Source: an uncultured Brachyspira sp. | GTDB lineage: Bacteria > Spirochaetota > Brachyspiria > Brachyspirales > Brachyspiraceae | Assembly (NCBI RefSeq): GCF_944393015.1 | Contig: NZ_CALXYQ010000012.1 | Coordinates: 1-64,000 of the forward strand | DNA length: 64,000 nt | Reading direction: 5' to 3' | Part shown: positions 1-64,000 of the stretch, in pieces | Layout: each line of letters starts with the position of its first letter | How positions within the stretch are numbered: position 1 is the first letter of the stretch | Notes under the pieces: model-generated | Database searches by the model: none | The model's input: only the letters and a program-made list of their open reading frames with translations | Told to the model about the DNA's origin: nothing | Translations under genes and position numbers: made by a program

Positions 1-300
1 CAGGGCCTATTAACGAACAAATTTTTTATAAAGGATATAAGAAATAAAAAAATTATGAGCCTATTTTAAGTTTACTTAAAATAGCCTAAAAGCAAATAAT
101 TTTTTTATAGATAAAATAAGAAATAAAAAATTTGCGAGTGCCTGACATTCGATAGAATGGCAGGGCCTATTAACGAACAAATTTTTTATAAAGGATATAA
201 GAAATAAAAAAATTATGAGCCTATTTTAAGTTTACTTGAAATAGCCTAAAAGCGAATAATTTTTTTATAGATAAATAAAAAATAAAAAATGTGTGAGCAA
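1..300. repeat. Tandem direct repeat, period 160 bp, family A hairpins
   Basis: The stretch at 1-60 recurs almost unchanged at 161-220, giving a 160-bp period with two units (the second truncated near 300). Each unit carries a hairpin of dispersed family A: GAGCC, a stem ending TTTTAAG, loop TTTA, the complementary stem, then AGCCT. A single base differs between the two stems (one copy has CTTGAAAT where the other has CTTAAAAT). No open reading frame fits. The repeats extend off the left edge, so the copy number is unknown. Confidence 0.85.
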
Positions 301-371
301 CAGCGAACAAGTTTTTATAAAAAATACTAGATAAAATTATTAATAATGTATTGTTATAAAAGGAGTGCTTA

Positions 372-1487
372 ATGGATTTCAAAAAAAAATTGGCTGGTAT
401 TTTAGAGAAAGAAGGATTTGTTAATATATTTTCTTCTTTTCTCGCTATTATTATAGGCTTACTTCTGGGTCTTATAATACTTCTTATAAGTAATGTTCAT
501 GATGCTTTCCCCGCTTTTATGACAATACTTTCAGGAGGATTTTCTGGAGGCTCTAGAGGAATGGGACAGGTTATATATACCGCCACACCTTTAATACTCA
601 CAGGACTTTCAGTTGGATTCGCTTTTAAAAACGGGCTTTTTAATATAGGAGCTCCCGGACAATTTATAGTAGGGGCTTATGCTGCTGTATTAGTAGCAGT
701 AAAATGCACATTTCTTCCGCCTGCTCTGCATTGGTTTGTAGCTTTAATAGTTTCTTTTATAGCCGGAGGACTTTGGGCTTATTTACCGGGTTTTTTAAAG
801 GCTCATTTCAATGTTAATGAAGTTATTTCAAGCATTATGATGAATTATATTGGTATGTATTTAGTTAATTATCTTGTTACGCTTACAGTTTATGATATGC
901 TTAAAAATCAGTCGCAAAATATACCTCCTTCCTCTATGATTCCTACTATGGGGCTTAATGTTATATTCAGAGGTTCAAGTGCTAACGGAGGATTCTTTAT
1001 TGCTATTATAGTAGTAGTAATAGTATATATAATTCTTTCTAAAACTACATTCGGTTTCGAGCTTAAAGCATGCGGACTCAATAAAGATGCAAGTAAATAT
1101 GCCGGCATCAACGAAAAAAGAAATATAGTTCTTTCTATGGTTATAGCAGGAGCTTTAGCAGGACTTGGCGGCGGTCTTTTATATCTTTCTGGTGTTGGAA
1201 AGCATATAGAAGTAGTTGATATACTTGCAGAAGAAGGCTTTATGGGAATACCTATTGCCTTGCTTGGGCTTTCTCACCCTATAGGAATATTAATTGCCGG
1301 ACTTTTCATTGCTCATATTACTGTGGGCGGTTTTTATATGCAGATATATGATTTTACTCCTGAAATTATAGAGATGATTATATCGTCTATAATATATTTC
1401 AGTGCTTTTGCTTTGCTTTTCAAATCTATTGTTGGATTTATATCTAAAAAGCTAATCAAAAAAGAAGAAAAGAATGCTAATGAGTAA
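372..1487 (+). CDS. Nucleoside-type ABC transporter permease (NupP/BmpA-system, first subunit)
   Basis: This is an integral membrane permease of the branched-chain/ribose-like superfamily, as used by Nup/BmpA (basic membrane protein) nucleoside importers. At 371 residues it matches the long permease subunit. It has an N-terminal membrane segment at about 20-42, then the family pattern NIGAPGQ at 91-97 and NVNEVISSIMMNYIG at 147-161, with further hydrophobic helices to the C-terminus. A good Shine-Dalgarno (AAAGGAG) lies before the ATG. The partner permease follows after 31 bp. The ATPase and the lipoprotein binding protein are not in the window and probably lie to the left, although repeats fill the upstream 370 bp. 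The family is assigned with confidence; the nucleoside substrate is inferred from the family. Confidence 0.9.
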   Translation: MDFKKKLAGILEKEGFVNIFSSFLAIIIGLLLGLIILLISNVHDAFPAFMTILSGGFSGGSRGMGQVIYTATPLILTGLSVGFAFKNGLFNIGAPGQFIVGAYAAVLVAVKCTFLPPALHWFVALIVSFIAGGLWAYLPGFLKAHFNVNEVISSIMMNYIGMYLVNYLVTLTVYDMLKNQSQNIPPSSMIPTMGLNVIFRGSSANGGFFIAIIVVVIVYIILSKTTFGFELKACGLNKDASKYAGINEKRNIVLSMVIAGALAGLGGGLLYLSGVGKHIEVVDILAEEGFMGIPIALLGLSHPIGILIAGLFIAHITVGGFYMQIYDFTPEIIEMIISSIIYFSAFALLFKSIVGFISKKLIKKEEKNANE

Positions 1488-1518
1488 AGAATAGAAAATA
1501 TAAAAGGAGATTTTTTTA

Positions 1519-2472
1519 ATGGAAACAATTTATTTTTTAGTACAGCAGACAATGTTTTTTTCTATTCCGCTTTTACTTGTAGCATTAGGCGGAATGTTCT
1601 CTGAAAGAAGTGGGGTAGTTAATATTGCACTTGAAGGCATAATGATAATCGGAGCTTTTGCAGGAATATTTTTTATAAGCAGATTAGGTGCTAATTTCCC
1701 TCCTATGATTACATTATTTTTGGCTATGATTATATCTGCTTTATCCGGTCTTATATTTTCTCTTCTTCATGCTTATGCTGCTATTAGTATGAGTGCAGAT
1801 CAAGTTATAAGCGGTACTGCTTTAAATATATTTGCTCCAGCTTTTGCTATATATGTTACAAGAGCTATTCAAACAGTTCAGCAAATAAGTTTTGTTAATA
1901 ATTTTAGGATAGAATCTGTACCTATACTTGGAAGCATTCCTATAATAGGAGGATTATTCTTCAAAAACACATACATAACAACATATATAGGATTCATAAT
2001 ATTAGCTTTATCTTGGTTTGTTCTTTATAAAACTAGATTCGGGCTTAGATTAAGAAGCTGCGGAGAGCATCCTCAGGCTGCAGATTCTGTTGGTATTAAT
2101 GTTTATAAGATGCGTTATATTGGAGTTGCCATATCAGGAGCATTAGGAGGTTTAGGAGGACTAGTATTTGTTATTCCTACTTCTACAAACTTTAATGCTA
2201 CCGTTGCAGGTTACGGATTCTTAGCTTTAGCAGTATTAATATTCGGACAATGGAAGCCTATGAAGATACTTTATGCTGCTTTCTTCTTCGGACTTATGAA
2301 AACATTAGCTTCTGCTTATTCTGGAATACCTATACTTGCAAGTCTTCCTATATCTAACAATATATACAAAATGATTCCTTATATAACAACTATAATAGTA
2401 CTTGCATTTACTTCTAAAAATTCACAGGCTCCTAAGGCATCAGGTATTCCTTATGATAAGAGTGTAAGATAA
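1519..2472 (+). CDS. Nucleoside-type ABC transporter permease (NupQ-like, second subunit)
   Basis: This is the second permease of the same importer, 317 residues with about eight to ten hydrophobic segments. The sequence SERSGVVNIALEG at 28-40 is the hallmark of the short permease subunit in NupQ/YufQ-like and simple-sugar transporters. The GxGxxGL-rich stretch near 210-220 is also typical. It starts 31 bp after the first permease behind the Shine-Dalgarno AAAAGGAG, so the two are co-transcribed. The operon ends at the hairpin terminator at 2494-2530. Confidence 0.9.
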   Translation: METIYFLVQQTMFFSIPLLLVALGGMFSERSGVVNIALEGIMIIGAFAGIFFISRLGANFPPMITLFLAMIISALSGLIFSLLHAYAAISMSADQVISGTALNIFAPAFAIYVTRAIQTVQQISFVNNFRIESVPILGSIPIIGGLFFKNTYITTYIGFIILALSWFVLYKTRFGLRLRSCGEHPQAADSVGINVYKMRYIGVAISGALGGLGGLVFVIPTSTNFNATVAGYGFLALAVLIFGQWKPMKILYAAFFFGLMKTLASAYSGIPILASLPISNNIYKMIPYITTIIVLAFTSKNSQAPKASGIPYDKSVR

Positions 2473-2493
2473 AATCTATAATTACCGCATATA

Positions 2494-2530
2494 AAAGGCT
2501 GAGAGTTTTTATAGCTCTCGGCTTTTTTTA
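2494..2530 (+). terminator. Intrinsic terminator after the permease pair
   Basis: GGCTGAGAG pairs with CTCTCGGCT (one G-U) around a short AT loop, followed by seven T residues. It lies 22 bp after the stop codon of the second permease. Confidence 0.85.
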
Positions 2531-2552
2531 TTATAAGTTCTTAATTGAAAAA

Positions 2553-2995
2553 TTATAACGCACGGTTAATACGCTTTATATATAAATAAAATTCTATTAA
2601 TTTAATAATTATATATTCATAATTTAATTCTTCGTGCGGTAAATATATCTCAAATTTTAAAAAAACTTGGGTGGGCAGCTAAAATAACAGTTAAAGCAAA
2701 AAAGAAAAATAATACAAAAATATCAAAAACAAACCGTAAGCCTAAAGGGTGGGCAAATGTAATTAAAGTTTTAAAATTTTATTACATACCCCGCCCCTTC
2801 TTCTTTATAATTAATTTTTAAATTTTAATATTAGTTATCTTTATAGTTTAATTAGAAATTATAGCACCCGCCCAAGCGTTAAATAAATTTTTAACTATTT
2901 AAACGCACGATTAAAAAAAATTAAAAATATAATAAAATTTGAATTATAAATCAATATATATTCTTTGCTTCATTCTGCGTGCGATAAAAAATCAA
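2553..2995. repeat. Intergenic mosaic repeat, family B (copy 1)
   Basis: A non-coding block built from two kinds of unit. The first runs from CGCACGGTTAA to CGTGCGG and is about 80 bp. The second runs from TTGGGTGGGCAGCT to GGGTGGGCAAAT and is about 110 bp. Here the order is first unit, second unit, second unit inverted (CATACCCCGCCCC to CACCCGCCCAAGC), first unit again. The same units recur at 35605-35830 and 38995-39335, and a fragment lies near 55950. No ORF, tRNA or known RNA was recognised. Confidence 0.75.
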
Positions 2996-3111
2996 TATTG
3001 GTAAATATCATTAACAAAATATAGAAATATTAATAATAATTGCATTTTATAAATAGCTATTTGTTTTTTGTTAGTATGACAATATATTTTGTTTAATAAA
3101 ATAAAAAAATA

Positions 3112-3139
3112 TTGACTTTGCATTTTATTTAAATATACT
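3112..3139 (+). promoter_or_regulatory. Sigma-70-type promoter for the 90-residue ORF
   Basis: TTGACT, a 16-bp spacer and TATACT, with the start codon about 40 bp downstream of the -10 box. Confidence 0.65.
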
Positions 3140-3177
3140 ATTAATTATGTATAATTTTTATAAATGGATGTAAAGAT

Positions 3178-3450
3178 ATGGCTAATTGTGAAGAATTAAA
3201 TAACTTAATGGAAAATATAGATCATCAAATATTATTCGATAATGCTTTGAAAATAAATGAATTATTGAAAGATGATATTGTATTAGATGATATGATGAGT
3301 GAAAATTTATTTGTTTACTATTTTGAATTATTGGAAATGATAAAATCAAATCCAGAGTCTTATCAAATATCAGATATAGACAATGATGAAAAAATCAAAG
3401 CAATAAATAGTATTATAAGAAAAATGGAATTATCTTTTATAGAATTCTAA
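3178..3450 (+). CDS. Hypothetical protein, 90 residues, acidic and helical
   Basis: A short, acidic, leucine- and isoleucine-rich protein with no cysteine pair, signal peptide or membrane segment. It looks all-helical, and I do not recognise a family. The case for a real gene is its own promoter (3112-3139), a weak Shine-Dalgarno (GGATG, 8 bp before ATG) and a clean stop that leaves only 2 bp before the convergent glycosyltransferase gene. The preceding 640 bp are repeats, so it stands as a single-gene unit. Confidence 0.7.
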   Translation: MANCEELNNLMENIDHQILFDNALKINELLKDDIVLDDMMSENLFVYYFELLEMIKSNPESYQISDIDNDEKIKAINSIIRKMELSFIEF

Positions 3451-3452
3451 TT

Positions 3453-5243
3453 TTATTTTTTTATAAATCCTGTTATAAAACCTTTTATAAAAAATACACC
3501 ATAAGTAAGATGTGATAAAAATATACCTACAGCCTTACAAAAACCCTTTATAGGAGATAATGTACTAACCCAGCTTCCAAGCAAACATAATGCATAAAAA
3601 CTATGAGGAAATAATAAAGCTAAAAATATATTTTTATTAATAGCTGGAATATAAGTATTTAAAACTTGTGGTAAATTAAAATATAAAGCAAAAGGTACAA
3701 AAATAGTATAAAGCAAAAATATTGAAGGAATGAAGTACGATAAACTTAAAGAATTTCCTCCAAATCTTTTAACAAAATATCCCCTATGCCAAGCATAACC
3801 TTTTAATTGTTTAAAATGCCCAAAAAATAAATCCCTTCTATGATGATAAACTAATGCTTCTGGAGTATATAATATTTTTTCATTTTCTTTCATAATATTA
3901 TTGCAAAGTATGGTATCTTCACCAGGCCAATACTCACTGTCAAAGCCCCCTACCCTATCATAAAGCTCCCTTGTAATGATAAAATTGCAGCTAGGATAAT
4001 CATTAACATACTGAACTTTATCAGGTATATATCTAGCCTTATGCTTTCCGCTCATAAGTGTAGAACTGTAAATAAGTCCGCTTATCTGTTTTGAAAAATT
4101 GTCCTTAGGTGTATTAATAGCAGGACCACCCAAAGCAGAAACTTTTGAGCTTTCCATAGCCCTCAATGCATTTAAAAGCCAATCTTTTTCAGGATATGTA
4201 TCATCATCTAAAAATGCTAATATATTACCATTAGATTTTTTTACTCCTATAGCTCTTTTTATTGCAGGAGGAAGTTCTCCTGTTTCTATTATTCTTATTC
4301 TGCTGTCTTTAAATAACTCTATATTTATTTCATCTTCTGTATATTTGTCTGGAAGTATTATCACTTCAAAATTTGTATATATCTGTTCAAGTAAATATTC
4401 TGTTTCTTCTTTTATATAATCATTGATTTTTTTTAAAGGTATTATAATACTTACAAGCGGTTTTTCTTTTAACTCGCAAAATAAATCTTTATAAAAATGA
4501 ACAATATTAAGCCTATAAAATATGGCTAATGTATCAATGAATGTTCTCCAAAGAATAGGAAATCTAATAAATCCAAAATGCCTATTAGGATTAACTATAA
4601 CAGGAGCAGATACTATTTTTTTACCATTAGAATTGCATGCTACCAACACTTCCAAATCATAAGCAAAAGCCTTAACTAATATTCTAGGAAAAATATTTAT
4701 AATAGCATCTCTTTTGAAAAGTTTTAATCCTGTTTGGGTATCCTGTATAGGAAGATGAAAAAATATCTTCACAAACATAAAATATATAAAAGATATTAAT
4801 TTTCTTATATTAGAATAATTAACTACAGAATCTTTATGTCTCTTAGAACCTATAACAACATCAGCATTTTCTTTTTGCATAATCACAAAGAAATTTTCTA
4901 ATTGGGAAGGATCTATTTCCATATCCCCATCACAAAATATTATATATTCTCCGCTTGACATTTCGCATGCTCTTTTTAAAGCATGTCCCTTGCCTTGATT
5001 TTCTCTTGCATAAATACCTATTATATTTTTTAAATTTTTATTTGTATTATTATTTTGAAAATTAGTACATATTTTTTTTATTTCTTCTTTTGAATTATCA
5101 CTACTTCCGTCATCAGAAATAATTATTTCAAAGTTCATAAAAAAAGGAGAAACTTTTTCTATAAGTATATTTATATTTTTTTCTATTGTTTTTTCTATAT
5201 TGTATACAGGAACTAATATAGATACTAATTCATTTATTTTCAT
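3453..5243 (-). CDS. Dual-domain family 2 glycosyltransferase with C-terminal membrane segments
   Basis: This 596-residue protein carries two GT-A (family 2) domains. Domain 1 (about 7-240) resembles dolichyl-phosphate-mannose-synthase types, with SILVPVYN at 8-15, DDGSSDN at 44-50 and the DGD metal site at 105-107. Domain 2 (about 262-480) has SIIIPLK, LDDDTYPEKDW at 345-355 and GEDTILCN at 441-448, as in transferases that build polysaccharide chains. Three hydrophobic stretches follow from about 505 to 596, so it is probably membrane-anchored with the catalytic domains in the cytoplasm. It likely acts in glycolipid or surface-glycan synthesis. Donor and acceptor cannot be told from sequence, and no other glycan genes are next to it. 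Confidence 0.88.
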   Translation of the reverse strand: MKINELVSILVPVYNIEKTIEKNINILIEKVSPFFMNFEIIISDDGSSDNSKEEIKKICTNFQNNNTNKNLKNIIGIYARENQGKGHALKRACEMSSGEYIIFCDGDMEIDPSQLENFFVIMQKENADVVIGSKRHKDSVVNYSNIRKLISFIYFMFVKIFFHLPIQDTQTGLKLFKRDAIINIFPRILVKAFAYDLEVLVACNSNGKKIVSAPVIVNPNRHFGFIRFPILWRTFIDTLAIFYRLNIVHFYKDLFCELKEKPLVSIIIPLKKINDYIKEETEYLLEQIYTNFEVIILPDKYTEDEINIELFKDSRIRIIETGELPPAIKRAIGVKKSNGNILAFLDDDTYPEKDWLLNALRAMESSKVSALGGPAINTPKDNFSKQISGLIYSSTLMSGKHKARYIPDKVQYVNDYPSCNFIITRELYDRVGGFDSEYWPGEDTILCNNIMKENEKILYTPEALVYHHRRDLFFGHFKQLKGYAWHRGYFVKRFGGNSLSLSYFIPSIFLLYTIFVPFALYFNLPQVLNTYIPAINKNIFLALLFPHSFYALCLLGSWVSTLSPIKGFCKAVGIFLSHLTYGVFFIKGFITGFIKK

Positions 5244-5374
5244 ACTTTCTGCTTTTTATAATTTTTTCTTTATATCTATTTTAGATAGAATAATAATGAA
5301 ATATTATACAAAAACTATATAATTTGTAAATATGTGTATACTTGAAGCATAGCATGTTATTTAAACTCAGAAGG

Positions 5375-5932
5375 TCATCCATTAATTTGAAGTTTATTAT
5401 TATCTATAATAAATTCAATTGAAACATATCCCTTATAATTATCAAAATCTTTCTGAGTATAAACATCAGTAAAAAAACATATTTTCTGATTGCTTGAACC
5501 TATAAAACCTCTCTCTTCATCATAAAGATCATCTACATATTCACCATCTATTAAAACATCAGTGTATTTTAATAATTCTAAAGCTCCGTCAAAGTTTGAA
5601 GTATTAATTTCTTCTAAAGTATATCCGCTGAAAAGTATTACAGATAAATCATTTTCTCTGCACCATTTTGCAATATATGATAAACCTTTAGACTGCAGTA
5701 TAGGCTCTCCTCCAAGTAAAGTAATGCCCTCTATATTATAATTTGTTTTACTGTATTGTATTTGTTTTATAATATCATCGCAATTTACTATATGCTTTTT
5801 TATTATAGGCTGCATATGAGTGTTGCAGCAATTTTGGCATCGCTTCATGCAGCCTTGAGTCCATATAGCAAATCTTTTACCTATGCCTTCAGATTCAGTA
5901 CATTCTCTTATACTATTAATATTCAAAAACAT
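5375..5932 (-). CDS. NrdG-like radical-SAM 4Fe-4S protein, last gene of the helicase/PIN/AAA operon
   Basis: 185 residues, the size of class III ribonucleotide reductase activases. The cluster motif is C28-x3-C32-x2-C35, followed by GGEP at 74-77, so it should bind one [4Fe-4S] cluster and S-adenosylmethionine. No nrdD gene is present. It starts 6 bp after the ClpB-like ATPase gene and closes a tightly packed operon, so its target is more likely a protein or nucleotide handled by that system than the reductase. The automatic name 'anaerobic ribonucleotide reductase activating protein' may therefore mislead. Radical-SAM assignment is firm; the substrate is unknown. Confidence 0.85.
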   Translation of the reverse strand: MFLNINSIRECTESEGIGKRFAIWTQGCMKRCQNCCNTHMQPIIKKHIVNCDDIIKQIQYSKTNYNIEGITLLGGEPILQSKGLSYIAKWCRENDLSVILFSGYTLEEINTSNFDGALELLKYTDVLIDGEYVDDLYDEERGFIGSSNQKICFFTDVYTQKDFDNYKGYVSIEFIIDNNKLQING

Positions 5933-5938
5933 AATAAT

Positions 5939-7783
5939 TTATTCTAATTCAAATTCAAAATCTGCCCTTTTAGGATTAAGCTGTACTATTTTTATTGTTC
6001 TTCCCTGAAGCGAATCTATATTTTCAAATACAAAATTTGAAAGAGGATTAATTATTTTACTTTCAAGAACATTCAAAACACCACGCCCACCATTTTTTAT
6101 ATCAACAGTTTTTGATATTGCTGAATATGCATTCTCTTCATTTTCAAATTTAATTTGAGCTTTATATTTTTCTCTTATAAACGTTTCTATAGATTTGAAT
6201 TTTCCTTTAGCTATATTATTAAGGAAATCAGTACTATCTATAAAATTAAAAGGTACAATATTATCTCCAACCCTATTTAAAAGCTCCGGTCTTTTTAACT
6301 CTTCAACAAAATGTCTTTTTACATGCTCTAAAAACTGCTGATATACTTGTTCTTTATCTGCAGTGTAATTTATTTCACTTGCCCCTATATTAGAAGTAAA
6401 TATTATAACAGATTCAGAGAAAGACATTGTTTCACCTTTACCGTCTGTTAATCTTCCGTCTTCAAGTATTTGTAAGAATTTATCAAGTATCCTTCCATGT
6501 GCTTTTTCTATTTCATCAAATAAAAGTACGCAGAAAGGTTTTTCTTTTATGGCATTAGTAAGCTGTCCGCCTTCCTCATAACCTACATATCCCGGAGGAG
6601 CTCCTACAAGTCTTTGATCGCTATGTTCATGGTTAAACTCTGACATATCAAATCTTATACAAGCAGTTTCATCTCCAAATAAAAATTCCGCTAAAGATTT
6701 TGCTAATTCTGTTTTACCAACACCAGTAGGCCCTACAAAAAATAATACGCCTTTAGGCTTTCTTTGTTTTGAAGAATGCTGTATTCCAGAAAAACCTGTA
6801 AATGCCCTTATTATTACATCTTTTACTTTTTCTATTGCTTCATCTTGCCCCTTTACTCTTAAAGCTAAAGTTTTTTCTATGGTAGCTAATTTACTTTTAC
6901 TTAAATCTTCCCAAGAGCTTTTTTTCTCACCATATTTATATAAATTAATTATTTTATCAGCACTTAATTTAGTATCCAATTGCATTGAAAGCTTCATTAT
7001 TTGTGCTATATCTTTAAGTTTAAATCCTTCCAAAGAATCTATAAAATCATTTCTTCTGTTTTCATCTAATGGCGGATCTAAATTTATTAAACTTTCATTA
7101 TTTAATATAAAATTTTCTCTTTCAGGTCTTGCCGGAGTTGGTATATTAATGCAGCTTACATCAGGATTATTTAAATAATATGATGAAGGTATTGTTGAGA
7201 GTTTATTTGTAATTATGATTATTGATCTTTTTTGTTCTTTAAAATCATTATCAAACATATCATAATTCATAGATTCTCTTAAAGCCTTTCCTATTATAGA
7301 AAGCCAATTTCTTTCATTTTCTGATAGAGAAGCATTAGCACCAAATATATAATCAGAATAATCTATAATAAAACATATACGGTTATTTGATTTTGATTTT
7401 ATTTGCTGAAGCACATAATTAAAAAACTCATTAATATCTTTGTATTTTGGACCTTTATTATTATTGTTATTATCTGTTAAATCATCATCGCCTAAATCAT
7501 AAGCATTGCTTGGAGCTTGATTTGCTTTTTCTTCTCCAAATGTTAAATTAGAAATCTTTGAAACATCATAATCAATTCCATCAACTCTATCCCATTTTAT
7601 CACATTATTAAATTTACTGTCTTCATTCAAAATTTTAATAATATAATTTGAAATATATTCATATTTTCCAGTTTTTCTATTTCTTATTATATCAGAAGAA
7701 TTTCCGCTTAAAATAATAGAACCTTTTAATTTAGAATCTCTTATGAATCTTTCAATCCATAAATCAATTTTTCTCTCTTCCAT
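5939..7783 (-). CDS. ClpB/ClpA-like AAA+ ATPase with a degenerate first module
   Basis: 614 residues. The C-terminal half is a complete Clp/HSP100 D2-type module: Walker A GPTGVGKT at 351-358, pore loop GYVGYEEGG at 398-406, Walker B and DEIEKAH at about 418-429, arginine-finger region RPELLNR near 500, and a small helical domain after it. The N-terminal half (about 20-240) has AAA-like strands (Walker-B-like ICFIIDYSDY near 137-146 and sensor-like RSIIIITNK) but no Walker A, so it looks like an inactive AAA module. It lacks the repeated Clp N-domain. No protease partner is nearby. It is the motor of the operon, sitting between the coiled-coil and radical-SAM genes with 12- and 6-bp gaps. The target is unknown. 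Confidence 0.88.
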   Translation of the reverse strand: MEERKIDLWIERFIRDSKLKGSIILSGNSSDIIRNRKTGKYEYISNYIIKILNEDSKFNNVIKWDRVDGIDYDVSKISNLTFGEEKANQAPSNAYDLGDDDLTDNNNNNKGPKYKDINEFFNYVLQQIKSKSNNRICFIIDYSDYIFGANASLSENERNWLSIIGKALRESMNYDMFDNDFKEQKRSIIIITNKLSTIPSSYYLNNPDVSCINIPTPARPERENFILNNESLINLDPPLDENRRNDFIDSLEGFKLKDIAQIMKLSMQLDTKLSADKIINLYKYGEKKSSWEDLSKSKLATIEKTLALRVKGQDEAIEKVKDVIIRAFTGFSGIQHSSKQRKPKGVLFFVGPTGVGKTELAKSLAEFLFGDETACIRFDMSEFNHEHSDQRLVGAPPGYVGYEEGGQLTNAIKEKPFCVLLFDEIEKAHGRILDKFLQILEDGRLTDGKGETMSFSESVIIFTSNIGASEINYTADKEQVYQQFLEHVKRHFVEELKRPELLNRVGDNIVPFNFIDSTDFLNNIAKGKFKSIETFIREKYKAQIKFENEENAYSAISKTVDIKNGGRGVLNVLESKIINPLSNFVFENIDSLQGRTIKIVQLNPKRADFEFELE

Positions 7784-7795
7784 AAATAAAACTCC

Positions 7796-8929
7796 TTATA
7801 ATGTTCTTTCATTATGCTTATCAATATCTATGGCACCTTTAGATATTTTGTCAGGGTTTTCCCATAATACTTTTTTATCAGATAATTTTATAGAATAAAT
7901 TTCTTCCAAATCTTTATTAAATTTATCTATATCCTTAACGCAAGTCAAACCTTCATAATTATCAAAAATATATTCCAATTTTCCATTAAGTCCAACCTTA
8001 CATACAGCTCTTTTTCCAGAAGGTTTTTTAGCTATTATTCTTACTATTCCTCCGTTATCATCTTTTATAAGTTCAGGAGCTGAAACTTCAAACTCACTTC
8101 CTTTTAATGATTTTATTATAGATTTTACTACCTCTTTTCTCACTTCTTCTGTTATTCGTATATCATCTGTTTCTTTATCTATTATTTCAACATCTTTTAC
8201 TACATTCTCAATATTATCTGAAGAATTATTCAAAGACTCTTTAGCAGTTTCTATCTGTTTTAATAATTTATCTCTTTTTTCAATATTCTCCTTGCTTTCT
8301 ATATTTTCTTTTTTTAGATTATCTTCAATATCTTCTATTTTTGTCTGCAGTACTCTTTTTTCTCTCTCTTTTTCTTTTTTTGCTCTCCATTCGCCTGCAT
8401 TGGCATTAGCTTCATCTATAATGCTTTTTATTCTGCTTTCTATATTTTTACTGTGAACACTCATTTCTTTATCTGTAACACCTTCATCATTTAATAACTC
8501 ATTTCTAAACATGTCAAATTTATCTCTAGCAAAATCAATTAGAATAATATCGTTTATAGCACTTATAGTCTTATTAAAATAATCTAAAACTGCCTGTTTA
8601 TTTTTATTTTTTTGTTCTTTTATTATTCTTTCTTCTTCTCTTTTTCTATTCAATGCCTCATTTCTCAAATAATTTATATCAGAAGATAATTGATAACTTA
8701 AATTTCTTGCTGCAAAAGGATCTGTATTAACAATTCTTTCTATATTTTGAATTTCCCCTTTTATATTTTGTATAGATACATATTTATCAAGACCTTCATT
8801 AATAATATTTTGTATAGAATCTCTATGTCTTGCAATAGCATTCATTACATCTCTTTGAGCATTTTGTCTTGCTAATTGCTCCTGCCTTTTTCTTTCTAAT
8901 TCATAATAATAGCTATCATGATGACTCAT
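7796..8929 (-). CDS. Coiled-coil protein with a conserved-looking C-terminal domain, helicase/PIN/AAA operon
   Basis: 377 residues, cytoplasmic. Residues 1-265 are charged and helical with long coiled-coil stretches (notably about 95-120 and 185-245). Residues about 268-360 form a compact alpha/beta-looking domain with hydrophobic strands (IVRIIAKKPSGKRAVCKV, then a YIFDNYEGLTC stretch), which suggests a small binding domain. I do not recognise the family. The start is supported by the Shine-Dalgarno AAGGGGG, and the gap to the ATPase gene is 12 bp. Its place next to the AAA+ motor suggests an adaptor or scaffold, which is inference. Confidence 0.8.
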   Translation of the reverse strand: MSHHDSYYYELERKRQEQLARQNAQRDVMNAIARHRDSIQNIINEGLDKYVSIQNIKGEIQNIERIVNTDPFAARNLSYQLSSDINYLRNEALNRKREEERIIKEQKNKNKQAVLDYFNKTISAINDIILIDFARDKFDMFRNELLNDEGVTDKEMSVHSKNIESRIKSIIDEANANAGEWRAKKEKEREKRVLQTKIEDIEDNLKKENIESKENIEKRDKLLKQIETAKESLNNSSDNIENVVKDVEIIDKETDDIRITEEVRKEVVKSIIKSLKGSEFEVSAPELIKDDNGGIVRIIAKKPSGKRAVCKVGLNGKLEYIFDNYEGLTCVKDIDKFNKDLEEIYSIKLSDKKVLWENPDKISKGAIDIDKHNERTL

Positions 8930-8938
8930 AATTCCCCC

Positions 8939-11476
8939 TTATTTTTTACTATTATTTTTTTTATTCTCATTCTTTTTATTATTATATTTTTGACTTACAT
9001 CTTTCTTATTAGAATTATTCTTTTTGAAATCTTCCAAAGAAATGTATTTTATATTTTGAGAATCCGCTTTAACTTTTAAATTATTATCATCTGTTATAAG
9101 AACAGCATCTTTAGCTAAAAACTTCATTGCAGTAGCTAATATTTTATTATCATTTTTATTTTTATCAAAATCTTTAGGCAATATACTGTTATCATAATCT
9201 TCTTTTCTTATGTTTGCTTTATTATTATTATCTTCTATATTTCTTATAGCTTCTCTAGCTTTGAATTTTATATCTTCATCTTCATTTGTTTTTAATTTAT
9301 CTAATTCTTCTATAACTGTAAGAGGTATTACCAAAAGAGTTTTGCTGTCTATATATTCAAATATTTTTGGCTCATTCATAAGTACATTTGTATCAACTGC
9401 ATAAACTTTACTGAAATTATTTATTGATTTATCATTGAGTTTATAAACTGCTGACTTTATGCCTTCTAATGCTGAATTAATAATACCATTATTTTTGAAG
9501 TCTTCTTTAGTGACTTCAAGTCTTGATGAGATATCTTTTAATATTTTATCTATATTATTTAAATTATTAAGTATTTTATCCTTATCTTTAGAAGTTTTGT
9601 AATATTCTATTATTTTAGGGCTTAAAGATGAAGCTGATATATTATTATAAATATCTCCTTGTTTTAATTTTAAACTTTCTTCTATGCTTTTTATATTATT
9701 AGCAAAACTATTAATAGATTTTTCTATAGATGAATACTCTTCAAATCTGTATTCTGTATTAGACATATATTTTTTCATCATATCTATAAATGCATTCTGA
9801 TATAAGTTTTTAGATACGCTGTCAAGATCTTTAATTTCTGCTTTTATATGTTTTAAATAATCAAATAAAGCATTCAAATCATTATAATCTATAGACTTTA
9901 TATTATTCTTTTTTATAATGCTTAAATATAATTTTGAAATTGCATTATTATCTAATATTTTACTATTAACTATAGGCATCAAATATGATATCAATAAGTT
10001 TATAGTTTTTACATCATTAACTTTTTGATTATTTGAAAGTATATGATTGATAATATTTACAGACTGATTATTATCTAATCTTAATTGTTTAGCATTATAA
10101 ATAATATCATTCATAAAGTTTAGAGCATCATCAATTTTTTCTATATAATTAAATAAGTCTAAAACATTATTTCTAAATGCTTCAATGCCTCCAATAATGA
10201 GAGATATTAATAATATTCTTGCATCTTTTATTTTGTATTTATTTATTAACTCTGAAGCAATTTCATTAAAATCATTCTGATATAAAACAGAATATCCTAA
10301 ACTAATAATTCCCTCTCCAAAATCATTATGAACTCTGAAATTTGATATGCATGCATTAGTTTTATCTTTGTTTAATGCAATACAATTTTCTAATATCATA
10401 TCATCTTCAATATATAATGTCATTTTTTTATCTTTTATATCTATAGAAAAATTATCATTTCCGCATACCAATAAAAGATTAGAATTAGATTTTATTTCAT
10501 CTTGATATAATTTTTTATTTACTATAACAAAATCTTTACTACCTAATATATTTTTTAATTTTTCATCAATTTTTGAAGTTTCATATATATTAAGTATTTT
10601 AGAGAAATTATTATAATTAAAATCATATAAGTCTAAATCATCATCATAATTGTTTTGTAATGTTTCTACACTATCTATATTTTCTATCAATAATTTATTA
10701 AAATCATCATTATTTTTTCTATCTCTTAATTCTACTTTACCATCTTCAAGTAAATATATTCTGTCATTAAAATTTTTCCAAAGATAAAAATAACGGCCTC
10801 TGTCAATATCTCTTATTTCTGAAGTAGGCTGAAGCCAGGAAAATTTATTTTTATTTTTTAATTCTTCTAATATAGATTTTGCTCTATTAAAATCAAATAT
10901 ATCATCGTCGTCGTCATCATCGTCATTATCCCAATCATCATCATCTTCTTCATAGTCATAATCATCGTCTTCATAGTAGTCATCATTTTCTTCTGAATCA
11001 TCATCTGCCAATTTTATACCTTTGGGAAAATTATCAAATTTAAGTTTATCATCATATAAATCAAATTGATTTTCACTTATATCATAAATAAAATCCACAC
11101 TGTCATCTGCTTCTTTTCCAGGTATTAATCCTTTTGCCTGAAGTTCTTTTCCTGAATCTGTAAGCCTTATTTGAGATAATGAAATACTGCTTAAAGATGT
11201 ATTTTCATCTATATACAAATCACTTTCTATGGCATTTAAATTAATCAATTCAATAAGAGATGGTAATACCAAAATATCAGAATCTGGTATAAAAAGCATA
11301 TTCTCAAGTATTGTTTTAATGGATATAGAATTGTATTCATTGTCATTATGGTATCTATTTATTAATTCTAATATAACCCATTCTATAGTAGTGGATTTTC
11401 TTGATGTAAAATGATATACAATAGAATTATATTTTATATAAGGTTTAGAAAAAGATATTGATGATATTTCTTTCAT
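8939..11476 (-). CDS. Large protein with C-terminal PIN nuclease domain and acidic linker
   Basis: 845 residues. The N-terminal region (about 1-120) looks like winged-helix-type alpha/beta. Residues 158-195 are almost entirely Asp/Glu. The middle (200-680) is helical and unassigned. Residues about 685-815 form a PIN ribonuclease domain of the kind found in PhoH-type proteins: VDTNVL (first Asp), EELDKL (Glu), a D-N-K-I-L-A-T-A stretch and ITDD (last acidic pair). All four acidic positions are present, so it is predicted to cut RNA. The C-terminal 30 residues are Lys/Asn-rich. A Shine-Dalgarno AAGGA precedes the start, and 9 bp separate it from the next gene. Fusion to this N-terminal region is unfamiliar to me. 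Confidence 0.82.
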   Translation of the reverse strand: MKEISSISFSKPYIKYNSIVYHFTSRKSTTIEWVILELINRYHNDNEYNSISIKTILENMLFIPDSDILVLPSLIELINLNAIESDLYIDENTSLSSISLSQIRLTDSGKELQAKGLIPGKEADDSVDFIYDISENQFDLYDDKLKFDNFPKGIKLADDDSEENDDYYEDDDYDYEEDDDDWDNDDDDDDDDIFDFNRAKSILEELKNKNKFSWLQPTSEIRDIDRGRYFYLWKNFNDRIYLLEDGKVELRDRKNNDDFNKLLIENIDSVETLQNNYDDDLDLYDFNYNNFSKILNIYETSKIDEKLKNILGSKDFVIVNKKLYQDEIKSNSNLLLVCGNDNFSIDIKDKKMTLYIEDDMILENCIALNKDKTNACISNFRVHNDFGEGIISLGYSVLYQNDFNEIASELINKYKIKDARILLISLIIGGIEAFRNNVLDLFNYIEKIDDALNFMNDIIYNAKQLRLDNNQSVNIINHILSNNQKVNDVKTINLLISYLMPIVNSKILDNNAISKLYLSIIKKNNIKSIDYNDLNALFDYLKHIKAEIKDLDSVSKNLYQNAFIDMMKKYMSNTEYRFEEYSSIEKSINSFANNIKSIEESLKLKQGDIYNNISASSLSPKIIEYYKTSKDKDKILNNLNNIDKILKDISSRLEVTKEDFKNNGIINSALEGIKSAVYKLNDKSINNFSKVYAVDTNVLMNEPKIFEYIDSKTLLVIPLTVIEELDKLKTNEDEDIKFKAREAIRNIEDNNNKANIRKEDYDNSILPKDFDKNKNDNKILATAMKFLAKDAVLITDDNNLKVKADSQNIKYISLEDFKKNNSNKKDVSQKYNNKKNENKKNNSKK

Positions 11477-11511
11477 AAATTATTTCCTTTATTATCTGCT
11501 ATTATCTTTTA

Positions 11512-14451
11512 TTATTTTTTAGAACTATTATTATATTCGTTTAGTATTACATCCGCTTTTTTATAATCTACTACAGTATCGCTTTCAAAAACACAGGCAT
11601 TTCTATATAAATAATCAAGTATTTCTTTATATACTTTTCTTTTTGTTATTCCTTCTCTATCCATATTAGGAAGTTCAACATTTAATTTTTCATATAGATT
11701 TTTTGCTCCTACTATTATTAAAGCGTTTTGAGCCCTTGAAAAAGCAACATTTACCCTTTCAAAAGCAGTAATATGTTTAGATTTTGATTTTCCTGTTTGA
11801 GGATTTCTTACCAAAATTACTATTACTATTTCTTTTTCTTTACCTTGGAATCTGTCAACGGTGTTAATATCTATGTTTATAGCAGAAAAATCAAATTTTC
11901 TTCTCTCATTTTTTAACATTGCTCTTAGTTTATTAACCTGCAATTGATATAAACTTATCACACCAACTTGAACCTTTTTTTCTAAATTTAATTTCTTATA
12001 TGCTACTGCTATTTGCTTTAATAATTCCATAACTATATGTGCTTCAAGTACATTATGAATAGATGTGCTTGTCTGAGTAGTTGATTCATATATAGAGGCT
12101 TTTTTATTTTGGGATAATTTTATTTCGGAAGAATCTATCCAATAAGCATGTCTATCTCTTTTAATAAATGAAAGTCTGTTTGTTCTTTTTATTTCCAATT
12201 GATGGTCTTTAACTGTATCTTCTTTATCTTTTGGTACACCTGCTTTTAATCTGTTTTCATAGAATCTATTTATTATTTCCATAATATGGCTATGCATTCT
12301 GAACTGAGTTAATAATGAATGCTTTATCTCATTAGGTGCTTGTTCAAAATAAGTTTTAAATATTGAAGAAGTTACCATATTTTCGTATTTATTAAAGTTT
12401 TCTTCTGTAAGAATACTTTTCACCTGTTTATTTTCATCTGTATCTTCTATTGTATCAATAATTTCTTTATATGATTTTTCATACTCTCCGAAAAGAGGAG
12501 GAAGCTGTCTATGGTCGCCTACAAGTATTACTTTTTTCCCTCTAAGCATAGGCATTAATAATTCAGGAGGTGTTGCTTTACTAACCTCATCTATTATAAC
12601 AACATCAAATGCATTAAAGCCTTTATCTTCCAATGTTTTAGTATTTTCAGTGCATGACATACCAACTACATTGCATGAATTTATATATGTATCTTTAAAA
12701 TATTCATTTTCATAATTGATATCTATTTTTTCTAATCTTTCATTAAAATCTTTTATGAAAGAACCAAATTTATTTCTAAAATCTTTTTGATTTTCTAAAA
12801 TTTTTTTAGCTTCATCTCTTTTTGAAGATAAAACATTATAAATTTCATTATTAGGAGTTTCATCTGGAATATTTGTTTCTTGTTTAATATTTCTTATTTT
12901 TTTCTTATCTTCATTTATACTATTTATTAAATTATATTCATCTTCATCTATAGTTCTTATTCTGCCCTCAGCTGTTCTTAACTGACTTTCTAATTCTTTT
13001 GTATCTTCTGCTTTCAATGAATTTTTATAAGTATTAGAATATTCTTCTATATTATCAAATACTTTTTCTATTTCATCTATTTTTGAAATATTTTTATTTA
13101 TACATTCTTTTATAATATTAGTATTATTAGAATTGTTATATTCATTTATTATACTTTCATCTAATAATGCTTTATAAGTTTCTTTTAATTCAAAACTATT
13201 AATTTTTAATTCTGCTCTCTCTTTTTTAAGCTTCCTAAATTCTTTTGAAAGTTTATCATAATCATCATCAGATATATCAGGATCATTCATTTTATCTCTT
13301 ATTTCATTTATTCTATTTTCTAAAAGAAGTACTTCAGGAGAGTTTTTAGTATTACCGGAAGATTCTATATCCTTCTTCATATTATTAAAGTAATTAATAT
13401 TTTTATAAATACCTTTTAATCCTTTTGTAAGTATATCTTCTGACATATTATCTATATTAAGATTAATAGTATCAATTTTAATCTTTTCTAGAGAATGAAG
13501 TTTATCATTTATATTGTTTAATATTAAATTAATATAATCTTTAGGAAGTACAAATTCAACATCATTATTTTCTTTATTTTCTTTTATCAATTTAGTAAAA
13601 ATGTTAATTTGATTTTTTATTATATTTAAATCATTATTTTTATTTTTTATATTATTAATCTCTTCATTTAAATTACTTATCTCATTACTTAAGTTATGTT
13701 TTTCTTCTTTTAAATTACTTAATTTACTTGTATACTGATCTATTCTTGATAAATACTGATTAATATCTCTCAAGTATAAATCCAAATTATTTACGATTTT
13801 TTCGCTTGCTTCCCAATTATTTAAATACTCATTTTTTAATTTATCAGATATATTACTGAAAAAGAAACTTAATACTTTATTTTCAGTCATATGTTCAATA
13901 TCTTCTGTACTTTTTTGGGCATTAAGTCTTATAGCCCTTATAATAGGTTCTTTTGCTAATCTTTCTAAAGCATTATCAACAGCTAAATTGGTTTGAGAAG
14001 CTATTAATACTCTTTCTCCTCTTAAAGCAAATTGATATATTGCCTCAGCTATAACTGTAGTTTTACCTGTACCCGGAGGGCCCTGTATTAAACAAACATC
14101 TTTAGTAGCAAGCATTTTTCTTACAGCTATATTTTGTTCTCTGTTATTTTCTATTCCTTTATTAAGCCATTTATCTATTTTTATATCATCAATATTTGGT
14201 ATTTCTGCCTTGCTTATATCGAATAACCATAAAGGAAGATTAGGACAATATCCTTCATCTCTCTTTAAACTTGCTATTGACTCTCTAAGTCTTCTTATTA
14301 AAGCAAAATCCCCTACAGCAGATAATGCTATAAAACCATCATCATTGAAATATTTAAATATATTTTCTTCTACATACTGTTTTATTTCTTCTTTTGATAA
14401 ATCTCTGTCTTTTATATCATCTAAAGTATCTTCATCTAATTCAAAAGCCAT
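11512..14451 (-). CDS. SF1 (Upf1/Dna2-like) helicase, probable C-terminal part of a split gene
   Basis: 979 residues from the first ATG. Motif I is GPPGTGKT at 124-131. A coiled-coil-rich insertion covers about 210-560. It then shows motif II (VVIIDEVSKA), motif III (VGDHRQLPP), TQFRMH, DRFQGKE and NVAFSRA, so it is a complete Upf1-like superfamily 1B ATPase acting on RNA or DNA. There is no Shine-Dalgarno before this ATG. The frame stays open for 28 more codons upstream, into the end of the preceding ORF, where it lies in the -1 frame. The true product may therefore begin in the upstream ORF (see findings). It is 35 bp from the PIN gene. Confidence 0.88.
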   Translation of the reverse strand: MAFELDEDTLDDIKDRDLSKEEIKQYVEENIFKYFNDDGFIALSAVGDFALIRRLRESIASLKRDEGYCPNLPLWLFDISKAEIPNIDDIKIDKWLNKGIENNREQNIAVRKMLATKDVCLIQGPPGTGKTTVIAEAIYQFALRGERVLIASQTNLAVDNALERLAKEPIIRAIRLNAQKSTEDIEHMTENKVLSFFFSNISDKLKNEYLNNWEASEKIVNNLDLYLRDINQYLSRIDQYTSKLSNLKEEKHNLSNEISNLNEEINNIKNKNNDLNIIKNQINIFTKLIKENKENNDVEFVLPKDYINLILNNINDKLHSLEKIKIDTINLNIDNMSEDILTKGLKGIYKNINYFNNMKKDIESSGNTKNSPEVLLLENRINEIRDKMNDPDISDDDYDKLSKEFRKLKKERAELKINSFELKETYKALLDESIINEYNNSNNTNIIKECINKNISKIDEIEKVFDNIEEYSNTYKNSLKAEDTKELESQLRTAEGRIRTIDEDEYNLINSINEDKKKIRNIKQETNIPDETPNNEIYNVLSSKRDEAKKILENQKDFRNKFGSFIKDFNERLEKIDINYENEYFKDTYINSCNVVGMSCTENTKTLEDKGFNAFDVVIIDEVSKATPPELLMPMLRGKKVILVGDHRQLPPLFGEYEKSYKEIIDTIEDTDENKQVKSILTEENFNKYENMVTSSIFKTYFEQAPNEIKHSLLTQFRMHSHIMEIINRFYENRLKAGVPKDKEDTVKDHQLEIKRTNRLSFIKRDRHAYWIDSSEIKLSQNKKASIYESTTQTSTSIHNVLEAHIVMELLKQIAVAYKKLNLEKKVQVGVISLYQLQVNKLRAMLKNERRKFDFSAINIDINTVDRFQGKEKEIVIVILVRNPQTGKSKSKHITAFERVNVAFSRAQNALIIVGAKNLYEKLNVELPNMDREGITKRKVYKEILDYLYRNACVFESDTVVDYKKADVILNEYNNSSKK

Positions 14452-14510
14452 TTCTATAAAATAAGGATTATCTGAAATTGACTCTATATCTTCTTTAAAA
14501 TCTTCAAGTA

Positions 14511-15533
14511 TTACAAAATCTCTTCCTTTTCTTTTTTATTTTCTAGTTGCTTTGTTAATTCTTCTACTTCTTTTTCAGAAGGTTTAGAATTCATTTCTTT
14601 TATTATCATAGAGAACTTGCCCAAACTAACAGCATTTTTTCCGCTTCTGTTTCTTTCATTAAAACGAAATACCCATCTATTTGTAGAATACTTATTATCA
14701 AATACTTTTACGCTTTCCCTTCTGAAATATCTTCTTATTTTATCAAAATCAGCCTTTGACGGAGCAGCTAATTGAAATACTATAAGCTGTTTTTCCTCAT
14801 TATAATAGTAATTAAAATATTTTATACCAACCAATCTTATCTTTACAAGCTCTTCTCTCCAATTTAAATATCCTTCCCAGTTTTCAAGATTAGTATTTAA
14901 ATGTTCTCTTATAGATTCTGTAGTATTTATTAATTCATTTAAACATTCTTTTCTGTATCCTGAAGGTATATTGGTATGATAAGGCGTAACAGTTATTTCT
15001 GTTTCAAATTCTTTGCATCCTTCATAATTACCGATGATTGATATTTCATTTATAACAAAAAATCCTTCCCTTATATATCCTCTAAAAGATAAAGTTAAAT
15101 CATCACTGATATTGTCTTCCAAAAATCTTGTCTTTTGAGGTCTTAAATATAATTTTCTTGATTCTCTTTCCGCACCTTTTTTATCTATATATGTATGAGA
15201 TGCATTTGTAAAATAACAAGTATTATTATAATTTTCTATAAAACACTCTCTCAATAACAAGCTTAATTTTTCATTATTATCTTCTATATCTTGAAAAATA
15301 TCAGGAAAATTTTTCTCTAATTCTTTTATGCTGGAATTAAGTCTGCCTCTATCTTTTTCTTCATCACTATATCTTAGATATATATTGTTAGACATAATAT
15401 CATTATCCTTATTATTTATAATAATTTTTTTCTTTACAACAACTTTTCTATTGAAAACTATTGATTTTAATGCTTTATCCTGATCATTAATATGTATTAT
15501 TTTTTTTATAATTACTTTAGGCTTCATAATCAT
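14511..15533 (-). CDS. Helicase-associated N-terminal protein, first ORF of the helicase/PIN/AAA operon
   Basis: 340 residues, cytoplasmic. I recognise no catalytic domain. Residues about 205-235 contain LENWEGYLNWREEL, a Trp/Tyr-rich helix of the type seen in N-terminal accessory regions of Upf1-like helicases. The C-terminal 25 residues are a charged helix, which suggests this ORF encodes the N-terminal part of the adjacent helicase. The start is uncertain: the first ATGs (15533, 15527) have no Shine-Dalgarno, while ATG 15395 (residue 47) has AAGGA upstream, and the first 46 residues are Lys/Ile/Val-rich. The ORF ends at 14511, where the helicase frame is already open. Confidence 0.72.
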   Translation of the reverse strand: MIMKPKVIIKKIIHINDQDKALKSIVFNRKVVVKKKIIINNKDNDIMSNNIYLRYSDEEKDRGRLNSSIKELEKNFPDIFQDIEDNNEKLSLLLRECFIENYNNTCYFTNASHTYIDKKGAERESRKLYLRPQKTRFLEDNISDDLTLSFRGYIREGFFVINEISIIGNYEGCKEFETEITVTPYHTNIPSGYRKECLNELINTTESIREHLNTNLENWEGYLNWREELVKIRLVGIKYFNYYYNEEKQLIVFQLAAPSKADFDKIRRYFRRESVKVFDNKYSTNRWVFRFNERNRSGKNAVSLGKFSMIIKEMNSKPSEKEVEELTKQLENKKEKEEIL

Positions 15534-15661
15534 ACATATTTATGTAAAAAATAATTTTATATATAATTTTTTAGTATATAACATATTATAGTAAAATCAA
15601 TATTTTATATAAAGAATATACTTAATTATATAATATTAAATGTTTAATTATATAATAATTT

Positions 15662-16327
15662 TTAAATAGTGCTAATATTTATATAAATATTGATACTTGA
15701 ATGATTTTCAAAATCATGTATTTCTGATAGTTTGATATCAAGAGGCTTTTTAAATATAGGGCCGTCATATACAAATGTATGAAACTCTCCAGATTCTCCT
15801 GCAGGGTCTATTCCAATCGATATAAATTCATCAATAAGTTCATTAGTAAAATCAATACCTAAATATTTTTTATCAAGTTTTGATGTATCAATTATTTTTA
15901 TTTTAGCTTTAAAACCGGCATTAACAAATTCTCTCGCTAATGATATTCTTGACTGATGCCATAAAGGAAACTTTGATTCAAAACCTGATTCCTTACATAA
16001 ATTTTCAGCCCAATCTCTATGCATTTGAATATCTATATCTCCAAAAGCACAAATATTAATTCCTTCTTCTTTGACTTTTTTTAATTCTTCTATAAAATTT
16101 ACTCTATAAGTATAATGTGTGGTATTGATAGCAATATGAGGAATATCTAAACATTTACTTACTTCATCAAATAATTCTTTAGATATTCCATGAAACCATG
16201 AATGTTTATCTTCTTCATTTATAGTGGTCATTATATACTGAGGAATATATCCGTCTTTAATCATTTTGTATAATGCCAAAGTGCTGTCTTTTCCTCCGCT
16301 ATATGACATAACAAATTTTTTACTCAT
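15662..16327 (-). CDS. Dph6-like PP-loop ATP pyrophosphatase
   Basis: 221 residues, an adenine-nucleotide alpha-hydrolase of the diphthine-ammonia-ligase (Dph6/COG2102) family. The PP-loop is SYSGGKDS at 8-15, and the family signature GESGEFHTFVYDGPIF lies at about 176-191. Bacteria do not make diphthamide, so the reaction is probably an ATP-dependent amidation or related adenylation on a small molecule or protein. The real substrate is unknown. It is a single gene between the helicase operon and the thioesterase. Confidence 0.88.
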   Translation of the reverse strand: MSKKFVMSYSGGKDSTLALYKMIKDGYIPQYIMTTINEEDKHSWFHGISKELFDEVSKCLDIPHIAINTTHYTYRVNFIEELKKVKEEGINICAFGDIDIQMHRDWAENLCKESGFESKFPLWHQSRISLAREFVNAGFKAKIKIIDTSKLDKKYLGIDFTNELIDEFISIGIDPAGESGEFHTFVYDGPIFKKPLDIKLSEIHDFENHSSINIYINISTI

Positions 16328-16395
16328 ATTTAAGCTGTTTAATAAAAAAGTTTATTATAGTATTTGGGAATAATTTTTTATTAAATAAAAGTTTA

Positions 16396-16908
16396 TTAAG
16401 GTATATTTATTGTTGTAGGGTCAGTTTCTTTTTTCTCTACCGCCCAATCTTCTTCATTATTAGGATCCATTTCAGCTATTTTTTCAAGACTCATGCATAT
16501 ATATGTACCTTTAGCTGTTACTGCCACTTTATCATCATTAAGAAGTATATAACCTTCGCCTTCAAAAATTCTTCCGTCTCCTGAAGTGATTTTTCCTATT
16601 ATTCTAATTTCTTCATTAATAGGTACAGGTCTTTTATATTTTGTTGTAAGTGTCATAGTAACACCCCATTTATCTTCGCCAGTATAAGGCATCATAGCTC
16701 TTCCTATAGTTTCATCTAAAATGGCTGCAAGTATACCGCCATGAACTCTTGAAGGATAACCTTGGTGAACATCTTTGAAAGTTACCAAAGCACATAATGA
16801 TTTATCTTCTAATTCATAAAATTCAGCTTTCAAACTTAAATCATTTTTAAATCCGCATACTAAACACATTCTTGAATTGTTTTGCTTATTTAATACTTTT
16901 AATTCCAT
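16396..16908 (-). CDS. PaaI-type hotdog-fold thioesterase
   Basis: 170 residues. The 4HBT/PaaI signature is HGGILAAILDE at 56-66, where the HGG loop and the acidic pair D65/E66 form the usual active site for hydrolysing acyl-CoA thioesters. A preceding CLVCG near 15-19 is common in one bacterial subgroup of this family. The start is fixed by the Shine-Dalgarno TAGGAG 6 bp upstream. Acyl substrate unknown; no aromatic-degradation genes are nearby. Confidence 0.85.
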   Translation of the reverse strand: MELKVLNKQNNSRMCLVCGFKNDLSLKAEFYELEDKSLCALVTFKDVHQGYPSRVHGGILAAILDETIGRAMMPYTGEDKWGVTMTLTTKYKRPVPINEEIRIIGKITSGDGRIFEGEGYILLNDDKVAVTAKGTYICMSLEKIAEMDPNNEEDWAVEKKETDPTTINIP

Positions 16909-17060
16909 AATAACTCCTATTGTTGCTATATACTCATATAAAATTAACTAATAATAATTTTACAAAAACTATCATACATATTAATGCTTTTTATACAAAA
17001 AAACAATATTACTTATTGGTTTATTTACAGTTTTTATATCATAAATACATTTTTGATTAG

Positions 17061-17089
17061 TTGACAAAAATGTAAATTAAATTTAATAT
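17061..17089 (+). promoter_or_regulatory. Sigma-70-type promoter for the YtxH operon
   Basis: TTGACA, a 17-bp spacer, TAATAT. The ATG of the YtxH gene is 35 bp downstream of the -10 box. Confidence 0.75.
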
Positions 17090-17123
17090 TAAAGTTAAGT
17101 TATATAACTAGGAGGATATTATT

Positions 17124-17390
17124 ATGTCTAAAGAAGTATCAGGTATGTTTTCATTTTTACTAGGCTTATCAGCTGGTTTAGCATTGGGTGTACTATTTGC
17201 TCCAAAAGCAGGTGAAGAAACAAGAGAAGATATCAAAGAAACTATGGACAATATCAAATATAAAGTAGATGATATTTACCATAGAAGTGTATTAAAAACT
17301 TCAGAGTTAGTTGAAAAAGGAAAAGAAAGAACTAATGATTTCTTTGAAAAAAGAAAGAAAAAAACTTCTGAAGAAACTGTTGAAGAATAA
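17124..17390 (+). CDS. YtxH-domain membrane protein
   Basis: 88 residues. A single glycine-rich membrane helix (about 9-26), then the YtxH/gas-vesicle-like signature LFAPKAGEETRED at about 25-37, and a charged helical tail. Such proteins are small membrane-anchored, stress-linked helical proteins of unclear function. The Shine-Dalgarno is AGGAGG. It heads an operon with the next membrane coiled-coil gene (8-bp gap), a pairing often seen for YtxH and DUF948 proteins. Confidence 0.85.
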   Translation: MSKEVSGMFSFLLGLSAGLALGVLFAPKAGEETREDIKETMDNIKYKVDDIYHRSVLKTSELVEKGKERTNDFFEKRKKKTSEETVEE

Positions 17391-17398
17391 TAATTAAT

Positions 17399-17800
17399 AT
17401 GCAAGATATTACATTTCAAATTAATGTTATAGCTATATCTTTAGCTTTCATAGCTATTTCTATATTGATATTGGTATTAGCTATATTTTTTGTTTTACTT
17501 GCAGGTTATTTTAGATTTACTAATAGGTTCGATAGAATACTTGAAAATATCGAATCTATTAGTGAAAAAATAGGAAGTATTGCCGATACAGTAAATGATG
17601 AAGCCAATAAAGTTAAAGTAACATTAGATAGTATACATGATTCTTTTAACAGTTTAACTAATAGTATTAATAATTTCAGTTCTATAACTACAGATATATC
17701 TAATAATTTTAGCATTATTAATATATTCAAATCTATATTTGCCTTATTTACTGGCAAAAATAGAAAAAGAGATGATTTCACAGAAAATGATGATTTTTGA
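17399..17800 (+). CDS. DUF948-like membrane coiled-coil protein
   Basis: 133 residues. One N-terminal membrane helix (about 8-34), then a long amphipathic helix with heptad-like Ile/Leu spacing (about 40-115) and a short basic/acidic tail. Size, topology and its place right after the YtxH gene fit DUF948 proteins, although I cannot confirm a profile match by eye. The function is unknown; possibly it forms a membrane scaffold with the YtxH protein. Confidence 0.72.
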   Translation: MQDITFQINVIAISLAFIAISILILVLAIFFVLLAGYFRFTNRFDRILENIESISEKIGSIADTVNDEANKVKVTLDSIHDSFNSLTNSINNFSSITTDISNNFSIINIFKSIFALFTGKNRKRDDFTENDDF

Positions 17801-17825
17801 TTTATAATTTAGGAATTGTTTTGTT

Positions 17826-18899
17826 ATGATAAAAAGAATATTTTTTTCAATTTTTTGCATAGTTTTATTTTCTACTTTCTTATATTCACAGGATACCAAT
17901 TGGGTAATTAGAATAAGAGACGGCGAAGGAAATATAAAAAAACTTATAACTGTTGAAGAGTGCCTATCTGAAATATCTAATCTTACAGTTTTAAGAGGAG
18001 CTCCGGAAGAAGCTGTTAATGCTCTACTTACTAATGATTTTCAATTATGGCAGTTTGCTTCTCAGATTATAGAACAGGAAGTTGTATATTTGAAAGCTGT
18101 TGAAGAAGGATACGATAAAGATGAAGAGGTATTAAAGTTAATATCTAAAGAAAGAGATAATCAATTATCACAAATCTATATGCAAAGTAAAGTATCTGAC
18201 ACTTTCGCTGTGGTAACAGATGCCGAAAAAAGAAAATTTTTCAATGACAATATATCAAGAATAAGAGCTGCTGTAGGTCCTAATGTAAGATATGAGCAGG
18301 TTGCTATGGAAATAGAAACAACAATTCTTCAAGAGCGTATGAGAAATGAATATGATAAAATCATAGAAACAGGAAAAACTAAATATAATGTAAAATATTC
18401 TATGGATACAGATCCTTGCGTTACCATAGGAGAAGAAACTGTACCTTTATCAGAATTTAATGATATGTTTAATGAATCTATAAAACAGGCAGGAGCAAAT
18501 ATCCCAGCCGCTTTAAAACTTCAGGCTAAAGAAGGAATGTTCAAAGCTTTTGTAGCTAGAGAAATTATGATGTATGAAGCTAAAAAAGAAGGATTCTATG
18601 AAACTACTCAAGCTAAATCTATAGAAAATTTCTTGACTAGAAGTGCTGTTACATCACACTATATAGATAAAACTATAAGATCAACTATACCTACTCCTAC
18701 AGAAGAAGAAATTAATTTAGCTTATGAAAGATATGGTAAAATGTATAATATAGATTCTCTGCCTTATGCAGATGCTCAAAAAGCATTAGCTAGTTTAGTA
18801 ATAGAAGCTAAAACTCAGCAAAAATATCAAATATTAGTTACAGATTTAAGATACAGATACAATATAGAAAAAAATATTGATTTATTATTGAAAAAATAA
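17826..18899 (+). CDS. Periplasmic SurA-like chaperone/peptidyl-prolyl isomerase-related protein
   Basis: 357 residues with a clear signal peptide (1-21, ending LYSQ). The mature part is helical and shows two SurA-N-like chaperone repeats. Each has an entry like ISNLTVLRG or TVPLSEFND followed by helices bearing an AREIMMYEAKKEGF-type pattern (near 235-260). No parvulin catalytic domain is visible, so it is probably a chaperone for outer-membrane proteins. That fits the next gene, which encodes a beta-barrel protein 15 bp downstream. The Shine-Dalgarno TAGGA is 11 bp before the ATG. Confidence 0.75.
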   Translation: MIKRIFFSIFCIVLFSTFLYSQDTNWVIRIRDGEGNIKKLITVEECLSEISNLTVLRGAPEEAVNALLTNDFQLWQFASQIIEQEVVYLKAVEEGYDKDEEVLKLISKERDNQLSQIYMQSKVSDTFAVVTDAEKRKFFNDNISRIRAAVGPNVRYEQVAMEIETTILQERMRNEYDKIIETGKTKYNVKYSMDTDPCVTIGEETVPLSEFNDMFNESIKQAGANIPAALKLQAKEGMFKAFVAREIMMYEAKKEGFYETTQAKSIENFLTRSAVTSHYIDKTIRSTIPTPTEEEINLAYERYGKMYNIDSLPYADAQKALASLVIEAKTQQKYQILVTDLRYRYNIEKNIDLLLKK

Positions 18900-18914
18900 T
18901 TATTAACTAATATT

Positions 18915-19808
18915 ATGAAAAATAGATTATCAATTATATACTTTATATTTTTTATATTATTCTGTTTTTCGCAAATATCTTTTGCAAGAAGAAACGATTT
19001 TGATTTCGATGTAACTCCGCTTATAGAAAAAAATAAGATGTTTTCTGTAGGTATAGGAGGAATATTTTCTGAATATAATAGCTGGTTTCAAAACGGAAAA
19101 TTACAAACATTAGATCCTAATAATCCAAATATAAGCAGAAGAGATTTATATTTCACATTTATGCCCTATTTTAAAGTAAGACCTATTAAATATTTAGAAT
19201 TAGGTATATCAACAAGCTTCACGTATCAAAGGCAGGATTGGAGAAACGATATAACAAGTGCTACAAATATGATTGATGAATTTAATTTTGATTCTATTAA
19301 TGCCACTATGAAAGCTACACTTTTAGATTGGTATTTATCTATAGGTGTTAAAGTAGGATTAAGCTACAGTTTTATGAAAAATACTCATATATATTCTGAC
19401 ATCAAAGATCCTTTCAATATATACACTACTATAATGTTAGCAGGAATTCCTAAAGTAATACCTCTTAATTTCTTCTTTTGCTATACTTTTGATACTAGGG
19501 ATAATCTATTAAAAGATATTCTTAATACAGGCGAGATATCTGGAGGACTAGAGATCATAACATCTCCTTTTATCACTTTATATACAGGTGTTAATTATAT
19601 ATTCCCATATACAAAACAGTCAAGCCTTTCTTATTTAGATATATTCGTTAAATTTAAAGCCACAATATCAGACTTCTTGTATATGACAGTATCATATCAG
19701 AAAACAGTATATGGTTTTGGTAATGCCCCTAATACATCAACATTTAATTTTGCTATAGAATATATGTTCTATACTCCTAAAGGCGGTTGGTGGAGTTTAA
19801 ATAAATAA
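18915..19808 (+). CDS. Predicted outer-membrane beta-barrel protein
   Basis: 297 residues with an N-terminal signal peptide (about 1-24, cut after SFA). The remainder is rich in alternating aromatic/hydrophobic beta-strands with no cytoplasmic motif, and it ends in a short aromatic segment (FYTPKGGWWSL). It is co-transcribed with the SurA-like gene (15-bp gap) and has no Shine-Dalgarno of its own, which suggests translational coupling. No family was recognised; the localisation is inferred from composition. Confidence 0.7.
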   Translation: MKNRLSIIYFIFFILFCFSQISFARRNDFDFDVTPLIEKNKMFSVGIGGIFSEYNSWFQNGKLQTLDPNNPNISRRDLYFTFMPYFKVRPIKYLELGISTSFTYQRQDWRNDITSATNMIDEFNFDSINATMKATLLDWYLSIGVKVGLSYSFMKNTHIYSDIKDPFNIYTTIMLAGIPKVIPLNFFFCYTFDTRDNLLKDILNTGEISGGLEIITSPFITLYTGVNYIFPYTKQSSLSYLDIFVKFKATISDFLYMTVSYQKTVYGFGNAPNTSTFNFAIEYMFYTPKGGWWSLNK

Positions 19809-19814
19809 AAAATA

Positions 19815-20552
19815 TCATATAGAAAATATAATATTAATACTCTTTCCTAGTAAATGCTGAGATATAGTTTGTATAAATGCTAATATTGTTCTTAATATAC
19901 CAAAGAAAAGCAATGCATAAAGTATTAAAAATCCATAAGGATATATTCTATCATAGGTATCTTTGCCCTTTGGGGATAAGAAAAATCTCAATATCCAACC
20001 CCCATCTAATGGAGGAAAAGGAAGTAAATTAAAGAACATAAGCATTATATTAATCATATAAAACATAAATAACATTGTTAAAACTATAGGCAAAGCATTA
20101 AGCAGAAAATTTGAGAAGCCATTATTATTATTCTGTAAAAACATCATTATTTTATATATTATAAAAGTACCATCAACTGTAAATGTTAATATTTTCATTA
20201 TGATAAATGATACAGTTGCTATCATAAGATTAGCAAAAGGACCTGCAAATGATACTAAAGCCTGATCTCTTTCAAAATTATTAAAGTTATTAGGATTAAC
20301 AGGAACAGCTTTCATCCATCCTATAACTGGAATACCTGTAACTGCAGCAAGTATAGGAAGAATCACACTTCCCAATATATCAATATGTGCTAAAGGATTG
20401 AGAGTGAGTCTTCCAAGCCTCATAGCAGTTCTATCACCGAACATAAATGCAGTCCTTGCATGAGAATATTCATGAGTGCTTGCTGATATTATAAATACAA
20501 CATAAGATATGATTCCTATTGAAAGTTTGTTAGAAAATATTTCATAAACCAT
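19815..20552 (-). CDS. M50-family membrane zinc metalloprotease (site-2 protease type)
   Basis: 245 residues, about six hydrophobic segments. The zinc-binding motif is HEYSH at 27-31. NPLAHIDILGS follows at about 52-62, and the third ligand region LPFPPLDGG lies near 174-182, as in short site-2 proteases (COG1994). It cuts membrane proteins within the bilayer; there are no PDZ domains. It stands alone, convergent with the outer-membrane protein gene (6 bp apart). Substrate unknown. Confidence 0.9.
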   Translation of the reverse strand: MVYEIFSNKLSIGIISYVVFIISASTHEYSHARTAFMFGDRTAMRLGRLTLNPLAHIDILGSVILPILAAVTGIPVIGWMKAVPVNPNNFNNFERDQALVSFAGPFANLMIATVSFIIMKILTFTVDGTFIIYKIMMFLQNNNNGFSNFLLNALPIVLTMLFMFYMINIMLMFFNLLPFPPLDGGWILRFFLSPKGKDTYDRIYPYGFLILYALLFFGILRTILAFIQTISQHLLGKSINIIFSI

Positions 20553-20719
20553 TATTTGTTTCCTTAAAAATATACGTTATTTAAATATAAAAAACTTTTA
20601 TTATTATTGATGATAAAAATTATTTTTTATTTTACTAATTTAAGGTTAAAACATATAAAACTATTATATGATAAAATAATTATTAATGATATATTAATTT
20701 TTTAAAGCGATAAACGAGA

Positions 20720-20835
20720 AGCTGATAACTTTAGTTGTCAGCTAAAAATATTTAAAATAAAAATTGTGAGCCTCTTGCAAGTTTACTTGACATAGCCTTT
20801 AGCGAGCGAACAATTTTTATTAGTAATAATAAATT
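20720..20835. repeat. Family A hairpin repeat (copy at 20.8 kb) in a 305-bp gap
   Basis: Two hairpins lie here. AGCTGATAAC pairs with GTTGTCAGCT around loop TTTA (20720-20743). The second is the family A element GAGCC-TCTTGCAAG-TTTA-CTTGACATA-GCCTTTAGC (about 20767-20803), flanked by AAAATTGT and ACAATTTT. On the minus strand the outer stem plus T-run could end transcription of the amino-acid ABC operon. Nothing else is seen in the gap. Confidence 0.75.
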
Positions 20836-20857
20836 TATCACTAGCAATAATAAAAAA

Positions 20858-21586
20858 TTAATGATTCAATACTTTATACAAGAATTCTCTAACTCTGTCA
20901 TGTTTAGGATTAGAGAAGAACTCATTAGGCTTCTCATCTTCAAGTATCTTTCCATCATTCATAAAAAGTATTCTAGTAGCAACATTCTTAGCAAAACCCA
21001 TTTCATGAGTAACAATTATCATAGTCATGCCTTCTCTTGCAAGCTCTATCATAACATCTAAAACCTCTTTAATCATTTCAGGATCCAATGCAGAAGTAGG
21101 CTCATCAAAAAGCATAATATCAGGCTCCATAGCCAAAGCCCTAGCTATAGCTATTCTCTGTTTCTGTCCTCCGGAAAGTTTGCTTGGATAAACATCTTTT
21201 TTATCTACTAACCCTACTTTATTAAGAAGTTCTATGGCCTTTTTCTCAGCATTTTCTTTTGAAATTTTTTTTACTTTCATAGGGGCTAAAGTGATATTTT
21301 CCATAACAGTTTTATGAGGAAATAAATTGAAATGCTGAAATACCATTCCAAGTTCCTGCCTTATAACATTAATATCAGTATCCTTATCCATGATATTTTT
21401 GCCTTTTATTATAATATCACCTTGAGAAGGTTCTTCAAGTCTGTTTAGGCATCTTAAAAATGTTGATTTACCGCTTCCTGAAGGTCCTATTACAGCAATA
21501 ATTTCGCCTTTTGCAATATCAACATCTATACCTTTAAGAACTTCTAATTTTCCGAATTGTTTATGTAAATTTCTTACCTTAATCAC
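20858..21586 (-). CDS. Polar amino-acid ABC transporter ATPase (GlnQ/ArtP-like)
   Basis: 242 residues. Walker [10 protein letters not shown] at 34-42, signature LSGGQKQR near 137, Walker B and DEPTSALDP near 160, and the switch histidine in IVTHEMGFA. The short length and EMGFA are typical of the polar amino-acid uptake group. It overlaps the permease gene by 8 bp. It energises uptake through the permease encoded just upstream. Confidence 0.94.
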
Positions 21587-22292
21587 TTTCTCTCAAACCC
21601 TCCTCTACTCTCTTCATGATCATAGCAAATACAGAAGTAAGTATAAAATATATTATCCCCACAGCAATTAAAGGCTCAACTCCTCTATATGTTTGGCTTG
21701 TGATGATATTTGCAGATCTAAGCAAATCAACACCGCCTATAAATCCAACAACAGAAGTTTCTTTAAGCAATGCTATAAACTCGCTTACAAGAGGAGGAAG
21801 TATTTTTTTGATAGCCTGAGGTATTATAATCTCTTTCATAGACATAGAATAATTCATACCTAAAGCCCTTGCCGCTTCCATTTGTCCTTTATCCAAACTT
21901 TGTATTCCTGCCCTTATAATTTCAGCAACATAAGCACCAGAGTTTATTCCAAAAGCAATTGCAGCTATAATAAGTATAGGAGTATCTCTTAAACTATCAA
22001 CAAAAATAACATTAGCCCATATCATGAGCTGTACTACAACAGGAGTTCCTCTTAAAATATTTACATACCAGAATGCCAATTTTGATAAAGGATTGAAATC
22101 TTTGAACTTTTTAGAGTTTTTGAACGGATAAAATTCGGAAAGCTGAAGCAATGCCACTAATATACCTAGTATAACACCTATTATAGTAGAGCATGCTGTT
22201 GTTCCTACAGAAAATAATAATCCTTTTATAATATAGATGTATCTCTCATTTGATATGAATATTAACTTTAGAAGTTCTAAATATTCAAGCAT
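21579..22292 (-). CDS. Polar amino-acid ABC transporter permease
   Basis: 237 residues, five membrane segments. The EAA loop ([27 protein letters not shown]) places it in the HisM/GlnP family, including the RGTPVVVQL motif near 84-92. It is the only permease gene, so the channel is probably a homodimer. It is translationally coupled to the ATPase gene. Expression relative to the binding protein may be set by the hairpin at 22322-22361. Confidence 0.93.
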
Positions 22293-22321
22293 ATATATAA
22301 ACCCTTATAAAAAATATATCC

Positions 22322-22361
22322 TCTTCTTATAATCTCATAAAAAAACGAGAAAATAAGAAGA
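22322..22361 (-). promoter_or_regulatory. Intercistronic hairpin between binding-protein and permease genes
   Basis: TCTTCTTAT pairs with ATAAGAAGA, then after a 2x2 internal loop TCTC pairs with GAGA. It lies in the 85-bp gap after the binding-protein stop codon. Such hairpins often stabilise or partly terminate the upstream message, giving more binding protein than permease. Confidence 0.6.
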
Positions 22362-22377
22362 AGATATAAAATATATA

Positions 22378-23130
22378 TTATTCCCCAAAATACTTGCTTA
22401 TTAAAGCATCATAAGTGCCATTATCTTTAATAGTTTGCAAAGCTTCATTTATCTGAGCAAGCAGTTCAGTATCTTCTTTTCTCATAGCAATAGCATACTC
22501 TTCACTACTTACTGAATCTGTAAGGTTAATAACTAATTTTAAATCATCATTTTTATCAAAATATTGTTTAGCAGGTTCAGAATCTAAAACTACAGCATCT
22601 ACTTTTTGGCTTTTCAAAGCTATTACAGCCTCTGATGTAGCACCATATCTCTGAACATTTACATTAGACATCTCGCTTACAGTTAAATCACCAGTATAAC
22701 CTAATACAACACCAACATTTTTACCTTGTAAACTATCAAAGCCAATAATATCTTTATTATCTCTATGAACTAATATAGTTTGTTTAGATTCATAATAAGG
22801 ATCTGAAAAATTAACAAATTGCTTTCTATCTTCAGTTGCTGTCATACCAGCAATAATTACATCTATTTTTTTAGCTTGTAAAGCAGGAAGAAGTCCGTCA
22901 AAAGCCATATCTACAAACTCAATATCTTTTCCAATAATCTTTGCTATTTCATTAATTAAATCTACATCAAAACCAACAATTTTGTCTCCATCTCTATATT
23001 CAAAAGGTTCAAATTCAGCATTAGTTCCAATATATAATTTATTTTTATCAGCTTGTTTTTTACAGCCTATAAATATAAATAAAACCGCTGATAAAGCTAT
23101 AATTATTTTGAAAATATTATTCTTTAACAT
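22378..23130 (-). CDS. Polar amino-acid binding lipoprotein (solute-binding protein family 3)
   Basis: 250 residues. Lipoprotein signal with the lipidated Cys at 23 (FIFIGC). The mature part shows the family 3 fold: GTNAEFEPFEYRDG, then GFDVDLINEIAKI, MTATEDRKQFVNFSDPY and GYTGDLTV. It captures a polar amino acid in the periplasm and delivers it to the permease encoded downstream. It is first in a three-gene operon with its own promoter. The exact ligand cannot be read from sequence. Confidence 0.93.
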   Translation of the reverse strand: MLKNNIFKIIIALSAVLFIFIGCKKQADKNKLYIGTNAEFEPFEYRDGDKIVGFDVDLINEIAKIIGKDIEFVDMAFDGLLPALQAKKIDVIIAGMTATEDRKQFVNFSDPYYESKQTILVHRDNKDIIGFDSLQGKNVGVVLGYTGDLTVSEMSNVNVQRYGATSEAVIALKSQKVDAVVLDSEPAKQYFDKNDDLKLVINLTDSVSSEEYAIAMRKEDTELLAQINEALQTIKDNGTYDALISKYFGE

Positions 23131-23195
23131 AAGAAAAACTCCTAATTTTTACATAAAAATACTATATGTAAAATATTTCATATTTTTTTTGAATA

Positions 23196-23224
23196 ATTTT
23201 ATATATATAAAGTAAAAAAGTCAA
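23196..23224 (-). promoter_or_regulatory. Promoter of the amino-acid ABC operon
   Basis: Read on the minus strand: TTGACT, 17-bp spacer, TAAAAT, about 65 bp before the binding-protein start codon. Confidence 0.55.
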
Positions 23225-23349
23225 GGTAAAATATTGCTTTTCAAATGATAATTTATCACATAAATGAATTTGAATTAATAAGACATATAATATATAATTT
23301 CCACTTAAATGATAAATAATTAAACAATAAAAATGGAGATGTAAAATAT

Positions 23350-23958
23350 ATGAGAGGTTCTGCGGTAGCAGTAATATTTATTATAGTGAATATAATAGCT
23401 ATCAGCATATTTATGATAGTTTCTACCACTTCTATAAAAGAATCTATTTTATCAGAAGAAAAATTATCCAGAGAATCATTGGACTCTATATTAGATACTT
23501 ATTATAAAAAAAATATAGCTTCAGAAAATTATTATAATGCGGTATCTGTAATACCAAAAATAGATGTATATGTTTTGCATTCTTTAAGTAATTATATAGA
23601 AAGAATAAAATCAATAGAAGCTGATTCTACTTTGATAGAAAAGCCATTAACATTTCAGGAATATCAGTATATACAGGCAAGAATAACAGAGAATATAAAT
23701 AAAATTAATTATACAGCAAGGAATTACCCTGTTTTAAGGACAAATCAAAACTATATAGCAGCTTTAAATGAAATGCGTCCTATAATAGAAGATGAAAAAA
23801 AATATATATCCACTTATAATGATCATGTATTAGAATATAATAGACTTACAACAACTCCTCCTTCAAGCATTGTAGCCGGTATAATGGGGAAATTTCCTTT
23901 CTTAAAATTTGAAACAGGAACTAATATTATAGCACAAACTTCACATATGTTTCAATAA
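23350..23958 (+). CDS. LemA-family membrane protein
   Basis: 202 residues. One N-terminal membrane helix (about 5-25), then an all-helical domain. The C-terminal third matches the LemA pattern: YPVLRTNQNYIAAL, helices, YNDHVLEYNRL, then the PPSSIVAGIMGKFPF block near 176-190. LemA proteins are membrane-anchored helical bundles of unknown biochemical role. It is a single gene on the plus strand ahead of a LacI regulator. Confidence 0.82.
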   Translation: MRGSAVAVIFIIVNIIAISIFMIVSTTSIKESILSEEKLSRESLDSILDTYYKKNIASENYYNAVSVIPKIDVYVLHSLSNYIERIKSIEADSTLIEKPLTFQEYQYIQARITENINKINYTARNYPVLRTNQNYIAALNEMRPIIEDEKKYISTYNDHVLEYNRLTTTPPSSIVAGIMGKFPFLKFETGTNIIAQTSHMFQ

Positions 23959-23979
23959 ATGAAAATATATCATTTATAT

Positions 23980-24007
23980 TTGCAAAAATTAAAACTTTTA
24001 CTATAAT
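23980..24007 (+). promoter_or_regulatory. Promoter of the LacI-type regulator gene
   Basis: TTGCAA, 16-bp spacer, TATAAT, 35 bp ahead of the regulator start codon. Confidence 0.6.
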
Positions 24008-24020
24008 ATAAATAACTAAA

Positions 24021-24030
24021 TATCCGGATA
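24021..24030. promoter_or_regulatory. Candidate LacI-family operator TATCCGGATA
   Basis: A perfect 10-bp palindrome with a central CG, just downstream of the -10 box and 13 bp before the regulator's ATG. LacI-family operators are palindromic around a central CG, so this is a plausible autoregulatory site. Confidence 0.5.
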
Positions 24031-24042
24031 GTATAAAGCATC

Positions 24043-25080
24043 ATGAATGATAATGTAATAGAATTGAAAAACCTAAAAAGAGTAACACAGAAAGAAATAG
24101 CTAAAAGACTTGGAATAAGCAGAACAACTGTAGCTAGAGCTATAAACGGAAGCGAGTTTATCAAAGAAGAAACTAAATCCAAAATATTAGAATTGGCTTC
24201 AGAACTGAATTATGAAAAAAATTATATAGGAAGCTCTTTAGCAAATCAAAAAGAAAAAACTGTTCATTGTCTTATAGCCAATTCTTTTAATGAATTTTAT
24301 ACAAAAGAAATAGTACGCGGACTTAATACTATTCAAAAAGAATATTCTATATATAATTATAATTTAAAAATAACACCAACAGAAATACATTCTCCAGACA
24401 AACAGGTAGAAATTTTAAAAAACATCTTAGAAGAAGGTAATATTGATGGTTTAATAATAACACCATTAAATAGAGAAGTAATATATAATATACTAAAACC
24501 ATATTTCGGTAAAATAAATATAATATCTATAGGAACAAGATTATCTGAAAATATACCTCATGTAGGGCCTAATCATATAAAACAAGGCTCTATAGTTGCT
24601 GGAATAGTTTCTAATCTTTTAAGAGATAATGAAAAACTTCTTATTATAGATAATGGAGATGATAATATTTCTTCAGGAATGTATTTAGAGGGCTTTTTAC
24701 AAAGGATAAAAAATACTAAAATAGATATTATAGGGCCTATTTATTGCGGAAATATAGAAGACAGCATATATACTATAAAAAAAATATGCTCTAAAGATAA
24801 TATTAAAGGAATTTATATTAATAGATATGCTCAAGAAATTTATGATATGATAGATAAAAGCATATTGAAAGATAAGAAAATAGTTACTCATGGTATGGCA
24901 GAAAGTATAAAAAACCTAATAAAGTCAGGCATAATATCATTTACTGTTATGGAAGGCGTATTTATGGAAGGATACAATGCCGGTAAAATGATGTTTGAAA
25001 TGATATACAAGAAAAATGTTAGTACTAATTGGGAGGTTTCTGATTCTAAAATAATATTTTTAGAGAATTTACAAAATTAA
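24043..25080 (+). CDS. LacI-family transcriptional regulator
   Basis: 345 residues. The N-terminal helix-turn-helix is VTQKEIAKRLGISRTTVARA at about 13-32, followed by hinge residues and a periplasmic-binding-protein-like effector domain (60-340). There is no strong Shine-Dalgarno. No sugar genes lie beside it, so the regulon is not local, apart from possible autoregulation through the palindrome at 24021-24030. Family 'LacI' is secure; the ligand is unknown. Confidence 0.92.
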   Translation: MNDNVIELKNLKRVTQKEIAKRLGISRTTVARAINGSEFIKEETKSKILELASELNYEKNYIGSSLANQKEKTVHCLIANSFNEFYTKEIVRGLNTIQKEYSIYNYNLKITPTEIHSPDKQVEILKNILEEGNIDGLIITPLNREVIYNILKPYFGKINIISIGTRLSENIPHVGPNHIKQGSIVAGIVSNLLRDNEKLLIIDNGDDNISSGMYLEGFLQRIKNTKIDIIGPIYCGNIEDSIYTIKKICSKDNIKGIYINRYAQEIYDMIDKSILKDKKIVTHGMAESIKNLIKSGIISFTVMEGVFMEGYNAGKMMFEMIYKKNVSTNWEVSDSKIIFLENLQN

Positions 25081-25108
25081 TATTATTAAAATTTATTTTG
25101 AATTTTAC

Positions 25109-25137
25109 TTGATAAAATTAACATATTATGTTAGAAT
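25109..25137 (+). promoter_or_regulatory. Promoter of rplS
   Basis: TTGATA, 17-bp spacer, TAGAAT, about 100 bp before the rplS start. Confidence 0.55.
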
Positions 25138-25236
25138 ATTGCAACTATATTCTATAATGTTATATTTGTTTATTTTAGATTCTTACGGAAATTAAATAAC
25201 ATTAATATAAATAAAATTAATTAGGAGATATTACAA

Positions 25237-25671
25237 ATGGATCAACAGATAAGATTAGTAGAAGCAAAATATAAAAAAGAAGCCATACTACCTTTTGAAA
25301 TAGGTGATACAGTAAAAGTATGGGTAAAAATTATCGAGGGCGATAGAGAAAGATTACAGGCTTATGAAGGTACTGTGATTTCTATTCGCGGAAAAGGAAT
25401 TAATAAAAGTTTTATTGTTAGAAAAATATCTTACGGCGTAGGCGTTGAAAGAATATTCTTATTGAATTCTCCTAGAATAGATCATGTTGATATCATAAGA
25501 AAAGCTAAAGTAAGAAGAGCTAAACTTTACTATCTTAGAAATAAAGTTGGTAAAAAAGCTCGCTTAGTAGAAAGATTAGGCGTAAAAATACCGAAACACT
25601 CTGATTTAATAAAAAATACTACTGAAGAAAATACAGCAGCAGAAGAAAATAATACTTCTTCAGCAGAATAA
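25237..25671 (+). CDS. rplS: 50S ribosomal protein L19
   Basis: 144 residues, slightly longer than the usual 115 because of an Ala/Glu/Asn-rich C-terminal tail (about 125-144). Core signatures include [23 protein letters not shown], and the [24 protein letters not shown] block split across 80-110. L19 sits at the subunit interface of the ribosome. The Shine-Dalgarno TAGGAG is clear. The usual rpsP-rimM-trmD partners are not adjacent upstream; a flavoprotein gene follows after 34 bp. Confidence 0.96.
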
Positions 25672-25705
25672 TATTTTTTTATTTTAAGATTTTAAGGAGA
25701 ATTTT

Positions 25706-26533
25706 ATGGGCTATAAAATAGTTGCCAGAGAGCAATGGTCAGAAAAGGTCTTCATGATGAAAGTACTAGCTCCGGATATTGCTAAACATCGTAAAGCTGG
25801 TAATTTTATAATATTCAGACTAGATGAAAAAGGTGAAAGAGTACCCCTAACTATAGCTGATGCTGACGTAGAAGCTGGTACTATTACTATAGTTACTCAA
25901 AGTATAGGATATTCAACTACTAAACTTATGGGACTTAAAGTTGGTGATGAAATATTGGATATCATAGGGCCATTAGGTCAGCCTACTCATATAGAAAAGA
26001 AAGATGGCATAGTTTTAGGTATCGGCGGCGGTGTAGGTATTGCTCCTTTACATCCTATAGTAGAAGCTCATCATAAAGCTGGTAATAAAGTTATTTCTAT
26101 ATTGGGTGCTAGAGATAAATCACTTATCATTATGGAAGATATGATGAAAAAAATATCTGATGAAGTTCTTATCTGTACTGATAATGGAAGTTACGGTGAA
26201 AAAGGTCTTGTAACTGATATGATTACTAGAATATATGAAAGAGGCGAAAAAATTTCTGAAGTTATAGCTATAGGTCCTGCTATTATGATGAAATTTGTTG
26301 CTATGCTTACAAAAAAATATAATCTTCCTACTGTTGTTAGCTTAAACCCTATTATGATAGACGGTACTGGTATGTGCGGATGCTGCAGAGTAAAAGTAGG
26401 AGATCAAACTAAATTTGCATGCGTTGAAGGTCCTGAATTTGATGGACATTTAATAGACTTCGATCTTCTTATGAAAAGACAGGCTATGTACAAAAAAGAA
26501 GAGCATGAATGCAATTTAAAATTAGCTAATTAA
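25706..26533 (+). CDS. NfnA/SudB-type ferredoxin-NADP oxidoreductase small subunit
   Basis: 275 residues. An N-terminal FAD-binding barrel (1-95, with RVPLTIADAD at 45-54), an NAD(P)-binding domain (GIGGGVGIAPLHPI at 105-118), and a C-terminal [2Fe-2S] site with C224, C226, C227 and C239. This is the small subunit of NfnAB/SudAB-type flavoproteins, also called sulfide/dihydroorotate-dehydrogenase-like FAD/NAD-binding protein. The large partner (GltD-like) is not in the window. It follows rplS by 34 bp with the Shine-Dalgarno AAGGAG and ends at a strong terminator. Confidence 0.88.
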   Translation: MGYKIVAREQWSEKVFMMKVLAPDIAKHRKAGNFIIFRLDEKGERVPLTIADADVEAGTITIVTQSIGYSTTKLMGLKVGDEILDIIGPLGQPTHIEKKDGIVLGIGGGVGIAPLHPIVEAHHKAGNKVISILGARDKSLIIMEDMMKKISDEVLICTDNGSYGEKGLVTDMITRIYERGEKISEVIAIGPAIMMKFVAMLTKKYNLPTVVSLNPIMIDGTGMCGCCRVKVGDQTKFACVEGPEFDGHLIDFDLLMKRQAMYKKEEHECNLKLAN

Positions 26534-26550
26534 TATTTAATTATAAAATA

Positions 26551-26587
26551 AAAAGTTACAGTCTGATTCAGATTGTAACTTTTTTTA
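26551..26587 (+). terminator. Intrinsic terminator after the NfnA-like gene
   Basis: AGTTACAGTCTGA pairs with TCAGATTGTAACT (one mismatch), followed by seven T residues. Confidence 0.9.
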
Positions 26588-26605
26588 TGATACAATCTAT
26601 TTATA

Positions 26606-27019
26606 ATGAAATTACATATTGATGCTAATATTAAAAATTTTGTTCTTCAGAAATTTGAATGGGACAGCACATACTTCCAAATAACATTAAATATAAAAAA
26701 TAATTATCCTATAAAAATAAAATTAGAAAATCTAAAACTTAATCTTATTAATTGCTTAAATGAAAAATTTGCCTATAGTGAATGCGATAATATATCAATA
26801 AAATCAAGGGAAAGTAAAGATATTACTTTTAATGTCATTCTATACAATAAAGAATTTTCAAACTTAATAAATAACTTTTTTAATTTTAAGAAATCAATAT
26901 TTAAAATTCATATAATAACTGCTAAATTGAATATGTTTTCTATTATACCAATAAATTTAAAAAATTATGAGCATAATATTGATATACTTGATATTATAAA
27001 ACATCTATATAATTCATAG
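26606..27019 (+). CDS. LEA2-like small protein, first of three
   Basis: 137 residues without a signal peptide. Beta-rich with the LEA type 2 (water-stress/hypersensitive) layout: FQITLNIKNNYPIKIKLENLKLNL near 27-50, then a second strand set around SRESKDITFNV. It is followed by two lipoproteins with the same layout. There is no Shine-Dalgarno; the start is 18 bp after the preceding terminator, so the start or expression is unsure. Function unknown; LEA2 domains bind hydrophobic surfaces. Confidence 0.65.
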   Translation: MKLHIDANIKNFVLQKFEWDSTYFQITLNIKNNYPIKIKLENLKLNLINCLNEKFAYSECDNISIKSRESKDITFNVILYNKEFSNLINNFFNFKKSIFKIHIITAKLNMFSIIPINLKNYEHNIDILDIIKHLYNS

Positions 27020-27129
27020 AACCAACTATTTAATTTATTTTTAGTGATAATCAATAATACATTATTATATATTACTATTTTCAGTTATATTTGTTATATA
27101 AATATGACTAAATAAAAAAGGTATGATTT

Positions 27130-27621
27130 ATGATTAAGAAAATAACCGTTATAATCTCAATATTATCAATGCTATTTGTATTATCTTCATGCGAAACATT
27201 ACAGTCATCAGCAAGAGAAATTACAAGAAGCTACATAGAAGAACATAAACCTGATATAAAAGCAAAAAGTGCTAAAATATCAAGCGTAACATTACAGGAT
27301 ATCACTTTAACTACTCTATTTGAAATAAAAAACAATTTAGATTTTGAAGTTCCTATTGATAAAGTAAAAATAGACCTTGTTAATACTTCAGGAAAAACTT
27401 TTGCAACAGCTACTTCAGTAGAAACATTAAAGATACCTGCAAATCAGGCAAGAGATATTAATTTGGATTTTAAAGCTAAATATTTAGATGTATTTACAAC
27501 AGCTTTTGATGCTATAAAATCAAAATCTTTTAAATGTGATGCTAAAGTAACTTTGACATTCACTGTATACGGAATGAAATTTGAATTCCCTTATACTAAA
27601 GAATTAACATTTACAGAATAA
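27130..27621 (+). CDS. LEA2-type lipoprotein (paralogue 1)
   Basis: 163 residues. Lipoprotein signal with Cys21 (VLSSC). The mature part is a LEA type 2 domain: a VTLQDITLTTLFEIKNNLDF stretch split by beta turns, FEVPIDKVKIDLVN, and IPANQARDINLDFKAKY. About half of its residues match the next gene's product, so the two are recent tandem duplicates. It probably lies on the periplasmic face of a membrane. Function unknown. Confidence 0.82.
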   Translation: MIKKITVIISILSMLFVLSSCETLQSSAREITRSYIEEHKPDIKAKSAKISSVTLQDITLTTLFEIKNNLDFEVPIDKVKIDLVNTSGKTFATATSVETLKIPANQARDINLDFKAKYLDVFTTAFDAIKSKSFKCDAKVTLTFTVYGMKFEFPYTKELTFTE

Positions 27622-27663
27622 ATAAAGTTACTGTAATATTTTAAGATAAAGTAATAAAATATC

Positions 27664-28152
27664 ATGAAATTAATTAAAATATCTGCTTTTTTAATGCTGA
27701 TAATTATATCATGCTCTAAAGTAAAATCAGAGGCTGATAAAATTACAAGGGAGTACATAGAAAAATATAAGCCCGATATAACAGTAAAATCTGCCTCTAT
27801 AGATAATATGACTTTATCTGATATTACATTAAATACATTGCTGGAAATAAAAAATAATTTACCTTTTGAGATTCCAATAGAAAAACTTGAAATAAACCTA
27901 ATTAATTCTTCAGGTGATATATTTGCTAATTCGGTATCATCTGAAGAATCAAATATTATAAAAATTCCTGCAAATGATTCTAGAGAAATGAATATGAAAT
28001 CTAAGGCCAAATATATGGATTTATTTCAAACAGCTTTAGATGCTATAAAATCAGAAAGTCTTAAATGCAATGCTGATATAATTTTAACTTTTAATGTTTA
28101 CGGTATGAATTTCAATTTTAAATACAATGTAGAAATTAACTTTATAAAATAG
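27664..28152 (+). CDS. LEA2-type lipoprotein (paralogue 2)
   Basis: 162 residues, lipidated Cys17 (IIISC). It parallels paralogue 1 throughout: ITREYIEKYKPDI near 27-39, LEIKNNLPFEIPIEKLEI, IPANDSREMNMKSKAKYMD, and FNVYGMNFNFKY at the end. It is separated from paralogue 1 by 42 bp and ends directly against the convergent mcsB-like gene (no gap). Probably same localisation as paralogue 1, with diverged loops. Confidence 0.82.
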   Translation: MKLIKISAFLMLIIISCSKVKSEADKITREYIEKYKPDITVKSASIDNMTLSDITLNTLLEIKNNLPFEIPIEKLEINLINSSGDIFANSVSSEESNIIKIPANDSREMNMKSKAKYMDLFQTALDAIKSESLKCNADIILTFNVYGMNFNFKYNVEINFIK

Positions 28153-29160
28153 CTATTTTTTTAATATATCTCTTATAACATTAGCCCTTATTTCATCGAT
28201 ATTTCTATAATAGCTGCTTTTTTCATATAAATGCTTTAAATGAGCATTCTTACCTACAAATGCCATATAATATATAGTATCCAAACTTATATTATCAATA
28301 ATATCATAATAAAGTCCTAATCTGAGCCATAAGCTATAATTGATAAGTTCTCTATATTTTAATGATCTTGCTGCTAATAATATGGCATTGCTTCTGTATA
28401 TTCTATCTTCTGCCTTTACTCTATCGAGTTTTTTTATTCTATTTCTTATTTTCTTTTCTTTTTCGGATATCTCTTTAACTTTTTCTATAATAGTATCAAG
28501 TATGAATTTTTCAGTAACCCCTATCATAATATTGTTACTTAATATAAGCAAACCATTTTTTACATTTACTTCAAGCCCCTTTTTATTGCATTCACTTACA
28601 ATATAATCTACATTATCAGGAGTTTTCCAAGTAAGACAAGGTACAGCAACACAAACTTCAGCCTTCATAGCAGTACCTATTATATTCGGGGAGCTTGTAA
28701 GAAATCCGAACTTTTTATCATAAGAAAAATCTATTCTCTGATCTAAAGCACTCTCTATTTCATAAGCTTTATTAAAGCATTTTTCTAATTCTAATCCTCT
28801 TGCTATAGTTTGAATTTCTAAATGTTCATTTGAATTGATCAATAAAGATACATCTTCATCTTCATCTGTAAATAATGATGCATGCACTATATTTTTATTG
28901 TTTGGTATAGTAAGATTTTCTATAAGCATTCTAATATTAATAGCAGGCATCTCAATAAGTTTATTATATGATAAATTAAGATTTAATTCTTCTATATTAG
29001 ATTTTAAAATATTTTCTGTATTATTAAAATCTTCTTTATCCATATTATGAAAGAATCTAATATCATCTAAATTCCTATAAATTGAAATTTTAGAATATAA
29101 TACTATATTATCATCTTCACCTTTTTTATATATCCAATTTGCTGTATTATTAACGGACAT
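28153..29160 (-). CDS. mcsB: McsB-like protein-arginine kinase homologue, probably inactive
   Basis: 335 residues, alignable with McsB along its length (RNLDDIRF, LLINSNEHLEIQ, FGFLTSSPNIIGTAMKAEV, EDRIYRSNAIL). Phosphagen-kinase active-site residues are largely replaced. SSRIRLARN became YSKISIYRN. NEEDHIRIQ became NSNEHLEIQ, so the catalytic Glu pair and the Arg are lost. The TSCPTNVGTGLRASV block became TSSPNIIGTAMKAEV, so the Cys and the Arg are lost. The RGxYGEGTEA loop is not visible. It is likely a pseudokinase that still pairs with McsA (11-bp overlap). ctsR and clpC are not adjacent. Confidence 0.82.
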   Translation of the reverse strand: MSVNNTANWIYKKGEDDNIVLYSKISIYRNLDDIRFFHNMDKEDFNNTENILKSNIEELNLNLSYNKLIEMPAINIRMLIENLTIPNNKNIVHASLFTDEDEDVSLLINSNEHLEIQTIARGLELEKCFNKAYEIESALDQRIDFSYDKKFGFLTSSPNIIGTAMKAEVCVAVPCLTWKTPDNVDYIVSECNKKGLEVNVKNGLLILSNNIMIGVTEKFILDTIIEKVKEISEKEKKIRNRIKKLDRVKAEDRIYRSNAILLAARSLKYRELINYSLWLRLGLYYDIIDNISLDTIYYMAFVGKNAHLKHLYEKSSYYRNIDEIRANVIRDILKK

Positions 29161-29698
29161 CTTTTTTTTCGCTCTTAGTTTTTTTAGATATTAAATCTTT
29201 TTTCAAATGTTCTAATTTATCTCTTATCAAAGCAGCTTCTTCATATTTCTCTATTTTTATAAGAAGTTCTATTTCTTCTCTGTATTTACTAATTTTTGCT
29301 TCTATATCTTTATTGGTTAAATTTTTACTTGATATTTTTCCTATATGCTTATTTTCTCTATGTATCTTTTTAATATGCTTGCTAAGTTCTGATTTAAAAT
29401 ACTCATAGCATTTAGGACATGATACTACACCGGTTTTTATAAAATCATCTAAAGAATATCCGCAAACTTTGCATATTTTATTAGAATTCGGAGTTTTTTT
29501 CTTTTTCTTTTTGGAAGGCAATGATTTATAATTAGGAAATATAGTATCAATATTATTAAACTCTAATTCTAGGCATTTTTCTATAATATTGCCATTCATT
29601 TCGCATTCTTTACATATATGAATTACTCTGCGTTCATTACCTATTATTTCTTGAATATATAATACAGCTTTTTCTTTGCCACAGATATTGCACTTCAA
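29150..29698 (-). CDS. mcsA: McsA-like zinc-finger/UVR-domain protein
   Basis: 182 residues. Two CxxC pairs at the N-terminus (C3/C6 and C29/C32) and a second set in CKVCGYSLDDFIKTG and CPKCYEYF form McsA-type zinc sites. Residues about 135-170 form a UVR motif helix pair (YREEIELLIKIEKYEEAA). McsA normally activates the arginine kinase McsB and works with CtsR and ClpC in stress control; here only McsB is adjacent, and the genes overlap by 11 bp. Confidence 0.85.
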   Translation of the reverse strand: MKCNICGKEKAVLYIQEIIGNERRVIHICKECEMNGNIIEKCLELEFNNIDTIFPNYKSLPSKKKKKKTPNSNKICKVCGYSLDDFIKTGVVSCPKCYEYFKSELSKHIKKIHRENKHIGKISSKNLTNKDIEAKISKYREEIELLIKIEKYEEAALIRDKLEHLKKDLISKKTKSEKKDVR

Positions 29699-29772
29699 AA
29701 TTATTGCCCCTAATAACTTATTATTAAAATTTTATCATTTAATAAAAAAAAAAGCAAATAATTAATATGATT

Positions 29773-30483
29773 TTATCTTAATTTTATAAAAATATCTAAA
29801 TCTTCTCTATTAGTGATTTTTATATTATCAGATGAACATTCAGCTATTTTAACATCCCCAAAATATTTACTGTATATTTCAGCATCATCTGTAACTAAAC
29901 CAGCATCTTTATCATTTATATACATTTCTATAGCTTTCATGTAATTATCAAATTTAAAACCTTGAGGAGTAGCTGCCCTATAAAGATAGGTTCTATCAAT
30001 AGTGTCTGTTATAGTTTTATTATCATTAACCTTTTTAATTGTATCTACAACCTTAGAAGCCAATATGGCAGCATCATATTTCAAAACTGTTTCATATAAT
30101 AAGGCAATTTCTTTTTTCTTTACCAAAGGTCTCACACCATCATGAATAAATACATAATCTGTTTTAATATCTTCTCTATGCTCATTTAAAAAAGTCATAG
30201 CATTATATACAGAATATACTCTCTCTTTGCCGCCGCTTATATAATGCATATTCTTCTTTATTTTTTCTTTTATGAGTTCTTCTTTTTCTATATATTTTTT
30301 TATATTTTTTATCTCTTCTTCGGCACTAACTAAAACAACATTATTGAAATTAAATTTAAGCATATTTATAAGAGTATGAATAAATATAGGCTTATTATCA
30401 ACCTTTATAAATTGTTTTTTTACTTTACCGGCAAATCTTCTTGAGCTTCCTGCTATTAATATTACTAAAGTTGTATTATTCAT
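29773..30483 (-). CDS. ispD: 2-C-methyl-D-erythritol 4-phosphate cytidylyltransferase
   Basis: 236 residues. The nucleotide-binding start is LVILIAGSSRRFAGKVKKQF (about 5-24; the usual GxGxR loop is AGSSRRF), then FIHDGVRPLV near 108-117, KVVDTIKK, and RAATPQGF near 154-161, the IspD signatures. It makes CDP-methylerythritol in the non-mevalonate isoprenoid pathway. It lies 14 bp after a MATE transporter gene and 74 bp ahead of mcsA on the same strand. Confidence 0.92.
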   Translation of the reverse strand: MNNTTLVILIAGSSRRFAGKVKKQFIKVDNKPIFIHTLINMLKFNFNNVVLVSAEEEIKNIKKYIEKEELIKEKIKKNMHYISGGKERVYSVYNAMTFLNEHREDIKTDYVFIHDGVRPLVKKKEIALLYETVLKYDAAILASKVVDTIKKVNDNKTITDTIDRTYLYRAATPQGFKFDNYMKAIEMYINDKDAGLVTDDAEIYSKYFGDVKIAECSSDNIKITNREDLDIFIKLR

Positions 30484-30497
30484 AAATATTCATTCTC

Positions 30498-32345
30498 TCA
30501 GTTATTTTTTGCATCATTATTTTTATTTCTTAAATTCCTTCTCTCTTCTTTGCGTTTTTGGCTTTCTATTTTTTTCTCTTCTCTTACTCTATGTCTTGCT
30601 GCTCTTCTAGCCTGAACTTCCTGCTTCATTTGTAATTTTTTAGCCTCTTTCTCTTTTTTCCTATTTTCATTATATTCTCTGCGTTCTTGATTTCTTTTCT
30701 CTCTCAATTCTTTCATCTCTTCAAGCTGCATTCTCCATTCAGCCCTCTCTAATTTTCTCTTTTCTTCTCTCTGTATTTCTCTCTCTTCTTTTTCCTGCAT
30801 TCTCTCTATCTTTTCAAGTTCTTTTTCTCTAAATAAAACAAGTTTAACAGGGTCTTTTATTTTGCTCAATTTCTCTCTCATCTTCTGAACATAAACTTTT
30901 CTTTTACCAATATTTTTAGGGAATAATTTAGCTCCTAAAGCATCTACAAATAATCTAGTCCTTAAAACAAGACTATTTTGTGTTTTCAAATTGATAACAG
31001 AAACCCAAGGCACTCTTAATATTATGACAAGTGCTATTACTCCAGCCATAGTATTTGAAAATAAATTTCCCCAGAATACTGACCAATATGATAAATACTT
31101 GCTTGTTAAAAGAATAAATATGAATCTCAAAGCCCATATTCTAAGTATGCTTATTATAAGAGGTATTCTAGTTCTTCCAAGTCCAATTAAAGCACCTTGA
31201 GAAACCATAGCTACACCAAAACCTAATACTCCAAAAGCAAATATAGGAAGGGATTTATTAGCTACATATAAGTCTTCAGCTTCCCTAGTAAATAATATAG
31301 TAAGATGAGGCGTAAGAGGTATAATAATAGCTATAAGAATAACAGCCGTAATAACTGACATTATAATTCCTGTATAACAAGACTTTTTAGCTTTATCATT
31401 ATACTTCGCACCTATATTCATACTAACCATTGTAGTAACAGCAGAACCAAAAGCAGCAACAAAATTGAAGCATATATTAACTATATTATTAGATATACCC
31501 TGTCCGTTTAATACTGCAGCTCCATATCTTTCAACTTCTATATTGATAAGTAAAAATCCAAAATTAGTTAAAAATGTACTAAGCATTGAAGGAACACCTA
31601 TAATCATAAGTTCTTTCAATACAGTAAAATCAAATTTAAAATCTTTTAAAGATAATTTATCATCGCCTTTCTTTATAAATAAATCATAATACATCCAAAC
31701 TGTTACTATAGAATAAGTGGAAAATGAAGCTAATACACTTCCAACTACACCCAAATGAAGTAAATAAACATATATAAAATTAAATAATACTTTTAAAAGC
31801 AGTAATATTATACTTCTTATAAGAGTAGCTTCAGGTTTACCATTAGCATTTTTTATACCATTATATAAAGCAGCTAAAAATGTCATAGGCATAACAAAGC
31901 TGTATAAAGATAAATATGTAAATACATTCTCTTTAATATTAGGAAGAAGATTCATTGATACTAATATACTTACAACATATAGAGTAGGACCCATAGCAAT
32001 TCCAAACATTACACCTATAACAACTATCTGTGTGGATATTCTTTTTGCATTTTGAAAGTCCCCTAGTCCATTATACTGCCCTACTATAGCCATAGCAGCA
32101 ACACCCAAACCTTGAGATAATGCCGTCATCATATTGATTATAGGTTCTGCAAAATGCACGCTGCTTGCTATAACAGTACCTGCAACATTATTAAGAAAAA
32201 GTCCGTCCATTAATGGTATCATAGACACTACTATACTCATTATAAGAGTAGGAATAGATAACATTATTAATGTATTAGTAATAGGACCATAAAGTATTAA
32301 ATCACGTCTTGCCTCTGTAGATTGACTTTTAAAAAAACTAATCAT
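30498..32345 (-). CDS. MATE-family transporter with long charged C-terminal tail
   Basis: 615 residues. The first 450 are a normal 12-helix MATE (MOP superfamily) exporter: TLIMLSIPTLIMS, PLMDGLFLNN, the GQYNG motif near 90-94, and GIKNANGKPEAT near 163-174. Residues about 470-615 form an extra region almost entirely of Lys, Arg and Glu with heptad patterns, predicted as one or two long coiled coils in the cytoplasm. Typical MATE proteins end at 440-480. The substrate is unknown. It is followed by ispD after 14 bp. Confidence 0.88.
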   Translation of the reverse strand: MISFFKSQSTEARRDLILYGPITNTLIMLSIPTLIMSIVVSMIPLMDGLFLNNVAGTVIASSVHFAEPIINMMTALSQGLGVAAMAIVGQYNGLGDFQNAKRISTQIVVIGVMFGIAMGPTLYVVSILVSMNLLPNIKENVFTYLSLYSFVMPMTFLAALYNGIKNANGKPEATLIRSIILLLLKVLFNFIYVYLLHLGVVGSVLASFSTYSIVTVWMYYDLFIKKGDDKLSLKDFKFDFTVLKELMIIGVPSMLSTFLTNFGFLLINIEVERYGAAVLNGQGISNNIVNICFNFVAAFGSAVTTMVSMNIGAKYNDKAKKSCYTGIIMSVITAVILIAIIIPLTPHLTILFTREAEDLYVANKSLPIFAFGVLGFGVAMVSQGALIGLGRTRIPLIISILRIWALRFIFILLTSKYLSYWSVFWGNLFSNTMAGVIALVIILRVPWVSVINLKTQNSLVLRTRLFVDALGAKLFPKNIGKRKVYVQKMREKLSKIKDPVKLVLFREKELEKIERMQEKEEREIQREEKRKLERAEWRMQLEEMKELREKRNQERREYNENRKKEKEAKKLQMKQEVQARRAARHRVREEKKIESQKRKEERRNLRNKNNDAKNN

Positions 32346-32581
32346 ACTTATCCTTTAAAATTTCTCGTATAAATAATATAACCGATTATTATATATTTTA
32401 TATTAAAAAAAATTTTTTGCATAAATAAAACAAAAAAATTAATTTTTTTTGATTATTATACAAACAGATAATTATATTAATAATAATTTTATAGTTTTGA
32501 TAAAAAACATAATAATATTTAACTATAAAGCAGTATACAAAAATTATTTATTTTTATTTCCATAAATAGTAAATAAATTAG

Positions 32582-32616
32582 ATTTAAGGGAGCTTTTATA
32601 AGCCCCCTTTTTATTT
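32582..32616. terminator. Bidirectional terminator-like hairpin beyond the PBP1A gene
   Basis: GGGAGCTTTTATAAGCCCCC folds as a hairpin, with TTTTTATTTT on the plus-strand side. On the minus strand it ends the PBP1A transcript with a poorer T tract. The better T-run faces plus-strand transcription, for which no gene is seen upstream in the 270-bp gap. Confidence 0.55.
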
Positions 32617-34991
32617 TAACTTCTTATATTTCCTAAACTAGGATCTTCTATATTATCTTCAGGAAGCAAGTATATATTATTATTGTTTTGATTATTATTT
32701 TGTATGTTGTTATTTTGATTACTATCATAGCTGTTACTATTTTCATCTAAAGGAGTATAATAAAAATCTCCCTCATCTTCCATCATAGCATCATTAGTTG
32801 CATCATTTCTAGGAGTACCTGTTCTAATATGATCTATAGGACATTGAGTAGATAAATCAACATTTCCTCCCACTGTAAGCGGTGCTACATTTACACAAGT
32901 ATGATTTCTAGGAAGTCCTGAATCCTGGCAAATTTCTACTATCAATACATCATTAGGAACAGGCCAATTAAATTCCCTTTTAGACGATGGAGTTATAGCA
33001 TCAAGATATTGAAATGTAGCTAAAGCAGTAGTAGCTCCTCCTGTAACATTATTTGGAAGCAAATCATTTCTATCGCTTCCTATCCAAGTAATTGTAACTA
33101 TTTCATCATTATAGGCAGCAAACCAGTTATCTCTGTGTTCGCTTGTAGTACCTGTTTTTGCTGAATATGAAGGATATTTAAATCCATAAGTATTAGCACT
33201 TCTATATGCTGTTCCGCCTGGTGCTATTACTTTCTGTAAAGTAGTATTTAAAAAATAATAAGATGACGGAGATGTTGCACTTATTTTATGTGGTGTTCTA
33301 TCAACCAAAGCTGTAACGCTAAGCTCATTGCCGTCCATATCAATTATTTTATCTACTATATAAGGCTCATATTTAATACCGCCATTAGCCAATGCACTAT
33401 AAGCAGAAGCCAAATCAAGCGGACTCATCTCCATAGTTCCTAAACCTATAGATAAAGCATTCGGTATATAAGCATTTTCTCCAAAAAATTCCCTTGAATG
33501 TTCTATAAAATAAGAAAGTCCTATATCATTTAATAATTTCACAGCTATTGTATTAATAGATTTTGATAATGCTGTTTCTAAAGTTATTTCGCCTCTATAC
33601 CTTCTGTCAAAATTTCTAGGTGAATATGCAGGCTTTCCTGTACCCTGAGGATAACTATAATTAGTATCTAACATAGTAGAGAAAGGCTGTGCTCCCCCTT
33701 CAAATGCATATAAATATATAAAAGGCTTTATTACACTGCCTATTTGTCTTTTTGCCTGAACGGCTCTGTTAAATTGATTTTGCAATGTATATCCGTCTCC
33801 ACCTATCATTACAAGCACTCCGCCTGTTTTTGGGTCTATTGATACCATTGCCCCCTGATAACTTCTGTTTGAAGAACTAGCCTGCAATTTTCTTATATTT
33901 TCTTTCATAACAGAATCAGCTACTCTGTAATATCTTTCATTTACTGTTGTATATATTTTTAGTCCGGATAATGCAAGCTCATCTTTATTAAAATAATTTA
34001 ATAATTCCTGTCTTACATATTCATTGACATAAGGTGTTCTATTTACTGTCATTTTCCATTGAGCACCTTTTACCTGCTTATTGATATTAGTATACTCTTT
34101 ATCAAATAAAGCAAGTTCAGCTTCCATAGTTTCTTTATCTATAATCTTATTTTTTACAAGTCTTGATAATATCTGCTCTACTTTTTTTCTGCTGTTATCT
34201 GGGTTATTTACTATAGAATAGTATGTAGGGTTTGGAAGCATACCAACTAATATAGCATATTCTAATAATCTGCATTGTCTTAAAGGCTTATTGAAATAAT
34301 GATTGGCTGCAGCTTCAAATCCGTAATTTCCATCTCCAAGATAAACAGTATTGAAATACATAGCTAAAATTTCTTTCTTAGTATATTTCTGTTCTATCTC
34401 TCTAGCTGCAAACATTTCAAAAAGTTTTCTTTCTATAGTTCTTTCGCTTTTAGTGAATAATAATTTAGCCAACTGCTGGGTAAGTGTAGAACCTCCGCCT
34501 ATTATTTTTCTAGTTAAAATAGTTCTAATACCTAAATAGGCTGTTCTGAAATAGTTAATACCTTTATGAGAATAGAATTTCTGATCCTCCATCAAAAGCA
34601 ATGTCTGCTCCAAAAGAGGGTTAATATCATCAACATTAACAACCTCATAAGCTGGAGGCATATACTCACCTATCAATATATTATTTCTATCATATATCTT
34701 TGTAGGAGGAGAATCTCCGAAAGGATTTAAAGGATTGAAATATCTTATCCTTTTTTCATTGCCTCTTATAACTATTATATCATAGTATTCTTCAAGCATA
34801 GCCATACTTTGATCTCTTCTGGCTACCCAATCTTTATATACGCCTCCGACAAAGTAAATACCTATTATACCTACTGTAACGGATATGAATAAACATACTA
34901 TAAAAATAGTTAATATAAATTTCTTTAACTTTGATTTTTTCTTCTTTACTACATTGTTATTACTATTATCTTTGATTTTTTTCTTAAACAT
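32616..34991 (-). CDS. Class A penicillin-binding protein (PBP1A type)
   Basis: 791 residues, bifunctional peptidoglycan synthase. One N-terminal membrane helix (about 25-50). The GT51 glycosyltransferase domain (about 110-280) contains EDQKFYSHKG and GGSTLTQQLAK. The transpeptidase domain has the SxxK motif in GSVIKP, SxN in SKSIN and KTG in AKTGTT. The C-terminal 90 residues are Asn/Asp-rich and probably disordered. It polymerises and cross-links glycan in the periplasm. It is transcribed alone. Confidence 0.94.
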   Translation of the reverse strand: MFKKKIKDNSNNNVVKKKKSKLKKFILTIFIVCLFISVTVGIIGIYFVGGVYKDWVARRDQSMAMLEEYYDIIVIRGNEKRIRYFNPLNPFGDSPPTKIYDRNNILIGEYMPPAYEVVNVDDINPLLEQTLLLMEDQKFYSHKGINYFRTAYLGIRTILTRKIIGGGSTLTQQLAKLLFTKSERTIERKLFEMFAAREIEQKYTKKEILAMYFNTVYLGDGNYGFEAAANHYFNKPLRQCRLLEYAILVGMLPNPTYYSIVNNPDNSRKKVEQILSRLVKNKIIDKETMEAELALFDKEYTNINKQVKGAQWKMTVNRTPYVNEYVRQELLNYFNKDELALSGLKIYTTVNERYYRVADSVMKENIRKLQASSSNRSYQGAMVSIDPKTGGVLVMIGGDGYTLQNQFNRAVQAKRQIGSVIKPFIYLYAFEGGAQPFSTMLDTNYSYPQGTGKPAYSPRNFDRRYRGEITLETALSKSINTIAVKLLNDIGLSYFIEHSREFFGENAYIPNALSIGLGTMEMSPLDLASAYSALANGGIKYEPYIVDKIIDMDGNELSVTALVDRTPHKISATSPSSYYFLNTTLQKVIAPGGTAYRSANTYGFKYPSYSAKTGTTSEHRDNWFAAYNDEIVTITWIGSDRNDLLPNNVTGGATTALATFQYLDAITPSSKREFNWPVPNDVLIVEICQDSGLPRNHTCVNVAPLTVGGNVDLSTQCPIDHIRTGTPRNDATNDAMMEDEGDFYYTPLDENSNSYDSNQNNNIQNNNQNNNNIYLLPEDNIEDPSLGNIRS

Positions 34992-35173
34992 TTATCACCA
35001 TATTAACATAATTATATTATACTATATGATACTATAATATATATAACATTGCAAGCGGAATTTATTGAGAATTTTTTATTATTGATAACAAAAATTATTA
35101 GCTTTACATATTCTAAAATTATAATTGAATTATACATTTTTATATATTAAACTAAATAAAAAACATTTTATAA

Positions 35174-35581
35174 GTGAATATATTTATTATGAAGAATTTT
35201 CAAACTAAATCATTATTAACTGTAGCAATTTTATCAATAGTAACATGCGGTATATATTTTATTTATTGGATTTATGTTACAACAAATGATGTTAATAACT
35301 ATATGGAACAGGAATATATTAACCCAACATTGGCTGTTGTTTTATCAATAATAACATGCGGATTATTCGCTGTATATTGGTTCTATAAATATGGAACAAT
35401 AGTATTTAATGATATGAGCAAAAAGGCTGAACTAGACAGTTATGGTGAAAGTGCTGCCGTTTTGGCTATACTTCTATTTATACCGTTTGGATATATTTAT
35501 TCTATTATAGCTCTTCAATCTAAACTTAATATTATCTTCACTAAATATTCAGATAATGATTCAGAGAGTAATATACAATAA
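35174..35581 (+). CDS. DUF4234-domain membrane protein
   Basis: 135 residues from a GTG, or 130 from the ATG at 35189, which I prefer because the shorter form starts like relatives (MKNFQTKSL). Pattern: SIVTCGIYFIYWIYVTTNDVN, then a second similar unit ITCGLFAVYWFYKYG, and a third helix near the end. This doubled Y-x-Y-W hairpin helix is the DUF4234 layout. Membrane protein of unknown role. No clear Shine-Dalgarno for either start. Confidence 0.78.
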   Translation: MNIFIMKNFQTKSLLTVAILSIVTCGIYFIYWIYVTTNDVNNYMEQEYINPTLAVVLSIITCGLFAVYWFYKYGTIVFNDMSKKAELDSYGESAAVLAILLFIPFGYIYSIIALQSKLNIIFTKYSDNDSESNIQ

Positions 35582-35604
35582 AAATTTTTACTTATTTTAC
35601 AACA

Positions 35605-35830
35605 TTTACACCGCACGCTGAATAAATTTACAAATATAATACAATTCTTAATTTTAATGCAAATCATAAACAAAGTTAAGTTAATCGTGCGTTAAATAGA
35701 TTTTTAAAATTAAATAAAGCCTGGGTGGGTGCTATATTTTCTAATAGCGTAGAAAAACAAAATAAAGTAAAAATTTCATAATGATGCCTTTAAGAATAAA
35801 GGGCGGGATATGTAAATAAAATTTTTAACT
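35605..35830. repeat. Intergenic mosaic repeat, family B (copy 2)
   Basis: One unit from CCGCACGCTG to ATCGTGCGTTAA, then one from GCCTGGGTGGGTGCT to AGGGCGGGATATG. Same units as at 2553-2995. No ORF. The following stretch to 36134 holds a regulatory array (see next entries). Confidence 0.7.
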
Positions 35831-35940
35831 GTAAAAGCTAATATATTTATATTAAAAAATTATAATTTTTAACTAGAATTTCCAGTTCATTTCTAATTTT
35901 CATATAAAAATATTATATTTATAGCCAATTTTGCAGTATT

Positions 35941-35957
35941 TGTAAATATATTTTACA
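35941..35957. promoter_or_regulatory. Inverted TGTAAA-N5-TTTACA box (upstream copy)
   Basis: Perfect inverted hexamers with a 5-bp centre. The same arrangement occurs at 36093-36109. Probable regulator binding site upstream of the BLIP-like gene. Confidence 0.5.
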
Positions 35958-36024
35958 CTAATTCTTTTTATACAGCTAATTTATGTATTATATGTATTAC
36001 AATAATCTATTTTTAAATTAGTTT

Positions 36025-36052
36025 TGTAAAATTATTGTAAATTATTTGTAAA
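36025..36052 (+). promoter_or_regulatory. Three direct TGTAAA boxes with exact 11-bp period
   Basis: TGTAAA starts at 36025, 36036 and 36047, each separated by 5 bp. Direct hexamers every 11 bp are how OmpR/PhoB-family response regulators bind (WalR consensus TGTWAH-N5-TGTWAH). The array ends 6 bp before the -35 box, a typical activator position. Confidence 0.6.
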
Positions 36053-36058
36053 TAAATA

Positions 36059-36086
36059 TTGCTTATTTTTTACATTCTGCTATAAT
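36059..36086 (+). promoter_or_regulatory. Promoter of the BLIP-like gene
   Basis: TTGCTT, 16-bp spacer, TATAAT. A weak -35 box just downstream of the TGTAAA array suggests an activated promoter. Confidence 0.65.
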
Positions 36087-36092
36087 TATAAA

Positions 36093-36109
36093 TGTAAAGA
36101 GAATTTACA
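36093..36109. promoter_or_regulatory. Inverted TGTAAA-N5-TTTACA box in the 5' leader
   Basis: Perfect inverted hexamers around GAGAA, at the expected transcript start, 26 bp before the ATG. It could act as a repressor site, or as a short hairpin in the leader RNA. Confidence 0.5.
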
Positions 36110-36134
36110 AATACCAACTGTAAGGAGATACAAT

Positions 36135-36515
36135 ATGACTAACAGCTTAAACCTTTTTATTAAAATTACACCTAGCCAATTACCTGAAAACATTAGAAGA
36201 TTTATAGCTTCTAATTACAGCAAGGCTAAAATCGTTTATATTGATAAAGTAAAAGATCAGTATGAAATCAAATTAAGTAACGGCACTTATATAAACTTTG
36301 ACAAAAACGGAGTTTGGAACTATATAAGCAGCGATGATAAATTATCTGAAAATATACTTCCAAAAACTATAGCAAGCAAAATTAAAAACATAATGAAAAA
36401 ATACAATAATGCTTATGTTTTTGAAATCAGCAAAAAAATAGAGTTTTACAGAGTAAGATTAACTAACTCTTTAGAAATCTGCATAAAAAATAACGGTCAA
36501 TTAATAATGGCATAA
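36135..36515 (+). CDS. PepSY-like/BLIP-like protein (PF11396 type) without signal peptide
   Basis: 126 residues made of two similar units: LPENIRRFIASNYSKAKIVYI, YEIKLSNGTYINFDKNGVW (about 40-60) and a second PKTIASKIKNIMKKYNNAYV, YRVRLTNSLEICIKNNGQL. This fits the putative beta-lactamase-inhibitor-like, PepSY-like family, usually exported. Here no signal peptide is present. It has a strong Shine-Dalgarno (AAGGAG) and a heavily decorated promoter (36025-36109). Ends at a terminator. Function unknown. Confidence 0.78.
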   Translation: MTNSLNLFIKITPSQLPENIRRFIASNYSKAKIVYIDKVKDQYEIKLSNGTYINFDKNGVWNYISSDDKLSENILPKTIASKIKNIMKKYNNAYVFEISKKIEFYRVRLTNSLEICIKNNGQLIMA

Positions 36516-36559
36516 CTTTTAAATATTTGTATCTCTCTAAAGTAATTAATTATATATTT

Positions 36560-36597
36560 AGGCTTGAGTCTTTAATTAGATTCAAGCCTTTTATTTT
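36560..36597 (+). terminator. Intrinsic terminator after the BLIP-like gene
   Basis: GGCTTGAGTCT pairs with AGATTCAAGCC (one mismatch), then TTTTATTTT. Confidence 0.88.
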
Positions 36598-36745
36598 ATA
36601 AGCATAAATTTTAAAAAAATAATAAAAAAATAGCACATAAATTTCTAACTTTATTATATTTATTATCATATTACTATTTAGTAAATATTATTATATAAAA
36701 AACAATTTACAAGATAGATAATATATTGAAAATAAAGGATATACT

Positions 36746-37621
36746 ATGATAAAAAAAACAATATACTACATCTTTACATTTTTATTATTCATATTCTTCA
36801 TAAGCTGCGGAAATAATTCTAATAATGTAACAAACCCTACATCTTACAACAATCCTGCAACAGAAGCTATAAATAAATACACAGTTAAAGGAATAGATAA
36901 TAAGTATAATTCTACTTGGAAATTTTTCAATGCTGACAGCACAGGAAATGATTCAGTTGATGTTGTTATAGAAAATGGCGGAATAAGTGGTTTAGTAATA
37001 TCAAATAAAACTGATAAGGTTAATTTTGATAAAAATGCTATTTACAGCATAAAAGAGGAAAATAAAAATAAATACTATGACAGATATTATGGATATATAG
37101 TAAGTTCTGATAATTGGGTTGGAGAGATTCAATTTCCTACTGATGAATTTGAAACTGTTGGATATATTTATATAAAAAATAAAAAAACTTCAGATATAAT
37201 AGTTGGCATGATTGATAAAGCTCCAGGACCTAGAGAAGGAATAGATAAAGGATACTGGGAAAAAAGAAGCAGAACTGATAATGGATTAAAAAGAACTGTA
37301 GATATACAAAAAGATTTTGTAACATATTATGAGAATGATGTTCAAAAAGTGAAAATACCTTCAAAATTCTTTGAATTATCTAAAGGAGATGGTTTTTACG
37401 GATATAGTATAATGCTTGGACTTTTATATCCTGGTGTATCAATAAATGTATACAATTCCCAAAACTCAAGTATATTACCTAGCGTATATTTTGAATATAT
37501 TGATTACAATTATTATCTTGATATACAATTAAGAGATGACGGAGTGCCTATTTCTGCAAAATACAATAAAAAAGAAACTATATATTCTTCTGGAGATATG
37601 TTATATTCTAAAGAAAACTAA
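36746..37621 (+). CDS. Predicted lipoprotein of unknown function
   Basis: 291 residues. Lipoprotein signal with Cys21 (FFISCGN) followed by an Asn/Ser/Thr-rich linker to about 45. The mature domain is Tyr/Asp/Lys-rich and beta-strand-like, with several YYDRYYGYI-like aromatic stretches. No family recognised. It is likely exposed on the outer or inner membrane. Single-gene unit: the Shine-Dalgarno AAAGGA is before the ATG, and a terminator follows 32 bp after the stop. Confidence 0.75.
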   Translation: MIKKTIYYIFTFLLFIFFISCGNNSNNVTNPTSYNNPATEAINKYTVKGIDNKYNSTWKFFNADSTGNDSVDVVIENGGISGLVISNKTDKVNFDKNAIYSIKEENKNKYYDRYYGYIVSSDNWVGEIQFPTDEFETVGYIYIKNKKTSDIIVGMIDKAPGPREGIDKGYWEKRSRTDNGLKRTVDIQKDFVTYYENDVQKVKIPSKFFELSKGDGFYGYSIMLGLLYPGVSINVYNSQNSSILPSVYFEYIDYNYYLDIQLRDDGVPISAKYNKKETIYSSGDMLYSKEN

Positions 37622-37653
37622 TTCGTTATTTTAATACCATAAATTTATATTAG

Positions 37654-37694
37654 ATGCTTTAAATAAAATTTTTATTTAAAGCATTTTTATTTTT
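37654..37694 (+). terminator. Intrinsic terminator after the lipoprotein gene
   Basis: ATGCTTTAAATAAA pairs with TTATTTAAAGCAT (one end unpaired), then a T-rich run. Confidence 0.8.
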
Positions 37695-37724
37695 AAACGA
37701 AAATTAAAACGATATTTTTATTTA

Positions 37725-38975
37725 ATGGTTGTTTATATGAATAAATACATAATTATATTTTCTATAATACTTACTTCTGTATTATCGGCTAATAGTTTTA
37801 AAGTTATATCCAGACAGGGAGAAGCATCTGTAATTGTTAATGAAGAGCATGCTGACATGGATATAAAAAAAAGTTTTCCAGATGATTATTTCTCTATATC
37901 TACAAAAGAGGAATCGTATTTAGTAATAGATAACGGAGAAAAATCAATAATACTTATGCCAAGTTCAAAACTTACTTATGAAAATAATAAATTCACTTTG
38001 GATAATGGATATATTTATATAAAAAGCAAACATAATGATGATATTCAAATGACTTTAACAAAAGACGGCAAAGGATATAATTTCAAAGGAAAATCTTTTG
38101 CTGTTGTATCTTATGATGATGAAGTATCTGTTATAACATATAATAATGCTGTAAAAATAACACCTGAGGCATCTTTGGGAGTAAGCTATTTTTTAGAGCC
38201 TCATCATAAAACATCTATAATACCAATGCTTAACGGTCCTTATAGAACTACAGAAAATGAAAAGGCTTTAATAGAAAATGTATCAAGACAATTAGAAAGC
38301 GAAGTAGCAAGCCATTTAAATGAAGATATAGACAGATATAATTTTAAAATAATGGAAGGCACAAAGAATGAAAACACTATATACAGAGTGGTTCACCCAG
38401 AAAAAGGTCCTAATATATTTTTAATAGTGCCTCATGGAAGCGAGAGAGTTGGTACTGATGTTGCTATGGAAAGAATAACTATGCCTATAAAAAAAGGAAG
38501 TCTTACTATTGTACCTATTGCCGTACCTGAAGCATATAGAAAAAATACTAGGGCCATAGAAGGACAGGATATAAATAACAGATTCTTTGATAAAAGTATA
38601 AGCAGAACTGATACTGATAAATTAGCTAAAGAGTATATGGATATGCTTGATGAATATGATATAGATGTTGTTCTTACTCTTCATGAAGGAAATGGATTTA
38701 AAGAATTCTTTGGTGATTCAATAATATATGATACTAGAAAATTAGATGATAAAGTTGTAAAAGTATTGGATAATATAAACTCAAGAATAGAGCCTATGAA
38801 GTTCAAATTCAGACAGATGTATTATCCTATGCCTACTACTATTACTTATTATGCTGCTAAAAAGAATATAGAATCTTTTGGAATAGAGCTTACAAGAAAT
38901 TTAGATTATGATAAAAAAAGAATTATTATGCATACTATATTAAGCGAATTCTTAAAAATATATGGGCTTGAATAA
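37725..38975 (+). CDS. Exported FecR-like/M14-family zinc carboxypeptidase-like fusion
   Basis: 416 residues from ATG 37725 (ATG 37737 is also possible; neither has a Shine-Dalgarno). Signal peptide (about 5-23). Residues 24-160 resemble a FecR-type beta domain (VISRQGEASVIV, SSKLTYENNKFTLDNGYIYIKS). Residues about 205-410 are an M14/AstE-like metallopeptidase: zinc ligands H237 and E240 in PHGSERVG, R286 in NNRF, H320 in TLHEG, and probable catalytic E388 in FGIELTRN. It probably trims peptidoglycan peptides or another periplasmic substrate. The substrate is inferred. Confidence 0.78.
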   Translation: MVVYMNKYIIIFSIILTSVLSANSFKVISRQGEASVIVNEEHADMDIKKSFPDDYFSISTKEESYLVIDNGEKSIILMPSSKLTYENNKFTLDNGYIYIKSKHNDDIQMTLTKDGKGYNFKGKSFAVVSYDDEVSVITYNNAVKITPEASLGVSYFLEPHHKTSIIPMLNGPYRTTENEKALIENVSRQLESEVASHLNEDIDRYNFKIMEGTKNENTIYRVVHPEKGPNIFLIVPHGSERVGTDVAMERITMPIKKGSLTIVPIAVPEAYRKNTRAIEGQDINNRFFDKSISRTDTDKLAKEYMDMLDEYDIDVVLTLHEGNGFKEFFGDSIIYDTRKLDDKVVKVLDNINSRIEPMKFKFRQMYYPMPTTITYYAAKKNIESFGIELTRNLDYDKKRIIMHTILSEFLKIYGLE

Positions 38976-38994
38976 AATATAAAAACAATTATAT

Positions 38995-39335
38995 TTTGAA
39001 ATTTTATTTACATACCCCGCCCTTTATTCTTTATTGCTATAATCTGCAATTTTAAATTTCCTTATATTTAAAATCTATTAAGAAAATAAAGCACCCGCCC
39101 AAGCTGTAATTATATTTAAAAATTTATTTAACGCACGGTTAACCAAATTTAAAATATAATTTAAATGTTATAATCAATTCGCTCATATTTATAATTTTAC
39201 TCTGCGTGCGTTGTGGAAGTAATAAATAAAAAAATCTCTAGGGTGGGAGCTATAAATTCTCTATAAGCAATAAGAAAGAAAAAATTAACATTGAAAAATA
39301 AATTAATAAGAATATAGGGTGGGGAATGAAAATTT
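38995..39335. repeat. Intergenic mosaic repeat, family B (copy 3)
   Basis: Order: inverted unit (CATACCCCGCCCTT to CACCCGCCCAAGC), CGCACGG to GCGTGCG unit, forward unit (TAGGGTGGGAGCT to TAGGGTGGGGAATG). Same units as copies 1 and 2, differently arranged. Non-coding. Confidence 0.72.
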
Positions 39336-39379
39336 AGCCTTGATATTATAAATCTCAGGTTTTATTATAAAAAATCCGC

Positions 39380-39651
39380 CGCCTGAAAGGCTCTGATAAT
39401 AAATTATCAGACGGCTGTCAATTTTTTATAAAGACTACAATTTTATTATTGTTATGCTCGCCTACGCCTAAAGGCTTAACTTAATAAATTAAGTTAAGGG
39501 CTTCGGCTCGCTTTTATATTTAAATTCTAATATTTAAAAAATTATTATTTTTTATTATTGCTAATAAAAATTGTTCGCTCAAAGGCTCTGTCAAGTAAAC
39601 TTGCCAGAGGCTCACAATTTTTATAATTAGCTTTACAATATTTAAAATTAT
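39380..39651. repeat. Cluster of family A hairpins, three variants
   Basis: On the minus strand three hairpins share a shell (AGCC before, GCCTTT after) but have unrelated stems: CTGATAAT (39393-39410), CTTAACTTAAT (39475-39498) and CTCTGGCAAG with loop TTTA (about 39584-39611). The last copy is almost identical to 53012-53117 in inverse orientation. It starts at the stop codon of the chemoreceptor gene and may act as its terminator. Confidence 0.8.
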
Positions 39652-41495
39652 TATTTTTCAAGCTTAAAGAAGCGCATTGCTTCTTCTAGCTCTCTAGCTT
39701 CATTTAACAAAGAAGCTGCTGCTGAAGCAGATTGTTCTACCAATCCGGCATTCTGCTGAGTTACACTGTCCATTTGAGAAACCGCTGTATTTACCTGATC
39801 AACTCCCGCCTGCTGTTCTATTGCTGTTTCACTTATATCCCTCATTATGTTAGAAGTTTCCTCTATTTTCTTCTCCAAATCCTCAAATATCTTTTCAGAC
39901 TCTTTAGCCTTCTCTACTGATTTACTAATCTTTTCATATATAACATTAATTAAAGTTGTAATATCCTTAGCTGAAGATTGAGAGTTCTGTGCCAAATTTC
40001 TAACCTCGCTTGCTACAACAGCAAATCCTTTACCTTGATCTCCAGCACGTGCAGCCTCAACCGCAGCGTTAAGTGCCAATATATTAGTTTGGAAAGCAAT
40101 ATCCTCTATAACCTTTGTTATGTTCTTTATCTTTTCGCTGTCCTCATTGACTTCTTCTATGCTCTTAGTAGTTTCTAAAATTATAGCTCCTGCATCCTTA
40201 ATTGAACTCATAGATTCCTTCATCATATTATTACCTTCTATAGAATGCGAAGTAGAAGATTTGATTGTAGAAGCCATCTCCTCCATAGAACTAGCAGTTT
40301 CTTCAAGACTTGCAGCCTGTGCCTCTGTTCTTCTTGATAAATCAGAATTACCATTAGCTAATTCCTGAGCTGCTGTAGTTATTTTAATAGAAGAATCATT
40401 AACCTGAGATATTATCTCTGTAAGTTTCTTACGCATTCCGCTGAAAGATTCAAATAATATTCCAAGCTCATCTTTTCTCTTATGCTCATTTGAAACATAA
40501 GTTAAATTTCCTGTTTCTATTTCCTTAGCCTCTTTTATAATACTATTTATATGAGTCATTATTCTCTTTATAAATAAGGCAACAAATATAGATAACAATA
40601 AAATGGCAATTAATCCTACCAATGAACTTATTAAAATTAATTCCCTGTTTGTAGCATATATTTCACTATCAAACATAGTCATAGCAATTATCCAATTCAT
40701 AGACTTCATTCTGCAATAAGAACCTGTTCTTTTTTTATCCATATAAACGTATGATAATGTACCTTGATTTAAATTATTATCAAATACTGTTTTATAATCC
40801 GGAACCACACTAGAACCTATTTGCTCATAAATATTATCCATTATATCAATCAAATTAGCATCTATTGCTAGTATTCTTCCTGTTTCTCCCAAAGCTATAT
40901 CTGAAAAATAATGATCATGTATAAGTTTCCAATCTATTACAACAAGTATCGCTCCCAATAAATTTCCGTCCAAACTTTTTATAGCACCGCCTAATATCAA
41001 TGATTTGTTTCCAGTATCTACTGAATCTATTATTTCCTCATCAAATGTATATTCAAAATTCTTACTTTCTAATATATTCCAAAAATTAGACCTTGTATCA
41101 GCAATATTATTACCTATAGAATTTCCCAAAGCATCAGCTATAATATCCCCATTCAAATCTATTACTGCTATATTTATAGAATATTCATTAGCTCCATTAA
41201 ATAATGCCAAAGCTTGTAAAGCATCCGCTTCTGTCTGTTCATTTCTATTTAAAAGTGAATTCATAATTGCCGGAGCAACCGAATAAGTCTTAGCTAAAGA
41301 AACCTGATCTATCAATATAGCATCAAACAATTTAGCATACGATTGTGCAGTATTGGCAAAACCTTCAAATCGGCTTTTGCTTATACCTTTATTAGCGAAC
41401 ATTACTGCTATACTTAATATAATAAATATTATTAATATGGATATTACCGATATTATAGCAGGAACTTTGAAAGATAAACTATGTATCCTTTTCAT
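39651..41495 (-). CDS. Methyl-accepting chemotaxis protein with dCache-like sensor (receptor 1)
   Basis: 614 residues. I place the start at ATG 41495, with GGAG 7 bp upstream, rather than at the longer ORF start at 41534. Membrane helix 1 about 8-35, a periplasmic sensor of about 240 residues with a dCache-like layout ([15 protein letters not shown]), helix 2 near 285-310, a HAMP region, then the signalling coiled coil with the conserved tip [20 protein letters not shown]. It controls flagellar swimming through CheA/CheW. No C-terminal CheR pentapeptide is seen. Paralogue at 59675. Confidence 0.92.
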
Positions 41496-41787
41496 ATAAA
41501 AACTCCAATTTATACTTATATATAAAAAAATCAATTTTATAATTTATTACTACTATTTATTAAATATGATTTTTATTTAAATAGTAAAATATAACACCCC
41601 TTTATAGTTAATCGTTATTTTTTCTTAATTTTATACTTTTTTTAATATAAAAAAATCTTTTTTTAGAAAAAAATATAAAAAAAACATATTTTTTTTTACA
41701 CTTTTTTTAAAAGTTTTATATATTATTAATATAACAAAGTTGATTTGTATCTAATTTTATAAATTTTTTCTTCATAATTTACCTTAA

Positions 41788-41820
41788 TAGCGGATATAGT
41801 TTTATATCCGCTGATTTTTT
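41788..41820 (+). terminator. Orphan terminator, possible end of a small RNA
   Basis: AGCGGATATA pairs with TATATCCGCT, then GATTTTTT. No coding gene precedes it on the plus strand within 250 bp. Confidence 0.55.
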
Positions 41821-41989
41821 CGGTGTTATTTTTGTTTATCCATATTAATTTTTCATAATTTAGAACATATCTTTAAGAAAAAACAACAACATACTTCAAG
41901 TTAGAGCAAAAATATGTATCATTTGTATAATTACTATATATTTTTTACAACATATTTTTATCTAGAGCGTGATTTTTAAATAAAAAATA

Positions 41990-42017
41990 TTGACAAAACT
42001 CATATATCTGATAATAT
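41990..42017 (+). promoter_or_regulatory. Promoter of the type I restriction locus
   Basis: TTGACA, 16-bp spacer, TAATAT, 22 bp before the half-length hsdS start, with AGGAGG in between. Confidence 0.75.
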
Positions 42018-42039
42018 AAAAACATAGGAGGAAACAACT

Positions 42040-42636
42040 ATGAAAAAAATAATATTAAAAGATATAGCAAATATTAGAGTTGGGGCTTCTGTTTCAAGAG
42101 CTTCAGCAAAAAAATACGAAAAAGGATACGACATTAATCTAATTAACCTAAAAGCATTCGATAACAAATCAGTAAAGTATATTCAAAATGAAAAAAACAT
42201 CGATACTATACAAATCAAACAAAAAAATATCGATCTAATACAAGCAAACGATATTATCATAAGATTAAGAGAACCATTCAATAGCATAATAATAGAAGAT
42301 AATATCGATAACTGTATAATAAGTTCATTAATGGCATGCATTAGAATAAAAGAAGAATTTTACAATATATGCCTGCCGCATTTTATTGCTATTTATCTAA
42401 ATAACAATAAAGTTCAGAAATTTCTAAAAAGAGAATCAAGAGGAACAGGTATAATATCTATAGGTACTCTTGATATAGCAGAAATAGAAATAGAATTGCC
42501 TAGTATAGATAAACAAAAAGAAATCATTGAAATAAATTCATTGTTTGAAAGGGATATTTTTATTCATGGAAAACTATTTGAATTAAAACAAGTATTCTAT
42601 AAAGAAGCTATGAATAAAATATTAAAAAACTGTTAA
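42040..42636 (+). CDS. hsdS: Half-length type I specificity subunit (single-TRD HsdS)
   Basis: 198 residues, about half a normal HsdS. One target-recognition domain (about 1-155, ending SIGTLDIAEIEIELPSIDKQ) followed by one conserved coiled helix (about 156-190). Strong Shine-Dalgarno GGAGG. It opens the operon in front of hsdM. Half subunits can dimerise to recognise a symmetric site, or may compete with the full HsdS encoded downstream. No frameshift is visible, so it looks like a deliberate short form rather than a fragment. Confidence 0.78.
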   Translation: MKKIILKDIANIRVGASVSRASAKKYEKGYDINLINLKAFDNKSVKYIQNEKNIDTIQIKQKNIDLIQANDIIIRLREPFNSIIIEDNIDNCIISSLMACIRIKEEFYNICLPHFIAIYLNNNKVQKFLKRESRGTGIISIGTLDIAEIEIELPSIDKQKEIIEINSLFERDIFIHGKLFELKQVFYKEAMNKILKNC

Positions 42637-42674
42637 TCATTTAGTAAAATATATTTTTAAAAGGAGAAATCAAA

Positions 42675-44171
42675 ATGAAAACAACAAAAGAAGTAGTTGA
42701 AAACATAGTTTGGAAGGCATGCGACACTTTTAGAGGATCAATAGACTCATCTGTTTATAAAGATTATATATTGAGTATGCTATTTGTTAAATATTTATCC
42801 GATTTTGTGAAAGAGAAAACTAAAGAATTAAGAGAAAAATATAAAGGCAATGAAGGACTTTTATCAAGAATGATTGAAAGACTAGATTACAAAATAAGCG
42901 AAACTGCTAACTTTGACTATCTATATTCTATAAGAGAAGAAAACAATATTGGTGAAAGAATCAATACTGCATTAAGAGAAATAGAAAAACAGAATCAGAG
43001 TAAATTTGAAGGCATTTTCAATAATATAGATTTTAATGATTCAAATAAATTCGGCAACACAAAAACAAGAAATTCTATATTAAAAAATCTGCTTGAAGAC
43101 TTCAATGATCCTGCATTAGATTTAAGCCCTAGTGCATTAGAAAACAATGATGTTATGGGCGATGCTTATGAGTATTTAATAAAAAACTTTGCAAGCGATG
43201 CCGGTAAAAAAGGAGGAGAATTCTTCACCCCTCCCGAAGTATCTATGCTTATAGCCAAAATAGTAACTTTGAATATAAAAGACGGTGTTAAAGTATATGA
43301 CCCTACTTGCGGCAGCGGTTCTTTACTTGTAAAAGTGTATAAAGAATTAGAAGGCGAAAAATGCTCTGTATACGGACAGGAGAAAAACAGCCAAACATAT
43401 TCTTTATGCCGAATGAACATGTATCTGCATGAAATAGGCGATAAAGGAATGATTGAATGGGGTGACACTATCAAAGAACCTAAATTCCTAAACAAAAACG
43501 GCAATTTAGAAAAGTTTGATATAGTAGTTGCAAATCCTCCTTTCAGCTTGGATAAATGGGGAGAGGAAATAGCAGTTAAAGACCCATACAATAGATTTGA
43601 GTACGGCATACCTCCAAAGAGCAAAGGCGATTATGCTTTTGTACTTCATATGATAAACAGTATGTCTGAAAATGGCATCACTGCTGTTGTAATGCCTCAT
43701 GGTGTATTATTCAGAGGAGCCAGCGAGGGAATAATACGCGAAAAAATAATAAATGAAAATTTGCTTGATGCTGTTATAGGGCTTCCAAACAATTTATTTT
43801 ACGGCACTTCAATACCTGCCTGCATTCTAATATTAAAAAAGAACAGAAAAGAAAAAGACATTCTATTTATAGATGCAAGCGTAGAATATGAGAAAGGAAA
43901 AAATCAAAACCATTTACGCGATGAGGATATAGAAAAAATAGTCAAAGCCTACAAAGACAGGAAAGATATAGAAAAATACTCTAAATCAGCAAGCCTAGAA
44001 GAGATAAAAGAAAATGAATACAATCTCAATATACCTAGATATATAGACTCATTTGAAGATGAAGAGCATGTGGATTTGCAAAGCATAAACAAAGAAATAA
44101 CAGCATTAGAAAAAGAACGCGAAAACTTAAGCATAAAATTAGAAGATTTTTTGAAAGATATAAAATTATAA
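42675..44171 (+). CDS. hsdM: Type I DNA N6-adenine methyltransferase, HsdM
   Basis: 498 residues. HsdM N-terminal helical region (1-160), SAM-binding motif DPTCGSGS at 209-216, catalytic NPPF at 287-290, and C-terminal helical coil (450-498). It methylates adenine as part of an HsdM2S complex, and with HsdR forms the restriction enzyme. Shine-Dalgarno AAAGGAG; 38 bp after the half hsdS. Its codons and base content appear less AT-extreme than those of the inserted PIN-GNAT gene that follows. Confidence 0.95.
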   Translation: MKTTKEVVENIVWKACDTFRGSIDSSVYKDYILSMLFVKYLSDFVKEKTKELREKYKGNEGLLSRMIERLDYKISETANFDYLYSIREENNIGERINTALREIEKQNQSKFEGIFNNIDFNDSNKFGNTKTRNSILKNLLEDFNDPALDLSPSALENNDVMGDAYEYLIKNFASDAGKKGGEFFTPPEVSMLIAKIVTLNIKDGVKVYDPTCGSGSLLVKVYKELEGEKCSVYGQEKNSQTYSLCRMNMYLHEIGDKGMIEWGDTIKEPKFLNKNGNLEKFDIVVANPPFSLDKWGEEIAVKDPYNRFEYGIPPKSKGDYAFVLHMINSMSENGITAVVMPHGVLFRGASEGIIREKIINENLLDAVIGLPNNLFYGTSIPACILILKKNRKEKDILFIDASVEYEKGKNQNHLRDEDIEKIVKAYKDRKDIEKYSKSASLEEIKENEYNLNIPRYIDSFEDEEHVDLQSINKEITALEKERENLSIKLEDFLKDIKL

Positions 44172-44224
44172 TATAATTGAAAAACTTAGCAAATTAGTTA
44201 TAATTTTAGTTTGTGGAGAATTTT

Positions 44225-45751
44225 ATGAAAGCACTTTTAGATACAAATATTATTATTCATAGAGAAAGTAATAATAAAGTAATTAATAGAGAAATAGGTA
44301 GTCTATTTAAATGGCTAGAAAATACTAAATACGAAAAATGTATACATAAAATTAATCTTGAAGAATTAAATAAAAACTCAAATTCTGATACTGTAGATAT
44401 TATGAATATAAAATCTAAAAATTATACAGTACTTATGACTCAAGCTCCATTAAATAAAAAACTACTTGAAATATATGAAAAAATTGACAAAACAGAAAAT
44501 GATAAAAATGATACTTTATTATTAAATGAACTTGTAAATGATAGAGTTGATATATTTATTACAGAAGATAAAAAAATACATCAAAAAGCTAAATTAGTAA
44601 ATATAGATAATAAAGTATTTACCATAGACTCTTTTCTAGAAAAAGTTATTGCAGAAAATCCTGAACTCATTGATTATGAAGTTTTATCTGTAGAAAAAGA
44701 ATATTTTGGAAATATAGATTTAGAAGATAAATTCTTTGATTCTTTAAAAGAAGATTATGTTGGGTTTGATAAATGGTTTAATAAAAAATCTAATGAAATA
44801 GCCTATGTTACTTACAAAGATAAAAAATTATTATCTTTTTTATATTTAAAAGTCGAAGATAAAGATGAAAATTATACTGATATAATTCCTGCATTTTCTC
44901 CTAAAAAAAGATTAAAAATAGGTACTTTTAAAGTAGAACATAATGGGGTTAAATTAGGTGAGAGATTTATAAAAATAATATTTGATAATGCGATAGCTAA
45001 TAAAGTTGATGAAATATATGTTACAATTTTTGATAAAAGAGATGGACAAAAGAGGTTAATTAATTTATTTGAAGAATATGGTTTTATTAAATGGGGAAAA
45101 AAAGGAGAGAATGGAGAATTAGTTTATATCAGGGATTTTTCAAAAAAGTTTAATATAGAGGAGCCAAAATACACTTATCCATTTTTTTCTATAAATACAA
45201 ATATATTTTTAGTTCCAATATATCCAGATTATCATACAGATTTATTACCTGATTCTTATTTAAAAACAGAATCTGCAAAAGATTTTAAAGATGATTTACC
45301 ACATAGAAATGCAATAAGTAAAGTTTATGTATCTCGTTCATTAAATAGAAATATAAAAAGAGGCGATATTATAATATTTTATAGAACTGCAGAAAAAGAA
45401 AAATCAGCAAGATATACATCAGTAATAACTACTATAGGAATAGTTGAAGAAAAAATTGATAACATCAAAAATGAAAAAGAATTTATAATAAATTCTAGGA
45501 AAAGAAGTATTTTTACAGATAAAGAATTATCTAATTTTTGGTATTTTAGTAGTACTAAACCATTTTTAATTAATTTTCTATATGTGTATTCATTTCAAAT
45601 TGGTGATAGAATGAATAGAGATAAATTATTAAAATTAGGAATTTTAACAGGAGCTGATAATGAAATTAGAGGATTAAAACAAATAACAAAAGAACAATTC
45701 TTATTAATATTAAGAGAGTGTAAAGTAAATGAAAGTTTTATTGTCTATTAA
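44225..45751 (+). CDS. PIN-GNAT-EVE/PUA-like three-domain protein in the restriction locus
   Basis: 508 residues from ATG 44225 (GGAG 6 bp upstream; the longer GTG start at 44213 is unlikely because it overlaps this Shine-Dalgarno). PIN domain at about 1-130 with LLDTN (D6), LEELNK, KNDTLLLN and ITEDKK acidic positions, so it looks like an intact RNase. GNAT acetyltransferase at about 150-315 (KIGTFKVEHNGVKLGERFIK, then a VTIFDKRDG stretch). C-terminal EVE/PUA-like domain at about 325-505, fit for modified bases. It overlaps the ASCH gene by 23 bp. Probably a toxin or effector; the partner is unknown. Confidence 0.78.
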   Translation: MKALLDTNIIIHRESNNKVINREIGSLFKWLENTKYEKCIHKINLEELNKNSNSDTVDIMNIKSKNYTVLMTQAPLNKKLLEIYEKIDKTENDKNDTLLLNELVNDRVDIFITEDKKIHQKAKLVNIDNKVFTIDSFLEKVIAENPELIDYEVLSVEKEYFGNIDLEDKFFDSLKEDYVGFDKWFNKKSNEIAYVTYKDKKLLSFLYLKVEDKDENYTDIIPAFSPKKRLKIGTFKVEHNGVKLGERFIKIIFDNAIANKVDEIYVTIFDKRDGQKRLINLFEEYGFIKWGKKGENGELVYIRDFSKKFNIEEPKYTYPFFSINTNIFLVPIYPDYHTDLLPDSYLKTESAKDFKDDLPHRNAISKVYVSRSLNRNIKRGDIIIFYRTAEKEKSARYTSVITTIGIVEEKIDNIKNEKEFIINSRKRSIFTDKELSNFWYFSSTKPFLINFLYVYSFQIGDRMNRDKLLKLGILTGADNEIRGLKQITKEQFLLILRECKVNESFIVY

Positions 45752-46097
45752 ACCTGAATATGTTGAAAAAATATTCAATGGTAGTAAAAAATATGAAATT
45801 AGAAAATCTATTTTTAAAAGGAAGAATATAAAAAAAATTATAATATATTCTTCATCTCCTATTTCTAAAGTAGTAGGTGAATTTGAAATAGAAGATATAA
45901 TATCTGATGATTTAGATAATGTATGGAACATAATAAAATATGAGTCTGGTGTTTCTGTAGATTTTTTTTATAAATATCTTGAAAATAAAGAAATAGCATA
46001 TGCTATAAAAATAGGTAAAATAAAAAAATATCGTAAACCTAAAAAATTGGAAGATTTTAATATCCATTATGCACCGCAATCATTTGTATATTTATAA
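45729..46097 (+). CDS. ASCH-domain protein, partner of the PIN-GNAT-EVE gene
   Basis: 122 residues. ASCH/PUA-like fold: LSIKPEYVEKIFNGSKKYEIRK at the N-terminus, split by short turns, is the family signature, followed by VVGEFEIEDII and a helical segment, then the closing strand AIKIGKIKKY. It overlaps the preceding gene by 23 bp and has only a weak Shine-Dalgarno, so translation is coupled. ASCH proteins bind RNA or modified nucleobases. As the small second gene it could be an antitoxin or nucleotide sensor; this is inference. Confidence 0.8.
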   Translation: MKVLLSIKPEYVEKIFNGSKKYEIRKSIFKRKNIKKIIIYSSSPISKVVGEFEIEDIISDDLDNVWNIIKYESGVSVDFFYKYLENKEIAYAIKIGKIKKYRKPKKLEDFNIHYAPQSFVYL

Positions 46098-46112
46098 AAA
46101 GGAGCCCCAACA

Positions 46113-47297
46113 ATGACTTACCCACTCCCCACAGGCTGGCAAGAAAAGAAAATAGGTGAAATATTTAGTTTCATAAAAAATTATTCTAATTCAAGAGCTG
46201 AATTAAATGACTATGACGATATATCATATATACATTATGGTGATATACATAAACATTATAGACATAGAATAGAATGTAATAAAGTAGATTTTCCTAAAAT
46301 ATCAGCTGAAAAATTATCTAAAGATATTAATAATATATCATATGTTGAAAATGGTGATTTGATAGTTGTTGATGCATCAGAAGACTATGAAGGTACATGT
46401 ATAAGTGCTGAAATAAAAAATTTAAATTATAAATTAGTATCTGGATTACATACTTTTTTATTAAGAGATAAAAATAAAATTTTTGCTGATGGATACAGGG
46501 GCTATATTTTTTACAATCATGATGTTCATATACAATGCTGTAAGGTTGCAACAGGTATATCTGTATATGGTATTTCTCAAGAAAATTTAAAAAATATTAA
46601 AATTATGATACCACCCCTAGATGAACAAAAACGCATAGCAGAAGTATTGTCATTATGCGATGAGGTCATAGAGAACCTTACGGAGTTAATAGAGAAAAAA
46701 GAGCAGTATAAGAAAGGCGTAATGCAAAGACTTCTAAGCGGTGAAGTGCGATTCAAAGGTTTTAAAGATGAATGGACATTCAAATCATTAGAAAAACTTT
46801 GCAACATAAAAAAAGGAGAACAAAAAAATAAATTAGATTTAGTAGAAAATGGAAAATATCCTGTATTAAGTGGAGGAATGGATTTTTCTGGTTATTATAA
46901 TTCATATAATAGGGAAGCAAATACAATAACTATAAGTGAAGGTGGAAATTCTTGTGGATATGTTAATTTTATAAAAACAAAATTTTGGGCTAGTGGACAT
47001 TGTTATACATTGCATGATGTTAATATAGACAGTTTATTTTTATACCAATGTTTAAAATATAATGAAAATAAAATAATGAAATTAAGATTAGGCTCTGGAT
47101 TACCAAATATACAATTATCATATATAAGAGAATATACATTAAAAATTCCAAATTCTATCGAAGAACAGAAAAAAATTGCAGGGCTGCTTTCGGTTATAGA
47201 TGAGGAGATAGAGAATCTTAAAAAGCAGTTAGAACTTCGTAAACAGCAGAAGAAAGGGCTTATGCAAAGGCTTTTAACTGGGGAAGTGAGGATTTAA
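46113..47297 (+). CDS. hsdS: Type I restriction-modification specificity subunit, HsdS
   Basis: 394 residues with two recognition domains (about 5-165 and 215-340). Each is followed by the conserved coil, LDEQKRIAEVLS at about 169-180 and IEEQKKIAGLLS at about 350-361, each ending in LLSGEVRF- or LLTGEVRI-type sequence. The coils are more GC-rich and better conserved than the AT-rich recognition domains, as expected if the latter are exchanged. It determines the target sequence of the HsdM/HsdR complex. Shine-Dalgarno AAGGAG; 15 bp after the ASCH gene. Confidence 0.95.
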   Translation: MTYPLPTGWQEKKIGEIFSFIKNYSNSRAELNDYDDISYIHYGDIHKHYRHRIECNKVDFPKISAEKLSKDINNISYVENGDLIVVDASEDYEGTCISAEIKNLNYKLVSGLHTFLLRDKNKIFADGYRGYIFYNHDVHIQCCKVATGISVYGISQENLKNIKIMIPPLDEQKRIAEVLSLCDEVIENLTELIEKKEQYKKGVMQRLLSGEVRFKGFKDEWTFKSLEKLCNIKKGEQKNKLDLVENGKYPVLSGGMDFSGYYNSYNREANTITISEGGNSCGYVNFIKTKFWASGHCYTLHDVNIDSLFLYQCLKYNENKIMKLRLGSGLPNIQLSYIREYTLKIPNSIEEQKKIAGLLSVIDEEIENLKKQLELRKQQKKGLMQRLLTGEVRI

Positions 47298-47310
47298 AGT
47301 TTAGAATATA

Positions 47311-47398
47311 ATTGTATAATGAAAGGTACGATGCCGCATCTACATTGTACTATCTTAAAGTTGAGCAATACCGTGCGGGTTGCCCGTATGGCGAATAC
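47311..47398 (+). repeat. Structured motif upstream of hsdR, copy 1
   Basis: Begins ATTGTATAAT. CCGCA (47334-47338) can pair with TGCGG (47374-47378), and a small GCC-CGTAT-GGC hairpin follows, ending GAATAC. Its 3' 18 bp are identical to copy 2. Starts 13 bp after the hsdS stop. The family is not recognised. Confidence 0.7.
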
Positions 47399-47480
47399 AA
47401 AATAATTATAATCTTGGGGGATTAATTTTTATTTCTAAGATTGATTTTTAATTCTTGATAACTTTTTATTTTAATACTTT

Positions 47481-47569
47481 ATTGTATAATGTTGGATAAT
47501 CAGCCGCACCTACAGTAGACTATCTGTAATATTAAGAAATACGGTGCGGAATGCCCGTATGGCGAATAC
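47481..47569 (+). repeat. Structured motif upstream of hsdR, copy 2 (5' leader of hsdR)
   Basis: Begins ATTGTATAAT, exactly 170 bp after copy 1. CCGCACC (47504-47510) pairs with GGTGCGG (47543-47549), enclosing a TACAG/CTGTA hairpin. Then GCC-CGTAT-GGC and GAATAC. It ends 9 bp before the AGGAG of hsdR, so it may control hsdR translation or carry a promoter (TATAAT at its start). Confidence 0.7.
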
Positions 47570-47588
47570 GCGAATACAGGAGTTTTTT

Positions 47589-50500
47589 ATGAATGAACAA
47601 TACAGCGAAAGAATATTACAAAATAAAGTTATAGAACTTTTTAAAAATATGGGATATCAATATTTAAGCCCTGAAGAAGCTCTTAAAGAAAGAGATTATG
47701 ATACTAATAATGTGCTATTTAAAAATATTCTAGAAGAACAGCTTAAAAAAATTAATTACTTTATGTATGATGATAAGAAAAACAGCTTTTCAATAGATAA
47801 TATAAAAAAGGCTATAAGCGACTTGGATATGCCGCTTATAAAAGGATATCTAATCACTAATGAAGAAATCACAGAAAGAATTTTAAAAGGCGAATCATAC
47901 AAAGAAAAAATCGGAAATAAATACGAAAGCTTCAATATTAAATATATAGATTTTGACAATATAGAAAATAATACTTTTCATATCACTGAAGAGTTTACAG
48001 TAACTAGAAACTGCACAGAAGAAAAAGAAAAAACTAGAAGACCGGATTTGGTAATATTTATAAACGGCATACCTATAGCGGTAATAGAATTAAAAAAAGG
48101 AAGCGTAGACTCAAAAAATGCCATTGAGCAGATGGTGAGAAATCAGGAAGAAAAAGAAATAAGACAATTATTTAAATTCAGCCAATTACTAATATGTGCT
48201 AATGATGATATGGTTAAATACGGTACAGCAGGAACTCCGGTAAAATTATATAATGTTTGGAAAGATAAAGAAAATAATGACAATAAAAAAAGTAAAACAG
48301 GAAAAAAAGAAGAAAGCAAAGTAATGAATGCCCTTAAAAAAATAATTAAAGATAGGGTAATAAATGAAATAGATATCACTTTATACTCATTATTTGAAAA
48401 AGAAAGATTATTCGATATATTAGAATATTTTATCATATTTGACGGCACAGTAAAAAAAGTTACAAGATACAATCAATATTTCGCTATAAAAAAGACCATA
48501 GATAGAATACAAAATATAAGTCAAGGAAAAAGACAAGGCGGAGTAATATGGCATACTCAGGGAAGCGGTAAAAGCCTCACAATGTCTATGCTTACCAAAA
48601 TAATATCAAGAAAAATAAAAAACTCCAAAATAGTAGTAGTAACCGACAGAGTAGATTTAGATGAGCAAATTCACAGCACTTTCAAAAATACAGATATATC
48701 GGTGGAAAGAGCAACAACAGGTGCAAACTTGATAAAATTAATAGAAAGCGGTAAAAGCGTAATAACAACTGTAATAAATAAATTTGAAAAAGTATTCGAT
48801 AAAAAAGTAGTAATGGATTCGGCAGATATTTTTATATTGATAGATGAAAGCCATAGAAGTCAGTACGGAGATTTTGCCGTTAAGATGAGAAAAGTTTTTC
48901 CTAATGCATGTTATTTGGGCTTTACAGGAACTCCTTTATACAAATCCGAAAAAAGCACTGCAGAAAAATTCGGAGGCTTTATAGATTCATACACCATAAG
49001 AGATGCTTTGGAAGATAAAGTAATAGTGCCGCTATACTATGAAAGCAGATTAATAAATCAGGAAATATACGATAAAAAAGGCTTGGATTATAGATTTGAT
49101 TTGATTACAAGAGATTTAAAAGATAAAGAAAAAGAAGATTTACAAAAGAAAAATTTAAGTGAAAATGTGATACTTGAAAGCGAACAAAGATTGATAGTAT
49201 TAGCCGATGATATAGCAAAACATTATAAAACTAATTTGGCAAATACAGAGTTCAATGCCATGCTTGCAGTTGAAAGTAAATATCAGGCTATGAAGATGAA
49301 AGAAATATTCGATGCTTATCATAGCCTTGAAACCGCAGTTGTTATATCTTCTCAAACCGATGAAGGCAGCGACACTGACGAATACAATAAAAATAAAGGC
49401 TCAGAAAAGAAACAATATGTATCAGAAAAATGGAAAGCCCTATACAGCAAATACTCAAATGATGAAAATAAATACACAGAAGAAATAATCAAAAGTTTTA
49501 AAAAAGGCAGCATAGATATAATAATAGTAGTAGATAAACTTCTTACAGGATTCGATGCACCAAGGGCTCAGGTTTTATATATAGATAAAAAATTAAAAGA
49601 TCATGGACTTCTTCAGGCTATAGCAAGAGTAAACAGAGCATATTCCGGAAAAGATAATGGTATATTAATAGACTATAGAGGGCTTCTAGCCAACTTGGAT
49701 AATGCTTTAAATGCTTATGATAAATTAGCTAATTATGACCCTCAAGATATTGAAGATGTTGTATTCGATATAAAAGATAAAATCACAGAATTTAAAAATG
49801 CTTATGAAGATTTAATACAGTTTCTTCCGGAACTTAGTTTAAAAGAAGCCTACGATATATGCCCTCCACTTCTAAGCGATGAAGATAAAAGAAAAAAATT
49901 CTATGAATTATTTTTAAACTATTCAAAGCTTTTAAATATATGTCAATTCAGCGATCATTTTATAGAAAGTTTTGAATATGAAGAAATAAAAAAATACAAA
50001 GAACTATTTAAAACATGTGTTGAAATCAGAAACCGTTTGAGAATTACTCATCATGAAGCGGTAGATTTTAAAGAATATGAATCCAAAATGCAGAAATTAT
50101 ACGATGAGTTTGTAGGCACTGATAATAATGTTAAAGTATTAAATGAAATACCTAGCATATTTGATGCAGACTTTGAAAAAGAAATAGAACATCTAAACGA
50201 ATCAAAAGCAGACGCTATAATAAATGCCGCTAAAAGTGTTATAAAAGAAAAAATGGAAGAAAACCCAGAAATGTATAGTAAACTCTCAGAGAAAATATTT
50301 AATATAATAGAAAAATATCAAAATAACAGAATAAATGAAAAAGAAAAACTTTTAGAGGCAATGGAAGTGGCTTCAACAATCAGAGGAGAAAACGAAAAAG
50401 AAAATCTTAAATATGATGAGCGTATAAGAAATAATAAATGTGCAAGATCTATATACGATAACTCAAAAAAATATATAGATAATGATAATACATTAATAGA

Positions 50501-50729
50501 CTTCTCCTTATTTGTTGATGAATTATTCAAATCAAACAGCGGTATGCCTAATTGGCAGAATATACAATCTATAAGAAATAATATAGAAGGAGATATAGAT
50601 ATAAAATTATTTGAACTTGGAAATGAAAGCGAAGATAAAAAAATATTAAGTATAAGTAATGAAGAGATGAAAGAATTTTTAAAAATGCTTGTAAAAATAG
50701 GTTTAAATATATATGCAAACTATAAGTGA
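47589..50729 (+). CDS. hsdR: Type I restriction endonuclease motor subunit, HsdR
   Basis: 1046 residues from ATG 47589, chosen because AGGAG lies 8 bp upstream; the longer frame from 47544 runs through the repeat. Nuclease site (PD-ExK type) with D153 in RRPDLVIF and E167/K169 in AVIELKKG. SF2 translocase: Walker A region HTQGSGKSLT near 325, LIDESHRSQYGDF, FTGTPL, and the C-terminal helicase lobe with LLTGFDAPRAQ and QAIARVNRAY. It cuts unmodified DNA after ATP-driven translocation. It overlaps the next gene by 17 bp. Confidence 0.95.
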   Translation: MNEQYSERILQNKVIELFKNMGYQYLSPEEALKERDYDTNNVLFKNILEEQLKKINYFMYDDKKNSFSIDNIKKAISDLDMPLIKGYLITNEEITERILKGESYKEKIGNKYESFNIKYIDFDNIENNTFHITEEFTVTRNCTEEKEKTRRPDLVIFINGIPIAVIELKKGSVDSKNAIEQMVRNQEEKEIRQLFKFSQLLICANDDMVKYGTAGTPVKLYNVWKDKENNDNKKSKTGKKEESKVMNALKKIIKDRVINEIDITLYSLFEKERLFDILEYFIIFDGTVKKVTRYNQYFAIKKTIDRIQNISQGKRQGGVIWHTQGSGKSLTMSMLTKIISRKIKNSKIVVVTDRVDLDEQIHSTFKNTDISVERATTGANLIKLIESGKSVITTVINKFEKVFDKKVVMDSADIFILIDESHRSQYGDFAVKMRKVFPNACYLGFTGTPLYKSEKSTAEKFGGFIDSYTIRDALEDKVIVPLYYESRLINQEIYDKKGLDYRFDLITRDLKDKEKEDLQKKNLSENVILESEQRLIVLADDIAKHYKTNLANTEFNAMLAVESKYQAMKMKEIFDAYHSLETAVVISSQTDEGSDTDEYNKNKGSEKKQYVSEKWKALYSKYSNDENKYTEEIIKSFKKGSIDIIIVVDKLLTGFDAPRAQVLYIDKKLKDHGLLQAIARVNRAYSGKDNGILIDYRGLLANLDNALNAYDKLANYDPQDIEDVVFDIKDKITEFKNAYEDLIQFLPELSLKEAYDICPPLLSDEDKRKKFYELFLNYSKLLNICQFSDHFIESFEYEEIKKYKELFKTCVEIRNRLRITHHEAVDFKEYESKMQKLYDEFVGTDNNVKVLNEIPSIFDADFEKEIEHLNESKADAIINAAKSVIKEKMEENPEMYSKLSEKIFNIIEKYQNNRINEKEKLLEAMEVASTIRGENEKENLKYDERIRNNKCARSIYDNSKKYIDNDNTLIDFSLFVDELFKSNSGMPNWQNIQSIRNNIEGDIDIKLFELGNESEDKKILSISNEEMKEFLKMLVKIGLNIYANYK

Positions 50730-51420
50730 AATAATAATAGAATACAAAAAAATTAAAAATATCTATATAAGAGTAAAACCCGATTTAAATATATATGTTA
50801 CCGCCCCAAAAAGAGCTGCTAAAAAATACATATACGAACTCATAGAAAAAAGAAAAGATTGGATAGAAGAAAGAAAAGAAGCCATAAAAAAGAAAAATAG
50901 CTTTGATTTAAGCAAAAAAGAACTAGCAAGCGGAAATGAAGTATATTATCTAGGAAAAAGCTATATGCTTAAAGTATTAAAATGCAAAAAAGAAAATATA
51001 ATCCTTGCAGGCAGAACTATGTATATGTATGTAAATATAAAAGATAAAGAAGAATACAAAAACAGCGATATAAGAAAAAAACATATTCTTCTTGATACAT
51101 GGTACAAAAAAGAGGCATTAAAATTATTTGACTTACTTATAAAAAAGTACACTTCTATGATGAACTTAGAAATTAATACATTCACAGTAAAAAAATTAAA
51201 AAGTAAATGGGGTTCATGCGATACAATAAAAAAACATCTCACATTCAATTTGGAGCTTATGAAATACCCTATTTCTTCCATAGAATATATTGTGCTTCAT
51301 GAATTATCACATTTACTGCAGGCTAATCACAGCAAAAAATTCTATAATATAGTAAGTTTTTATATGCCTGAATGGAAAAAAGAGAAGAAGATTTTGGATA
51401 CATTTTTTACTAATTTATAA
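50713..51420 (+). CDS. SprT/YgjP-like zinc metallopeptidase of the restriction locus
   Basis: 235 residues. Zinc motif HELSHLLQANHSKKF near 196-210 (HExxH plus a later His), preceded by KLKSKWGSCD, the DUF45/YgjP signature. This family is frequently encoded directly after hsdR in type I loci, here with a 17-bp overlap, so it belongs to the same operon. It may process or remove HsdR or a DNA-bound protein. The biochemical role is not established. Confidence 0.88.
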   Translation: MQTISEIIIEYKKIKNIYIRVKPDLNIYVTAPKRAAKKYIYELIEKRKDWIEERKEAIKKKNSFDLSKKELASGNEVYYLGKSYMLKVLKCKKENIILAGRTMYMYVNIKDKEEYKNSDIRKKHILLDTWYKKEALKLFDLLIKKYTSMMNLEINTFTVKKLKSKWGSCDTIKKHLTFNLELMKYPISSIEYIVLHELSHLLQANHSKKFYNIVSFYMPEWKKEKKILDTFFTNL

Positions 51421-51514
51421 CTTAAAAGAAGTTGAAAAAAATATAAATTACACTATACTAAAAAAGCTTTTTAATCTTATAATACAAAATTAATAATATA
51501 TAGAGGTAAAAATA

Positions 51515-53014
51515 ATGGATTATAATGAAAAGTTATATAATGTATTTTCCAGCGGGGAGCAAAGATTAGAATCATGGATGGCTGCTGTATTTACTAAAGA
51601 ATATGATCATAATATGAAAATTGAAGAATTCAGAGATATATTATCACAATCAGATGAATATATGGTATTAGAATTCAATGAAATAGAAGAATCTAAATTT
51701 ATAAGAGATAAATCTAAATGGGAAGCATATATTAAACTGCAGTATTTACCTATGGTTATGGATGAAGACGAACATTCTTGCGGATGCTGTCAAGATGATG
51801 ATGAACACTCATGTGGCTGCGGGCATAATCATGACGATGAAGAGCATTCTTGCGGATGCGGGCATAGTCATGATGATGAAGAGCATTCTTGCGGTTGCGA
51901 ACATAATCATGACGATGAAGAAAATAATGATGAGCTTAGTTTTTATGTAGCTTTAGTTGATGCTTCAAGCGTTACTGAAAATGTTCCTGAAATATTTTCT
52001 GTAAACACTGTAAGAGAAGATGATTATAAAGAAGCATGTCAATGTAAATATGCTGTACATGTATCTACAATATTTGATAATCATCCGCTTACTGATTATC
52101 AAAGACAATTAAAATTATTGGACAGTTTAGTTCCTGAATGTTCTATATTTTTAGATATGTCCTGTTATACAGCACATTCCGGAGATTGGCTTTCTTATAC
52201 ATCAACTTTCGCTTTGCCGCCTTCTTTGGATTATCTATACACTATACATGCTGTTTATGATGATGATAAAGACCCTAACAAAGTTGAATACTGGTTCCAT
52301 ACTCATGGACTTTACAGAGTCGGTTCTATAGAATTAGAGATAGTTGGAGTTGAAGATTCAAATGCTGCTTATGGGGCATTGCTTAATACTTGTGCAAAAA
52401 TGTTTATAGAAAGAGGAGTTCCTGAAGCCGGATTCAAATTTAATCCTGCATATAATACTTATGTATGCTGGTTCCCTTGGCAGGAGGCTTTGAAGAAACT
52501 AAATATTGCTGATGATGTTACAGGAAGTGCAAAAGATAGAAATGACGGAGTACATAATACACCTTCTGGTATTTTGCTTGCTGTAGATGCTGATGGTAAT
52601 TATCATTCTCTTGATTATTATAAAAATGAGCTTACAGATAACCCTATGTTTATGATGAGTTATTTTGAAACTTCTCTTATGAGAGAGGCTGCTTTTGAAA
52701 AATTAGAATATTTTTTAGAATTATTAAATAAAAATAAAGGCGATGACAAAACTTCTTTCTTAGTAAAATTAGGATACGGCGAAACAGAAGAAAACCCTAA
52801 TGATTTGGAGCATTTATGGTTTGATGTTCATGACTTTACTAATGACGGATATTTTGATGCTACTTTAATAAATGAACCTTATAAAGATTTAGGTATGCAT
52901 GAAGGCGACAGAGGAATGCATAGCATAGAAAGACTCACTGATTGGGAAATATATTCAGAAGAAAATAACTATAATTCAAGAAATATATATTTATTATTTC
53001 AAGAAGAAGAATAA
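51515..53014 (+). CDS. DUF4026-domain protein with a His/Cys/Asp-rich repeat insert
   Basis: 499 residues. The N-terminal and C-terminal parts match the layout of DUF4026 proteins (a large cytoplasmic domain with many aromatic residues, about 145-495). Residues 85-137 hold four imperfect copies of a 13-residue unit like EEHSCGCGHSHDD, giving many Cys and His ligands for zinc or other metals. Shine-Dalgarno GAGG. No partner gene is evident. Function unknown; metal storage or sensing through the insert is inference. Confidence 0.8.
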   Translation: MDYNEKLYNVFSSGEQRLESWMAAVFTKEYDHNMKIEEFRDILSQSDEYMVLEFNEIEESKFIRDKSKWEAYIKLQYLPMVMDEDEHSCGCCQDDDEHSCGCGHNHDDEEHSCGCGHSHDDEEHSCGCEHNHDDEENNDELSFYVALVDASSVTENVPEIFSVNTVREDDYKEACQCKYAVHVSTIFDNHPLTDYQRQLKLLDSLVPECSIFLDMSCYTAHSGDWLSYTSTFALPPSLDYLYTIHAVYDDDKDPNKVEYWFHTHGLYRVGSIELEIVGVEDSNAAYGALLNTCAKMFIERGVPEAGFKFNPAYNTYVCWFPWQEALKKLNIADDVTGSAKDRNDGVHNTPSGILLAVDADGNYHSLDYYKNELTDNPMFMMSYFETSLMREAAFEKLEYFLELLNKNKGDDKTSFLVKLGYGETEENPNDLEHLWFDVHDFTNDGYFDATLINEPYKDLGMHEGDRGMHSIERLTDWEIYSEENNYNSRNIYLLFQEEE

Positions 53015-53157
53015 TTTTTAAATATTGTAAAGCTAATTATAAAAATTGTGAGCCTCTGGCAAGTTTACTTGACAGAGCCTTTGAGCGAACAATTTTTATT
53101 AGCAATAATAAAAAATAAAAATTGTGAGTGTCTTATAGATGCTCACAATTTTTTTAT
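53012..53157. repeat. Family A hairpin repeat plus terminator after the DUF4026 gene
   Basis: 53030-53117 is identical, in inverse orientation, to the stretch at about 39545-39637. It contains the GAGCC-TCTGGCAAG-TTTA-CTTGACAGA-GCCTTT hairpin. A second hairpin AAATTGTGAG/CTCACAATTT with a T-run (53117-53157) is a likely terminator. The rest of the gap to 53345 is AT-rich, with nothing recognised. Confidence 0.82.
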
Positions 53158-53345
53158 ATATTATCTCCTTATTTAATACATATAATCCCTGCTTCTTCAT
53201 AATTTTGTATAAAAATATCATAAATAATTACTATAACTAAATTCAAAAAATAGTTATTATTAGCTATAGCTTTTTTTATATTTTTACTTAAACTTTTACA
53301 ATAAGAATTCTATCTTAAGTACATTACATTAAAACGGAGAAAAGT

Positions 53346-54314
53346 ATGGAAAGAGCATATATAAAAAACATAGCTTATTACGTGCCAGAAAGAATATTAG
53401 ACAATAAATATTTTGAAAGCATATTAGACACTAACAATGAATGGATAATCACTCGTACAGGAATAGAAACAAGACATATGGCTAGAGCAGATGAAACTAT
53501 TTTTGAAATGGGTTTGAATGCCGTTAGAAACTTAGAAAAAAAAGGCGTAGATTTAAAAGAAGTTGATACAATATTAGTACCTACTGTAACTAAAGATTAT
53601 ATATTCCCTTCTATGGCAGGACAATTACAAAAAACATTAGGATTAAAACACTGCTTTGCTTTAGATTTATCTGCTGCATGCTCTGGATATATATATGCAT
53701 TAAACACTGCTACTTCATTAATAGAAAGCGGACAATGTAAAAATGTACTTATAGTTTGTAGTGAAAAACTTACTAAAGATATTAACTGGAAAGACAGAGG
53801 AACTGCTATTTTATTCGGCGATGCTGCTACTGCTTCATTAATAACATCAAGAAATGACGGCAAAGGCATAATAGGAATGCATATGCAAAGCGAGCCTGAT
53901 ATGAGTATTGTACTTAATGGAGGAAGTGCTTGTCCTATAAGAGCAGATGATTTAGAAGCTCCTGAGTTCAAAATACATATGGACGGATCTGAAACTTTTA
54001 AAAGAGCCGTTACAGAATTTTCTAATAGTATAGATAAAGTTTTAGAAACTTCAGGAAAACAATTAAGCGATGTTAAATATTTCGTACCGCATCAGGCTAA
54101 TTTAAGAATCATGCAGGCTGTAGCTAAAAGAATAGGTCTTCCTATGGAAAAAGTAAGCGTTGTATTAAATAAATTCGGAAATTGTTCTTCAACAAGTATA
54201 GGTTTAGCTTTAACTGATGCCTTAGATAATAATAAAATAAATGACGGTGATTTAGTTCTTCTTACAGGATTCGGAGGCGGATTTACTTGGGGATCAACTT
54301 TAATGATTTGGTAA
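53346..54314 (+). CDS. fabH: 3-oxoacyl-ACP synthase III
   Basis: 322 residues. Catalytic triad of KASIII: C112 in LSAACSGY, His in VPHQANLRI near 247, and Asn in KFGNCSSTS near 277. The family start pattern (YYVPERILDN, ITRTGIETRH) is also present. It condenses acetyl-CoA with malonyl-ACP to begin fatty-acid synthesis. The Shine-Dalgarno CGGAG is clear. The usual plsX/fabD neighbours are absent, so it is transcribed alone and ends at the terminator 54356-54385. Confidence 0.95.
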   Translation: MERAYIKNIAYYVPERILDNKYFESILDTNNEWIITRTGIETRHMARADETIFEMGLNAVRNLEKKGVDLKEVDTILVPTVTKDYIFPSMAGQLQKTLGLKHCFALDLSAACSGYIYALNTATSLIESGQCKNVLIVCSEKLTKDINWKDRGTAILFGDAATASLITSRNDGKGIIGMHMQSEPDMSIVLNGGSACPIRADDLEAPEFKIHMDGSETFKRAVTEFSNSIDKVLETSGKQLSDVKYFVPHQANLRIMQAVAKRIGLPMEKVSVVLNKFGNCSSTSIGLALTDALDNNKINDGDLVLLTGFGGGFTWGSTLMIW

Positions 54315-54355
54315 TTATAATACTTCGATTAATAATTTAATAGTTTTTTAATAAG

Positions 54356-54385
54356 AGGATAGTATTTTTATGCTATCCTTTTTTA
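54356..54385 (+). terminator. Intrinsic terminator after fabH
   Basis: AGGATAG pairs with CTATCCT around an AT loop, then six T residues. Confidence 0.88.
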
Positions 54386-54415
54386 TTAGTATATAAAAAT
54401 CAATAAATAAAAACA

Positions 54416-54444
54416 TTGACAGCAAAAATACTTTTCAATATAAT
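54416..54444 (+). promoter_or_regulatory. Consensus promoter of the second MATE gene
   Basis: Perfect TTGACA, 17-bp spacer, perfect TATAAT. The predicted transcript starts near 54451, about 143 nt before the start codon. Confidence 0.85.
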
Positions 54445-54450
54445 TAATAT

Positions 54451-54595
54451 ATGAAACTTGTTATTGAATTAAGCTCCGGCAATATTTAATGATTTTATTG
54501 TTCGGGGCATGCTAAAAAACAGTATGCTATAGTTCTTTATAGTTATTAAAAATTATAAAATTTTTAATATGTTTTTAATTCAAGGAAAGTTTCAT
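54451..54595 (+). promoter_or_regulatory. Cloverleaf-like 5' leader that hides the MATE ribosome-binding site
   Basis: P1: ATGAAACTT (54451-54459) pairs with AAGTTTCAT (54587-54595), and TTGAATTAA (54464-54472) pairs with TTAATTCAA (54575-54583). Between the two sits an internal loop holding the AAGGA ribosome-binding site. Inside: P2 GCTCCGGCAATA with TATTG(T)TCGGGGC (54473-54508), P3 CATGCT with AGTATG (54508-54526), and P4 ATTAAAAAT with ATTTTTAAT (54545-54568). This looks like a translation-controlling riboswitch-like RNA; no known class was recognised. Confidence 0.7.
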
Positions 54596-55874
54596 GTATT
54601 TAATAAAATTTTCATTTATTTTATTCATTTCAAATATATTGCAATATCTATACAGCATTATAGATATAATATTTATTTCACATTTAGTCGGAGATAATGG
54701 CGTTATAGCATTAGGCAACTGTGCTTCTATAATGTTTATAATAACTTCTGTATCTTTAGGCTTATCAATAGGCGGTTCTGTTATAATATCAAAATATAAA
54801 GGTGCTGATGATAATATAAAATACAAACAATCTATAGGAAGTTTATTATTTTTATCTTCATCATTGGCTTTGATAATATCTGTAATAGGATTAATATTTT
54901 CAAGGCATATACTATCATTTATGAATATACCTAAAGAATCATTTAAATATGCTGATGATTATATAAAAATAATTTTTTCAGGAGTATTCTTTATATTTCT
55001 ATATTCTTCTTTATCTTCTGTAATCAAATCAAGCGGAAGAGAAAAAGCCTCATTATATTTTATTATAATAGCTGCATTAGTTAATTTTTTATTAAACTTT
55101 TTATTTTGTTATATATTAAAATTATCTGTAAAAGGTGCAGCATTAGCTACTGTAATATCTCAGGCTGTTTCATTCTTATTATCATTATATTATACAAGAA
55201 AATTATTAACTTTTAATTTTAACATCAAAATAATAAAGGAATTAATATTTATCTCTCTGCCTTGCATATTTCAAATGCTGATAATAAATATATCATATTT
55301 TTTTGTTAATATAATGATGAACAAATACAATGCTCTTGCAGGATTTACAATAGGCTTAAAAATAAATACTTTTATAGGTATGATTTCTTGGTCTATAGGA
55401 GAAGCTTTGAGTATAATCGTTTCAAAGAGTACAGGAGAAAAAGATTATATAAAAATAAAAAGCACAGTTAAATTTGCTATATTCTTAAACATTGCTGCTA
55501 CAGTTACAGCAGTGATATTTATACATTTATTAGTTAAAAATATAATCAGCATTTTCTACAGCGGAGATGAAAAAGTTATTAATGATATAATATTTTATCT
55601 TCAAGTATGTGCTTCATTCAATTGTTTTACTTATGCTTTGATGTATGTATTAGATAGTTTTTTAATAGGCATTCAAAAATCATATTTAGCCTTCATCAAT
55701 TCATTTATAGATTCCATAATATTTAAAGTGATAATATCCAAGATATTAGAAATCTATATGGGCTATTTAGGAATATACATTGCTATGGCATTATCAAGCA
55801 TTGTACCTGCTTTGATTGGGTTAATATATTTTTATATGTTTATAAGAAAAATTAATTATAATAAACTTCATTAA
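54594..55874 (+). CDS. MATE-family efflux transporter (second)
   Basis: 426 residues, about 12 membrane helices. Recognised by YSIIDIIFISHLVGDNGVIALG near 19-40 (a MATE helix-1/2 pattern with breaks), SLGLSIGGSVIISKYKG, and the mid-protein repeat INTFIGMISWSIGEALS. Normal MATE length, without the tail of the other paralogue at 30498. Cation-coupled export of drugs or metabolites; the substrate is unknown. Expression probably depends on the 143-nt structured leader directly in front. Confidence 0.88.
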   Translation: MYLIKFSFILFISNILQYLYSIIDIIFISHLVGDNGVIALGNCASIMFIITSVSLGLSIGGSVIISKYKGADDNIKYKQSIGSLLFLSSSLALIISVIGLIFSRHILSFMNIPKESFKYADDYIKIIFSGVFFIFLYSSLSSVIKSSGREKASLYFIIIAALVNFLLNFLFCYILKLSVKGAALATVISQAVSFLLSLYYTRKLLTFNFNIKIIKELIFISLPCIFQMLIINISYFFVNIMMNKYNALAGFTIGLKINTFIGMISWSIGEALSIIVSKSTGEKDYIKIKSTVKFAIFLNIAATVTAVIFIHLLVKNIISIFYSGDEKVINDIIFYLQVCASFNCFTYALMYVLDSFLIGIQKSYLAFINSFIDSIIFKVIISKILEIYMGYLGIYIAMALSSIVPALIGLIYFYMFIRKINYNKLH

Positions 55875-55973
55875 AAATAGTATGCATGTTAATTCAAATA
55901 TAATAAAGATTATATTTAGTATTAACATGCAAATAAGATTAACAAATTTAAAAAAGCTTGGGCGGGTGATGAA

Positions 55974-56286
55974 ACTAAACAACTATATTTTGTCAAAAAT
56001 AAAACTATAGTTTCTTTTTAATATATGGGGCTTTGCCCCATACCCCAGTTCTTTTATTGGTATAAAAGAACCAAAACAACTGCATTTTTGATCCAACTTT
56101 AGGATATATCCTATATTTAATAAATATTAAAAAAATATAAAGTTCTATCAATTGCACTTTCGCGAAGCGTGCCTGCAACCGAAGGAAGTACCTTTAGGTA
56201 GGCAGCAACTTTGACGAAGTCCGCAGAGCATGTGCGGCGAGAAAAAGTTGAATAAAAAATAACAAACTTAAAAATTTTCAATATAT
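55974..56286. repeat. Dispersed repeat, family C (copy 1)
   Basis: Starts AACAACTATATTTTGTC, contains GGGGCTTTGCCCCATAC and CAGTTCTTTTATTGG, then GC-rich short palindromes (CGAAGCGTGCCTGC, CGAAGTCCGC, GCATGTGCGGCG), ends ACAAACTTAAAAATTTT. The same order recurs at 59295-59623 and, inverted, at 61673-61934. A family B fragment (GCTTGGGCGGGTGA) lies just before it. The 463-bp gap holds nothing else. Confidence 0.8.
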
Positions 56287-56337
56287 ACTAAAATATAAAT
56301 ATGCTCCGCAATTTTTATTAAGTGCTTAAATTAAAAA

Positions 56338-57102
56338 TTAATTAACTATAGCTTCTTTGAATCTGAAATCTATTCTGTGAGTTTGATTTTCCTGATTTTG
56401 CAATGTCTTTAATATAGCAGCTAAATCCACAAACTTCTCAGTTTTCACATACTTTTCTAATATCACCTGAACCTGATAGCCTCTAGGATAAAGTATTAAA
56501 TCATCTCCATAAGCATTAATCTCTGATATAAGATTGTATATTTCATTATGATTAGTTTTTAAATCATATATAACTGATGAAAGATATTTAGAATAATCAT
56601 TTTCTATCATTTTGTTTGTAGGATTGATAGTTAATCCTGTTATATAAGGCACATCATAATTGTGAATAATATTATCTTTTATAATATATCCGTCATCTGT
56701 AATTTCATATATTCCGCTGCTTGACTCTAATAAAAATAACGTGCCTCTTTCTATTACATTTATAATAAGCAAATCAGGAAAAGAAGTTTTTATGCTTTCT
56801 ACCTGAAGTCTTGGATTATTTTCTATATCAGACTTTATCTCTTTTTTAGGTATATTAAACATGCTTATGTTATTATACTTTGATAATCCGGCTTCTTCCA
56901 TTATATCTATAGCATTTAAAACTTCTAATCCCCGTATTTCCACTCTTAATATTCTAGCTTTATTTATAATTACAACCACACCTAATATTATAATAGCCAA
57001 AATCAAAAAGATAATTATTTTTTTTATTATACTCTTCTGCTTATCGCTAAGTTTATTTTTTTTAAGCTTTTTTCTAAGTTTATTATCTTTAAAATCTTTC
57101 AT
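56338..57102 (-). CDS. ftsQ: Cell-division protein FtsQ/DivIB-like
   Basis: 254 residues. Basic cytoplasmic tail (1-25), one membrane helix (about 27-47), then a POTRA domain (about 51-120, with ILRVEIRGLEVL and a proline before FPDLLIINVIERG) and the C-terminal beta domain. It belongs to the divisome. It lies 36 bp after metG rather than in a cell-wall cluster. Confidence 0.86.
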   Translation of the reverse strand: MKDFKDNKLRKKLKKNKLSDKQKSIIKKIIIFLILAIIILGVVVIINKARILRVEIRGLEVLNAIDIMEEAGLSKYNNISMFNIPKKEIKSDIENNPRLQVESIKTSFPDLLIINVIERGTLFLLESSSGIYEITDDGYIIKDNIIHNYDVPYITGLTINPTNKMIENDYSKYLSSVIYDLKTNHNEIYNLISEINAYGDDLILYPRGYQVQVILEKYVKTEKFVDLAAILKTLQNQENQTHRIDFRFKEAIVN

Positions 57103-57138
57103 TATAATATCAGCTTTTTAAAGTTTGATTATAAATTA

Positions 57139-59094
57139 TTAATTAACAGCACAGCCTGCATCGAAACCTTTTTCTGTAGTCATAAGAGAAAGAGTCTCGC
57201 CATTATCAGCCAAAAGAAGCATACCATGAGAAGTAACGCCTCTGAATTTCTTAGGTTTTAAATTAGCTAAATAAAGTACTGTTTTACCAACCATCTCTTC
57301 AGGCTTATAATATTCAGCTATAGAAGAAACAACCACTCTCTGTTCACCTTCTCCTATATCGAGTACAAATTTAAGAAGCTTATCAGCATTTTCTACTTTT
57401 TCAGCAACTAATATTTTAGCAGTTAATAATTCTAATTTATCAAAATCTTCTTTTTCTATATTAGGCTTATGCTTATCTTCTTTAGGAGGATTAACCTGCT
57501 TTTTATTCTCTTCAGCAGAAGCACCTATTTCTTTTTCTATATCATATCTATTGAATAAAGGCTCCCCTTTTTCAATTTTTATTCCAGCCTTTAAAGAACC
57601 CCATTGCTTAGCAGTATCTAAAGGAACACTGTCGCCAAGTCCTAATCTATTAAATACTTTTTTAGGTGTTTCAATAAAGAATATTTGTAAATATGCAGTT
57701 ACTATATAGTACACTTGGAAAGAAATATACATTACATTAGCTAAATGATCTTTTTTAGTTTCATCTTTAGCTAAATTCCAAGGAGCACTCTCTTCAACAT
57801 ATTTATTAGTAGTTCTAATTACTTCCCAAATATGTGCCAATGCCTCATGAAACTTGAAACTATCCAAAGCAGATTCAACATTAGCATCAAGAGTAAGAAC
57901 CATTTTTTTAAGCTCTTTTTCTCTATCTCCGTAAACGCTTTCAACCTCATCAGGAAGAATATTATTAAAATATTTTCCAAGCATAGTAGTTATTCTATGC
58001 CATAAGTTGCCGTAATCATTAGCTAAGTCGCTGTTGATTCTCTTTAAGAAAAGTTCTTGAGAATAATAGCCGTCAGAACCAAAATTAATCTCTCTCATAA
58101 GAAAATATCTTAAAGCATCAACGCCATATTTATCAATTAAAGTATTAGGATCAACAACATTTCCCCTGCTCTTACTCATCTTTTTACCATCATCAAAAAG
58201 CACCCAGCCATGTCCGTATACTTTTTTGGGAAGAGGTATATCAAGCATTTTAAGCATTATAGGCCATATGATAGCATGGAAGCGTACTATTTCCTTTCCT
58301 ACAAAATGTACATCAGCAGGCCAATACTTTTTATATAATTCATCTTGTCCCTCTTCAGGGTATCCTAAAGCTGTTATATAATTAGCCAAAGCGTCAATCC
58401 ATACATATATACTATGCTCACTATCAACAGGACAAGGTATGCCCCATTGCAAACCCTTACGGCTAACTGCTAAATCCTCTAATCCCGGAAGCAGGAAATT
58501 TTTAAGCATTTCATTTTGTCTTTCTTTAGGCTCTAAAAATTCAGGATGTTCTTTATAATAATCTATTAACCATTGTCCGTATTCTGAAAGTTTAAGATAA
58601 TAGCATTCTTCTTCTTTATATTCTAATTCTTTTTCACAGTCTGGGCAGTAGCATTTTCCATCATCTTTTTTTATCACCTGACTTTCTGTAAAGAATGCCT
58701 CATCGCTCACACAGTAAAGTCCTTTATAAGAACCTTTATAAATATATCCTTTATCATAAAGAATTTTAAATATTTTCTGTACTCTTCTTTCATGATAATC
58801 ATCAGTAGTTCTTATATAATGACTATAATCAATATGAAGTCTTTTCCATAACTCTTTAGTGGCATTAACAATATTATCAACATAAGCCTTTGGAGTAGTG
58901 CCTGCAGCTTCCGCCTTTCTTGCTATCTTTTCGCCATGCTCATCAGTACCAGTTAGAAAATAAACATCATATCCCATTATTTTTTTGTATCTTGCCATAG
59001 TATCTGTTGCTATAGTACAATAGCAATGTCCTATATGAAGATAATCTGAAGGATAATATATTGGAGTTGTAATATAAAACTTTTTATCTGTCAT
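57139..59094 (-). CDS. metG: Methionyl-tRNA synthetase with C-terminal tRNA-binding domain
   Basis: 651 residues from ATG 59094, which has GGAGG 7 bp upstream; the open frame upstream to 59163 is not used. HIGH motif at 20-23, zinc knuckle CYCPDCEKE near 145, KMSKS near 310, then the anticodon domain and an Arc1/EMAP-like tRNA-binding domain (about 545-651, LLTAKILVAEKVENADKLL). It charges Met onto tRNA. Confidence 0.96.
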   Translation of the reverse strand: MTDKKFYITTPIYYPSDYLHIGHCYCTIATDTMARYKKIMGYDVYFLTGTDEHGEKIARKAEAAGTTPKAYVDNIVNATKELWKRLHIDYSHYIRTTDDYHERRVQKIFKILYDKGYIYKGSYKGLYCVSDEAFFTESQVIKKDDGKCYCPDCEKELEYKEEECYYLKLSEYGQWLIDYYKEHPEFLEPKERQNEMLKNFLLPGLEDLAVSRKGLQWGIPCPVDSEHSIYVWIDALANYITALGYPEEGQDELYKKYWPADVHFVGKEIVRFHAIIWPIMLKMLDIPLPKKVYGHGWVLFDDGKKMSKSRGNVVDPNTLIDKYGVDALRYFLMREINFGSDGYYSQELFLKRINSDLANDYGNLWHRITTMLGKYFNNILPDEVESVYGDREKELKKMVLTLDANVESALDSFKFHEALAHIWEVIRTTNKYVEESAPWNLAKDETKKDHLANVMYISFQVYYIVTAYLQIFFIETPKKVFNRLGLGDSVPLDTAKQWGSLKAGIKIEKGEPLFNRYDIEKEIGASAEENKKQVNPPKEDKHKPNIEKEDFDKLELLTAKILVAEKVENADKLLKFVLDIGEGEQRVVVSSIAEYYKPEEMVGKTVLYLANLKPKKFRGVTSHGMLLLADNGETLSLMTTEKGFDAGCAVN

Positions 59095-59294
59095 CTGTAT
59101 GCCTCCATTAGTTATGAAAAAAATTATATTTAAAAACAGAATCATTATACTAAAATTAGCCATTTTTGTAAAGTTAAAAAAGTTTTACTATTACTTAATT
59201 TTGTATTCAAACAATATTTTATTTAAAATAAAGTATTTTATATTTATAAAAAATAATTATGCGTCAATTTTTGTCATAAAAATGTATTATATAC

Positions 59295-59623
59295 CTAAAC
59301 AATTATATTTTGTCAAAAATAAATTTATATTTTTGTTTTTATATCTGGGGCTTTGCTGCGAAGCACACAGACGTGCCAAACCCCACTTCTTTTGTTGCCA
59401 CAGGCGAAGCCCGCCTACAGCGAGAAGCAAAAAGGCTATATTTTAGCTTAAATTTAATATTTTATCTTACATGTAAAACAAAATTAGTATTATTTAATAC
59501 TAATTTTTAACTTGCACTTTCGCCGTAGGCGGACTTCGTCTGGTTCTTGACGAAGTCCGCCTACGGCGTGCGGCGGGAAAAAGAACAACAAAAAATTGAC
59601 AAACTTAAAAATTTTTAGTATAT
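59295..59623. repeat. Dispersed repeat, family C (copy 2)
   Basis: Same ends as copy 1. The interior differs and carries a perfect 20-bp inverted repeat (59521-59540 with 59549-59568, loop TGGTTCTT), very GC-rich for this genome. Copies 1 and 2 flank ftsQ-metG in the same orientation; copies 2 and 3 flank the next receptor gene in inverted orientation. Open frames here are chance ORFs. Confidence 0.82.
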
Positions 59624-59674
59624 TTATGATAATCAGTAATTTTATCATCAATAATAATATACGGAGATATAATT

Positions 59675-61513
59675 ATGAAGAAAAGACATTCTATAAGATT
59701 CAAAATGCCTTTGACTATAAGTATAATAACAACCATATTTCTAATTATTACTATAATTGTATTATCCTATAGAGCATTTGTGGGAGTAAGCAAGACAACA
59801 TTTTCAGGTTTTTCAAGCACAATAGAAGGATATAAGTCAATGATGGATTCTTGGCTTTTTGAAAATAAAACTCTCATAAAAACTTATGCTATAACTCCGG
59901 CAGTAATTAATTATCTTTTAAATAGTTATAGTACAAATGCTAATATACAATTAAATGAAACCCTACAAAAATTTGAAGCCATAAATCCATTCTCTTTGGA
60001 TATAGGCGTAACGGATACTAATGGAATCGTGTTGGATAATGCCAAACATGTTGAAATAGGAAAAAATATACAGGATTTAAGTCCGGGTATATGGGAAAAT
60101 TTTAAGCAAAACAATTATGATGTATCTTATGGAAATAAAATATTAAAATCAAGTGCTGATGATAAATGGTCATTGTATATAATATCAGGAGTTAGAGATT
60201 CTAATAATTCCTTGATAGGAACAATTTACATGATAATAAATTGGGAAGAGTTTATAAATTCATTAAAAAAATTAAAGCTAGATGAAACCGGAAGATTATT
60301 TGCATTAGATAATGATGGGATTATAGTGGCAGATACTTATGATTATATAAATGAAGATGGAAGCGGATATTTTAATCTTATAAAAAGAGAAAATAAATCA
60401 AATGGTATAATAAATTATAAATCAAAAACTAGTTCAAGAACTGCTGTTTATACTATATTAGAACAATTACCTTGGACTTTAACTATGGCTATGGATAATA
60501 AAATTATATACAGAGAAAATATAAGAATGATTAGAATAGCTGTAATAGTATGTATATTATCTATAATCTGTATAAATGCATTTTCTCTTTCATATCTAAA
60601 GAAAACTATGTCTCCTTTAGATAGTTTAATGAAGCAGGCTCAAAAAATATCTGAGGGAAATATAGAAGTAATAGAAATTAAGAAAGAAAGAAAAGATGAA
60701 TTTGGAAAACTAGAAAAAACATTTAATGTAATGAGCGAAAAATTATCTGAAGTTATAAATGAAGTAAATGAAGCATCCAAAGAAATATTAACCTCATCTC
60801 AAAATATGATGGAAAGCAGCAGCGAATTATCATCAAGAACAGAATCACAGGCCTCTAGTTTAGAGGAAACAGCAGCAAGCATAGAGGAAATAGTTTCTAC
60901 TATACAATCATCTACAGAAAATGCAGTTAATGGTAAGGATATGATGAATGAATCTATAAACTATATAGGAGAAGCCGCTGAAATAATCACTGAAACATCT
61001 GCAAATATAGAAGAAGTTTATAAATCAAGTGAAAAAATAAAAGATATAACAAAAATAATAGAAGATATAGCATTCCAAACTAATATACTTGCACTTAATG
61101 CATCAGTAGAGGCAGCAAGGGCTGGAGATCAAGGAAAAGGTTTTGCTGTTGTAGCAAGCGAAGTAAGAAACCTAGCACAAACTACTCAGGCTTCTGTAAA
61201 AGATATTACTAATTTAGTTGATAATACAGCACAGCAAATTGATAATGCCACACAAACTGCAAGAAAATCTCAGGAATTATTTGAAGAACTTCAAAATAAA
61301 GTGAGGGAAACTTCTAATTTGATGGAAAGCATATCCCATACAGCATTAGAACAGCAGTCAGGAGTTAATCAAATAAGCACAGCAATAAACAGTATGGAAA
61401 GCGCCACAACTCAGAATGCATCTTTAGCTGTAGACTCTAATAATTTATCTAAAAATCTTTTCGGCAGAGTAGAAAAACTTCAGCAAAGCATTTCATTTTT
61501 CAAATTATCTTAA
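59675..61513 (+). CDS. Methyl-accepting chemotaxis protein with dCache-like sensor (receptor 2)
   Basis: 612 residues. Membrane helix 1 about 13-35, a sensor of about 240 residues ([14 protein letters not shown]), helix 2 near 285-305, a HAMP region, and a signalling tip [20 protein letters not shown]. Paralogue of the receptor at 39651; the tip differs in one position (ALNAS versus ALNAA). Both share the start KRIHSL/KKRHSI and similar receptor size. Shine-Dalgarno GGAG; a good terminator follows. Confidence 0.93.
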
Positions 61514-61529
61514 ATTAGTAATATAATAA

Positions 61530-61567
61530 AAAAGCAATGGGCATTATAAATGTCTATTGCTTTTTTT
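61530..61567 (+). terminator. Intrinsic terminator after receptor 2
   Basis: AAAGCAATGGGCATT pairs with AATGTCTATTGCTTT (G-U pairs allowed) before seven T residues. Confidence 0.88.
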
Positions 61568-61672
61568 ATATATATAAAAGATTTTTACATATTGCATAAT
61601 GCACATTTCTATATATTAGAAAAATTTAGATTTTTAATAATTTTAACATATTCAAATAAGAATAAAGAAATA

Positions 61673-61934
61673 AAATTTTTAAGTTTGTCAACTGATTTAC
61701 TTTATATGGAATTATCTACTTTTTTGCCGCACAAAAAAGTAGCAAAAAACGCAATTGCTAGAACTTTATATTAAATATATACTTATTAAATATAGGATAT
61801 AACCTAAATTTATACTAAAAATCTAGTTCTTTTGGTTCTTTTATACCAATAAAAGAACTGGGGGTATGGGGGCAAAGCCACCATAAACAATAAAATTGAA
61901 AAAATAAAATTGACCAAATATAGTTATTTAGGTA
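61673..61934. repeat. Dispersed repeat, family C (copy 3, inverted)
   Basis: Begins AAATTTTTAAGTTTGTC, includes TTTATACCAATAAAAGAACTG and GGGTATGGGGGCAAAGCC, ends GACCAAATATAGTTATT. Shorter than the other copies because the GC-rich palindromes are missing. Non-coding. Confidence 0.8.
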
Positions 61935-61950
61935 TGATTAAAACATTAAT

Positions 61951-62835
61951 TTATATATTAATATAAGAACCTTCTTTAGCAAAGGCAAGCTGTAAATCAA
62001 TTTCTTCTTTTTTAAGGAAAGCCATTAACTTATTATGTATCAAATCTATTTGGGCATCTGTTCTTTCCTGATTATGATGATGAAGTATTACATAAGGTAC
62101 ATCAGCATCGAGTCCAACCTGAATAGCATCATTTAAAGTAGAATGTCCCCAGCCTACATGTCCGTTATAATATTCGCTTTTTGTATATTCGCCTTCTATT
62201 ATAAGAACATTAGCTCCCCTTACAAAGTCTATAAGTCTTGCATGAAGCAAATCAGCATTATGATTATAATGTGAAAGCGAAGGATGCTGTGCATGAAGAC
62301 GTTTTTTATAAGGCTCATGATCTGTAAGATATATAACAGTTTTATTGCCTGAAGTTATTTTATATGAAAGAGTATGACAAGGATGATTAACCCACATACT
62401 TTCAATAATCATATTTCCAAATGTTATCTTTTTGCCCTCATAAAATGCTTCAAATTTAAGATTAGCCGCAAACTGCTCTAAATTAACGGGGAAATAATCT
62501 TTAGCAAGTATATTATTTATAGTGTCATACATTTCTGTAGAAGAATCTTTAGGGCCATATATTGTAAAGCTGTATTTATCCGAAAAGAAAGGAGCAAAGA
62601 AAGGTATTCCTATTATATGATCCCAATGAAAATGAGTTAATAATATTATACTTTCAGTTTTTTCTGATTTTAAAGCATAATAACTTGCATTCTTTAATCC
62701 GCTTCCGGCATCCAATATTATATAAGTACCGTCATCATCTATAACTTGAATGCAAGATGTATTTCCGCCGTATTCACTAAAACTGTTACCTGGGGTTGGT
62801 ATAGATCCTCTGCTTCCTAAAAATCTTACTTTCAC
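61951..62835 (-). CDS. Metallo-beta-lactamase-fold hydrolase (RNase Z/phosphodiesterase-like)
   Basis: 294 residues. Zinc motif HFHWDH at 68-73, and further ligands in WVNHPCHTLSYK and DHEPYKKR near 155-175; the start GSRGSIPTPG at 8-16 is typical of the group that cleaves cyclic or RNA phosphodiesters. No RNase Z flexible arm. Exact substrate unclear. Transcribed alone toward the family C repeat. Confidence 0.86.
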   Translation of the reverse strand: MKVRFLGSRGSIPTPGNSFSEYGGNTSCIQVIDDDGTYIILDAGSGLKNASYYALKSEKTESIILLTHFHWDHIIGIPFFAPFFSDKYSFTIYGPKDSSTEMYDTINNILAKDYFPVNLEQFAANLKFEAFYEGKKITFGNMIIESMWVNHPCHTLSYKITSGNKTVIYLTDHEPYKKRLHAQHPSLSHYNHNADLLHARLIDFVRGANVLIIEGEYTKSEYYNGHVGWGHSTLNDAIQVGLDADVPYVILHHHNQERTDAQIDLIHNKLMAFLKKEEIDLQLAFAKEGSYINI

Positions 62836-63025
62836 AAATAAACCTTAATTTATATTTATATATATATATCATAATACAATAATAAAAAAAAATCAATCTT
62901 ATTTACATTTTATTATAATACATTTTATAGGTTTTATTTTAAAAAACTATAAAGCTTATATACTTGTATTATTATGGCATAAAGTTTATAATATAAATAT
63001 AATTATATAAAAGGCATTAAAAATA

Positions 63026-63811
63026 ATGAGCGTATTAAAAATAATATCTTGGAATGTAAATGGAATAAGAGCAGCTTATAAAAAAGGGCTGGTAGATTTT
63101 ATAAAAAAAGAAAACCCAGATATAATATGTCTTCAGGAAACTAAGGCTTTTGAAGAACAGCTGCCGGAAGATTTAAGAAATATTGAAGGGTATGAACTTT
63201 TTATTAATCCTGCTGATCCTGAAATAAAAAAAGGATACAGCGGAGTGGCAATCTATACAAAATTAAAACCTAATAAAGAAATAAAAAACAAATTAGGAAG
63301 TAAATTCTCTGACAGAGAAGGAAGAATATTATCATTAGAATTTGATGACTTTACTATATTTAATGTATATTTCCCAAACGGCGGAAAATCTGAAGAGCAT
63401 TTTCAGTATAAACTTTCTTTCTATGATGAAATAACAAAACATCTAAGCAAATTAAAAAAGAATACTAATGTAATATTATGTGGAGATATGAACATTGCTC
63501 ATGAAGCTATAGATTTGGCAAGACCTAAGGAAAATGAAAAAAGTATAGGTTTTCTTCCTGAAGAAAGAGAGAAAATAACTGAATTTTTAAATAAAGGCTT
63601 TACAGATACATTCAGAATGTTTGTTAAAGAAGGCGGACATTATAGTTGGTGGGATATGAAAACCAGATCACGTGAAAAGAATGTGGGTTGGAGAATAGAT
63701 TATTTCTTTGTTAATAATGAAATGGTTCCTAATATAAAGAGAGCTGATATATTAACTGATGTTATGGGAAGCGATCATTGTCCTATACTCATTGAATGGG
63801 ATAAACAATAA
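63026..63811 (+). CDS. xth: Exodeoxyribonuclease III
   Basis: 261 residues. Start KIISWNVNGIRAAYKKGL at about 5-22, catalytic Glu in LQETKAFEE, GDMNIAHEAIDLARP near 150-165, WRIDYFFV and SDHCPI at the end: the AP-endonuclease family (EEP fold). It repairs abasic sites and removes 3' blocks in DNA. Slightly weak Shine-Dalgarno (AAGGCA). Confidence 0.95.
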   Translation: MSVLKIISWNVNGIRAAYKKGLVDFIKKENPDIICLQETKAFEEQLPEDLRNIEGYELFINPADPEIKKGYSGVAIYTKLKPNKEIKNKLGSKFSDREGRILSLEFDDFTIFNVYFPNGGKSEEHFQYKLSFYDEITKHLSKLKKNTNVILCGDMNIAHEAIDLARPKENEKSIGFLPEEREKITEFLNKGFTDTFRMFVKEGGHYSWWDMKTRSREKNVGWRIDYFFVNNEMVPNIKRADILTDVMGSDHCPILIEWDKQ

Positions 63812-63898
63812 GCTATAAATAAAAAACTGCTTGATTTTTTAAAGTTTTATAATATATTAAAAATTGTTCTATTTTTATTACAATTAAAAGGAGTTTGC

Positions 63899-64000
63899 AT
63901 GGTTCGTACAATCATTGAGGATAAAACGGCAATAATAAATATAGAAAAAAATATAATATCTGAAAATGTAGATATATTAGAAGAAAAATTAAACTATGTT
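63899..64000 (+). CDS. STAS-domain protein (anti-anti-sigma-like), 5' part only
   Basis: 34 codons before the window ends. Begins MVRTIIEDKTAIINIEKNII, then SENVDILEEKLNYV, the beta-beta-alpha opening of an anti-sigma-factor antagonist (STAS) protein. Shine-Dalgarno AAAAGGAG 8 bp upstream. The phosphorylatable Ser would lie beyond the edge, so class is inferred from the N-terminus only. Confidence 0.65.
   Translation, partial: MVRTIIEDKTAIINIEKNIISENVDILEEKLNYV

Follow-up and report, generated by a model that had tools for sequence, protein, structure and literature searches.

A Conserved Helicase–PIN–AAA+–Radical-SAM Operon of Brachyspira as a Putative Mobile Five-Gene Defence System

The operon described here, from an uncultured Brachyspira sp., is probably a horizontally mobile five-gene defence system in which anti-phage decay of RNA or single-stranded DNA (ssDNA) would be gated by an AAA+/DUF2997/radical-SAM module. 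This reading is based on the co-occurrence and order of the genes, the correlated distances of their proteins, empty sites in related genomes, patchy presence, plasmid carriage, defence genes in the neighbourhood, the match of the helicase to MkoA, the predicted folds, the DUF2997-like domain, and the recurrence of related radical-SAM and AAA+ genes in other cassettes.

Organization of the Operon

Within the window, i.e., the whole analysed stretch of 64,000 nucleotides, six ORFs lie at 5375–15533, all on the minus strand and with intergenic gaps of 6–59 bp, as checked on the ORF coordinates. The description of this region as a six-ORF operon in the sequence-only reading holds for the coordinates, the single strand, and the small gaps; the number of genes is five, because the lack of a single A divides one gene into the first ORF and the helicase ORF. 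The six-gene reading is ruled out by this frameshift. The features are listed below.

5324–15685, no strand: accessory insert with the entire operon, the flanks of which are nearly adjacent in three operon-free Brachyspira relatives
11512–15533, minus strand: UPF1-like SF1 helicase gene, frameshifted, comprising an N-terminal part (14511–15533) and a helicase part (11512–14451) that are fused in L144 and L145
14527–14530, minus strand: shortened A-tract splitting the helicase gene, one base fewer than in L011, L144, and L145 by junction alignment
8939–11476, minus strand: PIN-domain nuclease (PIN_4, E 3e-22) with conserved acidic residues and a predicted SMG6-like fold
7796–8929, minus strand: coiled-coil protein with a C-terminal DUF2997-like domain, assigned by profile comparison with DUF2997 and a structure model
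5939–7783, minus strand: two-module AAA+ ATPase, the first module without a Walker A motif, the second ClpB-D2-like and intact
5375–5932, minus strand: NrdG-like radical-SAM enzyme with a conserved C-terminal extension, motifs conserved, forming its own clade

The product of ORF 14511–15533 matches the N-terminal part of helicases with 119 bits against the helicase HMM, and helicase homologues elsewhere are approximately 1320 aa long. In two other Brachyspira copies, L144 and L145, both parts are fused in frame, and these stop-free frames comprise 1305 and 1285 codons. At approximately 14527–14530, within the A-rich junction, the window has one A fewer than L011, L144, and L145, and the helicase is split into two ORFs because this tract is one base short. 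The missing A may be a sequencing error or a result of slippage or decay.

The domain calls made from the letters alone were borne out by Pfam and NCBIfam: Fer4_12/radical SAM, AAA_2 (ClpB D2-like), PIN_4, and AAA_11/AAA_12; the coiled-coil protein and the first ORF gave no reliable match in either collection. The DUF2997-like domain and the SMG6-like PIN fold escaped those descriptions, as did the recurrence of the last three genes in other systems. Alignments show that the predicted catalytic residues are conserved in the helicase, the PIN protein, the second AAA module, and the radical-SAM enzyme.

The Helicase and the PIN Nuclease

The closest solved relatives of the helicase, whose motifs are conserved among the aligned homologues, are SMUBP-2, DNA2, and UPF1. 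In most homologues an insert of approximately 480–505 aa follows the Walker A motif, between motifs I and II, so that the long insert noticed in the Brachyspira protein is a family-wide trait. The top PADLOC match is MkoA of the Mokosh system (E 1e-100, with no curated cut-off given), and Mokosh-like helicase matches were also found in loci L024 and L025. With DNA2 among the near relatives, the substrate may be RNA or ssDNA.

The PIN protein is composed of N-terminal beta/helical domains, helical repeats, and a C-terminal PIN domain at approximately residues 690–815, the middle region of the structure model being poor. The PIN domain matches PIN_4 and retains four conserved acidic residues, D695, E724, D776, and D797. 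The acidic linker, proposed as a feature of the system, turned out to be confined to Brachyspira when homologues were compared. In a fold search against solved structures the predicted PIN domain was nearest to that of SMG6; Nmd4 and further PIN domains of RNA decay (exosome) ranked lower. These folds of RNA-decay nucleases or their partners speak against the operon being a DNA-acting helicase–nuclease system for restriction or against plasmids, with a PIN domain cutting ssDNA or forks; the presence of SMUBP-2 and DNA2 among the nearest helicases and the proximity of plasmid copies to BREX and restriction genes would suit such a system, which nevertheless appears quite improbable.

The Coiled-Coil Protein and the AAA+ ATPase

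In the structure model of the coiled-coil protein residues 1–277 are helical and are followed by strands and a helix, and a fold search with this model returned no match at E ≤ 0.001. The C-terminus bears a YxGxxC motif (G327, C330) and aligns with DUF2997 across 47 columns that include GxxC (hhalign probability 84%, P 7e-6), the score being 34.2, whereas none of 60 column shuffles exceeded 17.8. The assignment rests on this profile comparison, as single-sequence Pfam matches to DUF2997 are weak (best E 0.014). A match of the same C-terminus to DUF1257 was not convincing in profile comparisons with controls. In two mollicute-like loci, in which TGA was read as Trp, the AAA+ gene and GxxC are kept and there is no adjacent radical-SAM gene; GxxC may therefore have another role. 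The functions of DUF2997 and Ycf35 are unexplained in the literature found.

The first module of the AAA+ protein is devoid of Walker A across the aligned homologues, and the second is ClpB-D2-like and intact. The absence noted earlier is thus real and ancestral, an old family trait; a recent loss in Brachyspira is ruled out by the same alignment. In the ClpB/HSP100 equivalog test only the second module matches, with 276 bits vs. the cut-off of 1232, which places the protein outside that equivalog. The first module resembles the N-terminal half of Ycf46 weakly, above shuffles (P 0.0016), and the catalytic halves align over 73 columns only.

The Radical-SAM Enzyme

The motifs CxxxCxxCC, GGEP, and GSxNQ and the C-terminal extension are conserved in the radical-SAM enzymes of the operons. 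The resemblance to NrdG lies in size and in the motifs CxxxCxxC, GGEP, and GSxNQ, whereas the operon enzyme scores 99 bits in the NrdG equivalog test, below the cut-off of 126.1, and is distinguished by its extension and its separate clade. This clade has a support of 0.976, and its separation is carried by the NrdGs L124–L127, the E. coli NrdG included alongside them being an approximate sequence. True nrdG elsewhere adjoins nrdD, unlike the radical-SAM gene of the operon, and NrdD (PF13597) is absent from the whole host genome, in which positive controls were found; a search of that genome with the operon enzyme revealed no other relative of it. The notion of an activase without its reductase is thereby confirmed at the genome level. 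As judged from genome content (NrdD absent) and phylogeny (a clade of operon enzymes only), the enzyme is not the activator of NrdD; a role of NrdG in ribonucleotide reduction is ruled out on the same grounds.

Distribution and Conservation of the Gene Set

With the AAA+ protein as the query, 57 loci were found in genome contigs. With HMMs of the five proteins, all five genes were found together on one strand in 38 loci from approximately eight phyla. By ORF call the order helicase–PIN–coiled coil–AAA+–radical SAM is kept in 37 of the 38, the exception being L043 with over-extended ORF calls. The set is complete in 36 of the 41 loci with enough flank, a radical-SAM gene accompanies AAA+ in 55 of the 57 loci, and the median intergenic gaps across loci range from −3 to 0 bp. 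The record titles name Spirochaetota, Synergistota, Bacillota, Pseudomonadota, Planctomycetota, Lentisphaerae, Campylobacterota (Helicobacter), and Myxococcota; these labels are taken from the titles, not every listed locus holds all five genes, and single labels may be wrong because several records are metagenome bins. A query with the Tenebrionibacter operon, at the sensitivity of megablast, found no E. coli copies.

This arrangement is far beyond chance. The distances of the five proteins correlate at 0.82–0.96 over 22 loci, part of which is due to host relatedness. The genes co-occur across phyla and the radical-SAM gene is not paired with nrdD, the two observations on which the single-system idea of the sequence-only reading had been made to depend, and that idea stands. 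The alternative of two unrelated neighbouring modules, helicase–PIN and coiled coil–AAA+–radical SAM, could draw on the loci that have the AAA+/radical-SAM module without the PIN gene (L024, L046, L063, L064, L065, and L099); it is scarcely credible in view of the order kept in nearly all loci, the minimal gaps, and the correlation of protein distances across both halves.

In the variant L024 (8655–21511) the coiled-coil, AAA+, and radical-SAM genes are followed by those of a vWA protein, PP2C, a kinase, and a Mokosh-like helicase, and the locus has the appearance of a TerY-P triad attached to the AAA+/radical-SAM module. L063, L064, and L099 combine AAA+ and radical-SAM genes with kinases and FHA domains, those of L063 and L064 having been read by eye. 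Since AAA+ and radical SAM recur with vWA, PP2C, kinase, and FHA genes, we infer that coiled coil–AAA+–radical SAM is a reusable regulatory module.

The next-nearest plasmid radical-SAM enzymes include members of AAA+–DUF1257–DUF2997–radical-SAM cassettes. In other Brachyspira species a separate cassette occurs, comprising a Ycf46-like AAA, DUF2997, a DUF1257-like gene, and radical SAM (L117, 5970–9713; L119, 5768–9757). Two further spirochaete genomes have DUF2997 amid genes resembling those of a contractile injection or phage-tail apparatus (L115, 6867–7070; L116, 7259–7462), in L116 together with a Ycf46-like AAA gene and a radical-SAM gene.

Mobility and Genomic Neighbourhood

The operon is carried by 5 of the 26 Brachyspira genomes. 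In three relatives the sequence corresponding to window positions 1–5323 is nearly adjacent to that from 15686 onward (16395 onward in L149), with no operon between; the insert, of 10.4 kb, is therefore the operon itself. Short repeats at window positions 1–300 match several places in the flank of the relatives. In one Brachyspira genome (L145 and L146) stop codons and a change of frame break up the AAA+ gene, so that decay of the operon seems to be under way in some lineages.

Among 11 plasmid matches, 10 cover at least 80% of the AAA+ protein, and the neighbourhoods of six were read. One contains BREX-1, DarT, and a viperin-like radical-SAM gene with a kinase near the operon, one a type I specificity gene, ArdA, and an AbaSI-type enzyme, one BREX-3, and one a TIR-NLR gene with one for an HsdR N-terminal protein; another has toxin–antitoxin-like genes only, and one plasmid bears a variant system. 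On an Acinetobacter plasmid (L096, 22733–24712) a viperin-like radical-SAM gene and a gene for a VakA-like nucleotide kinase come after the operon. No full-length AAA+ match was found among 50,697 phage records, and a phage-borne system was rejected on this basis.

At E ≤ 1e-20 the 132 flank proteins of the genomic loci matched 68 PADLOC families vs. 20 for 112 control proteins, an enrichment that is only suggestive because families rather than proteins were counted and the controls, drawn from genomes of like kind and compared with the same 2023 copy of PADLOC, contained CRISPR and MADS genes. This coarseness, the plasmid with toxin–antitoxin-like genes only, and the frameshifted helicase of the window count against the defence reading. 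The defence-gene neighbours, the accessory insertion, and the Mokosh-like helicase scores nevertheless support the putative defence role that had been proposed.

Patchiness within Brachyspira, clean accessory insertion, plasmid carriage, and defence neighbours also bear on another explanation, namely that the operon is a host machine for RNA quality or stress response, a bacterial surveillance resembling nonsense-mediated decay, spread by transfer because it is self-contained. All of these argue against such a machine, which appears unlikely; its UPF1- and SMG6-like parts would fit, and an unfoldase-type ATPase might suit the clearing of stalled complexes.

Comparison with Known Systems

The helicase of the operon belongs to the same UPF1-like SF1 family as that of Mokosh, which likewise combines it with a nuclease in defence islands. 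The nuclease of Mokosh is of the PLD type (PMC10952713), whereas the operon has PIN and three more conserved genes; neither MkoB, nor a kinase, nor PLD was found in it (Pfam gives PIN_4 and no PLD). Type II and III CoCoNuTs resemble it in several components: a helicase of the UPF1 type in which Walker A precedes a large helical insert, an RNase, coiled coils, and an NTPase of the hexameric type. The core of those systems is the McrB GTPase and the McrC nuclease, with a HEPN RNase, and they are accompanied by TerY-P triads (PMC11090510), which they share with the variant L024. In contrast, the RNase of the operon is PIN, radical SAM and a DUF2997-like domain are added, and the McrB GTPase and McrC nuclease domains are absent from all operon proteins according to Pfam. 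The operon is similar in logic to both systems and departs from a defining feature of each.

The AAA+–DUF1257(Ycf35)–DUF2997–radical-SAM cassettes are similar in having a related radical-SAM enzyme, a GxxC-bearing DUF2997, and an AAA+ protein with a degenerate first half; they differ in that DUF2997 is stand-alone, the catalytic AAA belongs to another clade, and there is no helicase or PIN. Among solved folds SMG6 and Nmd4 are nearest to the PIN protein, and its pairing with a UPF1-like helicase recalls UPF1–SMG6 and Upf1–Nmd4 of nonsense-mediated decay, but the operon is bacterial with other partners, and the likeness is an analogy by fold. No description of the five-gene set, nor the family name PLuB, was found in the literature searched, whose coverage was incomplete, with most subscription papers outside it. 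The operon is probably an anti-phage system undescribed so far; this novelty is provisional because of the partial literature coverage and the date of the PADLOC copy.

Proposed Mechanism and Implications

UPF1 and SMG6 are the helicase/nuclease pair of nonsense-mediated decay, in which SMG6 cuts. By analogy, in the proposed defence system the UPF1-like helicase would load on RNA (or ssDNA) that comes from phage or is aberrant in some other way, and would recruit the PIN nuclease to make the cut. The coiled-coil/DUF2997 protein and the two-module AAA+ would form a remodelling module that holds helicase–PIN off and then releases it. Licensing of the module would fall to the radical-SAM enzyme, through modification of a partner protein, the least certain step; GxxC of the DUF2997-like domain is the best candidate for the site, a tentative and rather doubtful one.

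A broader proposal, which for the present seems unlikely, is that of a bacterial UPF1–SMG6-like RNA-decay immunity gated by a general radical-SAM/AAA+ switch, the substrate being GxxC of DUF2997-type domains, with the same switch behind the Ycf35/DUF2997/AAA+ cassettes of cyanobacteria and other bacteria. Viperin is a defence radical-SAM enzyme that makes a nucleotide; the defence reading of the operon, if right, would add a protein-acting radical-SAM enzyme to bacterial immunity. The operon would then also be the bacterial equivalent of the RNA-decay cut made by UPF1–SMG6, and work on DUF2997 and Ycf35, both conserved families, would have a first point of entry.

Follow-up and report, generated by a model that had tools for sequence, protein, structure and literature searches.

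A Brachyspira-specific leader RNA predicted to hide the translation start of a MATE transporter gene

Brachyspira are gut spirochaetes, and the stretch of DNA analysed here (the window, 64,000 nucleotides that form part of contig C12 of a 3.44-Mb Brachyspira genome) carries a MATE transporter gene whose transcript is predicted to begin with nucleotides that pair with its own start codon. The question raised by this locus is whether the leader RNA governs production of the transporter and, if so, in response to what. From sequence and calculation, we estimate at roughly 70% the probability that a genus-specific, cis-acting leader keeps translation of this one MATE gene off by default.

The MATE locus and its distribution

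The locus is arranged in the order fabH-like gene (recognized by a domain match), terminator-like hairpin, promoter, leader and MATE gene. The terminator-like hairpin, at 54353-54382 on the 3′ side of the fabH-like gene, would make the MATE gene a separate transcript. Both the perfect promoter and the 143-nt leader of the original prediction were recovered, the latter spanning 54451-54593 on the assumption that the A of ATGAAACTT, 6 nt past the -10 element, is the first base transcribed. The features referred to below are:

54416 to 54444, plus strand: promoter TTGACA-17-TATAAT, 12 of 12 consensus matches
54451 to 54459, plus strand: 5′ arm of P1a, AUGAAACUU, where the transcript is predicted to begin; 18 of 19 copies share the sequence (the exception, L017, starts GTG)
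54460 to 54463, plus strand: internal-loop strand GUUA, facing the Shine-Dalgarno core; GTTA in 19 of 19 copies
54464 to 54472, plus strand: 5′ arm of P1b, UUGAAU, with the extension UAA, which is less conserved (identity 0.82)
54473 to 54508, plus strand: hairpin P2 (GCUCC...GGGGC), 98.2% of cells paired
54507 to 54520, plus strand: conserved strand GCAUGCUAAAAAAC (the A-strand), with alternative calculated partners
54521 to 54527, plus strand: local partner AGUAUGC of that strand, from calculated folds
54526 to 54543, plus strand: hairpin P4, 93.7% of cells paired; covaries
54544 to 54569, plus strand: AU-only hairpin P5, in the minimum-energy folds of L001-L007, with an analogous hairpin in L016
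54575 to 54583, plus strand: 3′ arm of P1b with its extension, UUAAUUCAA, from the minimum-energy fold
54582 to 54586, plus strand: Shine-Dalgarno AAGGA, its GGA in the internal loop
54587 to 54595, plus strand: 3′ arm of P1a, AAGUUUCAU, including the AU of the start codon; with 60 nt of downstream sequence, 17 of 19 copies give P1a a calculated probability of 0.90-0.96
54594 to 55874, plus strand: MATE transporter gene, 426 aa (TIGR00797, E 1.2e-52; PF01554, E 1.1e-41)

The MatE domain scores above the curated cut-offs (179.2 bits against 147.4 for TIGR00797, and 142.6 against 24.9 for PF01554), and the solved structures nearest to the protein are MATE transporters, the best being BH2163 (E 9.3e-26), a resemblance that does not indicate the substrate. 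All seven named records matching the protein are from Brachyspira, including B. innocens and B. hampsonii, and the N-terminus read from the ATG at 54594-54596 is nearly identical in 13 of 13 copies with an open frame. Elsewhere in the window, the first third of the protein encoded at 51515-53014 contains tandem HSCGC(G/E)H(N/S)HDDE repeats that look metal-binding by eye.

A DNA search of 41 genomes, including that of the window, returned 54 matches. Full-length leaders make up 19 of these and come from 17 genomes. The remaining 35 are short (26-80 bases), fall mostly in the query's AT-rich 3′ half, and were set aside; three of them match P5 of the leader itself on the opposite strand. A short match over the 5′ part of the leader (G010:C1) was judged to be due to chance because neither P1 arm occurs in it and the model scored nothing below E 0.18 over its 901 bases. 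Eleven of the 19 leaders were used to build a covariance model, which returned the same 19 copies and nothing else in a search of the genus at E up to 1 (17 of 26 genomes). Across the phylum, the leader was found at E up to 0.01 in 17 of 296 genomes and one of 138 genera, with none in the 137 other sampled genera, under filters stricter than those of the genus search, such that weak matches could be missed.

By protein search, the orthologue is present with its start assembled in 16 genomes, in 17 copies altogether, and the leader stands ahead of all 17. A C-terminal MATE fragment at a contig end (G001) was left out of this count. The two further leaders precede remnants of the MATE gene, L017 (G024:C8) and L027 (G023:C1); at both sites the leader and promoter persist though most of the gene is gone. 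Best promoter matches ahead of the 19 leaders score 10-12 of 12, with an exact TTGACA in 18, and the distance from the best-scoring -10 element to the P1a 5′ arm is 5-7 nt in all 19.

No leader match accompanies the distant MATE paralogues of the same genomes (22-33% identical among the matches listed), and outside the genus the phylum protein search at E up to 1e-45 reached four genomes, at 28-31% identity. The 5′ arm pattern has no exact match in viral contigs, and plasmid records yielded MATE proteins of 24-27% identity, in three records. The leader and gene occur as a unit in several gene neighbourhoods, one of them beside fabH, and other neighbours are what we take to be malic-enzyme-like, biotin-like and Hsp20-like genes; the presumed Hsp20-like genes lie on the opposite strand downstream of the MATE gene at L093, L099 and L101-L104 (downstream of the leader in L104). 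Two genomes, G013 and G023, hold two leader copies each in different neighbourhoods; contigs of G013 match a metagenome bin, and mixing is possible in that genome. The element is thus found solely with one orthologue in one genus among the genomes searched, and shared ancestry therefore accounts for part of its conservation.

A predicted closing stem over the translation start

In the minimum-energy fold of the window's leader, nucleotides 1-22 pair with 54575-54595 through 18 bp, just as had been described from the sequence. The placement of the ribosome-binding elements was likewise upheld: the Shine-Dalgarno core GGA (54584-54586) sits in the internal loop GUUA/GGA between P1a and P1b, and the AU of the start codon is paired. 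Such a fold is improbable by chance. Its z-score against dinucleotide shuffles is -4.6, with none of 200 shuffles equalling it, and in a second set of 1000 shuffles, in which the last 24 nt (Shine-Dalgarno and start) were held fixed and the remainder permuted, only three matched the number of pairs between the last 24 and the first 25 nt. Freeing the start is calculated to cost 16.1 kcal/mol, as compared with 3.8±1.7 kcal/mol for these shuffles (maximum 11.3; 0 of 1000 reach 16.1). The MATE start is also the most sequestered of 36 ORF starts in the window, for which the median is 3.6 and the next highest value 10.8 kcal/mol, the starts being the first ATGs of ORFs of at least about 200 codons, some of which are perhaps not true starts.

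The stem is retained with little change across copies. All nine P1a pairs can form in 18 of 19 copies (in L027 by way of one G-U pair) and all six P1b pairs in 18 of 19, with five of six in L016; the loop on the Shine-Dalgarno side reads GGA in 15 copies, AGGA in three and GAA in the remnant L017. Identity in the 13 open-gene copies is 100% for the 5′ arm and loop and 97% for the 3′ arm, against 56% for the middle and the P2 loop. When 60 nt of downstream sequence are included, the calculated probability of P1a lies between 0.90 and 0.96 wherever the gene is present (17 copies) and falls to 0.01 and 0.27 at the remnants. Folded without downstream sequence, P1a has a probability of 0.97 in 18 copies, L027 among them, and of 0.73 in L017; the loss of P1 in L027 is therefore dependent on context. 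The closing stem is accordingly modelled wherever the gene persists and is predicted to be lost, in context, only at the two remnants, and the contrast between stems kept and stems lost with the gene consists of those two copies. Among the gene-bearing copies, L004, L005, L006 and L011 (four of 17) carry 1-nt deletions in the assembly, accompanied in two of them by more indels, yet P1 is kept; these frameshifts could be real decay or sequencing error.

The original prediction had looked to covariation in homologous leaders. Hairpin P4 does covary, as described below, and to that extent the expectation held; the closing stem shows no covariation, being near-invariant, and no comparable support comes from the remaining internal helices. 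Because P1 hardly varies, covariation is unable to test it, and the case for the stem is that random sequences so seldom form it, that it is near-invariant and that it disappears along with the gene, the last of these in two copies. Constraint on the RNA does not visibly extend into the coding region: synonymous identity over codons 1-20 is 0.755, inside the range of later full 20-codon blocks (0.573-0.787).

Because this start-pairing fold is conserved in the genus, the MATE gene is probably under translational control. As modelled, the leader, which is itself absent from Rfam, is an instance of a known general kind, Shine-Dalgarno-sequestering translational control. The P1 helix would block binding of the 30S subunit and would have to open for initiation, and a signal that either prevents or opens it would allow the exporter to be made when needed. 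Opening is calculated to cost between 10.9 and 15.9 kcal/mol where the gene is present (17 copies), and 9.6 and 6.4 kcal/mol at the remnants, with nucleotides 1-19 kept unpaired and the coding sequence omitted. Once formed, P1 should be hard to reverse through ligand binding alone. With an opening cost of about 11-16 kcal/mol, the decision is therefore most likely cotranscriptional, before the 3′ arm emerges, or is made by an active factor.

The interior of the leader

The region enclosed by P1 is not organized as originally described. Three internal stems and a four-way junction had been proposed; the minimum-energy fold of the window's leader has four internal stems and a five-way junction, and the middle of the leader folds otherwise in relatives, so the cloverleaf does not stand as a conserved fold.

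Parts of the interior are conserved. Pairwise identity is 0.90-0.92 in the P2 arms and 0.84 in the A-strand, GCAU[A/G]CUAAAAAACA, as compared with 0.56 in the P2 loop. Within P2, six of the 12 pairs vary, five through changes in one strand only and one through changes in both, and the strand-swap control is flat (3529/5000). The main calculated partner of the A-strand differs among copies and is of three kinds. In five copies (L001-L004 and L016) it is the adjacent strand, in five more (L005-L007, L026 and L027) a U-run that lies 61-75 nt downstream, and in the other nine a strand some 44-60 nt downstream. The 7-bp local duplex has a calculated energy of -9.1 kcal/mol in L001-L007 and L016 and a mean of -0.75 kcal/mol in the other 11 copies, where pairing of the A-strand downstream averages -11.75 kcal/mol, the division into eight and 11 copies having been chosen after the folds had been seen. 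Swap controls gave no support to the local helix (793/5000) or to pairing of the A-strand with the 3′ middle (2745/5000). The duplex is also the stem of the sole terminator-like hairpin in the leader (54506-54528), and an intrinsic terminator was rejected on the ground that a stem so different between the two sets of copies is not conserved.

In hairpin P4, two pairs are doubly changed, in three sequences each (L013, L014 and L016), and its own strands pair better than swapped ones (8/5000 permutations, over 17 of 19 copies, P4 not being delimitable in L015 and L017). The gene tree places L016 apart from L013 and L014 at weak nodes (0.38-0.53), and the double changes may represent one event or two. 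Taken over 19 sequences, P1a, P2 and P4 pair in 97.5% of cells, with a covariation score of 0.129 against 0.098 in shuffles (0/500 reach it); two of the five covariation measures, the number of double-change pairs (4 against 2.3; 47/500) and of pair types (156/500), are not striking, and the shuffles ignore relatedness. When 11 sequences were modelled with P1, P2 and the long helix, covariation did not exceed that of shuffles (500/500 reach the score), and no double change was seen in the long helix. No single fold topology for all copies was seen. Because the partner of the A-strand differs between groups of copies, the cloverleaf-type interior is, as far as the models go, one group's version.

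A sensor or factor-binding part, if present, would be this conserved interior of P2, the A-strand and P4, and the invariant GUUA facing the Shine-Dalgarno core would be the best place to seek a contact. Considered as an expression platform, the leader has a hiding state that is backed by calculation (16.1 against 3.8 kcal/mol), and an exposing fold common to the copies was not found: leaders lacking the last 20 nt gave partial pairings of the 5′ arm that differ from copy to copy.

Possible triggers and related systems

Among the candidate triggers, a small molecule is possible, at well under even odds. A metabolite, drug or ion would bind the interior during transcription and prevent P1 from forming, turning the exporter on, and the conservation of the P2 arms and A-strand, together with the competition of partners for one conserved strand, counts in favour of such a riboswitch. 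Against it stand the lack of an Rfam match, the restriction to one gene in one genus of the searched genomes, unlike widespread metabolite riboswitches, and an interior topology that varies among copies, which is unusual in an aptamer core. A ligand that stabilized the P1-closed junction would, moreover, turn the exporter off, which is unexpected for efflux. Read as a test for an aptamer, the helices give a mixed result, with P4 covarying, P1 near-invariant and P2 and the long-range helices without a swap signal. More speculative is the specific proposal of an RNA switch class of its own, so far limited to Brachyspira: the 5′-terminal nucleotides would themselves clamp a start codon 140 nt off, the partner choice of the A-strand would decide closure cotranscriptionally, and the ligand would be a substrate of the MATE protein.

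Two further readings are each unlikely, and about equally so. CsrA sites have a core like AAGGA, which the Shine-Dalgarno sequence here resembles, and the loop strand GUUA is invariant; both features are consistent with a trans-acting protein or small RNA that opens or locks P1. For a small RNA, however, the window's own genome has no second match to either 19-base P1 arm at fewer than three mismatches on either strand, and at three mismatches the 8 and 2 other places are comparable with the 8 and 3 of a reversed-pattern control; pairing could be weaker than the limit of that search. Alternatively, the leader might not switch at all, the 5′ helix simply lowering translation or shielding the 5′ end of the mRNA. 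The very stable stem and the drifting interior topology fit constitutive damping of this sort, as does a gene that looks dispensable (4 of 19 copies frameshifted and 2 of 19 reduced to remnants), yet the P2 arms and the GCAU[A/G]CUAAAAAACA strand are conserved above the loop and the middle, beyond what a plain spacer needs.

Control coupled to a ribosome on a mini-ORF at the 5′ end is less probable again. The statement that no peptide fits the leader was too strong, as the ATG at the predicted +1 opens the predicted frame MKLVIELSSGNI in the window and MKLVIE in many relatives. All 19 copies have a start there (18 ATG, one GTG), with frames of six to 13 codons that read MKLVIE* in 10 copies and encode 12-13 residues in nine. 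A ribosome on this AUG would cover the 5′ arm and free the MATE start, and stalling by a drug would induce the exporter, for which there is precedent in the drug-stalled leader ORF of Bacillus subtilis vmlR (excerpted text of PMC9226507). The mini-ORF lacks features of a leader-peptide attenuator, as no Shine-Dalgarno sequence lies inside the predicted transcript, which begins at that AUG, and the peptide falls into two length classes. A 5′ AUGAAA is in any case expected from the requirement to pair with the ...UUUCAU of the start region, so the AUG is also explained by pairing. The sole synonymous site of conserved codons outside the P1 pairs (the third base of GTT) is invariant in 19 copies, which argues weakly, being one site, against this mode of control.

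Some trigger of another kind is still less to be expected, and temperature least of all. An RNA thermometer would have P1 melt at host temperature, and a Shine-Dalgarno sequence in an internal loop with possible U-G contacts is thermometer-like. In ROSE and FourU thermometers the Shine-Dalgarno sequence is sequestered by an imperfect stem, as it is here, but the Brachyspira closing stem is long. In the window's leader, the calculated fraction of the AUG that is unpaired averages 0.36 at 25 °C and reaches only 0.42 by 42 °C and 0.54 by 60 °C, against a floor of about 0.33 set by the G, which is always unpaired. With the start opening little up to 42 °C and only partly even at 60 °C by calculation, the temperature control included in the original prediction was rejected.

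Comparison with known leaders agrees with the earlier remark that the fold matches no known class. Rfam 15 (cmscan, gathering threshold) gave no matches in the window, and at E up to 10 the only match in 54380-54720 was CRISPR-DR40 on the minus strand (E 7.4; 17.5 bits against a gathering threshold of 42). Leader-ORF attenuation of a resistance gene is known from ermC. In vmlR, stalling of ribosomes by the drug on the leader ORF controls the gene (PMC9226507, in part). The Brachyspira RNA resembles both in being a structured leader with a readable mini-ORF before a drug-related gene, and differs in that the mini-ORF lies at the predicted transcript end, has no Shine-Dalgarno sequence and is not conserved in length. 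Excerpts of PMC7736828 describe the guanidine-IV riboswitch (GGAM-1) as occurring in several phyla, with Spirochaetes among its lineages and MATE-class transporters among its associated genes, and as acting via an intrinsic terminator. The Brachyspira leader likewise precedes a MATE gene, but it pairs the Shine-Dalgarno and start region directly and its terminator-like hairpin is not conserved; the Rfam non-match counts against identity with guanidine-IV, or with any other individual riboswitch class, only if that library includes the class. For the yjdF riboswitch, which occurs in Spirochaetes and nearly always with yjdF genes, alternative pairing with the ribosome-binding site has been proposed (PMC4793209, in part). 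Pairing of the ribosome-binding region is predicted for the Brachyspira leader too, which precedes a MATE gene and gave no Rfam riboswitch match at E up to 10.

Among the open-access papers listed for Brachyspira, covered as titles and abstract openings and with subscription journals outside the scope, none concerned a regulatory leader of the genus, and the available portions of PMC3532143 and PMC8845278 make no mention of the MATE leader described here. The leader provides a specific, testable case for Brachyspira. The name riboswitch is plausible for it as one possibility, and unproven. Should its signal turn out to be a drug or metabolite, the leader could reveal the substrate of an exporter for which close orthologues were found in this genus only, and it would be an example of a switch-like element in which one clamp is kept while the interior drifts between species.
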